A DNA stretch of 53,240 nt from Eggerthia catenaformis OT 569 = DSM 20559 (GTDB taxonomy: Bacteria; Bacillota_I; Bacilli_A; Erysipelotrichales; Coprobacillaceae), in assembly GCF_000340375.1 (NCBI RefSeq), contig NZ_KB446649.1:278627-331866 (forward strand), written 5' to 3'. Position 1 is the stretch's first letter. Each line of letters opens with the position of its first letter. A program made the position numbers and the translations under genes. Shown piece after piece: positions 1 through 53,240 of this stretch. The notes beneath the pieces were generated by a model. It searched no databases, had not been told where the DNA came from, and saw only the letters and a list, made by a program, of their open reading frames with translations.

Positions 1-1450
1 AGGTTGACTGTGATCTGAGTCGGTCTCTTTCCGTCCTGATTATTATTATCATCCCATGTCTTCTTACCGCAGATATTGATTTTCTCCACCTGTCGGCTGT
101 TTGTGATGACGACCTTATTAGGATCACTGTCATCAACTGCCTTGATGTATCCTGACGGCAGTGCAGATACCTCATCAACCGTATACTTGATTGGCTTTCC
201 GTCCTTGTTCTTGTCAAGACCGTTCCATGTGTATGTCCAGCCGTTGTCCTTGCTCAGCTCGACCTCAGGTCCGCTCTTTACGCCGTCGGCATAAAGCTGC
301 ACCTTGATTGTTGTCGGTCTCTTGCCATCCTGGTCGTTGGCATCATCCCATGTCTTTGTGACAGAGATCGATGTCTTTTCAGGAGTGTAGCTGTTCTTGA
401 TGTTGTAGCCTTCTACTTTTGTTTCGTAGCCTTCTACCTTTTCTTCTTCAACAGTATACTTAATCTCCTGTCCGTTCTCGTACTTGTCAAGATTTGTAAA
501 CTCATACTTCCAGTTTCCTGTCGGATCTGCCTTTACCGTAACGCTCTTGAACTTTGTTCCGTTCTTAAGCAGGTTGACTGTGATCTGAGTCGGTCTCTTT
601 CCGTCCTGATTATTGGCATCATCCCATGTCTTTGTTCCTTTAACAGATACCTTTTCTGTATTGGTGTTCTTTACTATGAATCCTTTTGTTGCATCTCCGC
701 TTATCTCACTCTTATAGTTTTCAATAGGATCTTCCTTGATTGTGTACTTAATCTCTTGACCATTCTTATACTTCTCAAGATTCATAAATGTATGTTTCCA
801 GCCATTATCTTTATTCAGAACAACAGATTCAACTTCCTTGTCATCTGCATAAAGACGAACAGTTGCAGAAGTTCCTTTTGGTCCTATCCATGTCTTAGTA
901 ACCGGTATTGATACTTTTCCTGTAATAGTATTAGTAATCGTAAATCCATCCTTAGCTGTACCAGCAATACCTGTACTATAACCGTCTACTTTCACTTCTG
1001 AAATAGTATAGACAATTTCATGACCATCTTTGTCATCATATTTTGGAAGATTAGAGAATGTATGTTTCCAACCATCAGCCTGGGTAAGTACAGCTTTGTC
1101 TTTCTCTTTACCATCTGCCAGCAGCTTAACAGTTGCAGAAGTTCCTTTTGGTCCTATCCATGTCTTAGTAACCGGTATAGATATTTTCTCTATATTCGTA
1201 TTCTTTACTTTAAAGCCGCTTTCCGCATCTCCGCTAATATTACTATCATAATTTTGAATAGGATCTTCTTTTAGCGTATATACTATTTGCTTTCCATCAC
1301 TATCATGTCTATCGAGATTTTCAAATATATAAGACCAGTTATTTCCTTTATTTAGTTCAACCTTTTGTTTTTCTACTCCATTCGCAAACAGCTTTACTAC
1401 TGCTTTAGTTCCTTTTGGTCCTATCCATGTCTTTGTAACCGGTATTGATA
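1..1450. repeat. Tandem DNA repeats inside the CnaB stalk
   Basis: The block 1-44 is identical to 571-614, a distance of 570 bp or exactly two protein units. A second family recurs at about 861-930, 1131-1180 and 1409-1470, with a period near 270 bp (90 codons); it carries GGTCCTATCCATGTCTT and flanking identity. The repeats are in frame and coding, so they are products of unit duplication and not a CRISPR array. Confidence 0.85.
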
Positions 1451-3341
1451 CTTTTCCTGTAATAGTATTTACTATCTCATAAACATTCTTTGAAACTTTC
1501 TGTATAGAAGATGCATATCCTGCTACCGGTTCCTCTTTTATTGTATATTCAATCTCCTTTCCTTTTTCTTTCTTAGGAAGGTTCTCAAATTTGAATTCCC
1601 AGTTATTGGTCTTTGTTGCCTTTGTTTCACGGATTTTCTTATTTCCCTTGTAAAGACCTATCTTAATTTCATCAGGTCTTTTCTTCTCTTTGTCATTATC
1701 ATCTATCCATTTCTTACTTCCGCTGATATTGATTGTCTCAGGCTTGTGTTCATTCGTTATATTAAAGCCATCATATATTGCCTTATATCCTGTAACAGGA
1801 TTCTCTTCAACCGTGTAATGAATCAGGTTCCCGGCACTGTCATACTTATCTAAGTCATCAAACTTATAATTCCAGTTTCCTTCATTATCAGGCTCCACTG
1901 TCTGATTCTGTATAGCATGACCGTTGGCATAGAGCACTACTTCTATCTCCTTTGGTCTGATACCGTCCTGATTATTTTCATCTTTCCAGATTTTCTTTCC
2001 TGAAACAGATGTTTTTTCTTTCTTTTCAGTATTCGTGATTGTAAATCCGATTTCCACAGTTCCTGTTATTTTAGACTCATATCCATCTATTTTTACTTCT
2101 TCTATAGAGTATACAATTTCATGTCCATCATTTTTATCACGTCTAGGAAGATCTTTAAATTCAGCTTTCCATTGTGATGCTTTATCTAATCTTGCTGTTT
2201 TTTTAGTATCTTTACCATCCGCAAGCAGCTTAACAATTACATATTCTTTTTCTTGTCCAACCCATCTTTTATTGATTTTTATTGAAATTTTATTTGGTTC
2301 CAAAGTTTTTCCTGTAAAATCTGTCCTATGTGATTCTGCACTTACAATAATATCTTTTGCAATTACTGTTCCATTAAAATTCGCTTTTAAATCAACTTTT
2401 GCAGCAGGAGCTAAAATAATGCCTGTTACCGCTCTTGTATTCTTTATTTCTCCGGTGTATAGCCCATCACTTTTAGATGAGTCGTAGAAATTCCAAATAA
2501 CATTTCCATCTTGCCATTCTGTAACTTCTGCAATAGGTGCAACATCTCCATTAGTATATTTAATTCTAGAACCGGGCATTGTAAATGAAGATTTTCCCTT
2601 TAAATCCACATTAATAATAAGTGAACCGTTTTTCCCCTTCACAAAATTTGTTGCATCAACGTCATATCCGTCATAATTTTTATTCGGATCCAAATGATAT
2701 ACATTTATTCCATCCGGCTCTAAAATTGAAATATGCTGTTGATTAATATCATTAAAATGTCCAGTCGTATTCATATTCTCATATTTACTTAATTTCTTGT
2801 TTATTGATATTGCTTTTTGTCTTTCTTTTTCAATATCTATAAATTTCTTAGTTCCATCTTGCAATATTCCTTTAGGATTATTTGCTCTATTTGGAAAATC
2901 TACCTTACGACCATTGAGTGTCCACGCATTTCCATGATCAGTAGTCCCAACATTTATTTCAGTACCCACCACTAAAGTAGATTCATTTTTACTAGTAGAT
3001 TTAAAACCATCAGATGAATTGTCTAACTTTCTTATATAACTTACTTCATCTAATCCATTTGTTCCAAAATTACTTCTATATTTCAGAGTATCAGTTAATA
3101 TATTACCATTAGTATGTACTTTAGTTTCTACACTGTTAAACCCTACTAAATGAAAACCTCCTATAATTCCTAATGGATTCTTTTTATAGTACTTTGTTTT
3201 CTCATATGTATTGTTCTCTGTAATTTTTCCACAAACTTCATCATCTAGTCCCTGAGCATTCACTAGCATGCTAAAGCTTTGGAATAAAGCACTAAAAACA
3301 AATATTGCCGCAAGCAGCATCCTAAACCATCTTTTTTTCAT
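1..3341 (-). CDS. Large secreted surface protein: choice-of-anchor A domain plus CnaB repeat stalk, 3'-truncated by window edge
   Basis: An uninterrupted minus-strand frame of about 1113 codons runs off the left edge, so the C-terminus and any LPXTG anchor are not visible. Residues 1-29 form a signal peptide (MKKRW, hydrophobic core, cleavage likely after VNA). Residues about 45-345 match the choice-of-anchor A domain, with the typical GIILAPAAKVDLKANFNG stretch followed by VIAKDI. From about residue 350 come CnaB-like units of about 90 residues: eight complete and a ninth cut. Each shows K in TKTW, E in Y-T-[IV]-x-E and N in ITNT, the triad that forms intramolecular isopeptide bonds in CnaB folds. 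Start ATG at 3341 follows GGAGG with about 12 bases between; an ATG at 3360 is out of frame. Family knowledge suggests an adhesin or pilus-like stalk; the ligand is unknown. The last units (1-660) are visibly more GC-rich than the rest. Confidence 0.88.
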   Translation of the reverse strand, partial: MKKRWFRMLLAAIFVFSALFQSFSMLVNAQGLDDEVCGKITENNTYEKTKYYKKNPLGIIGGFHLVGFNSVETKVHTNGNILTDTLKYRSNFGTNGLDEVSYIRKLDNSSDGFKSTSKNESTLVVGTEINVGTTDHGNAWTLNGRKVDFPNRANNPKGILQDGTKKFIDIEKERQKAISINKKLSKYENMNTTGHFNDINQQHISILEPDGINVYHLDPNKNYDGYDVDATNFVKGKNGSLIINVDLKGKSSFTMPGSRIKYTNGDVAPIAEVTEWQDGNVIWNFYDSSKSDGLYTGEIKNTRAVTGIILAPAAKVDLKANFNGTVIAKDIIVSAESHRTDFTGKTLEPNKISIKINKRWVGQEKEYVIVKLLADGKDTKKTARLDKASQWKAEFKDLPRRDKNDGHEIVYSIEEVKIDGYESKITGTVEIGFTITNTEKKEKTSVSGKKIWKDENNQDGIRPKEIEVVLYANGHAIQNQTVEPDNEGNWNYKFDDLDKYDSAGNLIHYTVEENPVTGYKAIYDGFNITNEHKPETINISGSKKWIDDNDKEKKRPDEIKIGLYKGNKKIRETKATKTNNWEFKFENLPKKEKGKEIEYTIKEEPVAGYASSIQKVSKNVYEIVNTITGKVSIPVTKTWIGPKGTKAVVKLFANGVEKQKVELNKGNNWSYIFENLDRHDSDGKQIVYTLKEDPIQNYDSNISGDAESGFKVKNTNIEKISIPVTKTWIGPKGTSATVKLLADGKEKDKAVLTQADGWKHTFSNLPKYDDKDGHEIVYTISEVKVDGYSTGIAGTAKDGFTITNTITGKVSIPVTKTWIGPKGTSATVRLYADDKEVESVVLNKDNGWKHTFMNLEKYKNGQEIKYTIKEDPIENYKSEISGDATKGFIVKNTNTEKVSVKGTKTWDDANNQDGKRPTQITVNLLKNGTKFKSVTVKADPTGNWKYEFTNLDKYENGQEIKYTVEEEKVEGYETKVEGYNIKNSYTPEKTSISVTKTWDDANDQDGKRPTTIKVQLYADGVKSGPEVELSKDNGWTYTWNGLDKNKDGKPIKYTVDEVSALPSGYIKAVDDSDPNKVVITNSRQVEKINICGKKTWDDNNNQDGKRPTQITVN

Positions 3342-3377
3342 TTTCTTTTATTTCCTCCATAGTTATTTAATTCAAAA

Positions 3378-3391
3378 TGTAAGCGGTTATA
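3378..3391. promoter_or_regulatory. Candidate cre (CcpA) site upstream of the surface protein
   Basis: TGTAAGCGGTTATA matches the cre consensus TGWAANCGNTNWCA at 13 of 14 positions and lies 37 bp upstream of the surface-protein start. A closely related sequence lies in the pflB promoter. This is a consensus match by eye only; no promoter elements were firmly placed here. Confidence 0.3.
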
Positions 3392-3451
3392 TAAAGTATA
3401 CTTCACGTGATACATCTTATCGTTCTTATAAACTTAATACAACTAATTTTA

Positions 3452-4063
3452 TTATCTCGAACAACAATGAAATCTTATCTCTCCATCCTTGGCAAGTCTT
3501 TCTAAAATTTGAAGCACCAACCAAATATTCGTCACCCTTGACATACTTAATGTGACTGTCTTTTCCTTATCCCTGAACTTAATATCTATTGCATCCGATA
3601 TCTTATCTATCTCATAATAGTCTATTGCATTCAGCAGATATAAAGTTGCATGACCGTTTTCCGTTTCAATCAAAGTCCCATTCTCTAATTGAATGCTGTA
3701 ACCGTTCAGTCCATACTGCAAGACGACATGAATATCATCTATATCCTCCGGGATATCTCCTTCTAGTTGGTATCTTGCATAATGTCTAAGCAGTAAATCC
3801 ACTTCCTCTCTCCCGGAAGAGACACCCATGCCATACTTCTTATTGCTGTTCATCAATATCGTTACGATACGACACGGCATATTCTCATCAAAATAGAAGC
3901 CTGTTCTTACTCCTCTAATATCCTTAAAATATAATGGGATCTTTTCTCCATCTGTCATAAAGGCAGTAAACCCGTCTTTAGTTAGTTCCACTTTTTCAAT
4001 ATAATTTTTGCCAAGCATTCTCTTGAAAAGAGCTCCCGATGTATTATTTATTACCCTACTCAT
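3452..4063 (-). CDS. Unrecognised 203-residue cytoplasmic protein
   Basis: I do not recognise the family. The protein has no signal peptide or membrane segment. It reads as two beta-rich halves: residues about 20-100 (KVELTKDGFTAFMTDGE onward) and about 110-200 (ENGTLIETENGHATLYLLN and KTVTLSMSRVTNIWLVLQIL), each ending in a helix-like stretch. That pattern would fit PH-like or other small beta-barrel folds, but this is only an impression. The start at 4063 has a strong GGGGAGGAGAG ribosome binding site ending right before ATG. It lies 110 bp upstream of the surface-protein gene on the same strand with no clear terminator between, so co-transcription is possible. Confidence 0.7.
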   Translation of the reverse strand: MSRVINNTSGALFKRMLGKNYIEKVELTKDGFTAFMTDGEKIPLYFKDIRGVRTGFYFDENMPCRIVTILMNSNKKYGMGVSSGREEVDLLLRHYARYQLEGDIPEDIDDIHVVLQYGLNGYSIQLENGTLIETENGHATLYLLNAIDYYEIDKISDAIDIKFRDKEKTVTLSMSRVTNIWLVLQILERLAKDGEIRFHCCSR

Positions 4064-4212
4064 CTCTCCTCCCCTTTTACCTGTAAATAAACGCAGACTT
4101 TAAATAACACTTTATGATATTATGATTTAAATAAGAGTATTATTAATAATTTGCTACGAAATCAAAAGATTTCACTGAATAGGTAATAGCTCTTGTTTTG
4201 CAGATTTTTGTC

Positions 4213-4240
4213 TGTAAATAAAAGTCTACATTTATTTACA
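4213..4240. repeat. Inverted repeat upstream of the 203-residue gene
   Basis: Perfect arms TGTAAATAAA and TTTATTTACA are separated by 8 bp. A partial copy (CTGTAAATAAACG) lies at about 4081. The site is about 150 bp upstream of the start at 4063. It may be an operator or a leftover of terminator sequence; function unknown. Confidence 0.4.
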
Positions 4241-4255
4241 ATTTATTCATTTTCT

Positions 4256-4293
4256 TACTAAAAAAACAGTAAATCTTTTATGATTTACTGTTT
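4256..4293 (-). terminator. Intrinsic terminator of the methyltransferase gene
   Basis: Perfect 12-bp arms AAACAGTAAATC and GATTTACTGTTT flank a 6-base loop. On the minus strand the stem is followed by a run of T, 16 bp after the methyltransferase stop codon. Confidence 0.8.
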
Positions 4294-4309
4294 TATAAAA
4301 TATTAATAG

Positions 4310-5116
4310 CTAATTAAATTTTAAATGAATAACCAAAGTTCTCTTTAATTTATCTGCAAAATACATATATATTCTTGTTATTAGCTTTAGTCCCTCACAA
4401 TACTTCAAAGCATCCTGATAAAAGCCATTAACTTCTATTAGTTTTGTATTTGTTAGTTGTGCAAATTCTTTCGGATCATCAACACTAAAATACATTTGTG
4501 CATCTATATTTCCGGTTTTCTTCACATATTTATTAGCAAGCTTTAAACCTTTAGAATTAGTTGCATCAAATACTAATTCTCCCTTAGGGATTAACAGTTT
4601 CATAGTTTTAATCATCTCTATAATCCTGTCTTTATCAAAATACTGGTATACTCCTGAAACAACAATCATTGTTGGCAGGGTAACATCTATTTCTTTAATC
4701 CATTCACAATTAAACATATCTCCTAATATCAGCTTTTCATTATCCCCATTTCCTAACACTTTTTTTCTAATAGCTATAACATCAGATAAATCTACCTGAT
4801 AAAAATAAGCTTTAGTATTTTTAATACGATTATAGGCTGTTTCCAGTCCGGCTCCTAAGAATACTACATTGCTTTGACTATTTTCTTTAAGAAACTTTAT
4901 TATCTTTTGATCTATCGTCTGCTGGCGGCAGACACTCGCCATATAAAAATATTCAGTAGTATTATTCCTTATACTATCTGTGGGGATATATTGTCTTAAT
5001 GATAACGCCTTCCGATCATAAAAGAATTTTGGAAACTTCTCAGATACATATATTCTTGCTACAAGCGGGATATATAAAGTATCTTCTACTCCATGAAGTA
5101 AATTTTCTTTATTCAT
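4310..5116 (-). CDS. LCM-family SAM-dependent methyltransferase
   Basis: A 268-residue class I methyltransferase of the leucine carboxyl methyltransferase / COG3315 group. The N-terminal VEDTLYIPLVARIYVSE (about residues 10-26) is the family's opening motif. The SAM-binding loop is VVFLGAGLETAYNRI (about 84-98), followed by the acidic YQVDLSD that ends strand beta 2 and VVSGVYQYF near residue 153. Family members methylate carboxyl or hydroxyl groups of proteins or secondary metabolites; the substrate here cannot be told. No biosynthetic partner is adjacent. The gene has its own 113-bp upstream region and its own terminator, so it is probably monocistronic. Confidence 0.8.
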   Translation of the reverse strand: MNKENLLHGVEDTLYIPLVARIYVSEKFPKFFYDRKALSLRQYIPTDSIRNNTTEYFYMASVCRQQTIDQKIIKFLKENSQSNVVFLGAGLETAYNRIKNTKAYFYQVDLSDVIAIRKKVLGNGDNEKLILGDMFNCEWIKEIDVTLPTMIVVSGVYQYFDKDRIIEMIKTMKLLIPKGELVFDATNSKGLKLANKYVKKTGNIDAQMYFSVDDPKEFAQLTNTKLIEVNGFYQDALKYCEGLKLITRIYMYFADKLKRTLVIHLKFN

Positions 5117-5230
5117 ACTATCTTCCTCCCTCTAATCTATTTATATTTTATCACTTTTTATAAGTCTTTACAGCATTGCAGATAATAGAAATACAAGCTG
5201 TCTTTATTTCTTCTTTCTTGTAACAGAATG

Positions 5231-5857
5231 TTAAGTCATCCTTATACATTTTTTGTTTGTTTTAGTGTAATTGTTGTCTTTTAGCCATTTAGCAAAAGTT
5301 GTATGACTAATATCGAGATGTCTGGCAGCTTCTCTAAGACTTATCTCATTCCTGCTCCATTTTCCAGCCATATCATAAAATTCCTTTGGAATTGCTTTTC
5401 TGGTTCTACCAAATCTGACTCCTCTTTTTCTTGCCTCCTCTATTCCTTCCATCTGTCTCTGATGAGTATTCTCCCTCTCAACCTGTGCCACATAAGAAAG
5501 GATCTGTAAGACAATATCTGCTATAAATTTGCCGGTTAAATCATTTACTTTTGCTCTTGTATCAAGAAGCGGAAAGTCCAGTACAATGATTTCTGCATTC
5601 TTTATTTTTGTGATCAGATTCCATTCATTAATAATTTCATCATAATTTCTGCCCAGTCTGTCAATAGACTTAATATATATTTCATCTCCCTCCTTTAATT
5701 TTTTAATCAGCTTCTTATATTTTCTGCGATTGAAGTTCTTTCCGCTTGCTTTATCAACATAAATTTTATTACCTTCAATCCCTTCTTTTAAAATAGCTGT
5801 TAATTGTCTGTCAATGTTCTGTTCTTTTGTTGAAACTCGTATATATCCATATTTCAT
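5231..5857 (-). CDS. Serine recombinase (resolvase/invertase family)
   Basis: A 208-residue small serine recombinase. The catalytic serine is Ser9 in YIRVSTKEQ, and IKSIDRLGRN (about residues 63-72) holds the conserved arginines. A long helix (about 110-140) is followed by a C-terminal helix-turn-helix, SLREAARHLDISHTTFAKWL (about 173-192), that would bind the recombination site. Length and order fit Tn3-type resolvases and Hin/Gin-type invertases. No transposase or invertible segment is recognisable nearby, so it is a stand-alone gene or what is left of an element. Two near-palindromes lie in the 355 bp upstream and are the natural candidates for its target sites. Confidence 0.88.
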   Translation of the reverse strand: MKYGYIRVSTKEQNIDRQLTAILKEGIEGNKIYVDKASGKNFNRRKYKKLIKKLKEGDEIYIKSIDRLGRNYDEIINEWNLITKIKNAEIIVLDFPLLDTRAKVNDLTGKFIADIVLQILSYVAQVERENTHQRQMEGIEEARKRGVRFGRTRKAIPKEFYDMAGKWSRNEISLREAARHLDISHTTFAKWLKDNNYTKTNKKCIRMT

Positions 5858-6018
5858 TAGATTACCTCCTATATATCTATATATACCTTAGTTATCTTAA
5901 TGAATTAGATATTTTCAATTTTTCTTCTATTATCAGTCTGAAAAAATATTTATCTGTATGCCATCAAAAGCAGTATAGGTGTAATAGTTAGCATACTCCA
6001 CAAAATACTGTGAGTTAT

Positions 6019-6045
6019 AAGTACTTCATAGTTCATGATGTACTT
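6019..6045. repeat. Inverted repeat, candidate recombinase site
   Basis: Arms AAGTACTTCAT and ATGATGTACTT match at 10 of 11 positions around a 5-base centre. It sits 162 bp upstream of the recombinase start. No T run follows on either strand, so it does not look like a terminator. Confidence 0.4.
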
Positions 6046-6070
6046 TTCTCATCCATAAAATGAGCCGGTA

Positions 6071-6091
6071 TTACAATTTTATAAACTGTAA
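6071..6091. repeat. 21-bp near-palindrome, candidate recombinase site
   Basis: TTACA and TGTAA ends surround a TTTATAAA core with 5' and 3' halves nearly self-complementary. It lies 25 bp from the inverted repeat at 6019-6045. The pair could be subsites of a res-like site; no half-site consensus was confirmed. Confidence 0.35.
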
Positions 6092-6212
6092 ACACCGACC
6101 CTGTGCTTTTTTAATAATCGTATATTAATTTTTTTACATTAATTAAAATCTCTTATATGCTTAATCGCAGCATGATAAGAATAACAAAAAATAAAAAATT
6201 TCTTCTAATATT

Positions 6213-7583
6213 TCATTGTTCTCTATCTTGTTTTATCCTTTGTGTAAGTTCAATAAGATGCTTATACTCCCCAATTAGCAAAATAATTGCAATCAAAACA
6301 ACAATAACATCGCTCAAAGGTAATGCCAGCCACACTCCAAGAACATTTCCATTGAGTACACGAGGCAATATAAGCACCAAAGGAACTATCAGAGCAAATT
6401 GCCTTAAGATAACCACTATTCCTGCTTGCTTTGCCTTTCCAATAGCCTGAAAATAGGTAACTATCATGATAAGTAATCCATAAGCAGGAAAGATACAATA
6501 CATCAGACGAAAATTTAATAAACCTGAATTTACAATAGCTGAATCAGTAATAAATGCAGATAAAATTTGCACTGCAAAAATTTCAATTACTACAAAGAAA
6601 AAGCCGGCAAGACAAGTAGAACCTGCAATAAATACATTTGTAAGCTTTTTAACTCGCAGATATTCTTTTGCTCCAAAATTTGTTCCAACAGCAGGCTGCA
6701 TTCCCTGACTCATACCCCATATCGGAACAAAAACAAGCTGCAGGACTCTTTGAGCGGCTCCCATGAGAGCTATTTGCTTTGCTCCGCCAAAATGCACTGC
6801 CGTATTATATACAACCGTCATTTGTACCAGCATCATAATTTGCATAAGCATAGCACTCATTCCTACAGAAAAGATTTCAGGTAATAAATCTTTTGCAGGC
6901 TTTATTTCATGAAAACGAACTACCGGGCTCTTTTTCAAGAAGTATATAAAAGTTACCAGAGCTTGAATGAATTGAGAAAATACAGTTGCAATTGCAACAG
7001 CTTGCGGACCTCGAGACGGCATAAGCAAGATAAAGATTGGATCCAATATGATATTGAGAATAGCACCGGTTGCCATGATTCCCATTGCTATTCCCATACG
7101 ACCTTCCGCTCGAATCACCATATTTGCAGCTTGCATGAAATTTACCAATATGGAACCAAGATAAACTGTCCTCAAATAAGAAATACCCATTTTCAGTACA
7201 TCTCCGCCGGCACCGGATAAACGTAAGAATTCAGAGGCAAATACAATTCCGATAATCATAACAGCTGATGACAGTATAAGAACTAAAAAAGTAAGATTTC
7301 CCATGATCTTATCAACGGTTTTTTGATCTTTTTTCCCAATTGCTCGAGAAAGTACAGAACCCGATCCTATTCCCAGCAGTACTGCAATTGCATTATTTAT
7401 CAGTACAAATGGTGATGCTGCTGAAATCGCACTCATAGCATTAGTTCCTACCATTTGTCCAACGTAGATTGAATCAACAAAGGCATATAAGCCTACTATC
7501 AGCTGACCTAAAATTGCGGGTAAACTAAGACTAATCATCAGCTTCCAAGGATTTCCCGTAAGTAATTTATTACGAATATCCAT
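6213..7583 (-). CDS. MATE-family efflux transporter
   Basis: A 456-residue membrane protein with about 12 hydrophobic segments and the two-fold repeat of MATE exporters. The N-terminal half opens with GNPWKLMISLSLPAILGQLI and continues with YAFVDSIYVGQMVG, both typical of the family. The second half repeats the pattern near residue 235 (SVGMSAMLMQIMMLVQMTVV). MATE proteins expel drugs or metabolites using Na+ or H+ gradients. The ribosome binding site AAGGAGGG lies just before ATG 7583. It follows the hydrolase-family gene by 84 bp on the same strand and may be the last gene of the ECF/ABC transport operon or a separate unit. Substrate unknown. Confidence 0.9.
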   Translation of the reverse strand: MDIRNKLLTGNPWKLMISLSLPAILGQLIVGLYAFVDSIYVGQMVGTNAMSAISAASPFVLINNAIAVLLGIGSGSVLSRAIGKKDQKTVDKIMGNLTFLVLILSSAVMIIGIVFASEFLRLSGAGGDVLKMGISYLRTVYLGSILVNFMQAANMVIRAEGRMGIAMGIMATGAILNIILDPIFILLMPSRGPQAVAIATVFSQFIQALVTFIYFLKKSPVVRFHEIKPAKDLLPEIFSVGMSAMLMQIMMLVQMTVVYNTAVHFGGAKQIALMGAAQRVLQLVFVPIWGMSQGMQPAVGTNFGAKEYLRVKKLTNVFIAGSTCLAGFFFVVIEIFAVQILSAFITDSAIVNSGLLNFRLMYCIFPAYGLLIMIVTYFQAIGKAKQAGIVVILRQFALIVPLVLILPRVLNGNVLGVWLALPLSDVIVVLIAIILLIGEYKHLIELTQRIKQDREQ

Positions 7584-7667
7584 TATAAAACCCTCCTTAA
7601 TTTTTTTATTGTACTTTTAATACTCCCATATTCAAACATTCAAAAAAATACTATCTTTATCCTAAGA

Positions 7668-8276
7668 TTATATTTTTTCAGACTCATTCTTTTGATTTTT
7701 GCCTTTCTCGTTTATAAAACAAAAGTCACATTTTTCACCATTCATTCCCAATGTCTGACTTCGCTTAAATACAAATCCTTTTATACCACCAAATACAATA
7801 TGATCACAAAGACAGAATACCTCACAAAGATCCGGGCATTCAAAAAACTCACAAGTTTCCACCCAAAGGCATTTAAGAACATCCACACAGTAATATCTGT
7901 CATCATCTAATAGAACTCTGCTTTTCCATATTTCATCACCCAACATTCCTTTTTTCATAAAAAATCGAAATACTCTGAAAAAACAGGGAATATAGAAAAA
8001 TGTTTTTAAAAGCTTATGTCGCTTATCTGCAATATGAAATGAATGCTCTTTTACCAATTCTTTTGCCTCACTTTTTGAAAAACCTTTATCCATAAAACAT
8101 TTATATAGGGCTATGTTAGAAATTATTCTGCTTTTCTGTATCTTTTTTTGTTTTTCTGTCCATGACTCTCGATTAATTTCTTCAATAAGAATATTTATTT
8201 TCCTTTTATACTCTGCATCTATATCCTCTAATATATGTTCAGCTAATCTTCCGGAGTAAAATTTTCTATATGTCAT
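7668..8276 (-). CDS. ATC-hydrolase-family protein (L-2-amino-thiazoline-4-carboxylic acid hydrolase-like)
   Basis: About 202 residues. The Cys-rich second half (CEFFECPDLCEVFCLCDHIV, then KRSQTLGMNGEKCDFCF) matches the ATC hydrolase family, whose founding pseudomonad member opens a thiazoline ring on the way to cysteine. Start choice: an ATG at 8282 overlaps the preceding stop as ATGA but is only 2 bases from AGGAG; ATG 8276 is 7 bases from it and is preferred. The N-terminal half is helical and has one hydrophobic patch (TFFYIPCFFRVFRFFM). The tight coupling to the upstream ABC transporter suggests that it acts on the transported compound. Family membership is fairly sure; the reaction is inference. 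Confidence 0.75.
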   Translation of the reverse strand: MTYRKFYSGRLAEHILEDIDAEYKRKINILIEEINRESWTEKQKKIQKSRIISNIALYKCFMDKGFSKSEAKELVKEHSFHIADKRHKLLKTFFYIPCFFRVFRFFMKKGMLGDEIWKSRVLLDDDRYYCVDVLKCLWVETCEFFECPDLCEVFCLCDHIVFGGIKGFVFKRSQTLGMNGEKCDFCFINEKGKNQKNESEKI

Positions 8277-8278
8277 AA

Positions 8279-10027
8279 TCATTCTCCTAATTTCCATCCT
8301 ATTGCATTTTCTCGAATTTCCACAAATCGCCGATAAAGACCTTCCTGATGCATAAGCTGCTGATGGTTTCCTTTTTGAACAATTCGTCCATTATCAAGTA
8401 CAAGAATCTGATCTGCTCTTCGCACTGTATTCAGTCGATGAGCAATCATAAGAAGTGTTTTATTTTTTGTTAATTCCGAAATAGCCCTTTGTAATTCTCG
8501 TTCATTTTCAGGATCTACACTCGCCGTAGCCTCATCCAAAATGATAATAGGTGCATCCTTTAAAATAGCTCGTGCAATAGATATTCGCTGCTTCTCTCCA
8601 CCTGAAAGAGTTGCACCTCCCTCTCCAATCTTTGTCTGATATCCGTCAGGAAGTGCAGATATAAAATCATGGCAGCATGCTTTTTTTGCTGCTAAAATCA
8701 TTTCTTCTCTTGTTGCCTGCGGTTTTCCAAAAAGAATATTATTTTCAATAGTATCTTCAAAAAGATATACCTTTTGAAATACAATAGAAAAATTCTTAAG
8801 GAGACTGTCACAGGTATAGTCTTTTACATTATTACCACCTAAAAGAATTTCACCATTCTGTACATCCCAAAACCTTGCAATTAAACTGCAAAGAGTTGTT
8901 TTTCCTGAACCTGAAGGTCCTACAATCGCACAGCTTGTTCCCTGAGGAACAGAAAAGCTTACATTGCTTATAACTTTCTTTTCATCGTATGCGAAAGAAA
9001 TATCTGAAACAGTAATATCATAAGCTTTCGGAGTAAGATCTATTCCATGTTCATCCAAAAGCGGCATTTTTGATACAACTTCCAATTTGTCTAAAGAAGT
9101 ATCTATAACTCTTGCAACGGCAGCCGTACTTCCTGCCAGCTCTACTGTTGTATAAATCATAAAGCTTGCAACAATAAGAAGCAGACACTTTTCAGGTGTA
9201 GTTTCTCCTTTCATAAGCAAATATGGGGCAGTAATCAGAATAACAAATCTTGATAACTTGAACACCATTTGAAACACAGCAGCTAAGCTGGAAAAAACTT
9301 TTTCTAATACAATGTTTGCCTCCGCACTTTCATTGATTGCATTATCCACAGATTTATTCGAGCGATTAGCAAGCCCAAACGCTTTAATTACGGTTATACC
9401 CTGTATATATTCCAAAACACTTGTCACAAGATCGACCTGTGCAGCCTGCCTACGTGGAGAATACTTCACGCCGGCTTTTTGTGTTTTTCCATATATTAAG
9501 AGCGACAAAATAAGTCCGATAAACATTAAAACACCTATTCTCCATTCATAAAACAAAAGCCATATTCCTATCACTACAGCATGAATAAACCCTCCAAATA
9601 CCGCTTCCATAACAGTAACTGCACTGCTTTCAAGATCTCCAAGAGTAGTAGTAACTGCCGCTGTGATATCGCCAAGCCGATGCTCATTAAAATATCCCAT
9701 AGGTACACGTTTTAATTTTTCTCCAAGCTCCATACGCCATTTTGAACACATAGAAAAACTTCCGAGAGTTCTTTTTACAGAAGAAAGATTCGTAAAAAGA
9801 ATACGTCCAAAAACACTTAAAAACATAATTCCAAATGAGATACCGATAGTTTCAATTGGCATGATGCCCTTTGAAAGTGATAATAATATTCCATTCAGAA
9901 CCGTAAGTACAGCCATAATAGGAAGCATCTCAAATACAGAATTACACATATGAAAGATAAACGATAAAATCAAGTTATTTCTTTCTGTTCCGGAAAAATC
10001 TAAAAGTCGTCTAAACATCTGAATCAT
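8279..10027 (-). CDS. ABC half-transporter, permease-ATPase fusion (second of pair)
   Basis: 582 residues: a six-helix exporter-type membrane domain (about 1-310) fused to an ATPase with Walker A GPSGSGKTT, signature LSGGEKQR and Walker B IIILDEAT, then the H-loop MIAHRLNTV. All nucleotide-binding motifs are intact. It starts at 10027 with ATGA overlap to the stop of the preceding half-transporter, and AAGGAGG lies 7 bases upstream. The two half-transporters very likely form a heterodimer. Pairs of this build next to ECF-type genes occur in siderophore uptake loci (YbtP/YbtQ type) as well as in drug export; fold alone cannot tell direction. Confidence 0.92.
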   Translation of the reverse strand: MIQMFRRLLDFSGTERNNLILSFIFHMCNSVFEMLPIMAVLTVLNGILLSLSKGIMPIETIGISFGIMFLSVFGRILFTNLSSVKRTLGSFSMCSKWRMELGEKLKRVPMGYFNEHRLGDITAAVTTTLGDLESSAVTVMEAVFGGFIHAVVIGIWLLFYEWRIGVLMFIGLILSLLIYGKTQKAGVKYSPRRQAAQVDLVTSVLEYIQGITVIKAFGLANRSNKSVDNAINESAEANIVLEKVFSSLAAVFQMVFKLSRFVILITAPYLLMKGETTPEKCLLLIVASFMIYTTVELAGSTAAVARVIDTSLDKLEVVSKMPLLDEHGIDLTPKAYDITVSDISFAYDEKKVISNVSFSVPQGTSCAIVGPSGSGKTTLCSLIARFWDVQNGEILLGGNNVKDYTCDSLLKNFSIVFQKVYLFEDTIENNILFGKPQATREEMILAAKKACCHDFISALPDGYQTKIGEGGATLSGGEKQRISIARAILKDAPIIILDEATASVDPENERELQRAISELTKNKTLLMIAHRLNTVRRADQILVLDNGRIVQKGNHQQLMHQEGLYRRFVEIRENAIGWKLGE

Positions 10028-11769
10028 GCTACCACCTCCTTAGTATCAAGTGCACTGATGTGTGCATCCCAAAGTTCTCTGTAAAGAACACAGTTTCCAA
10101 TAAGTTTCGTATGTGTTCCTTCTGCCTCTATATTTCCTTCATTCATGACAATAATCTTATCTGCTGATGTAATAGTAGAGAGGCGGTGTGCAATTATAAT
10201 CAGTGTTTTCCCCGCTACAAGTCTGTTTATAGAATGCTGAATAGCTAATTCATTTTCAGGATCAGTAAATGCCGTAGCTTCGTCTAAAATAACAATAGGG
10301 CTATTCTTTAATATGGCTCTAGCAATAGCAATACGCTGCTTTTCTCCGCCCGAAAGATTACTTCCACTATCTCCTACAACAGTATCATATCCATTTGGAA
10401 GTGAAGTAATAAAATTATGACATGCTGCTTCTTTCGCCGCATTTTCTATGTCCTTATCTGTAGCATCAGGCTTTCCAATTTTTATATTTTCTCGAATTGA
10501 AAGATGAAAAAGATAATTATCCTGCGAAACATATGCAATATGCTCCATGACCTGAGAAAGGGGTATATCCAGTACATTCATACCGCCTATTTTCACAACT
10601 CCACTTCCTACATTCCAGAAAGATGCGATTAATCGTGCAACAGTCGTTTTTCCTGATCCTGATGGTCCTACAAAAGCCGTCATTTCATTTGCATTAGCTA
10701 TAAATGAAATATTATGCAGAACCTCTGTATTATCATAAAAAAAGGAAACATTTGAAAACTCTATATTCCCGCCATCAAGTTTCACGTACTCTTCGGGACG
10801 TTTCATCTCTTCTGTATCTAAAAGACTTCCAATTTCTTTAACAGTAGCATCTACCATAGCAAGACTGTCTGTATACCGTAATGCCTGAATAAGAGGAGCA
10901 ATAAGACCCATGGATAAAATAATACAGGATATAAAATTACCTGCACTTATATTTCCATTTATGTAGAATAAGCTTCCGATAGGAAGAACTCCCAGTAAAC
11001 TTGAAGGTGCTATTGCAATACCTGCTACATAGTAGGGATTGGTTCTTTTAAACCATTCTGATTTAGCATTTTCATTTTCTTTCACAGCTTCTGCATATTT
11101 GCGGTAAGAAGTACTACTTTGATTAAATGCTTTAACTACTTCTATTCCCCCTATATATTCAACAGTTGCGGCATCCATAAATTTAGCAGCCGCCATAACT
11201 CTGGTATAGTGCTTCTCATAATCTTTCATCATACCTATATAGCAAAGCATTCCGACAGGAAAGGTTGTAAGAGAAATGAGTGCAAGTCGCCAATCAAGAA
11301 CCATGAAATAAATTATCATTAAGATAGGAATCACAATATTAGCTATCAATTCCGGTATCATATGAGCAAGAGGTAACTCTAATTTTTCAACAGTATCAAC
11401 TATCATGGTTTTAAATTTTCCTGAAGGTGTATCTAAAACGAATCCCATAGGTACTCGTGATAGTTTCTTTGTAAGTGCAATACGAATATTTTTCAGTACA
11501 GTAAAAGCAGCCCTATGAGATCGTACAGTAGATACGGTCGCCAGACAAAGCTGCAAAAGATAACTCAAAAGAGCAATAATCGCCATTAGGATAATTGATT
11601 TTAAGTTATAATCACCGGAGCATATTTGAATAATAATACGTGAAACTGTAATATATGGAATTATTCCAAATCCTGCACCCAGAACAGCAAAAATAATTGA
11701 ACTGACAAGCAATCCTTTACAAGGCTTAGCAAACTCAAATAAGCGATGCAATGTGTTTTTATTATTCAT
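10024..11769 (-). CDS. ABC half-transporter, permease-ATPase fusion (first of pair)
   Basis: 581 residues with the same layout as its neighbour: membrane domain about 1-310, Walker A GPSGSGKTT, signature LSGGEKQR, Walker B IVILDEAT and H-loop IIAHRLST. The start ATG 11769 overlaps the end of the ECF ATPase gene by 8 bp, with GGAGGG upstream inside that gene, so translation is coupled. No peptidase C39 domain is present and no bacteriocin precursor lies nearby, which argues against peptide export. Together with the partner it is the import/export core of the operon. Confidence 0.92.
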   Translation of the reverse strand: MNNKNTLHRLFEFAKPCKGLLVSSIIFAVLGAGFGIIPYITVSRIIIQICSGDYNLKSIILMAIIALLSYLLQLCLATVSTVRSHRAAFTVLKNIRIALTKKLSRVPMGFVLDTPSGKFKTMIVDTVEKLELPLAHMIPELIANIVIPILMIIYFMVLDWRLALISLTTFPVGMLCYIGMMKDYEKHYTRVMAAAKFMDAATVEYIGGIEVVKAFNQSSTSYRKYAEAVKENENAKSEWFKRTNPYYVAGIAIAPSSLLGVLPIGSLFYINGNISAGNFISCIILSMGLIAPLIQALRYTDSLAMVDATVKEIGSLLDTEEMKRPEEYVKLDGGNIEFSNVSFFYDNTEVLHNISFIANANEMTAFVGPSGSGKTTVARLIASFWNVGSGVVKIGGMNVLDIPLSQVMEHIAYVSQDNYLFHLSIRENIKIGKPDATDKDIENAAKEAACHNFITSLPNGYDTVVGDSGSNLSGGEKQRIAIARAILKNSPIVILDEATAFTDPENELAIQHSINRLVAGKTLIIIAHRLSTITSADKIIVMNEGNIEAEGTHTKLIGNCVLYRELWDAHISALDTKEVVA

Positions 11770-13228
11770 TATGATACCCTCCTGCTAAGAGATAATCGTC
11801 TATATTCTCTTTTTCTTTACCTTTCAAATCAGCAATAATTTTACCTCCTGATAAAACCAAAACTCTGGAACATATTGTTTTTATAAATTCAATATCATGT
11901 GTAATAATAAGTAAGATTTTTCCTTGTTTGGAAAGATACTCTATCATAGTTCCCACTTCCTGCATACTTTTTAAATCAAGACCACTGGTTGGTTCATCAA
12001 AAATAAGAATTTCTTTATCACAAAGCAAACTGATAGCTACTGCAAGACGCTGCTTTTGACCTCCTGAGAGTGACAGGGGATGTCTGTCTTTCAATTCAGA
12101 AAGAGATAACATCGATAAGGTTTCATCAATATCGGTATCATTTACTGCTTTAGTTCCAAGTGTGCATTCGGTCTCTACGCTATCTGTAAAAAGCTGATGT
12201 CCAACATCCTGCATAACCATATAAGATTTTTTGATACGTGCTTTTGCAGGGAAATTCTTTCCATTTATAAGTATCTCGCCTGATTTTTGTTTTATTAATC
12301 CACATATAGTGCGTGCCAGCGTTGTTTTTCCTGCTCCGTTTGCACCCGTAACTGCAATGATTTCTCCACCATTTGCAACAAAAGAAACATCTTTTAGGAT
12401 TGTATGATCACCATATTTAATCCTAATATCTTTCAATTCTAAGATGTGCCCGGATATTTTTTTGATATTCATATTTGTTTTGATTTCAGAAAAATATCGG
12501 CATCGAAGTTCCATATTTTGTATCTGTTTTGTTGGTAGTATACAAAAATCCTGCATCCTCATATCTTTAAAGATTTGACCATCCTTCATTAAAATAACTC
12601 TATCTGCAATATCTATTAAGTACCATAAACGATGTTCAGCAATAATAATTGTTTTTCCTTGCTGTTTTATTCTTTTTATCAGTTTTTTCAATTCAAGTAC
12701 AGAATGAAAGTCTAAATTTGAAGATGGCTCATCTAACACAAAAATATCGGGATTTGTGACATATACAGATGCAAATGCAATTTTTTGTTTTTCTCCGCCG
12801 GAAAGCTTAAAAATACTGCATTCTCTTAATTTTTCTATATGTAAATCTTTAATAGTTTTTTCAAGCTGCTGTTTTAATTCTTTAGGATCAAGAGCTCTAT
12901 TTTCCAGTCCAAACACAATTTCACTGTCTGTATCTGTATTAAAAAATTGTGTTCGCGGATTTTGAAAAACTGTACCTACACTATCAGAAAGATCTGAAAT
13001 TTCAATTTCAACAGTATTCATTCCATTTACAGTTACCTTACCTGAAAGCTTTCCCTCAAAAAAATGAGGAATTAATCCATTCACTAATCTTGCAAGAGTT
13101 GTTTTACCACACCCGGATGGACCACATAAAAGAACACATTGCCCTTTTGGAATCTTTAAATTTATTTCCCGTAAAGCACTTTTTTCTATACCTTTGTAAG
13201 AAAAAGAGAGTTTTGTAAATTCAATCAA
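11762..13228 (-). CDS. ECF-type ABC transporter ATPase with two nucleotide-binding domains
   Basis: 488 residues with two complete ATPase domains in one chain. The first has Walker A GPSGCGKTT, signature LSGGEKQK and Walker B IFVLDEPSS; the second has GANGAGKTT, LSGGQKQR and ILIFDEPTSG. This replaces the separate EcfA1 and EcfA2 subunits. The frame is open further upstream, but a TTG at 13228 gives a TTGA overlap with the EcfT stop and lies 9 bases after GGGGAGG, so it is chosen; the alternative ATG 13246 would bury that ribosome binding site. ECF ATPases energise uptake of vitamins and metal chelates through EcfT and an S component, both encoded just upstream. Confidence 0.88.
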   Translation of the reverse strand: MIEFTKLSFSYKGIEKSALREINLKIPKGQCVLLCGPSGCGKTTLARLVNGLIPHFFEGKLSGKVTVNGMNTVEIEISDLSDSVGTVFQNPRTQFFNTDTDSEIVFGLENRALDPKELKQQLEKTIKDLHIEKLRECSIFKLSGGEKQKIAFASVYVTNPDIFVLDEPSSNLDFHSVLELKKLIKRIKQQGKTIIIAEHRLWYLIDIADRVILMKDGQIFKDMRMQDFCILPTKQIQNMELRCRYFSEIKTNMNIKKISGHILELKDIRIKYGDHTILKDVSFVANGGEIIAVTGANGAGKTTLARTICGLIKQKSGEILINGKNFPAKARIKKSYMVMQDVGHQLFTDSVETECTLGTKAVNDTDIDETLSMLSLSELKDRHPLSLSGGQKQRLAVAISLLCDKEILIFDEPTSGLDLKSMQEVGTMIEYLSKQGKILLIITHDIEFIKTICSRVLVLSGGKIIADLKGKEKENIDDYLLAGGYHNE

Positions 13229-13932
13229 GGAAATATACCTCCCCATACTAAATTTAAAACTATCATACAAATAATTCCCATATATATACTTATAATTAAA
13301 GCATCCCAAACCGAAAAACATACCTTCTCCAAACAACTTCGTCTTCCAATATGATCAATTCCCCTTGTAATAGCAGCCTGTGTAATTTCGTCAGAAATTT
13401 TGGATGCAGACACCAGCATTGGTACATACACATATTCCATTATTTTGACAGGATGACGTAGAACCCCTGTAAAAGAAACAGTTATTCCACGAAGTACCAT
13501 AGCATCTTTAATACAGTTCCATTCCTCAGCCATTGTCGGGAAGTAGCGCAAAGTAACGGAAAGTGCAATTGTAAAGCCCTTAGATAAATGCAATCGGCTA
13601 AGAGCGGCAAGAAAAGTACTTACCTTTGTTGTATGTATTAAAAATGTCCCAAGCATAAAACATGGAATCAGTTTTCTAATATAGATATCAAACATATATA
13701 TAATTGCTCCTACAGTAATAGGCAGCTTTAATATTAGAAATAGCTGTGTCATCAATAATATGATAAAAAGTATTCCATACTTTGAAACAGTTAGAAACTC
13801 TTTTGCCTGTAAAAGAAGCAATATAGAGATTACTGTAAAAAGACATTCTATGACTATACTTTCATTCAAAAAAACGAAAACACTTGTTATTGATAAAATC
13901 AGCAGTTTTGTTCTGGGATCCAAACTCATCAT
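13225..13932 (-). CDS. EcfT-like transmembrane component of ECF transporter
   Basis: 235 residues with several hydrophobic helices. The opening SLDPRTKLLIL is the CbiQ/EcfT family start. The cytoplasmic coupling region contains TLRYFPTMAEEW (about 130) and ISDEITQAAITRGI (about 185), matching the A-R-G coupling motifs that contact the ATPases, here with ITRGI as the second. The start ATG 13932 overlaps the S-component stop as ATGA. EcfT links S component and ATPases in the membrane. Its place between an MptD-type S component and a double ATPase makes a complete dedicated ECF module. Confidence 0.88.
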   Translation of the reverse strand: MMSLDPRTKLLILSITSVFVFLNESIVIECLFTVISILLLLQAKEFLTVSKYGILFIILLMTQLFLILKLPITVGAIIYMFDIYIRKLIPCFMLGTFLIHTTKVSTFLAALSRLHLSKGFTIALSVTLRYFPTMAEEWNCIKDAMVLRGITVSFTGVLRHPVKIMEYVYVPMLVSASKISDEITQAAITRGIDHIGRRSCLEKVCFSVWDALIISIYMGIICMIVLNLVWGGIFP

Positions 13933-14534
13933 ATAATCCCCGCTTTTTTAAAATGCTTTTTCAACAGTTTTTTACCAATAAAGCCTCCAATCATAGCACA
14001 AATAATTGTTCCCAAAATCAGCAAAGGAATAATCCACCAATTATCCCTGATAGTATTGATGATTCCTGAAAAAGAAGAGACATCTCCTTTCCTATGCATA
14101 AACTCATCAAACTGTGCAGGCATTATAACCATAGGAATATAGGCACCCATTGGCGATAGAGCAAAGATACAATAAGCAAATAAATTTCTCTTGAATGATC
14201 TGAATTTTCCTGTCGAACAAATAAAATCTGCAATAAATCCAAAGATGATGAAAAATACAGACATCATCCAAAACATACCTGTAATAAACAATAAGATTCC
14301 GGCAAGTATACCAAGTATCGAAAGTGAACCTTGTTTTGGTATCTTAGCAATATACAGCATAAAGATACTGCCGGCAAATAAAGCAACGATCATTGGCATA
14401 AATGGAAAAGTAACAGGTGTCATCTGTGAAATACCGCCTATTACAAAGGCAACAATAAAATAAATAAGTGAAAAAACACCTATGGAAATATAATCTCTTG
14501 TTTGTAATATATTTTCATTTTTCTTCATAATCAT
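13929..14534 (-). CDS. MptD-family ECF transporter S component
   Basis: 201 residues, about six hydrophobic segments. It fits the MptD (Trep_Strep) family of putative substrate-specific ECF components by its DYISIGVFSLIYFIVAFVIG opening, central AGILLFITGMFWM and basic C-terminus (GKKLLKKHFKKAG). In the family the ligand is unassigned. GGAAGGA precedes the start at 14534; ATG 14528 is an alternative start. It is the first gene of the transport operon, 59 bp from the regulator gene, and likely sets substrate specificity for the module. Confidence 0.8.
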   Translation of the reverse strand: MIMKKNENILQTRDYISIGVFSLIYFIVAFVIGGISQMTPVTFPFMPMIVALFAGSIFMLYIAKIPKQGSLSILGILAGILLFITGMFWMMSVFFIIFGFIADFICSTGKFRSFKRNLFAYCIFALSPMGAYIPMVIMPAQFDEFMHRKGDVSSFSGIINTIRDNWWIIPLLILGTIICAMIGGFIGKKLLKKHFKKAGII

Positions 14535-14556
14535 TTATATCCTTCCAATAAATTTA

Positions 14557-14570
14557 TTAGTTTAAACTAA
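14557..14570. promoter_or_regulatory. Palindrome TTAGTTTAAACTAA in front of the transport operon
   Basis: A perfect 14-bp palindrome lies in the 59-bp gap between the TetR gene and the S-component gene, 22 bp upstream of the latter's start. The size and position fit a TetR-type operator. Its sequence differs from the palindrome in front of tetR itself. Confidence 0.5.
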
Positions 14571-14584
14571 CTTAAATATAAAAT

Positions 14585-14610
14585 TTTTAAGGCCTATATA
14601 AGCCTTAAAA
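14585..14610 (-). terminator. Weak hairpin at the end of the TetR gene
   Basis: Arms TTTTAAGGC and GCCTTAAAA enclose an 8-base loop and overlap the TetR stop codon. The following T run on the minus strand is short, so it may only attenuate read-through into the transport operon. Confidence 0.45.
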
Positions 14611-15208
14611 GTCCAGTCCATCCGGAATTAAAGAAAATAGCAAGCTCATTAACATATTCAATCGCCTGCTCTCTTGACATATCATGAACAACCGTTTCGA
14701 ATGCAGCCGTAAAATATGCACTGGTAATCATGTGATGAAGTTCATGGCTGACATTACCTGTCATTTTCCCTTTTTCTTTGAGAAGAACATAGTATCTCTC
14801 CGTACGAGATACGTCCAATTCTACAAGTTCATGAATATAATTTGCATATTTCGTACCTTCAGAACAACAAATGACAAGTTTGAATTCTTCAAAATGATCA
14901 TAAATATAATTCACAAAATGCAAAAGATATTTTGTAGATAATTCTCGGCTTTCATTAGTCTTACCTTCAGGAATTAAATCAAAATGTGCATCCTGTGCAG
15001 CTTTGAATTGTTCTATTAGATTATCTGCCACATCCGAAACAAGCGCTTCAAACAAAGCTGCTTTATCCGGATAATAGCCATAAAATGCACCCTTAGTAAA
15101 GCCTGCATCCGTTACAATTTTTCTGAGCGATGCATCCTTAAAACCTTTTTTCAAAAACTCTCGCTTGCCGGCCTCCAATATTTTCTGCTGTGTTTCTGAT
15201 ATTCTCAT
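14594..15208 (-). CDS. TetR/AcrR-family transcriptional regulator
   Basis: 204 residues. The N-terminal helix-turn-helix is clear: ILEAGKREFLKKGFKDASLR, KIVTDAGFTKGAFYGYYPDK (about residues 10-50), followed by a helical ligand-binding and dimerisation domain. GGGAGA precedes the start at 15208. Its promoter overlaps a perfect 28-bp palindrome, which strongly suggests autorepression. It is transcribed in the same direction as the transport operon and 59 bp ahead of it, so it most likely controls that operon. The inducer is unknown; a ligand related to the transported compound is the simplest guess. Confidence 0.9.
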   Translation of the reverse strand: MRISETQQKILEAGKREFLKKGFKDASLRKIVTDAGFTKGAFYGYYPDKAALFEALVSDVADNLIEQFKAAQDAHFDLIPEGKTNESRELSTKYLLHFVNYIYDHFEEFKLVICCSEGTKYANYIHELVELDVSRTERYYVLLKEKGKMTGNVSHELHHMITSAYFTAAFETVVHDMSREQAIEYVNELAIFFNSGWTGLLRLI

Positions 15209-15225
15209 GATTATCTCCCTACTTA

Positions 15226-15253
15226 TATACCAGTGGTATATACCACTGGTATA
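15226..15253. promoter_or_regulatory. 28-bp perfect palindrome, operator of the TetR regulator
   Basis: The sequence is two overlapping 15-mers, TATACCAGTGGTATA and TATACCACTGGTATA, sharing two bases. Each is itself palindromic except for its central base. It overlaps the -10 element and start-site region of tetR, 17 bp before the start codon. The doubled form suggests two bound dimers. Confidence 0.85.
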
Positions 15254-15279
15254 ATATCATAAACTTTATTTTTATTCAA
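15251..15279 (-). promoter_or_regulatory. Promoter of the TetR gene
   Basis: On the minus strand, -35 TTGAAT (15279-15274), a 17-bp spacer and -10 TATTAT (15256-15251). The -10 element overlaps the end of the 28-bp palindrome by 3 bp. Confidence 0.7.
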
Positions 15280-15568
15280 CATATTTGGAGCAAATAAAAC
15301 AGTTTATATAGATGTATTTTATTTAAAACTTTAATAATTAAACCTCAAACCTGTTGAAATATAAGAATATTTGTAAGAGTGCAAATTGAATTAACTACTT
15401 TTAGAGAAAAAGCCTTGAGTTGCAGGGTTCAAAATTAAATAGGAAATCATAAAAGCGGTGATCTTTCATTTCTTAACAGGAAGTATAGGAACACCGCTTT
15501 TTTTCATGCCCATGTTACAAAATAGGGACAAATACAAGCTTGAAATACAAGGCTTTCAGAGGACGGCT
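15280..15568. other. Gene-free region with a hairpin, probably decayed mobile DNA
   Basis: No gene is visible. At 15451-15504, arms AAAAGCGGTG and CACCGCTTTT enclose 31 bases and are followed on the plus strand by T's, a terminator-like structure with no plus-strand gene to end. The adjoining 15510-15560 has a wording (ACAAGCTTGAAATACAAGG) that resembles the flanks of integrases in mobile elements, but this is from memory and weak. Confidence 0.4.
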
Positions 15569-15679
15569 TTAGGAAAATAAAAGGAATATATCTTTTCCCT
15601 CAAAATCATCCTTTAACTGCTTAACAAAAAAATGAAGGAATGTTTCATTATCAATCTTTTTTGCTTTGAAATTAAATTG
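15569..15679 (-). pseudogene. Coding fragment of unknown origin
   Basis: A 36-codon open stretch without a start codon reads like real protein (ETFLHFFVKQLKDDFEGKD). It begins just after the broken toxin and has no ribosome binding site. It looks like the tail of a gene whose front part was deleted. The parent family was not recognised. Confidence 0.35.
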
Positions 15680-15686
15680 TTAGAAA

Positions 15687-15881
15687 TTACTCGGTGTATA
15701 TCTCACCGTGATGATATGCGCCTACATGCCGAATTGCTCCACGCTCCGGAAAAATTCCCAAGCTGAAAATTATATGAGAAGCGGTGGCAGATTCTAACAA
15801 ATTATCGGCAATATAGGCATAGATTTCGTCTAAATCCATGTAGGCACGGGAATAGAGCTTGACAATATATTTATCTAAAAT
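15687..15881 (-). pseudogene. Broken ParE/RelE-type toxin gene
   Basis: The frame reads DKYIVKLYSRAYMDLDEIYA, YIADNLLESATASHI, then FPERGAIRHVGAY before a stop, 64 codons in all. Intact ParE/RelE toxins have about 95-105 residues. The helix region between ESATA and the PERG motif is missing about 15-20 residues, and the C-terminal strand region after GAY is lost. The expected start codon reads ATT where ATG would be, after a good AAGGAGA site. So the toxin is almost certainly inactive. It lies 28 bp after the intact antitoxin gene. Confidence 0.7.
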
Positions 15882-15909
15882 GCTTTCTCCTTAAAGAAGA
15901 AAGGGCATC

Positions 15910-16134
15910 TCATGCATCCGGCAATTCACCAGTTGTGGCAAATTCCTTTTCAGCTTTGTTTATCGCAGCATCTATCTGTGCCATCTCAAACATTTTCTCA
16001 TATGCCTCAATGCTCATAACCACTAGATCTCCATAGCCGTTTTTTGTGATAAATAGAGGTTTATTCTTTGCATGACAAAGCTTTAAAATTTCAGTAATGT
16101 TTCTTAAATCCGTAATCGGGCTGATTTGTGGCAT
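15910..16134 (-). CDS. Phd/YefM-family antitoxin
   Basis: 74 residues. The N-terminal DNA-binding fold is typical: ISPITDLRNITEILKLCHAK, then NKPLFITKNGYGDLVVMSIE, followed by an acidic helical tail (MFEMAQIDAAINKAEKEF) that normally wraps the toxin. AGGAGGT lies 7-8 bases before the start at 16134. Family members neutralise RelE/ParE toxins and repress their own promoter at palindromes; a perfect inverted repeat lies 17 bp upstream. Its toxin partner downstream is broken, so the protein is probably an orphan, either decaying or acting as an anti-addiction or regulatory protein. Confidence 0.85.
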   Translation of the reverse strand: MPQISPITDLRNITEILKLCHAKNKPLFITKNGYGDLVVMSIEAYEKMFEMAQIDAAINKAEKEFATTGELPDA

Positions 16135-16150
16135 AATATCTACCTCCTTT

Positions 16151-16172
16151 CTTTATACATTTATGTATAAAG
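16151..16172. promoter_or_regulatory. Candidate autoregulatory operator of the antitoxin
   Basis: Perfect 10-bp arms CTTTATACAT and ATGTATAAAG separated by 2 bp, 17 bp upstream of the antitoxin start. The position in the promoter region fits the palindromic sites that Phd/YefM proteins bind. Confidence 0.6.
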
Positions 16173-16442
16173 TACAAAACATATCTATAGCTACGCATGA
16201 AGCACTGTTATGCACCCTCCGGCTTGGATTTCTATAAAACTTCTTCACTATTCTTACATTTTATTTCGGTTTTTCTCTTTCAAGTTTCGTCTGCTGTTCT
16301 TATTTAGAAGTTTCTAATTTTGTAATCAGACTGCCCTTTCTTCTATAAAAACTACGTTCTTCTTTCGCCACACGAAATTTAATCTGCACATTTCTTTTTT
16401 ATTATTCATTTCCTTTTCGTTTCATAGATAATTTATTCATAA
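16173..16442. other. Gene-free AT-rich stretch
   Basis: Between the antitoxin operator and the tRNA terminator I see no gene, RNA or repeat that can be supported. The sequence is pyrimidine-rich on the plus strand and has stops in all frames. Confidence 0.5.
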
Positions 16443-16444
16443 TA

Positions 16445-16468
16445 AAAAAGCAGTTATACTGCTTTTTG
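16445..16468 (-). terminator. Terminator after tRNA-Arg
   Basis: AAAAAGCAG, a 5-base loop and CTGCTTTTTT on the minus strand, 7 bp after the tRNA 3' end. Confidence 0.85.
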
Positions 16469-16474
16469 GTTATC

Positions 16475-16551
16475 TGGCGTCCTCGAGGTGATTCGAACAC
16501 CCGATCTATCGCTTAGGAGGCGATTGCATTATCCGGCTATGCTACGAGGAC
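16475..16551 (-). tRNA. tRNA-Arg, anticodon CCT
   Basis: 77 nt including an encoded CCA end. The acceptor stem is GTCCTCG with CGAGGAC, the discriminator base is G, and the T loop has GTTCGAATC. The anticodon stem ATCGC/GCGAT encloses the loop CTCCTAA, giving anticodon CCT, which reads AGG. It is followed by its own terminator. The next gene upstream (16557) ends only 5 bp away on the same strand. Confidence 0.95.
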
Positions 16552-16556
16552 ATCTC

Positions 16557-17111
16557 TTAACTATTATACACCTTTTTATTTGTATGCATATAGGAAATAA
16601 GAAAAGAAACTTCTGTTAGTGCAAAACCTATTGAGATAAGAACAGTAGAAAAAGCTGCCAGAGAAAGATAAATATGTCCTATTGCTGATAAAATAAGGCA
16701 TAATATCATGATTATTTTTAATAATCCTACTTGCGTATAAAGAAAAATAAAGCCATAAACAGAAGCAGAGAATACTAATAAGATATTAGGAAGTCCATAT
16801 CCTAAAGGATTAATAATATATGCATGAGAAGGATATGGCACTTTTAATAAATACATAAGTACCATAGATATAACGACCATCATGAATGTATTGATAAAAA
16901 ACAAAAGTCTTACTTTCTTATGAGAAAAAAATATATATATAATAAAACAGATCAAACAAACAGGTCCGGAGATAATAAAGTAATCTAAAGCCTGACCGCT
17001 ATTAATAAACGAACCTCTTAATAAATAATATATAAAATGATCTATAACTCTTATAAAATATAGTAATATACCGGCTATAAATATTAATAGACAGATAGTT
17101 TTAGCTTTCAT
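16557..17111 (-). CDS. Integral membrane protein of unknown function
   Basis: 184 residues with about six hydrophobic helices and short loops; no charged catalytic motif is evident. I do not recognise the family. The start ATG 17111 overlaps the last 11 bp of the PAP2 phosphatase gene, so the two are translated together. That suggests a role with the phosphatase in lipid or undecaprenyl phosphate metabolism, but this is only context. The stop is 5 bp before the tRNA-Arg gene, so the tRNA may be reached by read-through from this operon. Confidence 0.7.
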   Translation of the reverse strand: MKAKTICLLIFIAGILLYFIRVIDHFIYYLLRGSFINSGQALDYFIISGPVCLICFIIYIFFSHKKVRLLFFINTFMMVVISMVLMYLLKVPYPSHAYIINPLGYGLPNILLVFSASVYGFIFLYTQVGLLKIIMILCLILSAIGHIYLSLAAFSTVLISIGFALTEVSFLISYMHTNKKVYNS

Positions 17112-17760
17112 GATGCTCCCTCTTTAAATATCCGTCAAAAACCACATAAACCAAATAGTATAATATAACAGATATAATACCGGCAGCTAATGCATCCATA
17201 ATAGAGTGCTGTTTTACAAACATTGTTGAGAGAGTAATAATAACCGCACTCATGATTGCAAAAGTATACATAAGGTAATTGTTCTTAAAATATTTTGATT
17301 TAATTAAAACTATAGCACAGCCAATAGAATTTAAAACATGGATACTTGGAAAAACATTTGTAGGCTTATCAGCCGTATAAACAATATTAAGAAAAAATCT
17401 TTCCAAATAGTTCCCTGATATAACAGCAGGGCGATAATCAAATGTCGTCGGGAAGAATGTAAATATAATAAGACAGATTGTCATACCGCCAAACATAAAG
17501 GCACAGCATTTATAAAATTCATCTTTATCATAAAAGAATACAAAGAGAAAAGTTGCCGCCACAAATATGAACCAATACATATAAGCAAAGATAAAAATCG
17601 GTTTAAATGAAATCATACTGTCTAATGTAACATGCATATCAAAGAATCGTGATGGATCCCTTTGCTGAATACCAAAATACCATGGCAAATAAAAAATAAA
17701 ATAGACAACAACTATCCATACATGTTTATATTTATTTATAAGTTCTTTTAATTTATTCAT
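17101..17760 (-). CDS. PAP2-superfamily membrane phosphatase
   Basis: 219 residues from the ATG at 17760, which sits after AAAAGGTGA; the frame is open for nine more codons upstream but has no good site there. The catalytic motifs of PAP2 enzymes are present: TNVFPSIHVLNSIG (PSxH type) and STMFVKQHSIMDALAAG (Sx6HxxxD type). The K-x6-RP motif that precedes them is replaced by the looser TADKP. About six membrane helices. Such enzymes dephosphorylate lipid phosphates on the outer face of the membrane, for example undecaprenyl pyrophosphate or phosphatidate; the inositol phosphorylceramide synthase-like subgroup is also possible. Confidence 0.82.
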   Translation of the reverse strand: MNKLKELINKYKHVWIVVVYFIFYLPWYFGIQQRDPSRFFDMHVTLDSMISFKPIFIFAYMYWFIFVAATFLFVFFYDKDEFYKCCAFMFGGMTICLIIFTFFPTTFDYRPAVISGNYLERFFLNIVYTADKPTNVFPSIHVLNSIGCAIVLIKSKYFKNNYLMYTFAIMSAVIITLSTMFVKQHSIMDALAAGIISVILYYLVYVVFDGYLKREHHES

Positions 17761-17783
17761 ATAATCACCTTTTGCCCATACTA

Positions 17784-17814
17784 ACAAAAAAAGATGCTCT
17801 TATCAAGCATCTTT
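17784..17814 (-). terminator. Terminator of the ketopantoate reductase operon
   Basis: AAAGATGC and GCATCTTT arms around a 9-base loop, followed on the minus strand by seven T's. It overlaps the end of the reductase gene. Confidence 0.85.
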
Positions 17815-18739
17815 ATTTCCTTATTTTTAAAATATCTTCTTTAGCATGGATCAGATCAGTAATCATATGACAATAAGGTGTCGGTATATTCAATAGATCT
17901 CCTTTTTTAGCTACTGCACCATTAATATAATCTATTTCAGTTAAACGATGATTTTGAATAAGATCCTGATGCATTGATGGATAATGACTGCCGGCAACAA
18001 CTGAAGTATGCATAACATAATCAGTAATAGCCTGTTCATCAAGCTTTACGCCTGTTGCTTCACCGACCATGACAAATTCATGAATAATAGAATGAACTAT
18101 ACGTAATCCCGCTTCACTCGCAAAGAATTCTCCAATTGTACAGTCTTCTAATGCACAAGTAGAATTCATTGTTCCATTGACACATGCTTTTCTCCAAATT
18201 GATGGAAGCACATCAGCATCATAAGTAACATTAAGATGGGCTTTATTTAATACTTCTACAATCTTTAATGCTTCACTTTCTCCCTTAGGATCAATAGATT
18301 GCAGATTAACAGCTCCTGTACTTGTCAGTAAAACAGTACCCGGAGTCTTTAACCCTGCTGTCCAAACTGTAACACCCATTAAGATATTATGTTCCGGAAT
18401 ATATTTCTTAATAACATCTTCATGACCTAATCCGTTAAGCAGACACAATACTTTAGTATCCTGATCAATCACCTGTCTGATTTTTTCAAGCATATCAGGG
18501 AGCTGCATAGCTTTAGTAAACAAAATAACAAGATCCGCTTTTCTCGATGCTTCTTCCGGTCTCATAATGGGAATATGAACACAGTCTTCCTGATCTCCAA
18601 TAATCTTCAAACCATTTTCCTGAATAGCTTTGATATGATCTTCCCACATATCTAATAGGACAACTTCCTGATCGGCTTTGTATAACTGGTAACCAAAACG
18701 ACAGCCCATAGCTCCGCTTCCTGCAATATAAGTAAACAT
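17813..18739 (-). CDS. 2-dehydropantoate 2-reductase (ketopantoate reductase family)
   Basis: 308 residues. The N-terminal Rossmann fold has IAGSGAMGCRFGYQL (about 5-19), the GxGxxG pocket for NADPH; NGLGHED (about 101-107) and the catalytic-lysine region WRKACVNGTMN (about 182-192) follow, with a C-terminal helical domain containing the SMHQDL stretch (about 254). The family reduces ketopantoate to pantoate for coenzyme A synthesis, although many paralogues act on other 2-keto acids. AGAGG lies 8-9 bases before the start at 18739. It follows a PTS-EIIC-like permease by 16 bp in one operon; no panB or panC is present. Confidence 0.85.
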   Translation of the reverse strand: MFTYIAGSGAMGCRFGYQLYKADQEVVLLDMWEDHIKAIQENGLKIIGDQEDCVHIPIMRPEEASRKADLVILFTKAMQLPDMLEKIRQVIDQDTKVLCLLNGLGHEDVIKKYIPEHNILMGVTVWTAGLKTPGTVLLTSTGAVNLQSIDPKGESEALKIVEVLNKAHLNVTYDADVLPSIWRKACVNGTMNSTCALEDCTIGEFFASEAGLRIVHSIIHEFVMVGEATGVKLDEQAITDYVMHTSVVAGSHYPSMHQDLIQNHRLTEIDYINGAVAKKGDLLNIPTPYCHMITDLIHAKEDILKIRK

Positions 18740-18755
18740 AATTTAACCTCTTTTC

Positions 18756-19820
18756 CTAACCATTGAATGTAAAAATTTCTTTTTTATAAAGATGTAATAC
18801 ATCACATAATACTTTATTAACAGCATATCCGACTGCAAATGGAATGACCAGCCATGCCACAATCATCATAATCACATTAATATTACCTGCATTTAAGGCT
18901 GCTAACGGGGATACTAACCCAACAAATCCGAATCCCGCTGAAGCAGGTGTCCCCATCATATTTAAAAGCGGAACAGTCAATGAGCTGATCGCCGCTGTTA
19001 ATGCTACCGGAATTCCCATTACCGGATTAGTTAGGAAATTAGGCATCATCATCTTCATACCGCCCAAACCGATTGCAAGTGGGACACCCGGCTTATTAAC
19101 CCTGGCACTAGCCCATACAAGTAATGCAGCTGCTGAAGCAACACCCATTCCGGCAGCCGCTGAGGATGTACCTGTTAATCCGATTGCAAGTCCAATTGCG
19201 ACAGTGGAAATTGGAGAAATAATAATAATTGAGAATGACATAGAAATCAAAATACTCATTAAGATAGGCTGTAATTTAGTAAATGAATTAATACCCTGCC
19301 CAATAAATGAAGTAATCATAGATACATAAGGTAATGTCAATGTTCCTATATAACCTACTCCAAATCCTACAATAATAGGCAATAAAACAAGATTCAGTGA
19401 TCCTAATTTTTTTCCTATTGCCTTAACCACAAGAACCGCAAGAGCAGCTGTCAGCATGGTATTGATTACATCACCAATACCGGCCAGCTGAAATAAATAA
19501 GTCTGTTTGCCGGACATTAATACTTCTACATACTTCCATGCTCCTGAGCCAATATAAGCAGCACCGCCAATACATGATGCCTGAATCGGATTAAGATTAA
19601 ACTGCATCGCAATCAGATAGCCGGCCATAATTGGCGTGAAGAACTGAAAGACCTGTACAATATGAAGCCATGATGCAAACAATGTCTGTGAAGCAAATGG
19701 CTTTAAGAATGTTGCCAGTATCGCATTTGGAATTAATGCGACCACTATCGCAATAGTTGTTCCATTAAGAATTTTTAAAATAAATGATCCTATGGAACCT
19801 CCTTTTTTCGTTTCTGACAT
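18756..19820 (-). CDS. PTS_EIIC_2-type permease without EIIA/EIIB
   Basis: 354 residues, about ten hydrophobic helices, with Gly/Ala-rich repeats such as AIGLAIGLTGTSSAAAGMG and VNKPGVPLAIGLGGMKMMMP. This matches the PTS_EIIC_2 family (PfoR-like), whose members occur without the phosphorylating EIIA and EIIB domains and so may be plain transporters. GGGAGG precedes ATG 19820. It is the first gene of a two-gene operon with ketopantoate reductase, which suggests a keto-acid or pantothenate-related substrate more than a sugar. The substrate is inference. Confidence 0.82.
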   Translation of the reverse strand: MSETKKGGSIGSFILKILNGTTIAIVVALIPNAILATFLKPFASQTLFASWLHIVQVFQFFTPIMAGYLIAMQFNLNPIQASCIGGAAYIGSGAWKYVEVLMSGKQTYLFQLAGIGDVINTMLTAALAVLVVKAIGKKLGSLNLVLLPIIVGFGVGYIGTLTLPYVSMITSFIGQGINSFTKLQPILMSILISMSFSIIIISPISTVAIGLAIGLTGTSSAAAGMGVASAAALLVWASARVNKPGVPLAIGLGGMKMMMPNFLTNPVMGIPVALTAAISSLTVPLLNMMGTPASAGFGFVGLVSPLAALNAGNINVIMMIVAWLVIPFAVGYAVNKVLCDVLHLYKKEIFTFNG

Positions 19821-19904
19821 AAAAAACCTCCCTTGATAGTCAATACACTACCAGAATTAGTATACTCTTACTTTTATAGAAACTAAAATAAAATGATAAT
19901 TTTT

Positions 19905-19935
19905 AGTAAAAAAGACAATCATCATCAGATTGTCT
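19905..19935 (-). terminator. Terminator of the glycosyltransferase gene
   Basis: AGACAATC and GATTGTCT arms, 7-base loop, then T's on the minus strand. It overlaps the glycosyltransferase stop codon. Confidence 0.85.
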
Positions 19936-20941
19936 AATTAAAACCAAATATTTTCTGAGCCATACTATATCCATAAGAAAGTATCTTATTGCCTATACTT
20001 CCTTTTAATCTCATTGCATGACCTAAAATAGTTCTTCTGACTGCTTTATAAACAGCAGGATTCTGAGTTTTCATATAATCCCAGAATTCATCTCTTTTAG
20101 CCAGATTCTCTTCTGTTCCGCTCTTTACTAATAGGACTGTTGTAACAGTAGAAATCATTGTCAGATAATGAATCATATAATTTCTCATCTTTCTTGATTT
20201 AAGCTTAGAAACATCAACAGAATCAATCATTCTCTTATTCACTTTAATCTGCTGATCAATGCGTCCAATCATTACCTTTTCATTAACAGACTGATCTTCT
20301 CTGCCAATATAATAATGATATAAGTCAACATCCAAATAATACATCGTCTTAACAAAAGGCAATGGTTCATAAACAAATAAATTATCTACATAGAAAGTAT
20401 GCTTTGGCAAATTTAATCCGCTATTTCTAAGCATAGATGTACGATAAATAACTGAATGCATAAGAATATTCTGTGAAGGAAGAAAATGCTTCATGTCATA
20501 CCATCTAAATACTCTTCCTACAGGCATACAATTCTTATACTTAATCACTTTCTGACTATTCTTGCTTGGCTTATCATAAATATAATTAACAATCATCATA
20601 TCGATAGGTTCTTTAAATGACTTTAAAGTTTCTATTACCTTTATCAGAGAATCCTCATCAAACCAGTCATCACTATCTAAAACCTTAAAATATTCACCGG
20701 ATGCATATTTCATACCGGTATTAACTGCTTCTCCATGACCGCCATTCTCCTGATGAATACAGCGGATAATTCCGGGATATTTTTCTTCATATTCATCACC
20801 TATTTGAGCTGTATTATCTTTAGAACCATCATCAATAATTAGAATCTCAATATCATCTTTTACACACAAGAGATGATCAATCGCATGATTCATATATTCT
20901 TGACTATTATAACAAGGAATCGCAACTGTTAATAATTTCAT
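19934..20941 (-). CDS. Family 2 glycosyltransferase
   Basis: 335 residues with a GT-A fold. TVAIPCYNSQEYM (about 5-17), IEILIIDDGSKDNTAQI (about 31-47), the NGGHGEAVNTGM turn (about 66-77) and the metal-binding VLDSDDWFDE (about 88-97) are all intact. No membrane helices are present, so it acts at the inner membrane surface on a wall or capsule polysaccharide, glycolipid or protein acceptor. It is a single gene, with GGAGG partly covered by an inverted repeat in its leader. Acceptor and donor sugar cannot be told. Confidence 0.88.
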   Translation of the reverse strand: MKLLTVAIPCYNSQEYMNHAIDHLLCVKDDIEILIIDDGSKDNTAQIGDEYEEKYPGIIRCIHQENGGHGEAVNTGMKYASGEYFKVLDSDDWFDEDSLIKVIETLKSFKEPIDMMIVNYIYDKPSKNSQKVIKYKNCMPVGRVFRWYDMKHFLPSQNILMHSVIYRTSMLRNSGLNLPKHTFYVDNLFVYEPLPFVKTMYYLDVDLYHYYIGREDQSVNEKVMIGRIDQQIKVNKRMIDSVDVSKLKSRKMRNYMIHYLTMISTVTTVLLVKSGTEENLAKRDEFWDYMKTQNPAVYKAVRRTILGHAMRLKGSIGNKILSYGYSMAQKIFGFN

Positions 20942-20950
20942 ATTTATCCT

Positions 20951-21008
20951 CCAATCTACTACTTATGAAACAATACCACATAATGATAAGATACTTCAAG
21001 TAGATTGG
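20951..21008. repeat. Long-range inverted repeat in the glycosyltransferase leader
   Basis: Perfect 10-bp arms CCAATCTACT (20951-20960) and AGTAGATTGG (20999-21008), 38 bp apart. On the minus strand the proximal arm ends in the GG of the GGAGG ribosome binding site. A candidate promoter, TTGAAG and TATTGT with 18 bp between, lies mostly between the arms. It could be an operator or an RNA hairpin that hides the ribosome binding site. Confidence 0.45.
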
Positions 21009-21087
21009 TTTATTTCTTTGAATACATCACTTTCTCTTTTAAAATATTTGCGTTATAATAAATAAGTATATTTTAAGGAGACCCACT

Positions 21088-22161
21088 ATGGAAAATAAAA
21101 TTATCATACGTCAGAAAAAATTCTATACAGTCTTTTCTAAACTGTTAATAGGAGTATTATCTATCAGCCTTCTTTCTATTCTTATTAGTCTATTTTTAGC
21201 GATTCCAACAGGATACAAAATAACAGGTATTCTTGGCATAATAGTGATTGTCTGCATACTTTATTTTATTTATTATTATTCTTTTCTAAAAATATCTATT
21301 GATCAAAAGAGTCTGTTTTTTAATAATCAGGAAATCTTATTAAAAAATATCTCTTTTACTCAAACAGATGCTTTCTTTATTATCAATAAGAAAAGACTTC
21401 CAATCATGCTTTATGAAATGAATGATCTGAATACCTTAGTTCATATCCTAGAAGAACATGGGATAGATATTCATATCAGAGAAGATCATTCATTTATGGC
21501 TGATAATAAAGTTATGACAGGTATACTGGTTAGCTTTGCGATTATTGACTGGTTCTATATTTTAACTGTTTATACAATGTTATATAAATATCTTATTGTA
21601 TGCGGTATTCTTACTTTTATTCCTGTCTTATTTGTTTTATATTACTACTTTAGATGTTTACTAAAAGGTCATTTTGATACTCTTATCAAACAGCGTACCA
21701 ATATTTTTATGACTTTATTTCTTCCTGTTATCGCAGGATGGATCGCCATTTACAAAAACTATTCATTAGATCAAATCAAGCCGATCCTGTATCTAAGTGC
21801 CGCTATTATTATCGTTTCTTATCTCATTTATTATATGATAAATAGACTTCTTTCTACTACTAAAGATATGCTGATTATTTGCTTTATTGTTGCTTTCCTG
21901 CCTTTATCATTTATCTGGGCTAATGATACCTTGCCTGCTGTAAAAAGACAATCACAGGATTATACGCTTGTTTTTAAATCCGGAATGAGTTCACGCTTTG
22001 GCAATACTTATCAGTTTACTGTAAAAATGAATAATAAAAAAAAGGTAATTAATGTTTCAAAAAAAGTATATGATTCTTATAAGAATAAAGATACGATTTC
22101 GGTAACTACTACTACAGGAGTATTTGGTATGGAAAGTCTTGAAGTTAAAGAAAAAAAGTGA
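21088..22161 (+). CDS. Integral membrane protein of unknown function
   Basis: 357 residues. Two hydrophobic helices (about 17-65) are followed by a PH-like beta stretch (LKISIDQKSLFFNNQEILLK, about 67-86), then six further membrane helices (about 140-290) and an extracellular beta-rich tail (TLVFKSGMSSRFGNTYQFTV onward). AAGGAGAC lies 6 bases before ATG 21088. I do not recognise a family. The gene stands alone, and its stop codon abuts that of the exonuclease gene on the opposite strand at a shared terminator. Confidence 0.7.
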   Translation: MENKIIIRQKKFYTVFSKLLIGVLSISLLSILISLFLAIPTGYKITGILGIIVIVCILYFIYYYSFLKISIDQKSLFFNNQEILLKNISFTQTDAFFIINKKRLPIMLYEMNDLNTLVHILEEHGIDIHIREDHSFMADNKVMTGILVSFAIIDWFYILTVYTMLYKYLIVCGILTFIPVLFVLYYYFRCLLKGHFDTLIKQRTNIFMTLFLPVIAGWIAIYKNYSLDQIKPILYLSAAIIIVSYLIYYMINRLLSTTKDMLIICFIVAFLPLSFIWANDTLPAVKRQSQDYTLVFKSGMSSRFGNTYQFTVKMNNKKKVINVSKKVYDSYKNKDTISVTTTTGVFGMESLEVKEKK

Positions 22162-22175
22162 TTACTCACTTTTTA
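22152..22175. terminator. Bidirectional terminator between converging genes
   Basis: AAAAAGTGA, a 4-base loop and TCACTTTTT. The stem contains both stop codons, and T runs lie on both strands. Confidence 0.8.
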
Positions 22176-23055
22176 AGAGATTCAAGAAATCATGTTCTTT
22201 AATAATATGTAAATCCTGTCCTTCATTAATAAGATGAAGGGCTTTTTTTACTTTACGGTTATGCTGACTATATCTGATTTTCTTAAAATCAATATCCCCT
22301 ATCACCAGATAATCAGTATGTGTATTCACATCTCTCGAAACAAATAAATGTGCTTCTTTAATATAATCATCTATAATGTCTTTATCACTTGCTAATTCAC
22401 CCGCAAAAGTAACACAGCTTAATGATAAAGGATGTGAATACAGATGATTTGAAACATCAGCAAGATCCGGAGAAATGATATTACGATAATAGTTAGTTTT
22501 CATTTCTCCTAAAGCCAAATAATTCTTCTGATGAAAATCAGTAAGACTCTTATAACCATACTTATTCATCATTGCAAGATAGATTTGTGTACATGCCAAT
22601 GCATCATCTAAGGCATTATGTGCATGAACAATAGGAATATGAAAATACTGACAAAGTTCTGTAATATTGTATTTTGATAATTCAGGTTCAAGAATATGAG
22701 CAATCACATTTGTACATGACATATAAAGATGAGGATAAGAAATATGTTCTCTTCTTAATACTGCTCTTAAATGAGACATATCTGACTGGACATCATGTGA
22801 TAAAACAATCTGTCCTTCAAAATAAATAGATATCTCTTTCCATACTTCTTTAAAGCTTTTTGCTTTTTTTAAGTCTCTTGGTCTAATATGATGAATTTCA
22901 TAACGAAAATAATCAAAAGACATATTCTGAGGTTTAATAAGTGAATAATACTGTTTAATAATTTGCTGATCTTTTAAAACAATAATACCAATTGAACAGA
23001 TACTTGCCGGGTCATTATTTAAAATCTCAATATCAAAAAATGTGAGCTGTTCCAT
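22162..23055 (-). CDS. DEDDh 3'-5' exonuclease with C-terminal BRCT domain
   Basis: 297 residues. The exonuclease domain (1-165) has all catalytic acids: D and E in TFFDIEILN, D in LSHDVQSDMSHLR, and H and D in HAHNALDDALACT, the DnaQ/PolC-epsilon type. The C-terminal part (about 210-295) reads as a BRCT domain: SLSCVTFAGELASDKDIID, then NTHTDYLVIGD, then IIKEHDFLNLL. BRCT domains bind DNA ends or phosphoprotein partners. The start overlaps the RNase H stop as TAATG, so the two enzymes are made together. A role in repair or in removing RNA-DNA hybrids is likely; it is too small to be a polymerase subunit with other activities. Confidence 0.87.
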   Translation of the reverse strand: MEQLTFFDIEILNNDPASICSIGIIVLKDQQIIKQYYSLIKPQNMSFDYFRYEIHHIRPRDLKKAKSFKEVWKEISIYFEGQIVLSHDVQSDMSHLRAVLRREHISYPHLYMSCTNVIAHILEPELSKYNITELCQYFHIPIVHAHNALDDALACTQIYLAMMNKYGYKSLTDFHQKNYLALGEMKTNYYRNIISPDLADVSNHLYSHPLSLSCVTFAGELASDKDIIDDYIKEAHLFVSRDVNTHTDYLVIGDIDFKKIRYSQHNRKVKKALHLINEGQDLHIIKEHDFLNLLKSE

Positions 23056-23636
23056 TAGAGTCCTACAGCTTTCTTAGCAAGCTGATCAGCCAATTCGTTA
23101 TAGGTATCCCCGCTATGAGCTAAGACTTTTACAAATTCAATACGAATCTTCTTTTGAGCTTCCTGCATAAATAATGCATAAGATTTTGTTCCTGTCTTAT
23201 AAGCCTGCCATTCTCCTGTTGCCCATTTTTCAATACCCATATAATCATAATATATCACAATCATCTCATATCCATGACTGATAGCCCAGCTGACTGCACA
23301 TTGTGATCCTGCTATCTCACCGGCAACATTTCTCATAGAAACATAATCAGGATGATCCCCTTTGCCCATAAACTGCTTAATAACTTTCTGTCCTTCTATC
23401 AAAACCGCTCCATAACCATAGAGATGCTTTTTAGGATGAAAACTGCCATCTACATAAGCAATAATACCATCAATTACATTTGTTTTCTGATAATCATTAA
23501 GAAAGTTTTCAGCTTCTCTTTTTGAAGCAAATGATTTATAAACAGCTCCTGAAAATCCGTTAATCTGTTTCTTTGTTTCATCCCATGATATATATATTCC
23601 CGGAACTCTTCCTTTTTTTACAGCATAGTATTTCAC
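23055..23636 (-). CDS. Viroplasmin-type ribonuclease H
   Basis: 193 residues from a GTG at 23636 placed 9 bases after GGAG; the longer frame from TTG 23651 would bury that site, and the chosen start gives the usual family beginning (KYYAVKKGRVPGIY). Residues 1-50 are the viroplasmin domain that binds RNA-DNA hybrids. The RNase H domain follows: D in IIAYVDGSF, E in AGEIAGSQCA, D in IVIYYDYMGIEKW and D in NELADQLAKKA complete the active site. It removes RNA from hybrids, such as primers, R-loops or misplaced ribonucleotides. Confidence 0.92.
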   Translation of the reverse strand: MKYYAVKKGRVPGIYISWDETKKQINGFSGAVYKSFASKREAENFLNDYQKTNVIDGIIAYVDGSFHPKKHLYGYGAVLIEGQKVIKQFMGKGDHPDYVSMRNVAGEIAGSQCAVSWAISHGYEMIVIYYDYMGIEKWATGEWQAYKTGTKSYALFMQEAQKKIRIEFVKVLAHSGDTYNELADQLAKKAVGL

Positions 23637-23732
23637 ATAATCACTCTCCAATAGACATAATAAAAAGATTTTCCTTCTTTGTCTAGTATAATTAATTTTA
23701 AGTTTGTATAATATAAATAGTGAGGTATAGTT

Positions 23733-24950
23733 ATGAAAATAGAAAATAGATTTTTAAAATACATTAGTTTTGATACACAATCTGATGAATCATCTTCATC
23801 TAATCCTTCTACCGCAAAGCAGAAAGTATTAGGGGATTTTTTAGCTGAAGAGATGCGTATACTAAAATTTGAGAATGTTGTTATGGATGAATATGGAATT
23901 GTTTATGGAACTATTCCGGGTAATACTGATAAAGGTGATGTTATTGGGTTTATTGCTCATATGGATACATCTCCTGAGACATCCGGTTTAAATGTTAATC
24001 CTCAGGTTATTAGAAATTATGATGGTTCAGTTATTACTATTAATGAAGAACTTAATATGTATTTAGATCCCTTAGAGAATCCTGAACTCAATCATTTACT
24101 TCATCATGATCTGATTACAACAGATGGAACAACCTTATTAGGCGCAGATGATAAAGCGGGCATTGCTATTATTATGAGTATGGCAGAATATTTATATCGC
24201 CATCCTGAATTTAAGCATAATGATATTAGAGTTGCCTTTACCTGTGATGAAGAAATTGGCAGAGGCAGTGATCATTTTAATATTGAAAGATTTCATGCTG
24301 ATTATGCTTATACAGTAGATGGCGGTGATATAGAAGAATTCAGTTATGAAAATTTTAATGCCTATAAAGCAGATATCATTATTACTGGTAAGAATGTTCA
24401 TCCGGGAGCTGCTAAAAATAAGATGATTAATGCTTTAACACTAGCTAGAGATTTTGATGTTCTATTAGGTGATATTCATCGTCCTGAACACACTGATAAT
24501 TATGATGGCTTTTATCATCTTATAAATATGTCCGGTGATGTATCACATGTCTCTATGCATTATATCTTAAGGGAACACAATAAAGAAAAACTCTATCAGT
24601 TGATTGCTAATATGGATAAAGCCAAAGAATATCTCAATGATATTTATGGAGAAAGAATCTCTATACATTATACTAAACAATATGAGAACATGAGAGAAAT
24701 CATAGAATCCTATCCTCATATTACGAAACAAGTAGAAATAGCTATGCTTGATAATAATATGACTCCTCATATTAATCCGACAAGAGGAGGTACTGATGGA
24801 GCTATGCTGTCATTTAAAGGACTTCCTTGTCCTAACCTGGGAACCGGAGGATATAATTACCATGGACCTTATGAATTTGTTTCTATCACCTCTATGAAAA
24901 AAGGCGTTGAGCTTTTATTAACTATAATTAAAAATAATGTGAGAGGTTAA
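23733..24950 (+). CDS. pepT: Peptidase T (aminotripeptidase)
   Basis: 405 residues, the normal length. M20-family zinc ligands and catalytic residues are visible: FIAHMDTSPETSG (about 72-84), LLGADDKAGIA (about 136-146), CDEEIGRGSDHF (about 170-181), and the dimerisation or substrate loop NPTRGGTDGAML (about 349-360). It is a cytoplasmic dizinc aminopeptidase that removes the N-terminal residue from tripeptides. It is the first of three tandem genes with spacings of 3 and 1 bp (lipid kinase, DUF2971). A GTGAGG-type ribosome binding site lies at 23720-23725. The promoter must lie in the 96 bp shared with the diverging RNase H gene. Confidence 0.95.
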   Translation: MKIENRFLKYISFDTQSDESSSSNPSTAKQKVLGDFLAEEMRILKFENVVMDEYGIVYGTIPGNTDKGDVIGFIAHMDTSPETSGLNVNPQVIRNYDGSVITINEELNMYLDPLENPELNHLLHHDLITTDGTTLLGADDKAGIAIIMSMAEYLYRHPEFKHNDIRVAFTCDEEIGRGSDHFNIERFHADYAYTVDGGDIEEFSYENFNAYKADIIITGKNVHPGAAKNKMINALTLARDFDVLLGDIHRPEHTDNYDGFYHLINMSGDVSHVSMHYILREHNKEKLYQLIANMDKAKEYLNDIYGERISIHYTKQYENMREIIESYPHITKQVEIAMLDNNMTPHINPTRGGTDGAMLSFKGLPCPNLGTGGYNYHGPYEFVSITSMKKGVELLLTIIKNNVRG

Positions 24951-24953
24951 ACA

Positions 24954-25850
24954 ATGAAATGTCTATTTGTGATTAATCCTATTTCCGGAACAAAAGCATT
25001 CCAGAGAAAACTAGATAAATTCATAGGTCAGCTGATATTAAAAACATCTGTACATACAATTGATACTTTCTTTACTCACAAGAAGAATGATGCTTATCAT
25101 AAATGTGCTTCTTTAAAAGAAAATGAATATGACTTTATTGTTTCAGTGGGTGGAGATGGAACTGTCAATGAAGTTATGAGCGGTCTTATTAAAAGCAACT
25201 CTCATATTCCTTTAGCTCTTTTAGCAGCCGGTACAGTCAATGATTTTGCGACATATCTTAAGCTTCCTAATACCCCTGATGCTTTTGCATCAATGATTAA
25301 TAAATTTACTATTAAAGAGATTGATGTAGGACAGATTTCTAATGATTGTTTTGCAAATGTTGTTGCCGGAGGAATGTTTAGTGATATCGGTTTTCAGGTT
25401 ACCAAGGAAGAAAAGAATACTTTTGGACCTTTAGCTTACTATTCAGCAGCTATCTCTAAGTTGCCTACTCAGCTTTCTATTTCTCTTGGCTTAAAGATTA
25501 CTGCTGATAATTATTATTTTGAGGAAGATGCTTCTTTATTTCTTATTACGAACTCTTCTAATGTAGGTGGATTTAAAGATATTACACCACAGGCCAGTGT
25601 TGAAGATGGCTTACTTGATCTATTTATTATTAAGAAATGTAATGTTGCTGAACTATTAAATTTATTAAAAGATTATAAACTGAATGTTCATACCAAGAAT
25701 CCTATGATTCATTATATTCAGGCACATACTATTCATATAGAATGCGATCAGGATATTATTTATGATATTGATGGAGAACAGGGAAAAGGCTTTCCTATAG
25801 ACGTTAAATGCCTTCCTCATGCAATCCAATTAATCATACCGGGAGATTAA
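24954..25850 (+). CDS. Diacylglycerol kinase-family lipid kinase (YegS/BmrU type)
   Basis: 298 residues. NPISGTKAFQRKL (about 6-18), the ATP-binding FIVSVGGDGTVNEVMSGL (about 61-78) and LAAGTVNDFATYL (about 88-100) identify the family. The C-terminal domain ends with IIYDIDGEQGKGFPIDV. DagK recycles diacylglycerol to phosphatidate; YegS-like members phosphorylate other lipids. The gene starts 3 bp after pepT with GAGAGG at the end of that gene and is followed 1 bp later by the DUF2971 gene. Confidence 0.9.
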   Translation: MKCLFVINPISGTKAFQRKLDKFIGQLILKTSVHTIDTFFTHKKNDAYHKCASLKENEYDFIVSVGGDGTVNEVMSGLIKSNSHIPLALLAAGTVNDFATYLKLPNTPDAFASMINKFTIKEIDVGQISNDCFANVVAGGMFSDIGFQVTKEEKNTFGPLAYYSAAISKLPTQLSISLGLKITADNYYFEEDASLFLITNSSNVGGFKDITPQASVEDGLLDLFIIKKCNVAELLNLLKDYKLNVHTKNPMIHYIQAHTIHIECDQDIIYDIDGEQGKGFPIDVKCLPHAIQLIIPGD

Positions 25851-25851
25851 T

Positions 25852-26454
25852 ATGAAACTCTATAAATATACAAATATCGATTATGCAATAAAAGCTTTAG
25901 AATATGGTATTTATGCCGGCAGACTCAATCAGCTTAATGATCCTTATGAAGGTGAAGGTATATTATATCCTGAAAGCTATCGTATCTGTTCTCTTACTTC
26001 TTCATCTAAAGCTATGCTAATGTGGGCTTATTATGGCTATCATAGAGAATGCTGTATTGGCTATCATATTGCTGATGAGCATGTCAGAAAAGTTATATAT
26101 ACTTCTGATTATTATGATCATATTGATATGACAAATGAAGAACTCATTGAGAATCTTTATTGCAAAGCTAAAGAGTGGAATCACGAAAATGAATATCGTA
26201 TCATCTGTCATACTTCTCAGTATGATCCTTCTCTCTGGTTCAATAATGAAGAGAATTATTATTTTAAAGCAAGACCTTTTGAGATTACTTTTGGACTCAA
26301 TACAAACTTTAAAGAAGAAAGAGTCCAAAAGCTGTTAAATTATATTTTAGAACATAAAGATAATCTTAAAGTTAATAAATGTAGACTCAGTCATAAAAAA
26401 TATGAGATTGTTTATCATAAGCAATTTGATTTTAAAAAAGAAATTATTAAATAA
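25852..26454 (+). CDS. DUF2971-family protein
   Basis: 200 residues. The N-terminal LYKYTNIDYAIKALEYGIYA with QLNDPYEGEG and the central AMLMWAYYGYHRECCIGYHI are the hallmarks of DUF2971; EWNHENEYRII follows. Function is not established, though many such proteins are found near defence islands or mobile genes. Here the gene is the last of a three-gene operon with pepT and a lipid kinase, 1 bp after the latter. No membrane segments or signal peptide. Confidence 0.8.
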   Translation: MKLYKYTNIDYAIKALEYGIYAGRLNQLNDPYEGEGILYPESYRICSLTSSSKAMLMWAYYGYHRECCIGYHIADEHVRKVIYTSDYYDHIDMTNEELIENLYCKAKEWNHENEYRIICHTSQYDPSLWFNNEENYYFKARPFEITFGLNTNFKEERVQKLLNYILEHKDNLKVNKCRLSHKKYEIVYHKQFDFKKEIIK

Positions 26455-26478
26455 AAAAACTTCATATGAAGTTTTTTT
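26453..26478. terminator. Bidirectional terminator
   Basis: Palindrome of AAAAAAACTTCAT and its complement, with long A and T runs on both sides. It ends both the DUF2971 gene (plus) and the ROK kinase gene (minus). Confidence 0.9.
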
Positions 26479-27352
26479 ATTTATCCTCCAATGCCTGTTT
26501 AGCAAGAGCTAATGAGCCGCATAGACCGGCATTATCTCCCAGCTTCGGCCATACAATATAGTCAGAATCAGTCAGTTCTTTCTTTTGAATATAACCTTCA
26601 AGAAACTGATTCATATATTTTTGAATCATCGGAAACAAATGACTCTGATGCATAACGCCGCCACCTAAAATAATCTTTTTAGGAGAAAGTATCAATACCA
26701 CATTAGCAAGTGCCTGTCCAATATAATAAGCTTCTAAATCCCATGCCGGATGATTTATATCGAGTTCTTTAGCTGATATTCCCCATCTCTCTTCAATAGC
26801 CGGTCCGGCTGCCAGCCCTTCAAAGCATGTAGCATGATATGGACATTTTCCCTTATAATGATCATCTTTTCTAACAATCAGTTTCATATGACCCATTTCC
26901 GGATGAAGCAGTCCATGAAGAAGTTGTCCTTCAACATAAGCACCTCCGCCAATACCAGTTCCAATAGTAAAGTACACAGCACTATCCAATCCCTTGGCAC
27001 TGCCAAAATAAACTTCTCCTAGACATGCCCCATTGACATCTGTATCAAAACCAATAGGTATTTGAGGGAAAGCTTTTTTTAAATCTCCAATTACATTATA
27101 ATTGGCCCATCCCGGTTTTGGTGTTGTAGTTACATAGCCATAAGTTTGACTGCTTTTATCCGGATCAATTGGACCAAAACAGCCAAATCCGATTGCTTCT
27201 ATATTCTTATCCTTAAAATAATCTACACATTTCTGCATTGTTTCCTTTGGTGTCGTAGTTGGAAAAGATACTCTTTCTATAATAGTCCCATTCTCATCCC
27301 CAATACCTGCTATAAATTTTGTTCCACCACCTTCAATTGCTCCTAATCTCAT
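26477..27352 (-). CDS. ROK-family sugar kinase (fructokinase ScrK-like)
   Basis: 291 residues from ATG 27352, 8 bases after GGAGG; the open frame extends five codons further without such a site. The ATP loop is LGAIEGGGTKFIAGIG, followed by DVNGACLGE, TIGTGIGGGAYVEG and the ROK zinc site (GHMKL, with CPYHATCFEGLAAGPA). The GGTKF and EGLAAGPAIEERWG wording is typical of bacterial fructokinases. It phosphorylates a hexose, most likely fructose, with ATP. It is a single gene with its own promoter region and terminator. Confidence 0.88.
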   Translation of the reverse strand: MRLGAIEGGGTKFIAGIGDENGTIIERVSFPTTTPKETMQKCVDYFKDKNIEAIGFGCFGPIDPDKSSQTYGYVTTTPKPGWANYNVIGDLKKAFPQIPIGFDTDVNGACLGEVYFGSAKGLDSAVYFTIGTGIGGGAYVEGQLLHGLLHPEMGHMKLIVRKDDHYKGKCPYHATCFEGLAAGPAIEERWGISAKELDINHPAWDLEAYYIGQALANVVLILSPKKIILGGGVMHQSHLFPMIQKYMNQFLEGYIQKKELTDSDYIVWPKLGDNAGLCGSLALAKQALEDK

Positions 27353-27410
27353 TACTGTTACCTCCATCTATACTTATTTTAATCAGCTTTGAATTTTTTG
27401 TAAAGATATA

Positions 27411-27432
27411 AAAGAGAACCTAAGTTCTCTTA
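27411..27432 (-). terminator. Terminator of pflA
   Basis: AGAGAAC and GTTCTCT arms, 4-base loop, then T's on the minus strand, overlapping the pflA stop region. Confidence 0.85.
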
Positions 27433-28169
27433 TATTCGTTATATTCATCACAATGCAGCCTTTTTTTAGCATTCTCTACACGTTCTTTAGTAGGAGGATC
27501 AATACCTTCTAAAGGATAATCTAAGCCTAATTCCTTCCATTTATAAATACCTAATGTATGATAAGGAAGAACTTCTACTCTTTGAATGTTAGTAAGCGTT
27601 TGCATAAATATATAAAGACTATCTAAATCTTCATCATAATCAGTTCTTTGTGGAACCAGAACATGTCTTATCCATATAGGTTTATGAATAGAAGATAGAT
27701 ACTGACACATATCCAATATATTTTTATTGGATTGAGTCGTTAAAGTTATATGTCTATCATCATTAATTTCTTTGATATCTACTAATAATAAATCAGTATA
27801 TTTCATTAATTCTTCAAACTTCTTAAACCATTCACCGGTTCTGGTAAAGCATCCTCCGCTAGTATCAATACAAGTATGTACATTCTTTAATTTGAGCTTC
27901 TTAAACAATTCAATTAAGAAATCCATCTGTAATAAAGGCTCACCGCCAGATACCGTGACACCGCCATCACTTCCCCAGTAAGTATGATACCTCATTGCTT
28001 GATGATAAACATCTTCTGCTGTTCTTTCCTCATACCTGGAAGACCCCCAAGTATCAGGATTATGACAAAACTGGCATCTTAAAGGACAGCCATGTAAAAA
28101 TAATACAAATCTGATACCGGGGCCATCTACCAATCCAAATGTTTCTATTGAATGCACACGTCCGATCAT
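27420..28169 (-). CDS. pflA: Pyruvate formate-lyase activating enzyme
   Basis: 249 residues from ATG 28169, 6 bases after AGAGGTG; the longer frame from GTG 28178 overlaps that site. This radical-SAM enzyme has the CxxxCxxC iron-sulfur motif in LHGCPLRCQFCHNPDT (about 27-42) and VSGGEPLLQ (about 74-82). It installs the glycyl radical on PflB. It lies downstream of pflB but is separated from it by a double hairpin terminator and has its own TATAAT-type -10 about 25 bp before its ribosome binding site. Confidence 0.95.
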   Translation of the reverse strand: MIGRVHSIETFGLVDGPGIRFVLFLHGCPLRCQFCHNPDTWGSSRYEERTAEDVYHQAMRYHTYWGSDGGVTVSGGEPLLQMDFLIELFKKLKLKNVHTCIDTSGGCFTRTGEWFKKFEELMKYTDLLLVDIKEINDDRHITLTTQSNKNILDMCQYLSSIHKPIWIRHVLVPQRTDYDEDLDSLYIFMQTLTNIQRVEVLPYHTLGIYKWKELGLDYPLEGIDPPTKERVENAKKRLHCDEYNEYKRT

Positions 28170-28230
28170 CTCTTTCACCTCTTGGCAATTATACTAAATA
28201 TATACCAAAAATAAAAGTATTTTACATACT

Positions 28231-28277
28231 AAAAAAGGCTGATAAACAGCCTGAAACCCGGAATATATTCCGGGTTT
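28231..28277 (-). terminator. Tandem hairpins ending pflB
   Basis: A perfect 24-bp palindrome, AAACCCGGAATA and its complement (28254-28277), is followed on the minus strand by GGCTG, a 5-base loop and CAGCC with TTTTTT (28231-28252). The second is a standard intrinsic terminator; the first may protect the mRNA end. Confidence 0.85.
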
Positions 28278-28282
28278 TAAGA

Positions 28283-30547
28283 TTACATATGATCGTGACA
28301 AGTTCTGGCAATAACATCTAATTGCTGTTCTCTTGTTAAATCGATAAACTTAACAGCATAGCCAGATACACGAATTGTAAAGTTAGCATATTCTTCTTTT
28401 TCCGGATGTTCCATGGCATCAATAAGTTTTTCTGTACCAAAGACATTCACATTTAAGTGATGAGCACCCTGTTTGAAATAACCATCCAATACAGAAACCA
28501 ATTTATAGTTTCTTTCTTCAAAATCATGCCCTAATGCATCAGGATTGATTGTCTGAGTATTAGAAATACCATCTAATGCATATTCATAAGGCAATTTAGC
28601 TACAGAGTTCAATGAAGCTAATAAACCATTCTTTTCTGCTCCATAAGCCGGATTAGCCCCCGGTGATAAAGGCTTTCCTGCTTCTCTTCCATCAGGAAGA
28701 GCACCTGTATATTTACCATAAACAACATTTGAAGTAATTGTAAGTATAGATGTTGTAGGTTCGGAATCTCTATATGTATGATGTTTCTTGATTTTAGTTA
28801 AGAAAGTCTTTAAGAGCCATATAGCAATGTCATCCGCTCTATCATCATCATTACCATATCTTGGGAAATCCCCTTCAGTAATATAATCAACAACTAAGCC
28901 TGTTTCATCTCTTACTGTCTTTACTTTTGCATATTTAATAGCTGAAAGTGAATCAACAACATGAGAGAATCCGGCAATACCGGTTGCGAATGTACGTCTT
29001 ACATTAGTATCAATTAAAGCCATTTCAGCTGCTTCATAATAATATTTATCATGCATATACTGAATAGCATTTAATGTATTTACATATAATCCGCTTAACC
29101 ATTCAAGCATCTGATCATATTTTTCCATAACTTCATCATAATCTAAATATTCAGAAGTAATTGGACGATACTTAGGCGCAATCTGCTCCTTATTCATTTC
29201 ATCAACACCGCCATTAATAGCATATGTTAGTGCTTTTGCAAGATTAGCTCTAGCACCAAAGAACTGCATTTCTTTACCGGTTTGAGTTGCTGAAACACAG
29301 CAGCAAATTGAATAATCATCACCCCATACAGGTCTCATAACTTCATCATTTTCATACTGGATTGATGATGTATTAATAGAAATCTTAGAAGCATATTTTC
29401 TAAAGTTTGTAGGTAAAGCTACAGTATATAATACTGTTAAGTTTGGTTCAGGTGAAGGACCCATATTTTCTAATGTATGTAAGAAACGGAAATCACTCTT
29501 AGTGACTAAGGAACGTCCATCCATACCCATACCGGCTACTTCTAATGTAGCCCATACCGGATCACCGGAGAATAATTCATTATATGATGGAATACGAGCA
29601 AACTTAACCATTCTGCACTTCATAACAAAGTGATCAATTAATTCCTGTGCCTGTGCTTCAGTAAGACTTCCATTTATTAAATCTCTTTCAATATAAATAT
29701 CTAAGAAAGTAGAAACTCTTCCTACTGACATGGCTGCACCATTTTGAGTCTTAATAGCAGCTAAATAGCCAAAATATAACCACTGTACTGCTTCTCTTGC
29801 ATTTTTAGCCGGTTTAGAAATATCATAGCCGTAAATAGCAGCCATTTCCTTCATACCTTTTAATGCTCTTACCTGTTCAGCAATTTCTTCTCTTAATCTG
29901 ATGACATCATCTCTCATTTCACCATCGCCGCAGTTATTATAGTCTTTAACTTTTTCTTCTACTAAAAAGTCAATACCATATAATGCTACTCTGCGGTAGT
30001 CACCAACAATACGTCCACGTCCATAAGTATCAGGTAATCCTGTAATTACATGTGAATGTCTTGCTTTCTTCATTTCCGGTGTATAAACATCAAAAACTGC
30101 CTGGTTATGAGTCTTATGATACTGAGTGAAGATCTCATGTAGCTTTTCACTTGGTGTATAGCCATAAGTTGTACAGGCCTGTTCTGCCATACGAATCCCA
30201 CCATAAGGCATAAATGCTCTTTTTAATGGCTTATCAGTCTGCAATCCAACAACTTTTTCTAAATCTTTCAGTTCTTCATCAATATATCCCGGACCATAAG
30301 CAGTTAAGCCAGAAACAACTTCCGTTTCCATATCAAGAACGCCGCCCTTAGCACGTTCTTCTTTCTGAAGCTGCTGTAACTTACTCCATAATTTGTTTGT
30401 AGCATCAGTAGGACCTGCTAAGAATTCTTCATCACCTGTATATTCAGTATAGTTATTCTGAATAAAATCACGTGTATTTACTTCATCTTTCCACGCACTG
30501 CCATAGAATCCAGCCCATTCTTCTGCAAAACGTTCTGTTTTGTTCAT
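28283..30547 (-). CDS. pflB: Formate C-acetyltransferase (pyruvate formate-lyase)
   Basis: 754 residues, full length for PflB. The active-site cysteine pair is present in [20 protein letters not shown] (about 410-429). The glycyl radical loop RVSGYAVKF is at about 728-736, near the C-terminus. It converts pyruvate and CoA to acetyl-CoA and formate without oxygen, so the organism is a fermentative anaerobe. GGAGGA lies 8-9 bases before ATG 30547. Its 150-bp upstream region has a promoter and a cre-like site, which fits catabolite control. Confidence 0.97.
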
Positions 30548-30621
30548 TGAAATATCCTCCTATCATTTAGTAAAGCCCTTACACAATGGATAAAAACCAT
30601 TATCAGCTTTAGAACACGGTA

Positions 30622-30658
30622 ATATTAACATTTTCAAATGAAATTGTAAACGGTTATG
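30622..30658 (-). promoter_or_regulatory. pflB promoter with cre-like site
   Basis: On the minus strand, -35 TTTACA (30650-30645), 17-bp spacer, -10 TAATAT (30627-30622). The sequence TGTAAACGGTTATG (30645-30658, plus strand) matches the cre consensus at 12 of 14 positions and covers the -35 box. The predicted leader is about 70 nt. Confidence 0.5.
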
Positions 30659-30662
30659 CATT

Positions 30663-30690
30663 AAAAAGACTGTAAATAAATATACAGTCT
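30663..30690 (-). terminator. Terminator of the EIIB-like gene
   Basis: AGACTGTA and TACAGTCT arms followed by TTTTT on the minus strand, 9 bp after the stop codon. Confidence 0.85.
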
Positions 30691-30698
30691 AACAATTA

Positions 30699-31025
30699 CT
30701 ATAATTCTTTTTTAGTATATTCAGCAATATCTTCAGAAGCTTTTCCAAAGATAAGAGTCACCTTATCATTAGCCATAACAACACCTGTTGCTCCAAGTGA
30801 TTTAAGCTTTGCTTCATTTACTCTGCTAACATCAAATAAAGTAACTTTCACTCTACTCTTATCAGGACGAACACTTTTAATATTGTCTGCTCCTCCTAAA
30901 GCTTCTATAAAGCCTTGAATATCAATCGGTGATTCTTTCTCTTTATTTCTAGGTATAAGAAGAAAATAGAGACATACAACTAATAGTATAACCGCAATAA
31001 TAATATATAAAATATAATCATTCAT
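30699..31025 (-). CDS. Membrane-anchored PTS EIIB-like protein lacking the catalytic cysteine
   Basis: 108 residues: one N-terminal membrane helix (about 4-24), a basic stretch (PRNKEKE), then a domain that follows the glucose-type EIIB fold, with IQGFIEALGGADNIKSV, LKSLGATGVVMAND and VTLIFGKASEDI. In active EIIB domains the phosphorylated Cys sits in ACITRLR; here the place reads RPDKSRVKV and there is no Cys in the whole protein. It therefore cannot be a phosphocarrier of the usual kind. A scaffold or sensor role is possible. GGAGGAATC precedes ATG 31025, which diverges from the RodA/FtsW gene. Confidence 0.78.
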   Translation of the reverse strand: MNDYILYIIIAVILLVVCLYFLLIPRNKEKESPIDIQGFIEALGGADNIKSVRPDKSRVKVTLFDVSRVNEAKLKSLGATGVVMANDKVTLIFGKASEDIAEYTKKEL

Positions 31026-31114
31026 GATGATTCCTCCTTTTTATTGAAGTATTTTCAATTTATAGTATACTATAGACGAATTCAAATGAAAATAAAAAAG
31101 TCAGGAGGTGCCTT

Positions 31115-32320
31115 GTGAAAATCATCGAAGACTTTCTAAAAAAATATCCTTTGCTGGATATTCTGCTTGTTCTTTGCTTTATTAGCTGTTTTGCGATTCT
31201 TAATGCAGCTCCTATTATGTATAACATAGCATCACCTTATACTTTATGGATTAAGCAACTCTTATACTATATCATTGGAGCAGGCATATGCTTTGGCGTT
31301 TATAAAGCCGGCAAGGATACATTCTACAATAATATAAAAGTATTATACTGGACATTTATGATCTTATTGATTATTTTAGGAGTAGATCATCAGATTTATT
31401 CAAGATTGGGTATCAGTATTGTTCCTACTCAACTGATTCCTCATATTAATGGTGCAACATCATGGTATACTATTCCCGGTTTCTCTTTTCAGCCTTCTGA
31501 ATTCATGAAGATTTTTATGGTCGTCTATCTAGCAAAAATGACTGCTGAATACTGGTCAAATAATCTTATTCGTACAACAGAAAGTGAAATCAAGTATATC
31601 TGGGAAGTATTTAAAATTGCTTTTCCCCCTGCATTTCTGATTCTATTACAGAATGATTCGGGAGTTATGCTTATTTTTGCGAGTGCTGTATTCTTTATTC
31701 TTTTATCCAGCGGTTTAAATAGAAAATGGTTTATTTTTGTATTTACATTAATTGGTGTTGTGATTGCTGTAATGGCTTATTTATTTGTTTATTATAATGG
31801 TATCTTTACATCAATTATTAAAGGACATACTTTAAACAGGGTTTATGGCTGGTTGGATCCTGAAGGAACTACCGGAAATCAGGGAATGCAGCTTTGGTTC
31901 TCATATTTATCTTATGGAACAGGAAGCTGGTTTGGTCATGGCTTTCAGGCTATTGTTAAGAAATTTCCGGAAGCTCAGACAGACTTTATCTTTGCGGTTA
32001 TTACTACCAACTATGGCTATATTGCTGGGTTTATCACTCTCGCAAGTATTATTGCTTTAGATGTAACTCTCCTAAGAATCGGCTTAAAATCAGAGAATCT
32101 AAAAGATAAGCATTTTACAATGGGAATTATCGGATGTCTTATTTTCCAACAGGTATGGAACATTGGTATGATTTTAGGTTTATTGCCTATTACCGGTATT
32201 ACTCTTCCATTCTTATCCTATGGCGGATCTTCTTTATTGTCATATATGATTGCAATGGGATTCTTCTTAGACATGGATTACCAGAATAAAATTACTGATA
32301 CCAGTCATAAGAACTACTAG
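31115..32320 (+). CDS. SEDS-family glycosyltransferase (RodA/FtsW type)
   Basis: 401 residues, about ten membrane helices. INGATSWYTIPGFSFQPSEFMK (split motif near 110-130), GWLDPEGTTGNQG (about 244-256), FPEAQTDFIFAVITTNYGY (about 284-302) and LPITGITLPFLSYGGSSLL (about 355-373) identify the SEDS family, which polymerises peptidoglycan with a class B penicillin-binding protein. The PEAQTDFIFAV and second-half wording fit RodA and FtsW about equally; I lean to RodA because no division genes are nearby. The start is GTG 31115, 5 bases after AGGAGGT. No partner PBP is present in the window. Confidence 0.9.
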   Translation: MKIIEDFLKKYPLLDILLVLCFISCFAILNAAPIMYNIASPYTLWIKQLLYYIIGAGICFGVYKAGKDTFYNNIKVLYWTFMILLIILGVDHQIYSRLGISIVPTQLIPHINGATSWYTIPGFSFQPSEFMKIFMVVYLAKMTAEYWSNNLIRTTESEIKYIWEVFKIAFPPAFLILLQNDSGVMLIFASAVFFILLSSGLNRKWFIFVFTLIGVVIAVMAYLFVYYNGIFTSIIKGHTLNRVYGWLDPEGTTGNQGMQLWFSYLSYGTGSWFGHGFQAIVKKFPEAQTDFIFAVITTNYGYIAGFITLASIIALDVTLLRIGLKSENLKDKHFTMGIIGCLIFQQVWNIGMILGLLPITGITLPFLSYGGSSLLSYMIAMGFFLDMDYQNKITDTSHKNY

Positions 32321-32338
32321 CAGCTAATGCTGCTTTTT
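32319..32338 (+). terminator. Terminator of the SEDS gene
   Basis: AGCAGC, a 4-base loop, GCTGCT and T's on the plus strand. It overlaps the end of the converging pseudouridine synthase gene. Confidence 0.7.
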
Positions 32339-33145
32339 AAATGCCATTTGTTGTTCTGTAATAGGATGAACAAAAGATATTTCTACACTCTCCAAATAAA
32401 AATCTCCTAATGTATGACTATAAAGTTCATCACCAATAATTGGATGTCCAATAGAAGCCATATGTACTCTAATTTGATGTGTTCTTCCGGTTTCTAAAAT
32501 ACACTCAACAAGTGAAGAATTCTGATATTCTTTTAAAGTCTTATAATGAGTCACTGCATGAAGACCATTTTCATCAATACATCTTTTAGTCCCATGATCA
32601 TGAGCATGACCGATAGACTTATTAATAATTCCTGTCCCGGGATGACCTTCCACTATGCAATGATAAACTCTTTTAATAGACTTAATTTGTGAAGAGAAAC
32701 AGTCATGAATAAATCTGCTTTTAGCTGCTAAAAGATATCCTCTTGTTTCTTTATCCAGTCTATTCACAATATGAATACTTGATTCAATATGATGCCTATT
32801 AAAATAATACATAATGCCATTTGCCAGACTATTATTATAATATCTTTTATTTGGTATTACTGCCAAATGTGCAGGTTTATCTATAATCATCAGATAATCA
32901 TCTTCATAAATAATTCTTAAATCCATTTTAATTGGAATAACCTGACTTTCTTCCTTAGGAAAGATAATACTGATCTGATCATTCTCCTCTACAATATAAC
33001 GTACTGTCTTTCTCTCACCATTCACAAGCAGTAATCCATAATACTTAGAATCCTTTAATAGTTTCTTTGATACTCTTCTTTTATAAAAAAAGAGATCTAA
33101 TCGTTTCCCTGCATCACTCTGATCAGCAGTAAAATCCATTCTCAT
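32324..33145 (-). CDS. RluA-family pseudouridine synthase
   Basis: 273 residues. An S4-like RNA-binding start (KRLDLFFYKRRVSKKLLKDS) is followed by the RluA catalytic region: HIVNRLDKETRGYLLAAKS, where RLD carries the catalytic aspartate, and later ILETGRTHQIRVHMASIGHP (about 215-234). It isomerises uridine in rRNA or tRNA; the exact target cannot be told. The start ATG 33145 overlaps the NAD kinase stop as ATGA, a frequent arrangement in Firmicutes, so the two are translationally coupled. Confidence 0.92.
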   Translation of the reverse strand: MRMDFTADQSDAGKRLDLFFYKRRVSKKLLKDSKYYGLLLVNGERKTVRYIVEENDQISIIFPKEESQVIPIKMDLRIIYEDDYLMIIDKPAHLAVIPNKRYYNNSLANGIMYYFNRHHIESSIHIVNRLDKETRGYLLAAKSRFIHDCFSSQIKSIKRVYHCIVEGHPGTGIINKSIGHAHDHGTKRCIDENGLHAVTHYKTLKEYQNSSLVECILETGRTHQIRVHMASIGHPIIGDELYSHTLGDFYLESVEISFVHPITEQQMAFKKQH

Positions 33146-33912
33146 AAAAAGGCCTTCTTTAATCTTTCTACAAAAGAAACTTGTCTAAAAGAAGCAAAAT
33201 GAGCTTCTTTTTGTGAAACACGTACTTTAATAGTTTCATTTTGAGCCAGTTCAATACAGTCTATATCAATACATAAAACTGTATGTTCATAATTAATCGT
33301 ATGCAATGTTACTTCCTGCTGATCAGTTAGAATTAAAGATGAGCCTAAAGAACGATAGGCATTATGATTAATACCGGCTATTTCACTGATCTGCATCACT
33401 CTAATTCCCTGACTGACAACAGCTCCCTGAACAGCTTTATTATAAGCAGTAGATCCGGATGGCGTAGAAATACAAATACCATTACCTCTAAATGTTTCTA
33501 AATATTCATTATTAATATGAATATCTATAACCTGAGAATGACGATTATTTTCTAGTCTCATTTCATTTAAGGCAAAATATGTTCTATCCTGATAATCTAT
33601 TTCTATTAATGAACGAGCTTCCGTTTCCATGCTCGAATGTTTAATATCATATATCAGTAAATGAGCCTCATCCTTCTGATAATCAGTATAGAATCCTAAT
33701 GTTCCTGTATGAATACCGACAAAAGCTGTTTTCTCTAAAAGATGCTGATAAGCATGTACACTATAGAGCATAGTTCCATCTCCACCTACTGAAATCACAA
33801 GGTCCGGGGATTTTTCATCATATTTTAAGCTCCCATCTAACCCATTTCTTAATTCTTTAACTAAATCACTTGATGCTTTATCACCACGTGATACAATTGC
33901 ATATTTTTTCAC
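33142..33912 (-). CDS. nadK: NAD kinase
   Basis: 256 residues from GTG 33912, which follows AAGGGTGATA; the open frame extends 15 codons further without a good site. The ATP-grasping loop VISVGGDGTMLYSVH (about 40-54), the LGFYTD stretch (about 74) and the NAD-binding GNGICISTPSGSTAYNKA (about 140-157) are intact. It makes NADP+ from NAD+ with ATP, and is essential. It is the first gene of a pair with the pseudouridine synthase, 68 bp from the diverging CYTH gene. Confidence 0.95.
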   Translation of the reverse strand: MKKYAIVSRGDKASSDLVKELRNGLDGSLKYDEKSPDLVISVGGDGTMLYSVHAYQHLLEKTAFVGIHTGTLGFYTDYQKDEAHLLIYDIKHSSMETEARSLIEIDYQDRTYFALNEMRLENNRHSQVIDIHINNEYLETFRGNGICISTPSGSTAYNKAVQGAVVSQGIRVMQISEIAGINHNAYRSLGSSLILTDQQEVTLHTINYEHTVLCIDIDCIELAQNETIKVRVSQKEAHFASFRQVSFVERLKKAFL

Positions 33913-33989
33913 ACTATCACCCTTACTAATTATATAAAAAACAGATGAATAGTGCAATGAGTTAAGTTATAATAAAAAAGGTGATAAAA

Positions 33990-34556
33990 ATGGAAAACTT
34001 AGAAATAGAATATAAGATCTTATTAACGGAAGAAAAATTCAAAGATATAATCAATCAGTATCCCATGCATATTTATACTCAAATTAACTATTATTTTACA
34101 AGCAAAGAACTTTCTTCTAAAAAATATGCTTTAAGAATAAGAAAAAAAGAAAAGACTTATGAAATGACTTTAAAGACTCCCGCTTCTATCGGACGACATG
34201 AGTATAATATTTCTTTAACTCAAGAAGAAGCTGCTGATTATTTAAAAGGTATTTGGAAAGAAAATCCTATTACTCAAAGACTAATAAGAGAAGGATTTTC
34301 ATTAAAAGAGATACATCTGTTCAGTTCTTTAAAAACAACCAGACATGATTATTTAATGACTTATGGAATCTTGTCTTTAGATAAAAACTATTATGAAAAT
34401 AAGATTGATTATGAATTAGAATTTGAAATTAATGATATCGAGAAAGGAAAAAAGCAGTTTGAAGAACTGCTTAAAAAACATCATTTACAATATAATCATA
34501 ATTGTCCAAGTAAATTAAAAAGAATTATAAATGCAAAAGTTCTTACTGAGAAGTAA
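33990..34556 (+). CDS. CYTH-domain protein
   Basis: 188 residues from ATG 33990, after AAAGGTGAT; the GTG at 33981 is part of that site. The family's opening motif ExExK appears as LEIEYKILL. Basic and acidic strands follow in the usual order (KYALRIRKKEKTYEMTLKTP, later YELEFEINDIEKGKKQFEEL). CYTH enzymes hydrolyse inorganic triphosphate, thiamine triphosphate or make cAMP; short bacterial ones are mostly triphosphatases. A neighbour of NAD kinase and Spx, its 3' end overlaps the converging spx gene by 14 bp. Confidence 0.87.
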   Translation: MENLEIEYKILLTEEKFKDIINQYPMHIYTQINYYFTSKELSSKKYALRIRKKEKTYEMTLKTPASIGRHEYNISLTQEEAADYLKGIWKENPITQRLIREGFSLKEIHLFSSLKTTRHDYLMTYGILSLDKNYYENKIDYELEFEINDIEKGKKQFEELLKKHHLQYNHNCPSKLKRIINAKVLTEK

Positions 34557-34564
34557 GAACTTTT
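34535..34564. terminator. Bidirectional terminator within overlapping gene ends
   Basis: GTTCTTAC and GTAAGAAC arms with A and T runs outside. The hairpin carries the ends of both converging coding regions (CYTH plus, spx minus). Confidence 0.85.
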
Positions 34565-35004
34565 TTATGATCTCTGTCATATGCAGATTTGATATCTATA
34601 TCTTTAAACTGTGGACAATAGTCAGCGTTTTCACAATAAGTCAGCTGTCTTAATTCACGGGGAATAAAAACTCTAATTTCCTCCGCATTATAACCTACCT
34701 GAAAACGACGTTCATCAATAATAATAGGTCTTTTTAAAATAGAAGGATTCTTTTGAATAAAATGAATAAGTTCATTAATACTCATATCATCTATATCAAT
34801 ACCGCCCTCTTTAATGATTTTAGAACGTTTAGAAATAATGTCATCTGTTCCATTTTCACTTCTTTCTAAAAGCTCTTTGAGCTCTTCCTCTCTTAATAAA
34901 ACAGAAAATATATTTTTTTCAACATAAGCAATATGATGTTCTTTCATCCAGGCTTTCACTTTTCTGCATGAAGCACAGCTTGGTGCTGTATATATTCTTA
35001 TCAT
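34543..35004 (-). CDS. spx: Spx/ArsC-family protein
   Basis: 153 residues from ATG 35004, placed after AGAGGTGAAG; the longer frame starts at a GTG that is part of this site. The thioredoxin-like fold has the redox CxxC as SCASCRKVKAW (about 9-19). NPSILKRPIIIDERRFQVGY (about 105-124) matches the RPI motif of Spx and ArsC. Spx binds the RNA polymerase alpha C-terminal domain and controls thiol-stress genes. The C-terminal extension (YDRDHKKV) is longer than in B. subtilis Spx, about 131 residues, so an Spx-like paralogue is possible. Confidence 0.82.
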   Translation of the reverse strand: MIRIYTAPSCASCRKVKAWMKEHHIAYVEKNIFSVLLREEELKELLERSENGTDDIISKRSKIIKEGGIDIDDMSINELIHFIQKNPSILKRPIIIDERRFQVGYNAEEIRVFIPRELRQLTYCENADYCPQFKDIDIKSAYDRDHKKVLTSQ

Positions 35005-35059
35005 AGGCTTCACCTCTTAAAAATATTATACACTAAATAGCCTAAATGTATAGAAATAA

Positions 35060-35088
35060 TTGACAACGAAAATTGCCTGTGCTAAGGT
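35060..35088 (+). promoter_or_regulatory. Promoter of trpS
   Basis: -35 TTGACA (35060-35065), 17-bp spacer, extended -10 TGCTAAGGT. The -10 box is weak but the perfect -35 and TGn extension make it likely. Transcription would start just before the T-box leader. Confidence 0.55.
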
Positions 35089-35094
35089 TAAATA

Positions 35095-35276
35095 AACTGT
35101 TGAACAGGAAATAAAACCTATAAACGCATCTTAAGAGAGTCAGGGAAGGTGGAAGCCTGATGGTGACGCATAGATAAATGGACCTGTGAGGGTAGAGGGG
35201 AAATCCTTTAACGTGAATCTGCGTTAATGATAGTGATTTTAAAGGTGGTATCTATCCTTTAGGGATAGGCTTTTTT
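35095..35276 (+). promoter_or_regulatory. T-box leader of trpS (Trp specifier UGG)
   Basis: The base of stem I pairs ACAGG (35104-35108) with CCTGT (35183-35187); CTAT pairs with ATAG above the specifier loop. The loop holds ATAAATGGA, so the specifier is TGG (35179-35181) followed by the usual A, matching tryptophan. AGAGAG and GGTGGAAG belong to the stem-I apex motifs. The T-box AAAGGTGGTATC (35241-35252) and the terminator CTATCC/GGATAG plus T run (35252-35276) complete it. Uncharged tRNA-Trp would favour the antiterminator and raise trpS expression. Confidence 0.93.
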
Positions 35277-35291
35277 ATTAGGAGGATTTTG

Positions 35292-36299
35292 ATGAAACGT
35301 ATGTTAAGCGGCATTAAGCCGACAGGAAGAGTAACTTTAGGAAACTATATTGGTGCTATCAAGCCTTTTGTGAATTATCAGAATGAATATGAAATGATTA
35401 TTTTTATTGCGAATCTGCATTCTATGACTATTTATCAGGAACCGAAAATACTTAGACAAAATACAAAAGATTTGATTGCCTTATATCTGGCAGCAGGACT
35501 TGATCCGGAGAAAGTAACTTTATTTCTACAAAGTGATATCCTAGAACATGCTCAGTTAGGATGGTATCTCGGCTGTATGGTCAATATGGGAGAACTTTCT
35601 CGTATGACTCAATATAAACTTCAAATTGAAAAATCAAAAGATAAGAAAGATGCAAGCATCGGTGCAGGTATATTTAATTATCCTTCATTAATGAATGCTG
35701 ATATTCTTATGTATGATCCGGATTATGTGCCTGTAGGTGATGACCAAAAACAGCACGTAGAATTAGCCAGAAATATTGCTGAACGTTTTAATAGCCGTTA
35801 CAGTGATACTTTCAAACTTCCTGAGCCTTTAACACCTAAGGTTGGAGGACGAATCATGAGTCTTCAGGATCCTTTAAGTAAAATGAGTAAATCAGATCCT
35901 ACCGGTAAAGGATGTATCTATATATTGGATCCGATTAATATTTCTAAAAAGAAAATCATGTCAGCTGTTACTGATAGCGACTCTCATATTTATTATGATA
36001 AGATAAATAAACCGGGTATTTCTAATTTATTAGAAATTTATTCTATTTTATCTAATCGTTCCATTTCTGATTTGGAAGAAAGCTATAAAGATAAAGGATA
36101 TGGTGAATTTAAAAAGGATCTTGCTGAAATAACCGGTCTTGAATTACAGAAGATACAAGATAAGTATAATGAAATCATTCAAGGTGATTATATTGAAAAT
36201 ATTCTTAATCAGGGTGCAGAGCACGCTCGAAGCATAGCACGTAAAAAGCTTGCTAAAGTAGAAAGAAAAATAGGTATTACTATCAATAAGAAACACTGA
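35292..36299 (+). CDS. trpS: Tryptophanyl-tRNA synthetase
   Basis: 335 residues from ATG 35292, 6 bases after GGAGG; the TTG at 35289 is rejected because it lies closer than usual. Class I signatures are intact: the HIGH-like motif is TGRVTLGNYIGA (about 11-22) and the KMSKS loop is PLSKMSKSDPTG (about 196-207). VGDDQKQHVELARNIAERFN (about 146-165) lies in the tryptophan-binding domain. It charges tRNA-Trp and is controlled by the T-box leader just upstream. It has its own terminator and is a single gene. Confidence 0.97.
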   Translation: MKRMLSGIKPTGRVTLGNYIGAIKPFVNYQNEYEMIIFIANLHSMTIYQEPKILRQNTKDLIALYLAAGLDPEKVTLFLQSDILEHAQLGWYLGCMVNMGELSRMTQYKLQIEKSKDKKDASIGAGIFNYPSLMNADILMYDPDYVPVGDDQKQHVELARNIAERFNSRYSDTFKLPEPLTPKVGGRIMSLQDPLSKMSKSDPTGKGCIYILDPINISKKKIMSAVTDSDSHIYYDKINKPGISNLLEIYSILSNRSISDLEESYKDKGYGEFKKDLAEITGLELQKIQDKYNEIIQGDYIENILNQGAEHARSIARKKLAKVERKIGITINKKH

Positions 36300-36330
36300 T
36301 AAGGAACATTGTATGTTTCTTATTGTTTTA
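36285..36330 (+). terminator. Terminator of trpS
   Basis: Perfect 10-bp arms AATAAGAAAC and GTTTCTTATT with a 20-base loop, then GTTTTAT. It overlaps the last codons of trpS. Confidence 0.6.
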
Positions 36331-36375
36331 TAAGAAAAAATTTGTTAAAATGAAAAAGTATTGGAGGCAGAAATA

Positions 36376-36801
36376 ATGCAGTTTTTTAAAAAAATATCAA
36401 AAGAAATCAGTGTCTTTGGCTTAGTTTTGGTCATCTTTGCAGGACTGTTCATTTATCGTCAGGCAACCTATGCAACTTATAAAACAATCACAGCTTCACA
36501 ATTGGAATCTAAATTAAAAGATAAAAGCAGTTTTATATTAGTAGCCGGTAATTCTAATGACAACTCTGTTGTCAGTTATCAAGGAGTCTTAACAGACTAC
36601 TGTACAAAAAACAGAAACAAGACTATTTATTTCTTAGACTTAAGTAAAGTTAAAGCAGATTATTTATCAAAAACCTTAAAAATTGACGCTACAACACCAT
36701 GTACAATGATTATTAAAAAAGGTAAAGTTACTGCTAATAAATCCGGTGCTATGCAATATTATTATCTCACAGACTTTATTAAGGAAAATGACAAAGACTG
36801 A
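36376..36801 (+). CDS. Membrane-anchored thioredoxin-fold protein without CxxC
   Basis: 141 residues from ATG 36376, 8 bases after GGAGG. One N-terminal membrane helix (about 10-30) is followed by a thioredoxin-like pattern: SFILVAGNSNDNSVVSYQGV, where CxxC is normally found, then IYFLDLSKVK and TTPCTMIIKKGKV, in which TP corresponds to the cis-proline. The CxxC motif is replaced by NDNS, but a Cys follows the cis-Pro. It resembles accessory thioredoxin-like proteins of bacteriocin transport systems but lacks the redox pair. A structural or binding role on the outer surface is more likely than redox catalysis. Confidence 0.65.
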   Translation: MQFFKKISKEISVFGLVLVIFAGLFIYRQATYATYKTITASQLESKLKDKSSFILVAGNSNDNSVVSYQGVLTDYCTKNRNKTIYFLDLSKVKADYLSKTLKIDATTPCTMIIKKGKVTANKSGAMQYYYLTDFIKENDKD

Positions 36802-36818
36802 TTATTCAGTCTTTTTTT
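36793..36818 (+). terminator. Terminator of the thioredoxin-like gene
   Basis: AAAGACTG, a 6-base loop, CAGTCTTT and T's. It overlaps the stop codon. Confidence 0.85.
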
Positions 36819-36887
36819 GATTGATTAGTTTTTTGGTGTTTTTTTATTTTATCTCCTACTATCATGCAAATATAAAAAAGAGAAGAA

Positions 36888-37196
36888 TTATTTCTTCTCA
36901 ATATATTTAATCGTATTCTTTATTTTCTTATGGCAAGCCGGACAATGAGATTTAATTCCATTTGTAAAGCCAAATTTTTTTGTGAATATATCAATACTGT
37001 TACAGTATTCACATCTGCATATTTTCATAAAACGATATGAAAATATGTTAAATATCAAAAATATAAGAACCACAAAAATAATGCCATAAATACCCCAGTT
37101 CATTATTAGGGAAAGCAAGAAACCGGCAGTCATGAAAATTGTTGATAAAATTTCTAATTTTCTGATAAGTTTCGCATATTCCTGTCTAGTCTTCAT
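36888..37196 (-). CDS. Small membrane protein with zinc-ribbon-like cysteines
   Basis: 102 residues from ATG 37196, after GGAGAGAG; the start lies inside the last 11 bp of alr. Two membrane helices (about 15-55) are followed by RCEYCNSIDIF and HCPACHKK, a CxxC-CxxC pair that would bind zinc on the cytoplasmic side. I do not recognise a named family. It is transcribed after alr. The function is unknown. Confidence 0.65.
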   Translation of the reverse strand: MKTRQEYAKLIRKLEILSTIFMTAGFLLSLIMNWGIYGIIFVVLIFLIFNIFSYRFMKICRCEYCNSIDIFTKKFGFTNGIKSHCPACHKKIKNTIKYIEKK

Positions 37197-38262
37197 ATTC
37201 TCTCTCCACTCTTGGGGATATAATACAAGTAATCTCATAAGGTATAGTACCTAATTCATTAGCCATTCTGGCTAATGAAATATGTTGTCCAAAGATTTCC
37301 ACATCATCACCGGTATGAACTGTTTCATCTACTTTAACCATGCATTGATCCATACAGACTCTTCCTACCACAGGATATTCTTTACCATTAATATAGACAT
37401 GTCTATTCTGATTACCTCTTAAAAATCCATCAGCATATCCAATTGGTAAAGTTCCTATTAATTCATCATCTGTCGCTTCATAAGTCATACCATAGCCAAC
37501 TTTTTCGCCTTTATGAATAGTCTTCACCATAGCCACTTTTGTATAAAGACTCATCGCCTGTCTCAATTCTTTATTTTCTACACCACGAGGATCTATTCCA
37601 TAAAGACCGATACCAAGCCTCACCAGATTCCCAAAATTAGAATCATGAAACATCATTGCTGCTGTATTATCACAATGAATATAACGAAATTTTAGATTTC
37701 CTATAATCTCTTTAAATCTGGATAGCTGTTTTTTATATTCATTTTTCATTGATGGTTCATCAGCTGTTGCAAAATGAGTAAATATACCTTCTACATCAAT
37801 TACCTTAGGATCAATAGTTCTTAGTATCTTTTCAAGTTCTTCCCTTGTCTTAAACCCTATCCTATTCATCCCTGTATCTATCGCAATATGTACCTTAACA
37901 GGAATATTTCCCTGATGATGTCTAACAATCTCATTAAGATAATCAAAGCTTAATAATGTAAGTGAGATATTCTTCTTAATCGCAATAGATAAATCAGCTA
38001 ATGGAACAGGTCCTAAAACAAGAATTTCCTGTTTAATGCCGAGTTCTCTAATATCAATAGCTTCCTTTAATGTAGCAACCGCAAATAATGCAATATGAGG
38101 ATGGTTTTTTAAAGCATTTGCGACTTCCTGATAACCATGTCCATAAGCATTGGCCTTAATAATTGCTGCCATCGGTTTTTTAGTTTTCTGATAAATAACA
38201 TCCGCATTATAACAGATATCATTTAAATTAATTTTTGCATAGGTATCACGATATCGTGTCAT
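37186..38262 (-). CDS. alr: Alanine racemase
   Basis: 358 residues from ATG 38262, 7-8 bases after AAGGAGA; the open frame extends 17 codons further upstream without a site. The pyridoxal phosphate lysine is in AAIIKANAYGHGY (about 33-45). The catalytic tyrosine of the second domain is in VGYGMTYEA (about 251-259). GRVCMDQCMVKV (about 296-307) lies in the C-terminal beta domain. It makes D-alanine for peptidoglycan. A small membrane protein gene overlaps its 3' end by 11 bp; a HAD gene lies 47 bp upstream. Confidence 0.96.
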   Translation of the reverse strand: MTRYRDTYAKINLNDICYNADVIYQKTKKPMAAIIKANAYGHGYQEVANALKNHPHIALFAVATLKEAIDIRELGIKQEILVLGPVPLADLSIAIKKNISLTLLSFDYLNEIVRHHQGNIPVKVHIAIDTGMNRIGFKTREELEKILRTIDPKVIDVEGIFTHFATADEPSMKNEYKKQLSRFKEIIGNLKFRYIHCDNTAAMMFHDSNFGNLVRLGIGLYGIDPRGVENKELRQAMSLYTKVAMVKTIHKGEKVGYGMTYEATDDELIGTLPIGYADGFLRGNQNRHVYINGKEYPVVGRVCMDQCMVKVDETVHTGDDVEIFGQHISLARMANELGTIPYEITCIISPRVEREYED

Positions 38263-38309
38263 TATTAGTCTCCTTATGGGCATCATTATAGTCTGATTAT
38301 TTCTTGTTT

Positions 38310-38906
38310 TCAATAAATAAATGGTGATAAATGTCCATCTTTCTTATCTACTTTAAATCTGTTTTTAACTAGATTTAACATTGGTATATCATGTCTGGAA
38401 TCTGAATATCCATAAGAATGCTCATAGTCTATAATCATTTGATGATCTTTTAAATAAGCTTCTATTCGTTCTACTTTAGAAGCTCCTTTACAATTCCTAC
38501 CGATAATATGACCATTTTCAGTCTTTGTTCCTATTAATACATCCACCGGTAAATCCGTATATTTCATATAAGCCTCACTGCTTGCAGTAACAAGAAAAAT
38601 GATACATCCTTCTTCTTTCCTTTTTTGCATTTCCTCTGCCATATGAGGATAATAATCAGGCATTACACTAGTCTGATAAAATACTTCTAATTCCTTATCA
38701 TTCAATAAACGGAGAGGAAAAAGAATCGTTTCCTTTAATTGTTCATGAGTTACCAAGTGTAAAACATATAATAAAGCATATAAAAGCGTCTTTAAAAATC
38801 TAAAAACAGATAATGGATGCTTCTTTAATGCATATTTCAGAAGCTTAACTATACTATCTCCATGAACAATTGTATTATCAAAATCAAAGAATGCACATTT
38901 GACCAT
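38310..38906 (-). CDS. HAD-family phosphatase (HAD-IB, SerB-like)
   Basis: 198 residues. The catalytic motif I is AFFDFDNTIVHGDS (DxDxT, about 5-18), motif II is IIFLVTASSEAYM (about 100-112) and motif IV is SYGYSDSRHDIPMLNLV (about 164-180). The helical cap lies between motif I and II. HAD-IB enzymes remove phosphate from serine phosphate and related small molecules; the exact substrate is unknown. The start overlaps the deoD stop as TAATG, so it is coupled to purine nucleoside phosphorylase, and a sugar- or nucleotide-phosphate is plausible. Confidence 0.85.
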   Translation of the reverse strand: MVKCAFFDFDNTIVHGDSIVKLLKYALKKHPLSVFRFLKTLLYALLYVLHLVTHEQLKETILFPLRLLNDKELEVFYQTSVMPDYYPHMAEEMQKRKEEGCIIFLVTASSEAYMKYTDLPVDVLIGTKTENGHIIGRNCKGASKVERIEAYLKDHQMIIDYEHSYGYSDSRHDIPMLNLVKNRFKVDKKDGHLSPFIY

Positions 38907-39610
38907 TAAGCAATCTCCAAAGCAATTTCCATCATATCAGTAAAAGTCTTTTCCCTTTCACTTGCGGTTGTTTCCGGTTCATCATTGACTAATGAATCAG
39001 AAATAGTAAGTAGCGTTAATGCTTTCTTTCCTAAATAAGCAGCAGTTGAAAATAATGCATAGGTTTCCATTTCTACAGCTAAAACACCCATCTTGCTCCA
39101 GGCAGCTGTTGATGTACTATCAGCATGATAAAAAATATCTGAGGATAGAATATTACCTACATGATAGTGAATATTTTTTTCTTTTGCCTGATGTACAGTT
39201 TTTTCTAACAAATCAAATGAAGATATAGCTGAATATACTCCCGGAAGCTCGTACTGATGAGCCCATGCGGAATCTGTACATGCCCCTTGAGCAATAACTA
39301 CCTCTCGAATATGCACATCCTTGTTAATTGAGCCTGCTGACCCAATACGAATAATATTCTCTACATCATACTGTGTAAACAATTCATAACTATAAATACC
39401 TATAGAAGGCATTCCCATACCGCTTCCCATAATAGAAACTTCTTTTCCTTTATATGTTCCTGTATAGCCTAGCATACCTCTGACATTATTGACTTCTCTG
39501 ACGTTTTCTAAATAATGTTCCGCCAAATACTTTGCTCGTAATGGATCCCCGGGCATTAGAACTGTTTTTGCAAAATCTCCTTTATTTGCATTATTGTGTG
39601 CTGTTCCCAT
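38906..39610 (-). CDS. deoD: Purine nucleoside phosphorylase (DeoD type)
   Basis: 234 residues, the usual length of hexameric DeoD. The phosphate and nucleoside-binding residues are in VLMPGDPLRAKYLAEHYL (about 17-34), GSGMGMPSIGIYSYEL (about 62-77), IRIGSAGSI (about 86-94) and AVEMETYALFSTA (about 178-190). It cleaves purine nucleosides with phosphate to base and ribose-1-phosphate. AAAGGAATG precedes ATG 39610. It is first in an operon with the HAD phosphatase gene. Confidence 0.95.
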   Translation of the reverse strand: MGTAHNNANKGDFAKTVLMPGDPLRAKYLAEHYLENVREVNNVRGMLGYTGTYKGKEVSIMGSGMGMPSIGIYSYELFTQYDVENIIRIGSAGSINKDVHIREVVIAQGACTDSAWAHQYELPGVYSAISSFDLLEKTVHQAKEKNIHYHVGNILSSDIFYHADSTSTAAWSKMGVLAVEMETYALFSTAAYLGKKALTLLTISDSLVNDEPETTASEREKTFTDMMEIALEIA

Positions 39611-39695
39611 ATTATCATTCCTTTCTCTTATTATTTATTATGTATAAAAGCACCTTTCTCATTATAACATATTTTATTTCATAATGATATGTAAA

Positions 39696-39718
39696 CAAAA
39701 AAGAGCTTTTAACTCTTC
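39696..39718 (-). terminator. Terminator of the thioredoxin lipoprotein gene
   Basis: AGAG-type stem of AAGAG and CTCTT with a 7-base loop, then TTTTTTG on the minus strand, overlapping the stop region. Confidence 0.6.
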
Positions 39719-40140
39719 TTTTGATACATATAACGATGTCCTTTGCCTTTTGAAGAAAGTGTGTTTCCCTGATCTAAGGCAATAATATCATTAATAATAT
39801 CTTTTTCATCATCTGCTTCATATCCTAAATAAGCCATTTTTCCTTTTACATTAATAAAAGGTCCCATTCCATAGTATTCCTGATCAAAGTTTCTAAGTTT
39901 TTTAATAATCTGTTCATAATCTTTTAAATCCTTTTGATTATCAAGATCTTTCATTCTAATAGTAACTTGATTTTCTAATTTTTTCTTAATATATGGAATC
40001 GCATTTTTCTTAAACGCTTTGCATTCACCACATGATGTTATTGAATAAAACTCAATAATTACTGATTCTTTAAGCTTTATTTTTTCTGTCCCACAGCCAC
40101 ATAGCAAACATATAATCAATAATAAATATAATCTTTTCAT
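39709..40140 (-). CDS. Thioredoxin-like lipoprotein
   Basis: 143 residues. The lipobox LLCGCG at about 12-17 marks lipid attachment, so the protein is on the outer membrane face. The redox motif is FYSITSCGECKAFKKNA (CGEC, about 36-39), followed by a helical insert and MGPFINVKG in place of the usual cis-proline strand. It would act on disulfide bonds of exported proteins. No dedicated electron donor such as CcdA is nearby. ATG 40140 is preceded by AGGTGATAT. It is a single gene with a terminator that overlaps its end. Confidence 0.78.
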   Translation of the reverse strand: MKRLYLLLIICLLCGCGTEKIKLKESVIIEFYSITSCGECKAFKKNAIPYIKKKLENQVTIRMKDLDNQKDLKDYEQIIKKLRNFDQEYYGMGPFINVKGKMAYLGYEADDEKDIINDIIALDQGNTLSSKGKGHRYMYQKKS

Positions 40141-40264
40141 AATATCACCTGTTTCTATTATATAGACTCTTTGATAACTTTCAAAATATATTTATATATT
40201 AATCATAATTTATCTTGCGTAATAATAATTTTAATAATATAATGTAATCAAAGGAGATGATGAT

Positions 40265-40648
40265 ATGGCTTTTGTCTGGACAACAAATGAATATTCTAAA
40301 CTTATAATTACGATTTATCCAACAAATGTCACCTTAAACAAAGCAGCCTGTCAGTTTTTTGAAGAAGTAAATTATGTTCTACTTGGTATTGATGAAGATA
40401 ATCATGAAATTGGCATTAAACCTTTAAGTAAAAATGAAATTGATATGAATCTTTATCCTGAGGATTCTTTACATAAGATTTCTTTAGGCAAGAGTTACGG
40501 ACGTATTACAAGTAAAAGCTTCATTAATACACTTAATAATGTTACTAATCAATCTATTACTGATAATCACTGCTTAAAGCTTGATGCTACTTATGACAAA
40601 GCTCATCGTATTTTAAAAGGTAATTACAGTAAAGGAGTGGTTGTATGA
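40265..40648 (+). CDS. Uncharacterised protein of the NfeD-stomatin operon
   Basis: 127 residues, soluble, no membrane helix. It reads as a mixed alpha-beta fold (KLIITIYPTNVTLNKAACQF, VLLGIDEDNHEIGIKPLS). I do not recognise a family. AAGGAGATGAT precedes ATG 40265. The stop overlaps the NfeD start as ATGA, so it is translated with a membrane-domain protein and probably helps or regulates it. Only context supports this. Confidence 0.7.
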   Translation: MAFVWTTNEYSKLIITIYPTNVTLNKAACQFFEEVNYVLLGIDEDNHEIGIKPLSKNEIDMNLYPEDSLHKISLGKSYGRITSKSFINTLNNVTNQSITDNHCLKLDATYDKAHRILKGNYSKGVVV

Positions 40649-41070
40649 ACATGAGTATATTTTGGTCACTCATTGTGATTATTAGTGCTATAATAGAAGT
40701 TGCTACAGTAACTTTGGTCAGTATCTGGTTTACCATTGGCGCTGCCTGTGCACTGCTCTGTCAACTTTTAGGAGCAAGTATACAAGTTCAGATCAGTATA
40801 TTTATGATTGTCAGTGCAATTTGTGTGATTGTTTCCAGACCTCTTGCCAGAAAGATGCTACATGGAAATATCACAAAAACCAATACCGATTCTATTATTG
40901 GTCAGATTGGGATTGTCAGCAAGAAAATTCATGATAATCAAAAAGGCGAAGTAAAAATCAGAGATACTTACTGGCGTGCTCAGTCTTTAAATGATGAGTT
41001 TATTGATGTAAATGAAAAAGTGGAAATATTAGCTATTGAAGGTGCTCATATTATTGTAAGGAAAGTATAG
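40645..41070 (+). CDS. NfeD-family membrane protein
   Basis: 141 residues. Three to four hydrophobic helices (about 4-75) precede a beta-barrel OB-fold domain (TDSIIGQIGIVSKKIHDN, then VKIRDTYWRAQSLNDEFIDV, then VEILAIEGAHIIVRKV), the short NfeD form without the serine protease. NfeD proteins work with SPFH/stomatin proteins, and the stomatin gene follows 11 bp later. The start ATG overlaps the preceding stop as ATGA. Confidence 0.9.
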   Translation: MNMSIFWSLIVIISAIIEVATVTLVSIWFTIGAACALLCQLLGASIQVQISIFMIVSAICVIVSRPLARKMLHGNITKTNTDSIIGQIGIVSKKIHDNQKGEVKIRDTYWRAQSLNDEFIDVNEKVEILAIEGAHIIVRKV

Positions 41071-41081
41071 GAGGAAAAATT

Positions 41082-41984
41082 ATGAATTATGGGTTTATTA
41101 TTTTTATAACAATTGTTGTTGTTTTAGCAATTATTATCATTACCAGCACAATTAAGATTGTTCCACAATCTTATGCTTATGTAGTTGAAAGAATTGGTGC
41201 TTACAATCGTACATGTAATGTAGGTTTGCATATTCTGGTTCCATTTCTTGATCGTGTCAGCAATCGTGTTTCTTTAAAAGAACAGGTTATGGACTTCCCT
41301 CCTCAGCCTGTTATTACTAAAGATAATGTTACTATGCAAATAGATACTGTAGTTTATTTTTCTATCACTGATCCTAAATTATTCACCTATGGTGTTGTTC
41401 GTCCAATCAATGCAATTGAAACTTTAACCGCAACAACTTTACGTAATATTATTGGTGATTTGGAATTAGATGAAACTCTCACATCTAGAGATACTATTAA
41501 CTCTGAAATGAGAGCTATCTTAGATGAAGCGACTGATCCATGGGGAGTAAAGGTAACACGTGTAGAAGTTAAAAACATTATTCCACCTAGGGATATTCAG
41601 GAAGCTATGGAAAAGCAGATGCGTGCAGAACGTGAAAGACGTGAGTCTATTCTTGTTGCTGAAGGTAAAAAACAATCAGCTATCTTAACTGCTGAAGGAG
41701 ATAAAGAGTCTATGGTTTTACGTGCTACTGCTGAAAAAGAAGCTGCTATTGCCCGTGCTGAAGGTCAGGCTGAAGCACTGCGCTTAGTTTATGAAGCACA
41801 AGCTAAAGCTGTTGATTATATCAATCAGGCTCATCCCGGAGATGCCTATATTCAGCTGGAAGGATTAAAGGCATTAAAGGATCTTGCAAATGGACAATCT
41901 ACAAAGATTATTGTTCCAAGTAATCTGCAAAGCATTGCCGGTACACTGACAGCTGCTGCTGAAATTCTTAAAGATCAAAAATAG
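41082..41984 (+). CDS. SPFH/stomatin-family membrane protein
   Basis: 300 residues. One N-terminal helix (about 5-27) anchors it. The SPFH domain opens with IVPQSYAYVVERIGAYNRTC and contains LKEQVMDFPPQPVITKDN and VDTVVYFSITDP-like strands. The helical EA-rich region (EKQMRAERERRESILVAEGK onward to about 245) forms a coiled coil for oligomers. It organises membrane microdomains with NfeD partners. AGGAGGAAAA precedes ATG 41082. It ends at a strong terminator, so the three-gene operon is complete. Confidence 0.92.
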   Translation: MNYGFIIFITIVVVLAIIIITSTIKIVPQSYAYVVERIGAYNRTCNVGLHILVPFLDRVSNRVSLKEQVMDFPPQPVITKDNVTMQIDTVVYFSITDPKLFTYGVVRPINAIETLTATTLRNIIGDLELDETLTSRDTINSEMRAILDEATDPWGVKVTRVEVKNIIPPRDIQEAMEKQMRAERERRESILVAEGKKQSAILTAEGDKESMVLRATAEKEAAIARAEGQAEALRLVYEAQAKAVDYINQAHPGDAYIQLEGLKALKDLANGQSTKIIVPSNLQSIAGTLTAAAEILKDQK

Positions 41985-42006
41985 AACTCCTAAGAGTTCT
42001 ATTTTT
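41980..42006 (+). terminator. Terminator of the NfeD-stomatin operon
   Basis: Perfect 10-bp arms AATAGAACTC and GAGTTCTATT, 4-base loop, then TTT, overlapping the stop codon. Confidence 0.9.
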
Positions 42007-42061
42007 AGTTATAATTAATATATGAGAAAAATACCGTTAAAATCCGTACATATATTATAGG

Positions 42062-42087
42062 GTATAAAGTTTTTATAAAGTTTATAC
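42062..42087. promoter_or_regulatory. Inverted repeat in front of the AraC-type gene
   Basis: Arms GTATAAAG and (C/A)TTTATAC surround TTTTTATAAAG, with an internal direct repeat TATAAAG. It lies 22 bp upstream of the start and may be an operator for autoregulation. Confidence 0.4.
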
Positions 42088-42109
42088 TGGAAAATGAAGG
42101 GAGAAAGAT

Positions 42110-42955
42110 ATGATGAATATTATTAAGTCGTTCAACAATACAATAGATTATATTGAAACAGTTTTAGATGATGAGATAGATGAAAAGAAAATAGCCTATT
42201 TATCAGGATACTCTTATCCGATGTTTAGTCGATTATTTTCTATATTAACTGAGACTACCCTATCAGAATACATAAGAAGCAGAAGATTGACTGAAGCAGC
42301 TGTTTTATTAAGAGATACTGATAAGAAAATCATTGATATAGCTATAATGTTTGGTTATGAATCATCTGATTCATTTGGAACGGCTTTTAAAAATTTTCAT
42401 GGAGCAGCCCCTTCAGGTGTAAGGAATGGAAAACCATTCAAACTATTTTCACGAGTTCAATTAGCACTGAGTATAAAAGGAGGAAGAAGCATGAACATCA
42501 CTATTCAAAAGAAAGCTGCTTTTACAGCAGCCGGTATTAATCGACAGGGTATTAATTCAGCTCTATGCCCGGAAGTATGGGATAAACTCTATTCAAAGTA
42601 TAGCTCTGATGAACTATCAAAGCTTGGCGAAGGACAAAGTATTGGTATTTGCCATGATGTAAAAAATCCGGATACTATCAATTATATGGCGGCTTATATT
42701 GTTACTGATATCAATAAAGCTAAGGAAATGGGACTTGATCTTTTAGAAGTTAAGGAAGCTGAATATGCGGTTGTTGAATTAACCGGAAGCATACCTGAAT
42801 GTATTCATAATGGCTGGAAATATATAATGGAAGTATTCTTTCCGGAACACGGATATATTCACTCCGGAAGTCCTGACTTTGAATATTATTATGAAGGAGA
42901 TATGCACAGTAAAGATTATAAGATGGAATTATGGATTCCAATAGCTAAAGCATAA
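42110..42955 (+). CDS. AraC-type regulator with GyrI-like effector domain
   Basis: 281 residues. Residues about 7-105 hold the double helix-turn-helix: EKKIAYLSGYSYPMFSRLFS, then IRSRRLTEAAVLLRDTDKKI and DIAIMFGYESSDSFGTAFKN, typical AraC spacing. Residues about 125-281 form a GyrI-like effector-binding domain (VEVKE-AEYAVVELTGSIPE, later EYYYEGDMHSKDYKMELWIP). This domain order is as in Rob and many drug-sensing regulators. GGGAGAAAG precedes ATG 42110; ATG 42113 is an equally possible start. It is a single gene; no transporter is next to it, so its target is unknown. Confidence 0.87.
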   Translation: MMNIIKSFNNTIDYIETVLDDEIDEKKIAYLSGYSYPMFSRLFSILTETTLSEYIRSRRLTEAAVLLRDTDKKIIDIAIMFGYESSDSFGTAFKNFHGAAPSGVRNGKPFKLFSRVQLALSIKGGRSMNITIQKKAAFTAAGINRQGINSALCPEVWDKLYSKYSSDELSKLGEGQSIGICHDVKNPDTINYMAAYIVTDINKAKEMGLDLLEVKEAEYAVVELTGSIPECIHNGWKYIMEVFFPEHGYIHSGSPDFEYYYEGDMHSKDYKMELWIPIAKA

Positions 42956-42980
42956 TTTCTAATCATAAAAATAATCTATT

Positions 42981-43013
42981 AAAAACATCTCTTCTATTAA
43001 AGAGATGTTTTTA
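42981..43013. terminator. Bidirectional terminator
   Basis: AAAAACATCTCTT and AAGAGATGTTTTT arms with a 6-base loop, ending the AraC gene (plus) and the histidine kinase gene (minus). Confidence 0.92.
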
Positions 43014-43016
43014 ATA

Positions 43017-44345
43017 TCATTTCTGATGGTTATATTTTTTAAAAATAAATGAAACACCTGTTTTTTCATTTTTAGCTTTAATAGTATAGCCATACATATC
43101 TGCTGTTTTAGCTGCAATAGATAATCCCAGTCCAAACTGTCCTTTAATACCTTTCACATAAGGCTTAAAGAGATCTTCTATCTTGTCTTCTTCAATAGGT
43201 TCACCATCATTATAAATAATTAATTCATTATTCTTTAATGTGATTCTGATATACTTTTTAGCATATCTTGAAGCATTATCAATAATATTCTCAATCGCAA
43301 TACGCCAATGCTCCTGATCACCTACAAATAAAGCATCTTCTAAAGCTGTTTGAATGTTCAAACTATTAAGATTATTCATTTGAGTAACGATATGTTCTAT
43401 TAAATCTTTCATATGAAAAGATTTAAGTTGCAGCTCTTCGGAGCCAATATAATCTAATCTATTTAAATAGAGTAATGTTTTGACTTTATGTTCTAATCTA
43501 TCAGCGTTTTCTAAGATTACATCCATTGATGAATTTTTATCTCCATATGGATATATATCATCTTTTACCGACTGACTATAAGATTTAATCAAAGCAATAG
43601 GTGTTTTTAAATCATGAGAAATGTTATGAATCATTTCCTCTTTTGCTTTTTCCTGCTTATCAATATTTTCTTTCATATCAGTAAGTGCCTTCGCAACTAA
43701 TCCTATCTCATCATCACGATTTATTGATAATACCGCTTTTTGTCTGTCTTTAACATGATCAATATATATTCTTATTTTTCGTAATGGATTAATTAAAGTT
43801 ATAACCCATATAATCATAACTAAAGCTGTTAATGCCATAAAACCATACACAATATAAATAATTCTATTTCTCATCTTTGCAAGCAGTGATTCTGAATAAT
43901 CACTGCTCATAAAAGAAATATAATAGTTATTCTTTCCTTTATATAAAATACGATAATAATAGGTTTTTCCTAGAATATCAGCTTTGGATTCAATGGTCCG
44001 ATGTGATTTATCAGCAACTATATCAGCAATATCTCTTGCTAGAAGATAGTTGAATATATCAGTATAGGAATCTCCAAACAAGTGAGTGATTATTGTCTTA
44101 TTGGTCTTAGAATTATATTCAAAAGTAAAAACACGTCCAATTTTAGGCTTATTTTCGATATAAGAAACTTCATTATCATTAGACGGATAAGAAAGCTGTG
44201 CACTTTCTAATCTATCAAACATCTGACTATCTATGATATTATGAAGATTATAATCAATTAAAGGCATTAATACTGCAATATCAATAATTGCTAATATGAT
44301 AAATACTACGATCAGCTGTTTTAATAGAGATATTCTTCTTAACAT
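43017..44345 (-). CDS. Sensor histidine kinase
   Basis: 442 residues. Two membrane helices (about 9-29 and 164-188) enclose an extracytoplasmic sensor domain of about 130 residues. A HAMP linker follows (INPLRKIRIYIDHVKDRQ), then the phospho-accepting MIHNISHDLKTPIALIKSY (HisKA, about 240-258), and the ATPase motifs IAIENIIDNASRYAKKY (N box, about 355) and FGLGLSIAAKTADMYG (G boxes, about 408-423). The stimulus is unknown. It is the second gene of a pair with the response regulator, with 1 bp between stop and start. Confidence 0.94.
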   Translation of the reverse strand: MLRRISLLKQLIVVFIILAIIDIAVLMPLIDYNLHNIIDSQMFDRLESAQLSYPSNDNEVSYIENKPKIGRVFTFEYNSKTNKTIITHLFGDSYTDIFNYLLARDIADIVADKSHRTIESKADILGKTYYYRILYKGKNNYYISFMSSDYSESLLAKMRNRIIYIVYGFMALTALVMIIWVITLINPLRKIRIYIDHVKDRQKAVLSINRDDEIGLVAKALTDMKENIDKQEKAKEEMIHNISHDLKTPIALIKSYSQSVKDDIYPYGDKNSSMDVILENADRLEHKVKTLLYLNRLDYIGSEELQLKSFHMKDLIEHIVTQMNNLNSLNIQTALEDALFVGDQEHWRIAIENIIDNASRYAKKYIRITLKNNELIIYNDGEPIEEDKIEDLFKPYVKGIKGQFGLGLSIAAKTADMYGYTIKAKNEKTGVSFIFKKYNHQK

Positions 44346-44346
44346 A

Positions 44347-45003
44347 TTAATCTAGCCGATAGCCAAATCCATAAATAGTCTTAATATTGATTTTAGGCAT
44401 CTTCTTTCTTAATCTTCTTAATGTATCATCAACAACACGGTCACTGCCAAAATAATTTTCATCCCATACTTTATTAAGAACCTGTTCCCGTGATATCGCA
44501 AGTCCTTTATTTTTAATAAAATAGAGGAGCAAATCATATTCTTTTGTAGTTAATTCTATATCCTGATCATTTAAGAAAACCTTGCGTTTTAAATTATCTA
44601 CTGCATAGCCATCAATTTCTATCAGATTAAGATTATCTTTATAAACACGTTTAAGAATATTATATATTCTTAAAACAAATTCTTTCATATTAAAAGGTTT
44701 AGTAATATATTCATCACTTCCCTTTTCTAATCCTATGATCCGATCAAACTCCTGATCTCTTGCACTCATAAAAACAACAGGCATATCCGGCCTTATATTC
44801 TTAATTTCATTTAACAGATCAAAGCCGCTGGATTTATCAAGCATAATATCAACAATCCATAAATGAACATCGTCATTGATATGAAGCATCGCTTCATCAT
44901 ATGTATAAAAAGAATGGATAATATATCCTTCCTTTTCTAAATACATGCGTACTAAATCATTTAGGTTTTTTTCATCATCTATTATATTAATACGATATTC
45001 CAT
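44347..45003 (-). CDS. OmpR-family response regulator
   Basis: 218 residues. The receiver domain (1-115) has acidic pocket IIDDEKNL, the phospho-acceptor Asp52 region LWIVDIMLDKSSGFDLL, the switch VVFMSARDQ and Lys in EYITKPFNMKEFV. The C-terminal winged helix (about 125-218) ends in IKTIYGFGYRLD. It would control transcription in response to the kinase encoded after it. The promoter lies in the 75 bp shared with the glmM end. Target genes are unknown. Confidence 0.95.
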   Translation of the reverse strand: MEYRINIIDDEKNLNDLVRMYLEKEGYIIHSFYTYDEAMLHINDDVHLWIVDIMLDKSSGFDLLNEIKNIRPDMPVVFMSARDQEFDRIIGLEKGSDEYITKPFNMKEFVLRIYNILKRVYKDNLNLIEIDGYAVDNLKRKVFLNDQDIELTTKEYDLLLYFIKNKGLAISREQVLNKVWDENYFGSDRVVDDTLRRLRKKMPKINIKTIYGFGYRLD

Positions 45004-45078
45004 ATATACTACCTCACAATTATATATTATCTGACTGATCCTTTTAAAAAATGTTAACAGTATGTAATATTATGTGAT

Positions 45079-46425
45079 TTAATCTTTTGTATATCCTTTG
45101 TCTTTAATTACATTAACTACTTTTAAAACATATTCATGACATAATTCTTCAGTTGCTGCTTCAACCATTACACGAATAACAGGTTCTGTACCTGACGGTC
45201 TGACAAGAGCACGTCCATCACCTTGTAAAGCTGTTTCTACATCTAAAACAGCTTGCTTAACATCATTGTCTTCCAATACAACATTCTTATCTTTTACTCT
45301 TACATTAATTAAAAGTTGCGGATAAATTTTGACACCTTCTGTTAGCTGAGCTAAAGTCTGCTTATTTTCAATCATTGTTTCCATAACTTTCAATGATGTT
45401 AAAATACCGTCTCCAGTCGTTGCATGTTTTGAGAAAATAATATGACCGCTCTGTTCTCCACCAATCACATTACCATAAGTAATCATATTCTCATAGACAT
45501 ATTTATCACCTACCGCTGTTTTCTCATATTCAATACCTAATTTATCTAAAGCTTTATATAAACCTAAATTACTCATGATTGTAGTTACAATTTTATTATT
45601 ATTAAGTTCACCTTTAGCTTTCATCTCTTTTCCGCATACATAAAGAATAAGATCCCCATTTACTTCACGACCAAATTCATCAACCGCAATACAGCGATCC
45701 GCATCTCCATCATAAGCAAATCCTACATCTAATGCATTACTGACAACAAACTCCTGTAATCTCTCTATATGTGTAGAACCGGCATTCCTATTAATATTTA
45801 CACCATCAGGCTGGTTATTAATAACATAAGTCTTTGCCCCAAGGGCATCGAATACCGCCTTAGCAATATTTGATGCAGAGCCATTGGCACAGTCAAGACC
45901 TACTTTAATATCTTTAAAAGCACGTATAGGAATACTCATTAAATAACCAATATAACGATTACGTCCCATTGAATAATCTATTGTACGTCCAATATCATCC
46001 TTTTTCGCAAGAGGGATTTCTTCCGTTAAGCCATCAATATACTTTTCAATCTTATTTTCTATATCAGCTTCTAGTTTTTGTCCCTTTTCATTAATAATCT
46101 TAATTCCATTATCATAATATGGGTTATGTGATGCACTAATCATGATCCCGCAATCAAATTCATCACTTCTGACAATATAAGATACAGAAGGTGTTGTAGT
46201 AACATGGAGCATATAAGCATCTGCTCCCGATGCAGTAATACCGGCAATTAAAGCATATTCAAACATATAGCTTGACCGCCTTGTATCTTTTCCAATCACA
46301 ATCTTAGCTTTATGGTTTCTTCCATAATAATAGCCTAAATAGCGTCCTACCTTAAAAGCATGTTCCACAGTTAAATCAACATTTGCTTCTCCTCTGAATC
46401 CATCAGTTTCAAAATATTTCCCCAT
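45079..46425 (-). CDS. glmM: Phosphoglucosamine mutase
   Basis: 448 residues, the normal length. The catalytic phosphoserine is in GIMISASHNPYYDNGIKI (about 97-114), the metal loop is GFAYDGDADRCIAVDE (about 236-251), the sugar-binding loop is GGEQSGHIIF (about 322-331) and the phosphate-binding loop is ALVRPSGTEPVIRVMVE (about 406-422). It converts glucosamine-6-phosphate to glucosamine-1-phosphate for UDP-GlcNAc and peptidoglycan. In Firmicutes GlmM also binds and inhibits CdaA, whose gene is two genes upstream in this operon. AAAGGAG precedes ATG 46425. Confidence 0.96.
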   Translation of the reverse strand: MGKYFETDGFRGEANVDLTVEHAFKVGRYLGYYYGRNHKAKIVIGKDTRRSSYMFEYALIAGITASGADAYMLHVTTTPSVSYIVRSDEFDCGIMISASHNPYYDNGIKIINEKGQKLEADIENKIEKYIDGLTEEIPLAKKDDIGRTIDYSMGRNRYIGYLMSIPIRAFKDIKVGLDCANGSASNIAKAVFDALGAKTYVINNQPDGVNINRNAGSTHIERLQEFVVSNALDVGFAYDGDADRCIAVDEFGREVNGDLILYVCGKEMKAKGELNNNKIVTTIMSNLGLYKALDKLGIEYEKTAVGDKYVYENMITYGNVIGGEQSGHIIFSKHATTGDGILTSLKVMETMIENKQTLAQLTEGVKIYPQLLINVRVKDKNVVLEDNDVKQAVLDVETALQGDGRALVRPSGTEPVIRVMVEAATEELCHEYVLKVVNVIKDKGYTKD

Positions 46426-46429
46426 TTTA

Positions 46430-47536
46430 TTAATCTCCTTTTTTTCCTATGGTTAAACTAATATCAATTGTATCTTTTGATTTTTTAGAAATTTTATCAT
46501 TATTTTCTAAAGTTAAACTAGTAAGCTTTGTTGATCCTGATAAATCAGTAATATTAACATCACATGAAATTGAATTAATATCAGAAATATCACTTCGCTT
46601 ACCATATATAGTAATAGTACTAGGTGAAAGCTTATAACTTTTAATTTCATAGCCTTCCTTTAATTCTCCAATAAAATGAGGTTTAACCGCAACATCTTTA
46701 GAATAGCTATCTACTCTACATGTTGCTTTAACAGTATTTGGTGTTATTTTACATTTTATTTCATTATTTGCAGCATCATAAGCTTTTATTTCACATGTAT
46801 CCGTAAAGCTTTTAATCTTATCGGATACATTTATTAATGCATTGACATGATCTATTTTTGATAGTGTTGCTTTTGATGCTTCTACTTTAACTGTATCTTT
46901 AGAGAGTTCTTTCATTGAAACCGCATATTTTTCATTCAGTTCATTCTGATTAATAAATTCGTAACCCAGCTTAAAATTCTTACTGATTGTCTTAGAAATT
47001 GTAATCGATGATGTTTCAGGTACTACAGAAACTTTTAAATCATTCGAAAAATTTCTTGTTCTTAAGGAAATAGTATGAACTCCTTCACTATATCCTGATA
47101 AATCAGCATAAACTTCATAGTTTTTAGTTAACTGGGCAGTATAAATATCAATACTTGGACCTACCAGCATTATATTCACATTAGTAGGTATTCCGGAAAC
47201 TTCATAGCCATCTTTTAATCCTTCAACTTTAACAGTCACTTCCTTAATAACCTTACCTGATGTTGTCGTTGAAACAACATCTCCGCCAGCTAATGTAATG
47301 AATAAAATAAGTGATAACACTAAAGAAACAAGTAATACAGATTGCCTACTCTTCAGCATTTTATCTAATATCTTATTAACAGAATTATATATTTTTGCAA
47401 TATAATCCATGCTTTTAGTTTTTTTAATATCAAATTCTTCTTTTTTTTCATTATCTAATTCTTTAAGATTCTTTTCTTTCTTTACATATTTTAAAAAGAA
47501 ATCTGTTGTTGATCCTCTTTTTTTATTTTCACTCAT
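46430..47536 (-). CDS. cdaR: CdaR (YbbR-domain regulator of c-di-AMP cyclase)
   Basis: 368 residues from ATG 47536, 9 bases after AGGAGG; the longer frame begins inside that site. About 65 charged cytoplasmic residues precede one membrane helix (QSVLLVSLVLSLILFITLAG, about 66-85). Three to four YbbR repeats follow outside (VTVKVEGLKDGYEVSGIPTN, then KLGYEFINQNELNEKYAVSM, VKPHFIGELKEGYEIKSYKL). It modulates CdaA. The cytoplasmic N-terminus is longer than the short one I recall for B. subtilis CdaR. The start overlaps the end of cdaA by 8 bp. Confidence 0.9.
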   Translation of the reverse strand: MSENKKRGSTTDFFLKYVKKEKNLKELDNEKKEEFDIKKTKSMDYIAKIYNSVNKILDKMLKSRQSVLLVSLVLSLILFITLAGGDVVSTTTSGKVIKEVTVKVEGLKDGYEVSGIPTNVNIMLVGPSIDIYTAQLTKNYEVYADLSGYSEGVHTISLRTRNFSNDLKVSVVPETSSITISKTISKNFKLGYEFINQNELNEKYAVSMKELSKDTVKVEASKATLSKIDHVNALINVSDKIKSFTDTCEIKAYDAANNEIKCKITPNTVKATCRVDSYSKDVAVKPHFIGELKEGYEIKSYKLSPSTITIYGKRSDISDINSISCDVNITDLSGSTKLTSLTLENNDKISKKSKDTIDISLTIGKKGD

Positions 47537-48341
47537 GATAATCATCCTCCTGATTACCGTACCAATTAAGTTCTTTAATCAATTGTAATCTTAATTCATT
47601 AGGGTTAATAACCTTTAATTCACCATCTATACAAAAAGATATATTACCGGTTTCTTCACTTACTACAACTGTTAGAGAATCTGTAATTTCACTAATTCCA
47701 ATAGCCGCACGATGGCGTGCACCATAGTTTGCAGGAACATCCTTATTAGTAGGCGGATAAAAGCAAGCTGATGCAACAATCTGATCATTCTTAATAATAG
47801 TTGCACCGTCATGAAGCGGTGTTCCCTCATAAAAAATAGTCAACAATAACTCAGATTTAATATCAGATGTTACTCGAATGCCGGTTTGAATAAAATCTGA
47901 GAGATCAGCTTGTCTTTCAAAAGTAATCAAAGCTCCCGTATGGTCTTTACTCATTCTAGTAATCGCATTTACCAATTCATTCATGACAGTTTCTTTTTCA
48001 GTGCTAGATAATTCATGAGTAAAATCATTTCTCGTTTGTCCCATTTTTTCTAAGATATGACGAATTTCAGGCTGAAAAATAATAATAACCGCTAAAACCC
48101 CCCATGTAAGAACCATATCTACTAAAGCATTAAGAGTAGCCAAACCAAAAATAGTTGTAATTCCTTTTATAATAAGAATTAATATAACACCCTTAAACAA
48201 CTGCATGGTTCTGATATTCGTACGAAAAGTCATAATCAAATAATATAAGATAATCCATACTGCAAGCAGATCAACTCCGGTTCTTAATAATTTAAGAAGC
48301 ATCTGCAAATTAGCATATGAAAATAAAGATGATAATAACAT
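47529..48341 (-). CDS. cdaA: Diadenylate cyclase (c-di-AMP synthase) CdaA
   Basis: 270 residues. Three membrane helices at the N-terminus (about 12-88) are followed by the DAC domain with the two catalytic motifs, TPLHDGATIIKNDQ (DGA, about 173-186) and NYGARHRAAIGISE (RHR, about 202-215). It makes c-di-AMP from two ATP at the membrane, which controls potassium and osmolyte balance and cell-wall homeostasis. AAGGAGAC precedes ATG 48341. It starts the conserved cdaA-cdaR-glmM operon. A TATAAT at about 48363-48368 is the likely -10 element. Confidence 0.97.
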   Translation of the reverse strand: MLLSSLFSYANLQMLLKLLRTGVDLLAVWIILYYLIMTFRTNIRTMQLFKGVILILIIKGITTIFGLATLNALVDMVLTWGVLAVIIIFQPEIRHILEKMGQTRNDFTHELSSTEKETVMNELVNAITRMSKDHTGALITFERQADLSDFIQTGIRVTSDIKSELLLTIFYEGTPLHDGATIIKNDQIVASACFYPPTNKDVPANYGARHRAAIGISEITDSLTVVVSEETGNISFCIDGELKVINPNELRLQLIKELNWYGNQEDDYHE

Positions 48342-48401
48342 ATAATCAGTCTCCTTAGCCCTATTATAACATTTTAATCACTATAAAGAAATAAGCAGCA
48401 C

Positions 48402-48424
48402 AAAAAAAGAGGGGGATGCCCTCT
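48402..48424 (-). terminator. Terminator of the rRNA operon
   Basis: AGAGGG and CCCTCT arms with a 5-base loop, then seven T's on the minus strand, right after 5S. Confidence 0.85.
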
Positions 48425-48426
48425 CT

Positions 48427-48538
48427 CTGCCCGGCAGCGTGCTCCTTTCGCCCTCTCGGACTATCTTCGCCGCTGTGATGCTTAACTTCCGTGTTCGGTA
48501 TGGGCAACGGGTGTGTCCATCACGCCTTCACCACCGGA
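48427..48538 (-). rRNA. rrf: 5S ribosomal RNA
   Basis: The minus strand reads TCCGGTGGTGAAGGCGTGAT, then the conserved ACACCCGTTGCCCATACCGA and AAGTTAAGC. About 112 nt; the ends are approximate to a few bases. It lies about 60 bp after 23S. Confidence 0.93.
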
Positions 48539-48597
48539 TCTCCCGACGGTCCCTCAAAACCGGATTCCATACTTCTCGCTCTCTGACTCTCTCTCCG

Positions 48598-51499
<2,902 letters not shown>

Positions 51500-51772
51500 C
51501 TCTTGTCTTTCTTCTATGAGCTTGAGTTCTCTGCTTTTTTTCTTGCTGTTTCTCTTGCTTTTCTCGTTTCTTAGCTTTTTGCCCACAACAGATTTCAGAC
51601 TCTCTTCTATCATCTCTGATCTCTTCTCTGAATTCTCTGTTATGTGTTTCGCAGAAAGTCTGATCTTCCGATCAGCCTTCCTTCTTGCTTGAAATATGTT
51701 ATCCGGTTTTCAGGGACCCTCCCTTGAGTGTCTGAACACTCATAACCAAGTAGAAACGCTCTCTTCTCCCTA
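51500..51772 (-). other. 16S-23S spacer without tRNA genes
   Basis: About 273 bp, A-rich on the minus strand. No tRNA is present. The minus strand has GGTCCCTGAAAACCGGAT, and the 23S-5S spacer carries a related AAAACCGGATTCC on the plus strand reading as GGAATCCGGTTTT on the minus, a possible processing or antitermination element. Confidence 0.8.

Positions 51773-53240
<1,468 letters not shown>

Follow-up and report, generated by a model that had tools for sequence, protein, structure and literature searches.

Eight genes, all on the minus strand, lie at positions 6213-15253 of the window, the 53,240-nucleotide stretch of Eggerthia catenaformis OT 569 = DSM 20559 (contig NZ_KB446649.1) that was analysed. 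In the ORF listing they run in the order TetR, S component, EcfT, EcfA, ABC1, ABC2, ATC-family protein and MATE. Profile matches over cut-offs bear out this gene content, including the MptD-type S component and double-ATPase EcfA named in the preliminary description, and the locus encodes an ECF transporter in that an S component over its curated cut-off is present together with T and A genes. The features are as follows:

14594..15208, minus strand: TetR-family regulator, 204 aa; TetR_N over curated cut-off
13929..14534, minus strand: ECF S component, MptD family (PF09605/TIGR02185), 201 aa; TIGR02185 184 bits, cut-off 76
13225..13932, minus strand: ECF T component (CbiQ), 235 aa; CbiQ 58 bits, cut-off 25
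11762..13228, minus strand: ECF double ATPase, 488 aa from TTG 13228; TIGR04520 323 bits, cut-off 315; two ABC_tran stretches
10024..11769, minus strand: ABC half-transporter 1 (ABC1), YbtP/IrtA-like transmembrane domain; ABC_membrane and ABC_tran over cut-offs
8279..10027, minus strand: ABC half-transporter 2 (ABC2); ABC_membrane and ABC_tran over cut-offs
7668..8297, minus strand: ATC_hydrolase-family (PF14196) protein, start probably 8282 or 8276; 58.8 bits, cut-off 28.1
6213..7583, minus strand: MATE exporter, 456 aa; matE 175.5 bits, cut-off 147.4
14535..14593, minus strand: intergenic stretch with a TTAG-N6-CTAA palindrome, retained in orthologues with its centre altered
15226..15253, no strand: probable TetR operator, a 28-bp palindrome without mismatches that overlaps the tetR promoter's probable -10 region

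The ORF coordinates also confirm the claimed start/stop overlaps, which run from the S component through the ATC gene, with gaps of 59 bases to TetR and 84 bases to MATE on either side of the overlapping block. EcfA most likely starts at TTG 13228 (488 aa), where it overlaps EcfT by 4 bases and matches the start in locus L003, rather than as the full 524-aa ORF. Similarly, ATG 8282 or 8276, after AGGAG, is a more likely start for the ATC gene than 8297, and its relatives in L007 and L008 begin at positions equivalent to 8282/8276.

The end of the locus given in the preliminary description, 15253, is the end of the perfect 28-bp palindrome, which is probably the TetR operator. With up to three mismatches allowed, its sole match in the window was itself, and shuffled windows searched in the same way gave a mean of 0.05 matches (4 of 100 shuffles with one). 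A perfect 44-bp palindrome is found at the Pseudoramibacter orthologue (L006) and a 38-bp palindrome with a paired change at L007, while the TTAG-N6-CTAA palindrome between the TetR and S genes may be a second operator or a hairpin. TetR would bind the palindrome over its own promoter, and a small ligand, probably the imported substrate, would release it. No DtxR-like neighbour was seen beside the cassette or its six orthologues, the regulator being TetR, and the only metal genes seen beside any orthologue, which encode a Fur-family regulator and ZnuA-type proteins and lie behind the Pseudoramibacter copy, may be there by chance.

The cassette order S-T-A-ABC-ABC fits that of eqbH-L on ICESe2 of Streptococcus equi, in line with the preliminary description; in the account given in the available part of PMC3672683, the importer genes eqbHIJ precede eqbK and eqbL, both of which are fused permease-ATPase genes. 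According to the same portion of that paper, the eqb locus is element-borne, eqbHIJ is required for equibactin-linked iron import, and EqbKL is likened to YbtPQ. The eqb locus differs in that its synthesis genes are of the NRPS type and its regulator is DtxR-like, whereas the window cassette has TetR, the ATC-family protein and MATE instead, and no synthesis genes. A comparable row (sigma-70 factor, ABC, ABC, regulator, ABC ATPase, Ecf and membrane protein) is described in the accessible text of PMC6814731 for 023_CTn1 of Clostridioides difficile RT023; it sits on a conjugative element, resembling the modules here beside sigma-like genes, but 023_CTn1 carries NRPS and thiazolinyl imide reductase genes and an AraC regulator.

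The cassette is one of a family of modules that combine an MptD-type ECF importer with half-transporters. T and A genes accompany the S component in 44 of 44 loci examined, and at least two half-transporters lie nearby in 40. This set includes the near-identical copies L003, L004, L005 and L009 and excludes the window itself, L050 and other matches whose S component fell under the cut-off, the above-cut-off S components of G244, G261, G277, G349 and G551, and Peptoniphilus-family S components other than those of G424. A TetR gene was counted at 22 of the 44 loci; the TetR, MATE, DtxR, sigma and relaxase counts all vary with the reference proteins chosen and are probably underestimates, and the DtxR references and some TetR references were taken from the counted loci themselves. 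DtxR-like matches were found near four modules, L044, L054, L057 and L067; Pfam identified both domains for L044 and L067 and just the N-terminal one for L057. Two modules, the only ones of the 44 seen with NRPS neighbours, directly adjoin NRPS and thiazolinyl-imide-reductase genes (three proteins over the TIGR01761 cut-off, sought beside these two modules), and they do not cluster together in the S-component tree.

The host genome encodes six MptD-type S components. One of its modules is 74-88% identical to an NRPS-linked module of Peptostreptococcus sp. MV1, which lies directly behind NRPS and thiazolinyl-imide-reductase genes, and the host copy lacks the NRPS. The absence of an NRPS gene claimed for the locus extends across the host genome, where a profile search with the condensation domain PF00668 gave 0 matches (1.94 Mb, 8 contigs), a result that speaks to the NRPS route only. 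Nor was an NRPS-type neighbour found for the cassette or its six orthologues, judged from the ORF listing and the positions of NRPS matches. Between the cassette S component and the host's five others identity is no more than 16-30%, and the substrates of the modules may therefore differ widely; the S-component tree gives no settled placement for it among related modules. When 392 genomes around the host were sampled, 17 had S components, and at least one is present in 87 of 120 Peptoniphilus-family genomes; because these baselines differ the host's six copies are unusual among its sampled relatives, not among all carriers. Six cassette-bearing genomes together hold 38 S components.

To judge from sequence identity, the cassette has moved between distantly related anaerobic bacteria. 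Orthologues with 71-88% protein identity are present in six named Bacillota, and four of the six copies, from hosts in three orders, share 97.7-99.9% identity along 15-17 kb. Not every host is a member of the Clostridia, since Peptoniphilus belongs to the Tissierellia. Relaxase genes adjoin the cassette in at least two of the six, and relaxase and sigma-like genes flanking the cargo are seen in L005 and also across the adjoining L003 and L029, an arrangement of the conjugative-element type that we take to be Tn1549-like. The window copy itself is probably no longer within such an element: tblastn of the window with the reference proteins used (E 0.01) revealed no trace of a relaxase, sigma, topoisomerase, helicase, replication or recombinase gene. 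Searches of plasmids gave one S-component match at 24% identity and none for the ATC protein, and IMG/VR scans with either protein found no relative. Further genes in the fuller copies encode a methyltransferase, a hydrolase of the beta-lactamase fold and another S-T-A set.

Of the two half-transporters, ABC1 supports the claimed likeness to YbtP. Against solved structures, its transmembrane part ranks YbtP (6e-17) and IrtA (2.6e-15) ahead of the next transporter (1.6e-9), and a relative at 42% identity likewise ranks IrtA and YbtP first, whereas a control half-transporter from the host genome does not. ABC2 is, on these comparisons, as similar to exporters as to YbtQ: in a profile search an ABC-type bacteriocin transporter, Sav1866, MsbA and YbtQ rank close together, and with the single sequence neither YbtQ nor IrtB appears at 1e-5. 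The cassette shares a YbtP/IrtA-like ABC1 transmembrane domain with YbtPQ and IrtAB but differs in that ABC2 is not singled out as YbtQ/IrtB and in that the known systems lack an ECF part. Casting the pair as the uptake arm fares less well, given that deletion of eqbKL did not abolish the equibactin-linked phenotype, as reported in the available part of PMC3672683, and that the Mogibacterium copy retains the ECF genes without either half-transporter gene.

The half-transporters also bear on a different and unlikely explanation, namely detoxification or drug resistance, in which TetR would sense an antimicrobial, the half-transporters and MATE would export it, the methyltransferase and hydrolase of the fuller copies would inactivate it and the ECF part would serve a linked nutrient need. 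The handling of drugs or toxins would likewise suit TetR, MATE, the methyltransferase and the hydrolase, relaxase or sigma-like genes adjoin several modules, and fused eukaryotic drug exporters take the top ranks for both full-length half-transporters, with YbtP first among half-size chains for ABC1. Such a role is harder to reconcile with an ECF importer as the part common to all 44 loci and kept in Mogibacterium, and with an ABC1 transmembrane part nearest to siderophore importers.

The locus is instead read as a copy of a mobile, TetR-controlled, equibactin-type uptake cassette importing a siderophore-type metal chelate from other bacteria, to which a probability of about 60% is assigned. 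Siderophore-type import without NRPS synthesis is well supported for the module family as a whole and likely for this cassette, its substrate being putative; the argument comes from the modules linked to NRPS and reductase genes, the host copy without NRPS, the DtxR-like neighbours and the resemblance of ABC1 to YbtP and IrtA. This much of the scavenging interpretation in the preliminary description is supported, while its hydrolase step is not. A thiazoline chelator is one candidate substrate, at roughly one in three. By analogy with the family, the S component would capture the substrate outside the cell and the T-A motor would import it, with the half-transporter pair handling the same or a derived compound as second importer or re-exporter. 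The ATC-family protein, with its three conserved cysteines, would bind or modify the imported compound, the methyltransferase, second S-T-A set and beta-lactamase-fold hydrolase may also take part in fuller copies, and MATE would export the product or the metal-free chelator.

Tetrapyrrole uptake, no more probable than detoxification, would have the ECF part import heme or a related ring compound, with the ATC protein as kin of HNOB and V4R domains carrying or modifying the ring. Precedent exists in LhaSTA of Staphylococcus lugdunensis, which the accessible text of PMC7299338 describes as a heme-specific ECF importer and which, like the proposed cassette, is a dedicated ECF importer for an iron compound, but it is located in the isd locus. 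A single passage of PMC5847659, on which the V4R/HNOB kinship rests, describes the ATC family as similar to these domains, but eight ATC-family proteins gave no HNOB/V4R match in Pfam (E 10), only unrelated weak ones. Moreover, heme and cobalamin enzyme families are unrepresented among the annotated cassette genes, and two related modules lie beside NRPS genes with thiazolinyl reductases. The best-known ECF importers transport vitamins. That the cassette imports a vitamin or a similarly common micronutrient, with the accessory genes unrelated, is nevertheless the least probable reading, since one common vitamin is a poor fit where almost every locus has its own T-A genes and a pair of half-transporters, single genomes hold many divergent copies and some modules have NRPS or DtxR neighbours.

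How Gram-positive anaerobes compete for metals is, to our knowledge, poorly known. More broadly, and with somewhat less than even confidence, small Gram-positive anaerobes may take up the siderophores of others through a large repertoire of MptD-type ECF and half-transporter modules shared by conjugation, a counterpart of Gram-negative TonB-dependent receptor arrays. The window cassette would be one such module, equipped with ligand-processing enzymes of its own, and hosts would keep the uptake half of their neighbours' NRPS loci without the synthesis half. The novelty is this multi-module, partly element-borne repertoire, of which no description was found in the literature searched, where no assigned substrate for MptD S components was found either. 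If the proposal is true, MptD S components, one protein family, would mark many chelator importers, and the NRPS-linked module would be expected to have the same ligand as its counterpart without NRPS.

The ATC-family protein matches the PF14196 profile over the domain, with no NCBIfam match in the family-profile search, and shares C143, C162 and C190 with aligned family members; it is 15-55% identical to the ten non-orthologous members aligned. Membership is by profile match, and catalysis is predicted at most. No credible solved-structure relative was found with the single sequence or a 14-sequence profile, and an AlphaFold model from eight sequences reached pLDDT 53. Among the 44 loci the gene is confined to six, each an orthologue of the window cassette, and neither NRPS-linked module has it; its product is therefore rejected as a general part of this transporter type. 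Thiazoline ring opening by this protein, as envisaged in the preliminary description, is a weak idea because of that confinement, the V4R/HNOB relation in print and the lack of a supporting structure or assay. A lead from gene neighbourhoods is that ATC-family proteins may work with methyltransferases. None was seen by eye near ATC, without a family search, in L021, L023, L024, L027 and L028. In five of the six orthologues the ATC gene is followed by one for a class I methyltransferase, L026 has the order ABC-ABC-ATC-methyltransferase, and an LCM-type methyltransferase adjoins ATC in L008 and is found 1.3 kb away from it in G099 and 1.9 kb away in G002.

A good case can be made that the whole family of modules built from an MptD-type S component, EcfT and EcfA (S, T and A), usually with two ABC half-transporters, serves siderophore-type import, because of module neighbours in other genomes, a sister module in the host genome and published genetic work on a system with the same gene layout. 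The window cassette is inferred to take up a siderophore-type substrate; a thiazoline-specific one, as the preliminary description envisaged, is possible, with a probability of about one in three. The gene content claimed for the cassette was borne out, as ORF listing and family profiles recover all eight genes.

6213-15253, minus strand: TetR, MptD-type ECF S component, EcfT, double-ATPase EcfA, two ABC half-transporters (ABC1, ABC2), ATC_hydrolase-family protein, MATE exporter
13228: most likely start codon (TTG) of EcfA
15226-15253: perfect 28-bp palindrome, which probably covers the -10 box of tetR
16134-15910, minus strand: Phd/YefM-type antitoxin gene (Pfam, 35 bits)
15700-16134: this antitoxin gene, then an apparent broken toxin gene (by eye), between tRNA-Arg and the cassette
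4310-5857, minus strand: LCM-type methyltransferase and small serine recombinase directly behind the cassette

From the S component through the ATC gene, each stop overlaps or touches the following start.

S components matching PF09605 at E 0.001 are present in 10 of 198 genomes sampled around the host (six over the cut-off) and in 17 of 392 (11 over the cut-off). Six were counted in the host and three in the next richest genome. Six genomes bearing orthologous cassettes contain 6, 5, 4, 10, 5 and 8 (38 hits), and in the Peptoniphilus family 87 of 120 genomes carry at least one, with a maximum of 11. The 44 loci examined, all with PF09605 S components, comprise 11 from the 12 over-cut-off hits in the 198-genome sample (the remaining one being the window) and 33 that cover all 38 hits in the six cassette-bearing genomes. 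T and A are present in every locus and at least two half-transporters lie within 9 kb in 40, the exceptions being L007, L037, L058 and L071; MATE genes occur in 13, sigma-like genes in 14, relaxases in 10, ATC genes in six and DtxR-like matches in four. Among the last, L044 and L067 carry both iron-dependent-repressor domains by Pfam, L057 carries the N-terminal domain, and L054 is a reference match alone; the gene follows the second half-transporter in the same orientation, after 53 bases in L044 and 21 in L067. An S-component tree (44 sequences, after six near-copies were removed from 50) places the window S component and its orthologues in a firm clade that it does not firmly join to any other; the four DtxR-linked S components fall in at least three places and the two NRPS-linked ones do not form one group. 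No description of such a multi-module repertoire was found in the PMC literature consulted on MptD/ECF, siderophore elements, equibactin and thiazolinyl imide reductase, outside which most subscription papers lie. An isolate table for Parvimonas micra in PMC11076991 lists TetR, ABC, ABC, ATPase, EcfT, MptD and sigma-70 genes, and PMC6814731 describes a C. difficile element with an NRPS.

Two modules stand directly beside NRPS genes. In Peptostreptococcus sp. MV1 (L078, L056), split NRPS genes and two thiazolinyl imide reductases are followed on the same strand by TetR-S-T-A-ABC-ABC-MATE; also ahead of this module are a methyltransferase-domain protein that matches the reductase weakly and a candidate hydrolase that falls short of Pfam's cut-off. 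The TetR frame of the module is just 132 aa long, and MATE is preceded by a short fragment of EcfA. In Pseudoramibacter (L077, L079), ABC-ABC is followed by an NRPS gene, a saccharopine-dehydrogenase-like gene and a thiazolinyl imide reductase, again on one strand. All three reductases exceed the TIGR01761 cut-off (233.7, 206.8 and 217.9 against 188.8) and match Irp3-like_C. The search for this reductase covered the surroundings of these two modules, which gives the NRPS link a local and not a genome-wide basis; condensation domains were found in four of 11 other genomes searched, and most of the NRPS genes found in that search lie away from any module. No condensation domain was found in the host genome, and the host module L041 resembles the NRPS-linked L056 module at 74-88% identity protein by protein and 80.5% at the DNA level over 6.2 kb, so L041 duplicates only the uptake half of that locus.

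Full-length searches with either half-transporter rank fused eukaryotic ABCB transporters first; among half-size chains, YbtP is nearest to ABC1 (293 bits) and MsbA to ABC2 (285 bits). With the transmembrane part of ABC1 alone, the siderophore transporters YbtP (6e-17) and IrtA (2.6e-15) are best, TM_0288 (1.6e-9) and MsbA (3.5e-8) following behind, and a relative 42% identical to ABC1 (L026) also places IrtA and YbtP first. A control half-transporter from the host genome gave YheI, Sav1866 and a multidrug transporter as top matches, with neither YbtP nor IrtA among the best 60 of 133. For ABC2 no single closest relative emerged, whether it was searched as one sequence or as a profile of five. 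In a study of equibactin in Streptococcus equi, equibactin-linked iron effects were blocked by deletion of eqbHIJ but not of eqbKL, and EqbKL is proposed there to act in export (PMC3672683); ABC1-ABC2 may thus import or export.

The proposal that the ATC-family protein opens a ring and MATE expels the remains found no direct support, and in our view this protein is no less likely to bind a metal or ligand than to open a ring. C143 and C190 are present in all 14 family members aligned from ten contexts, and W124, C162, D165, R179 and T182 in at least 90%. PMC5847659 describes the family as resembling HNOB and V4R domains; eight members gave no V4R or HNOB match (Pfam at E 10). The 15-kb L026 contig reads ABC-ABC-ATC-methyltransferase and S and T reference proteins matched nothing on it, so the ATC protein can accompany half-transporters that have no ECF genes in their vicinity. 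Near the ATC-family genes of L008, G099 (L022) and G002 (L025) there are likewise LCM-type genes. A second ATC-family protein of the host (L024, G000:C2:356888-357289) has near neighbours without an evident transporter, by eye.

The cassette is mobile. Scanning genome contigs with the ATC protein returned orthologous cassettes from six genomes (Alterileibacterium, Eubacterium callanderi, Peptoniphilus senegalensis, Pseudoramibacter, Mogibacterium timidum and Peptostreptococcus sp. MV1) and an isolated relative in a Tissierellia MAG. Four of the cassettes (L003, L004, L005, L009), from hosts spanning four families and three orders, share 97.7-99.9% DNA identity across 15-17 kb and about 82% with the window. 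In the window's own family the ATC gene is found in two of 43 genomes, the host itself and one weak partial match. In L005 a relaxase/MobC pair lies on one side of the cargo and a sigma-like gene on the other; in L003 a sigma-like gene follows the cargo and the relaxase is in the adjoining locus L029 (the L029 relaxase, a topoisomerase and a recombinase of L031 are Pfam assignments). No remnant of such a conjugative element was found in the window by tblastn with reference proteins at E 0.01. Relaxase, recombinase or sigma-like genes adjoin four of the six host modules (L037, L040, L041, L042), and L042, ordered TetR-S-T-A-ABC-ABC-MATE-sigma, is 96% identical to M. timidum L072 over 9.7 kb (L042 8699-18363), which points to recent transfer. 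In the host L037-L038 module (G000:C5), MATE, two alpha/beta hydrolases, a methyltransferase and an LCM-type methyltransferase lie behind a recombinase, and half-transporters are not close by.

All seven cassettes share TetR, S, T, A, ATC and MATE. A class I methyltransferase and another S-T-A set separate ATC from MATE in five of the six orthologues, and four orthologues have a beta-lactamase-fold hydrolase behind MATE; the window and Mogibacterium cassettes lack the methyltransferase and second S-T-A, the latter also lacking both half-transporters, with a clean EcfA-ATC junction. Just behind MATE in Pseudoramibacter (L006 15051-17840) are a Fur-family regulator, a ZnuA-type binding protein and an ABC ATPase. 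Such neighbours were noted at none of the other cassettes, and apart from these L006 genes neither the window nor the six loci gave a match to the DtxR and Fur reference proteins.

Counterparts of the tetR palindrome are perfect over 44 bp in L006, perfect over 38 bp with a paired base change in L007, and have 24-base arms around a 5-base centre in L003, which strongly supports a TetR operator conserved through changes in its bases. The tetR-ecfS gap holds another, shorter palindrome, likewise kept, with its centre changed.
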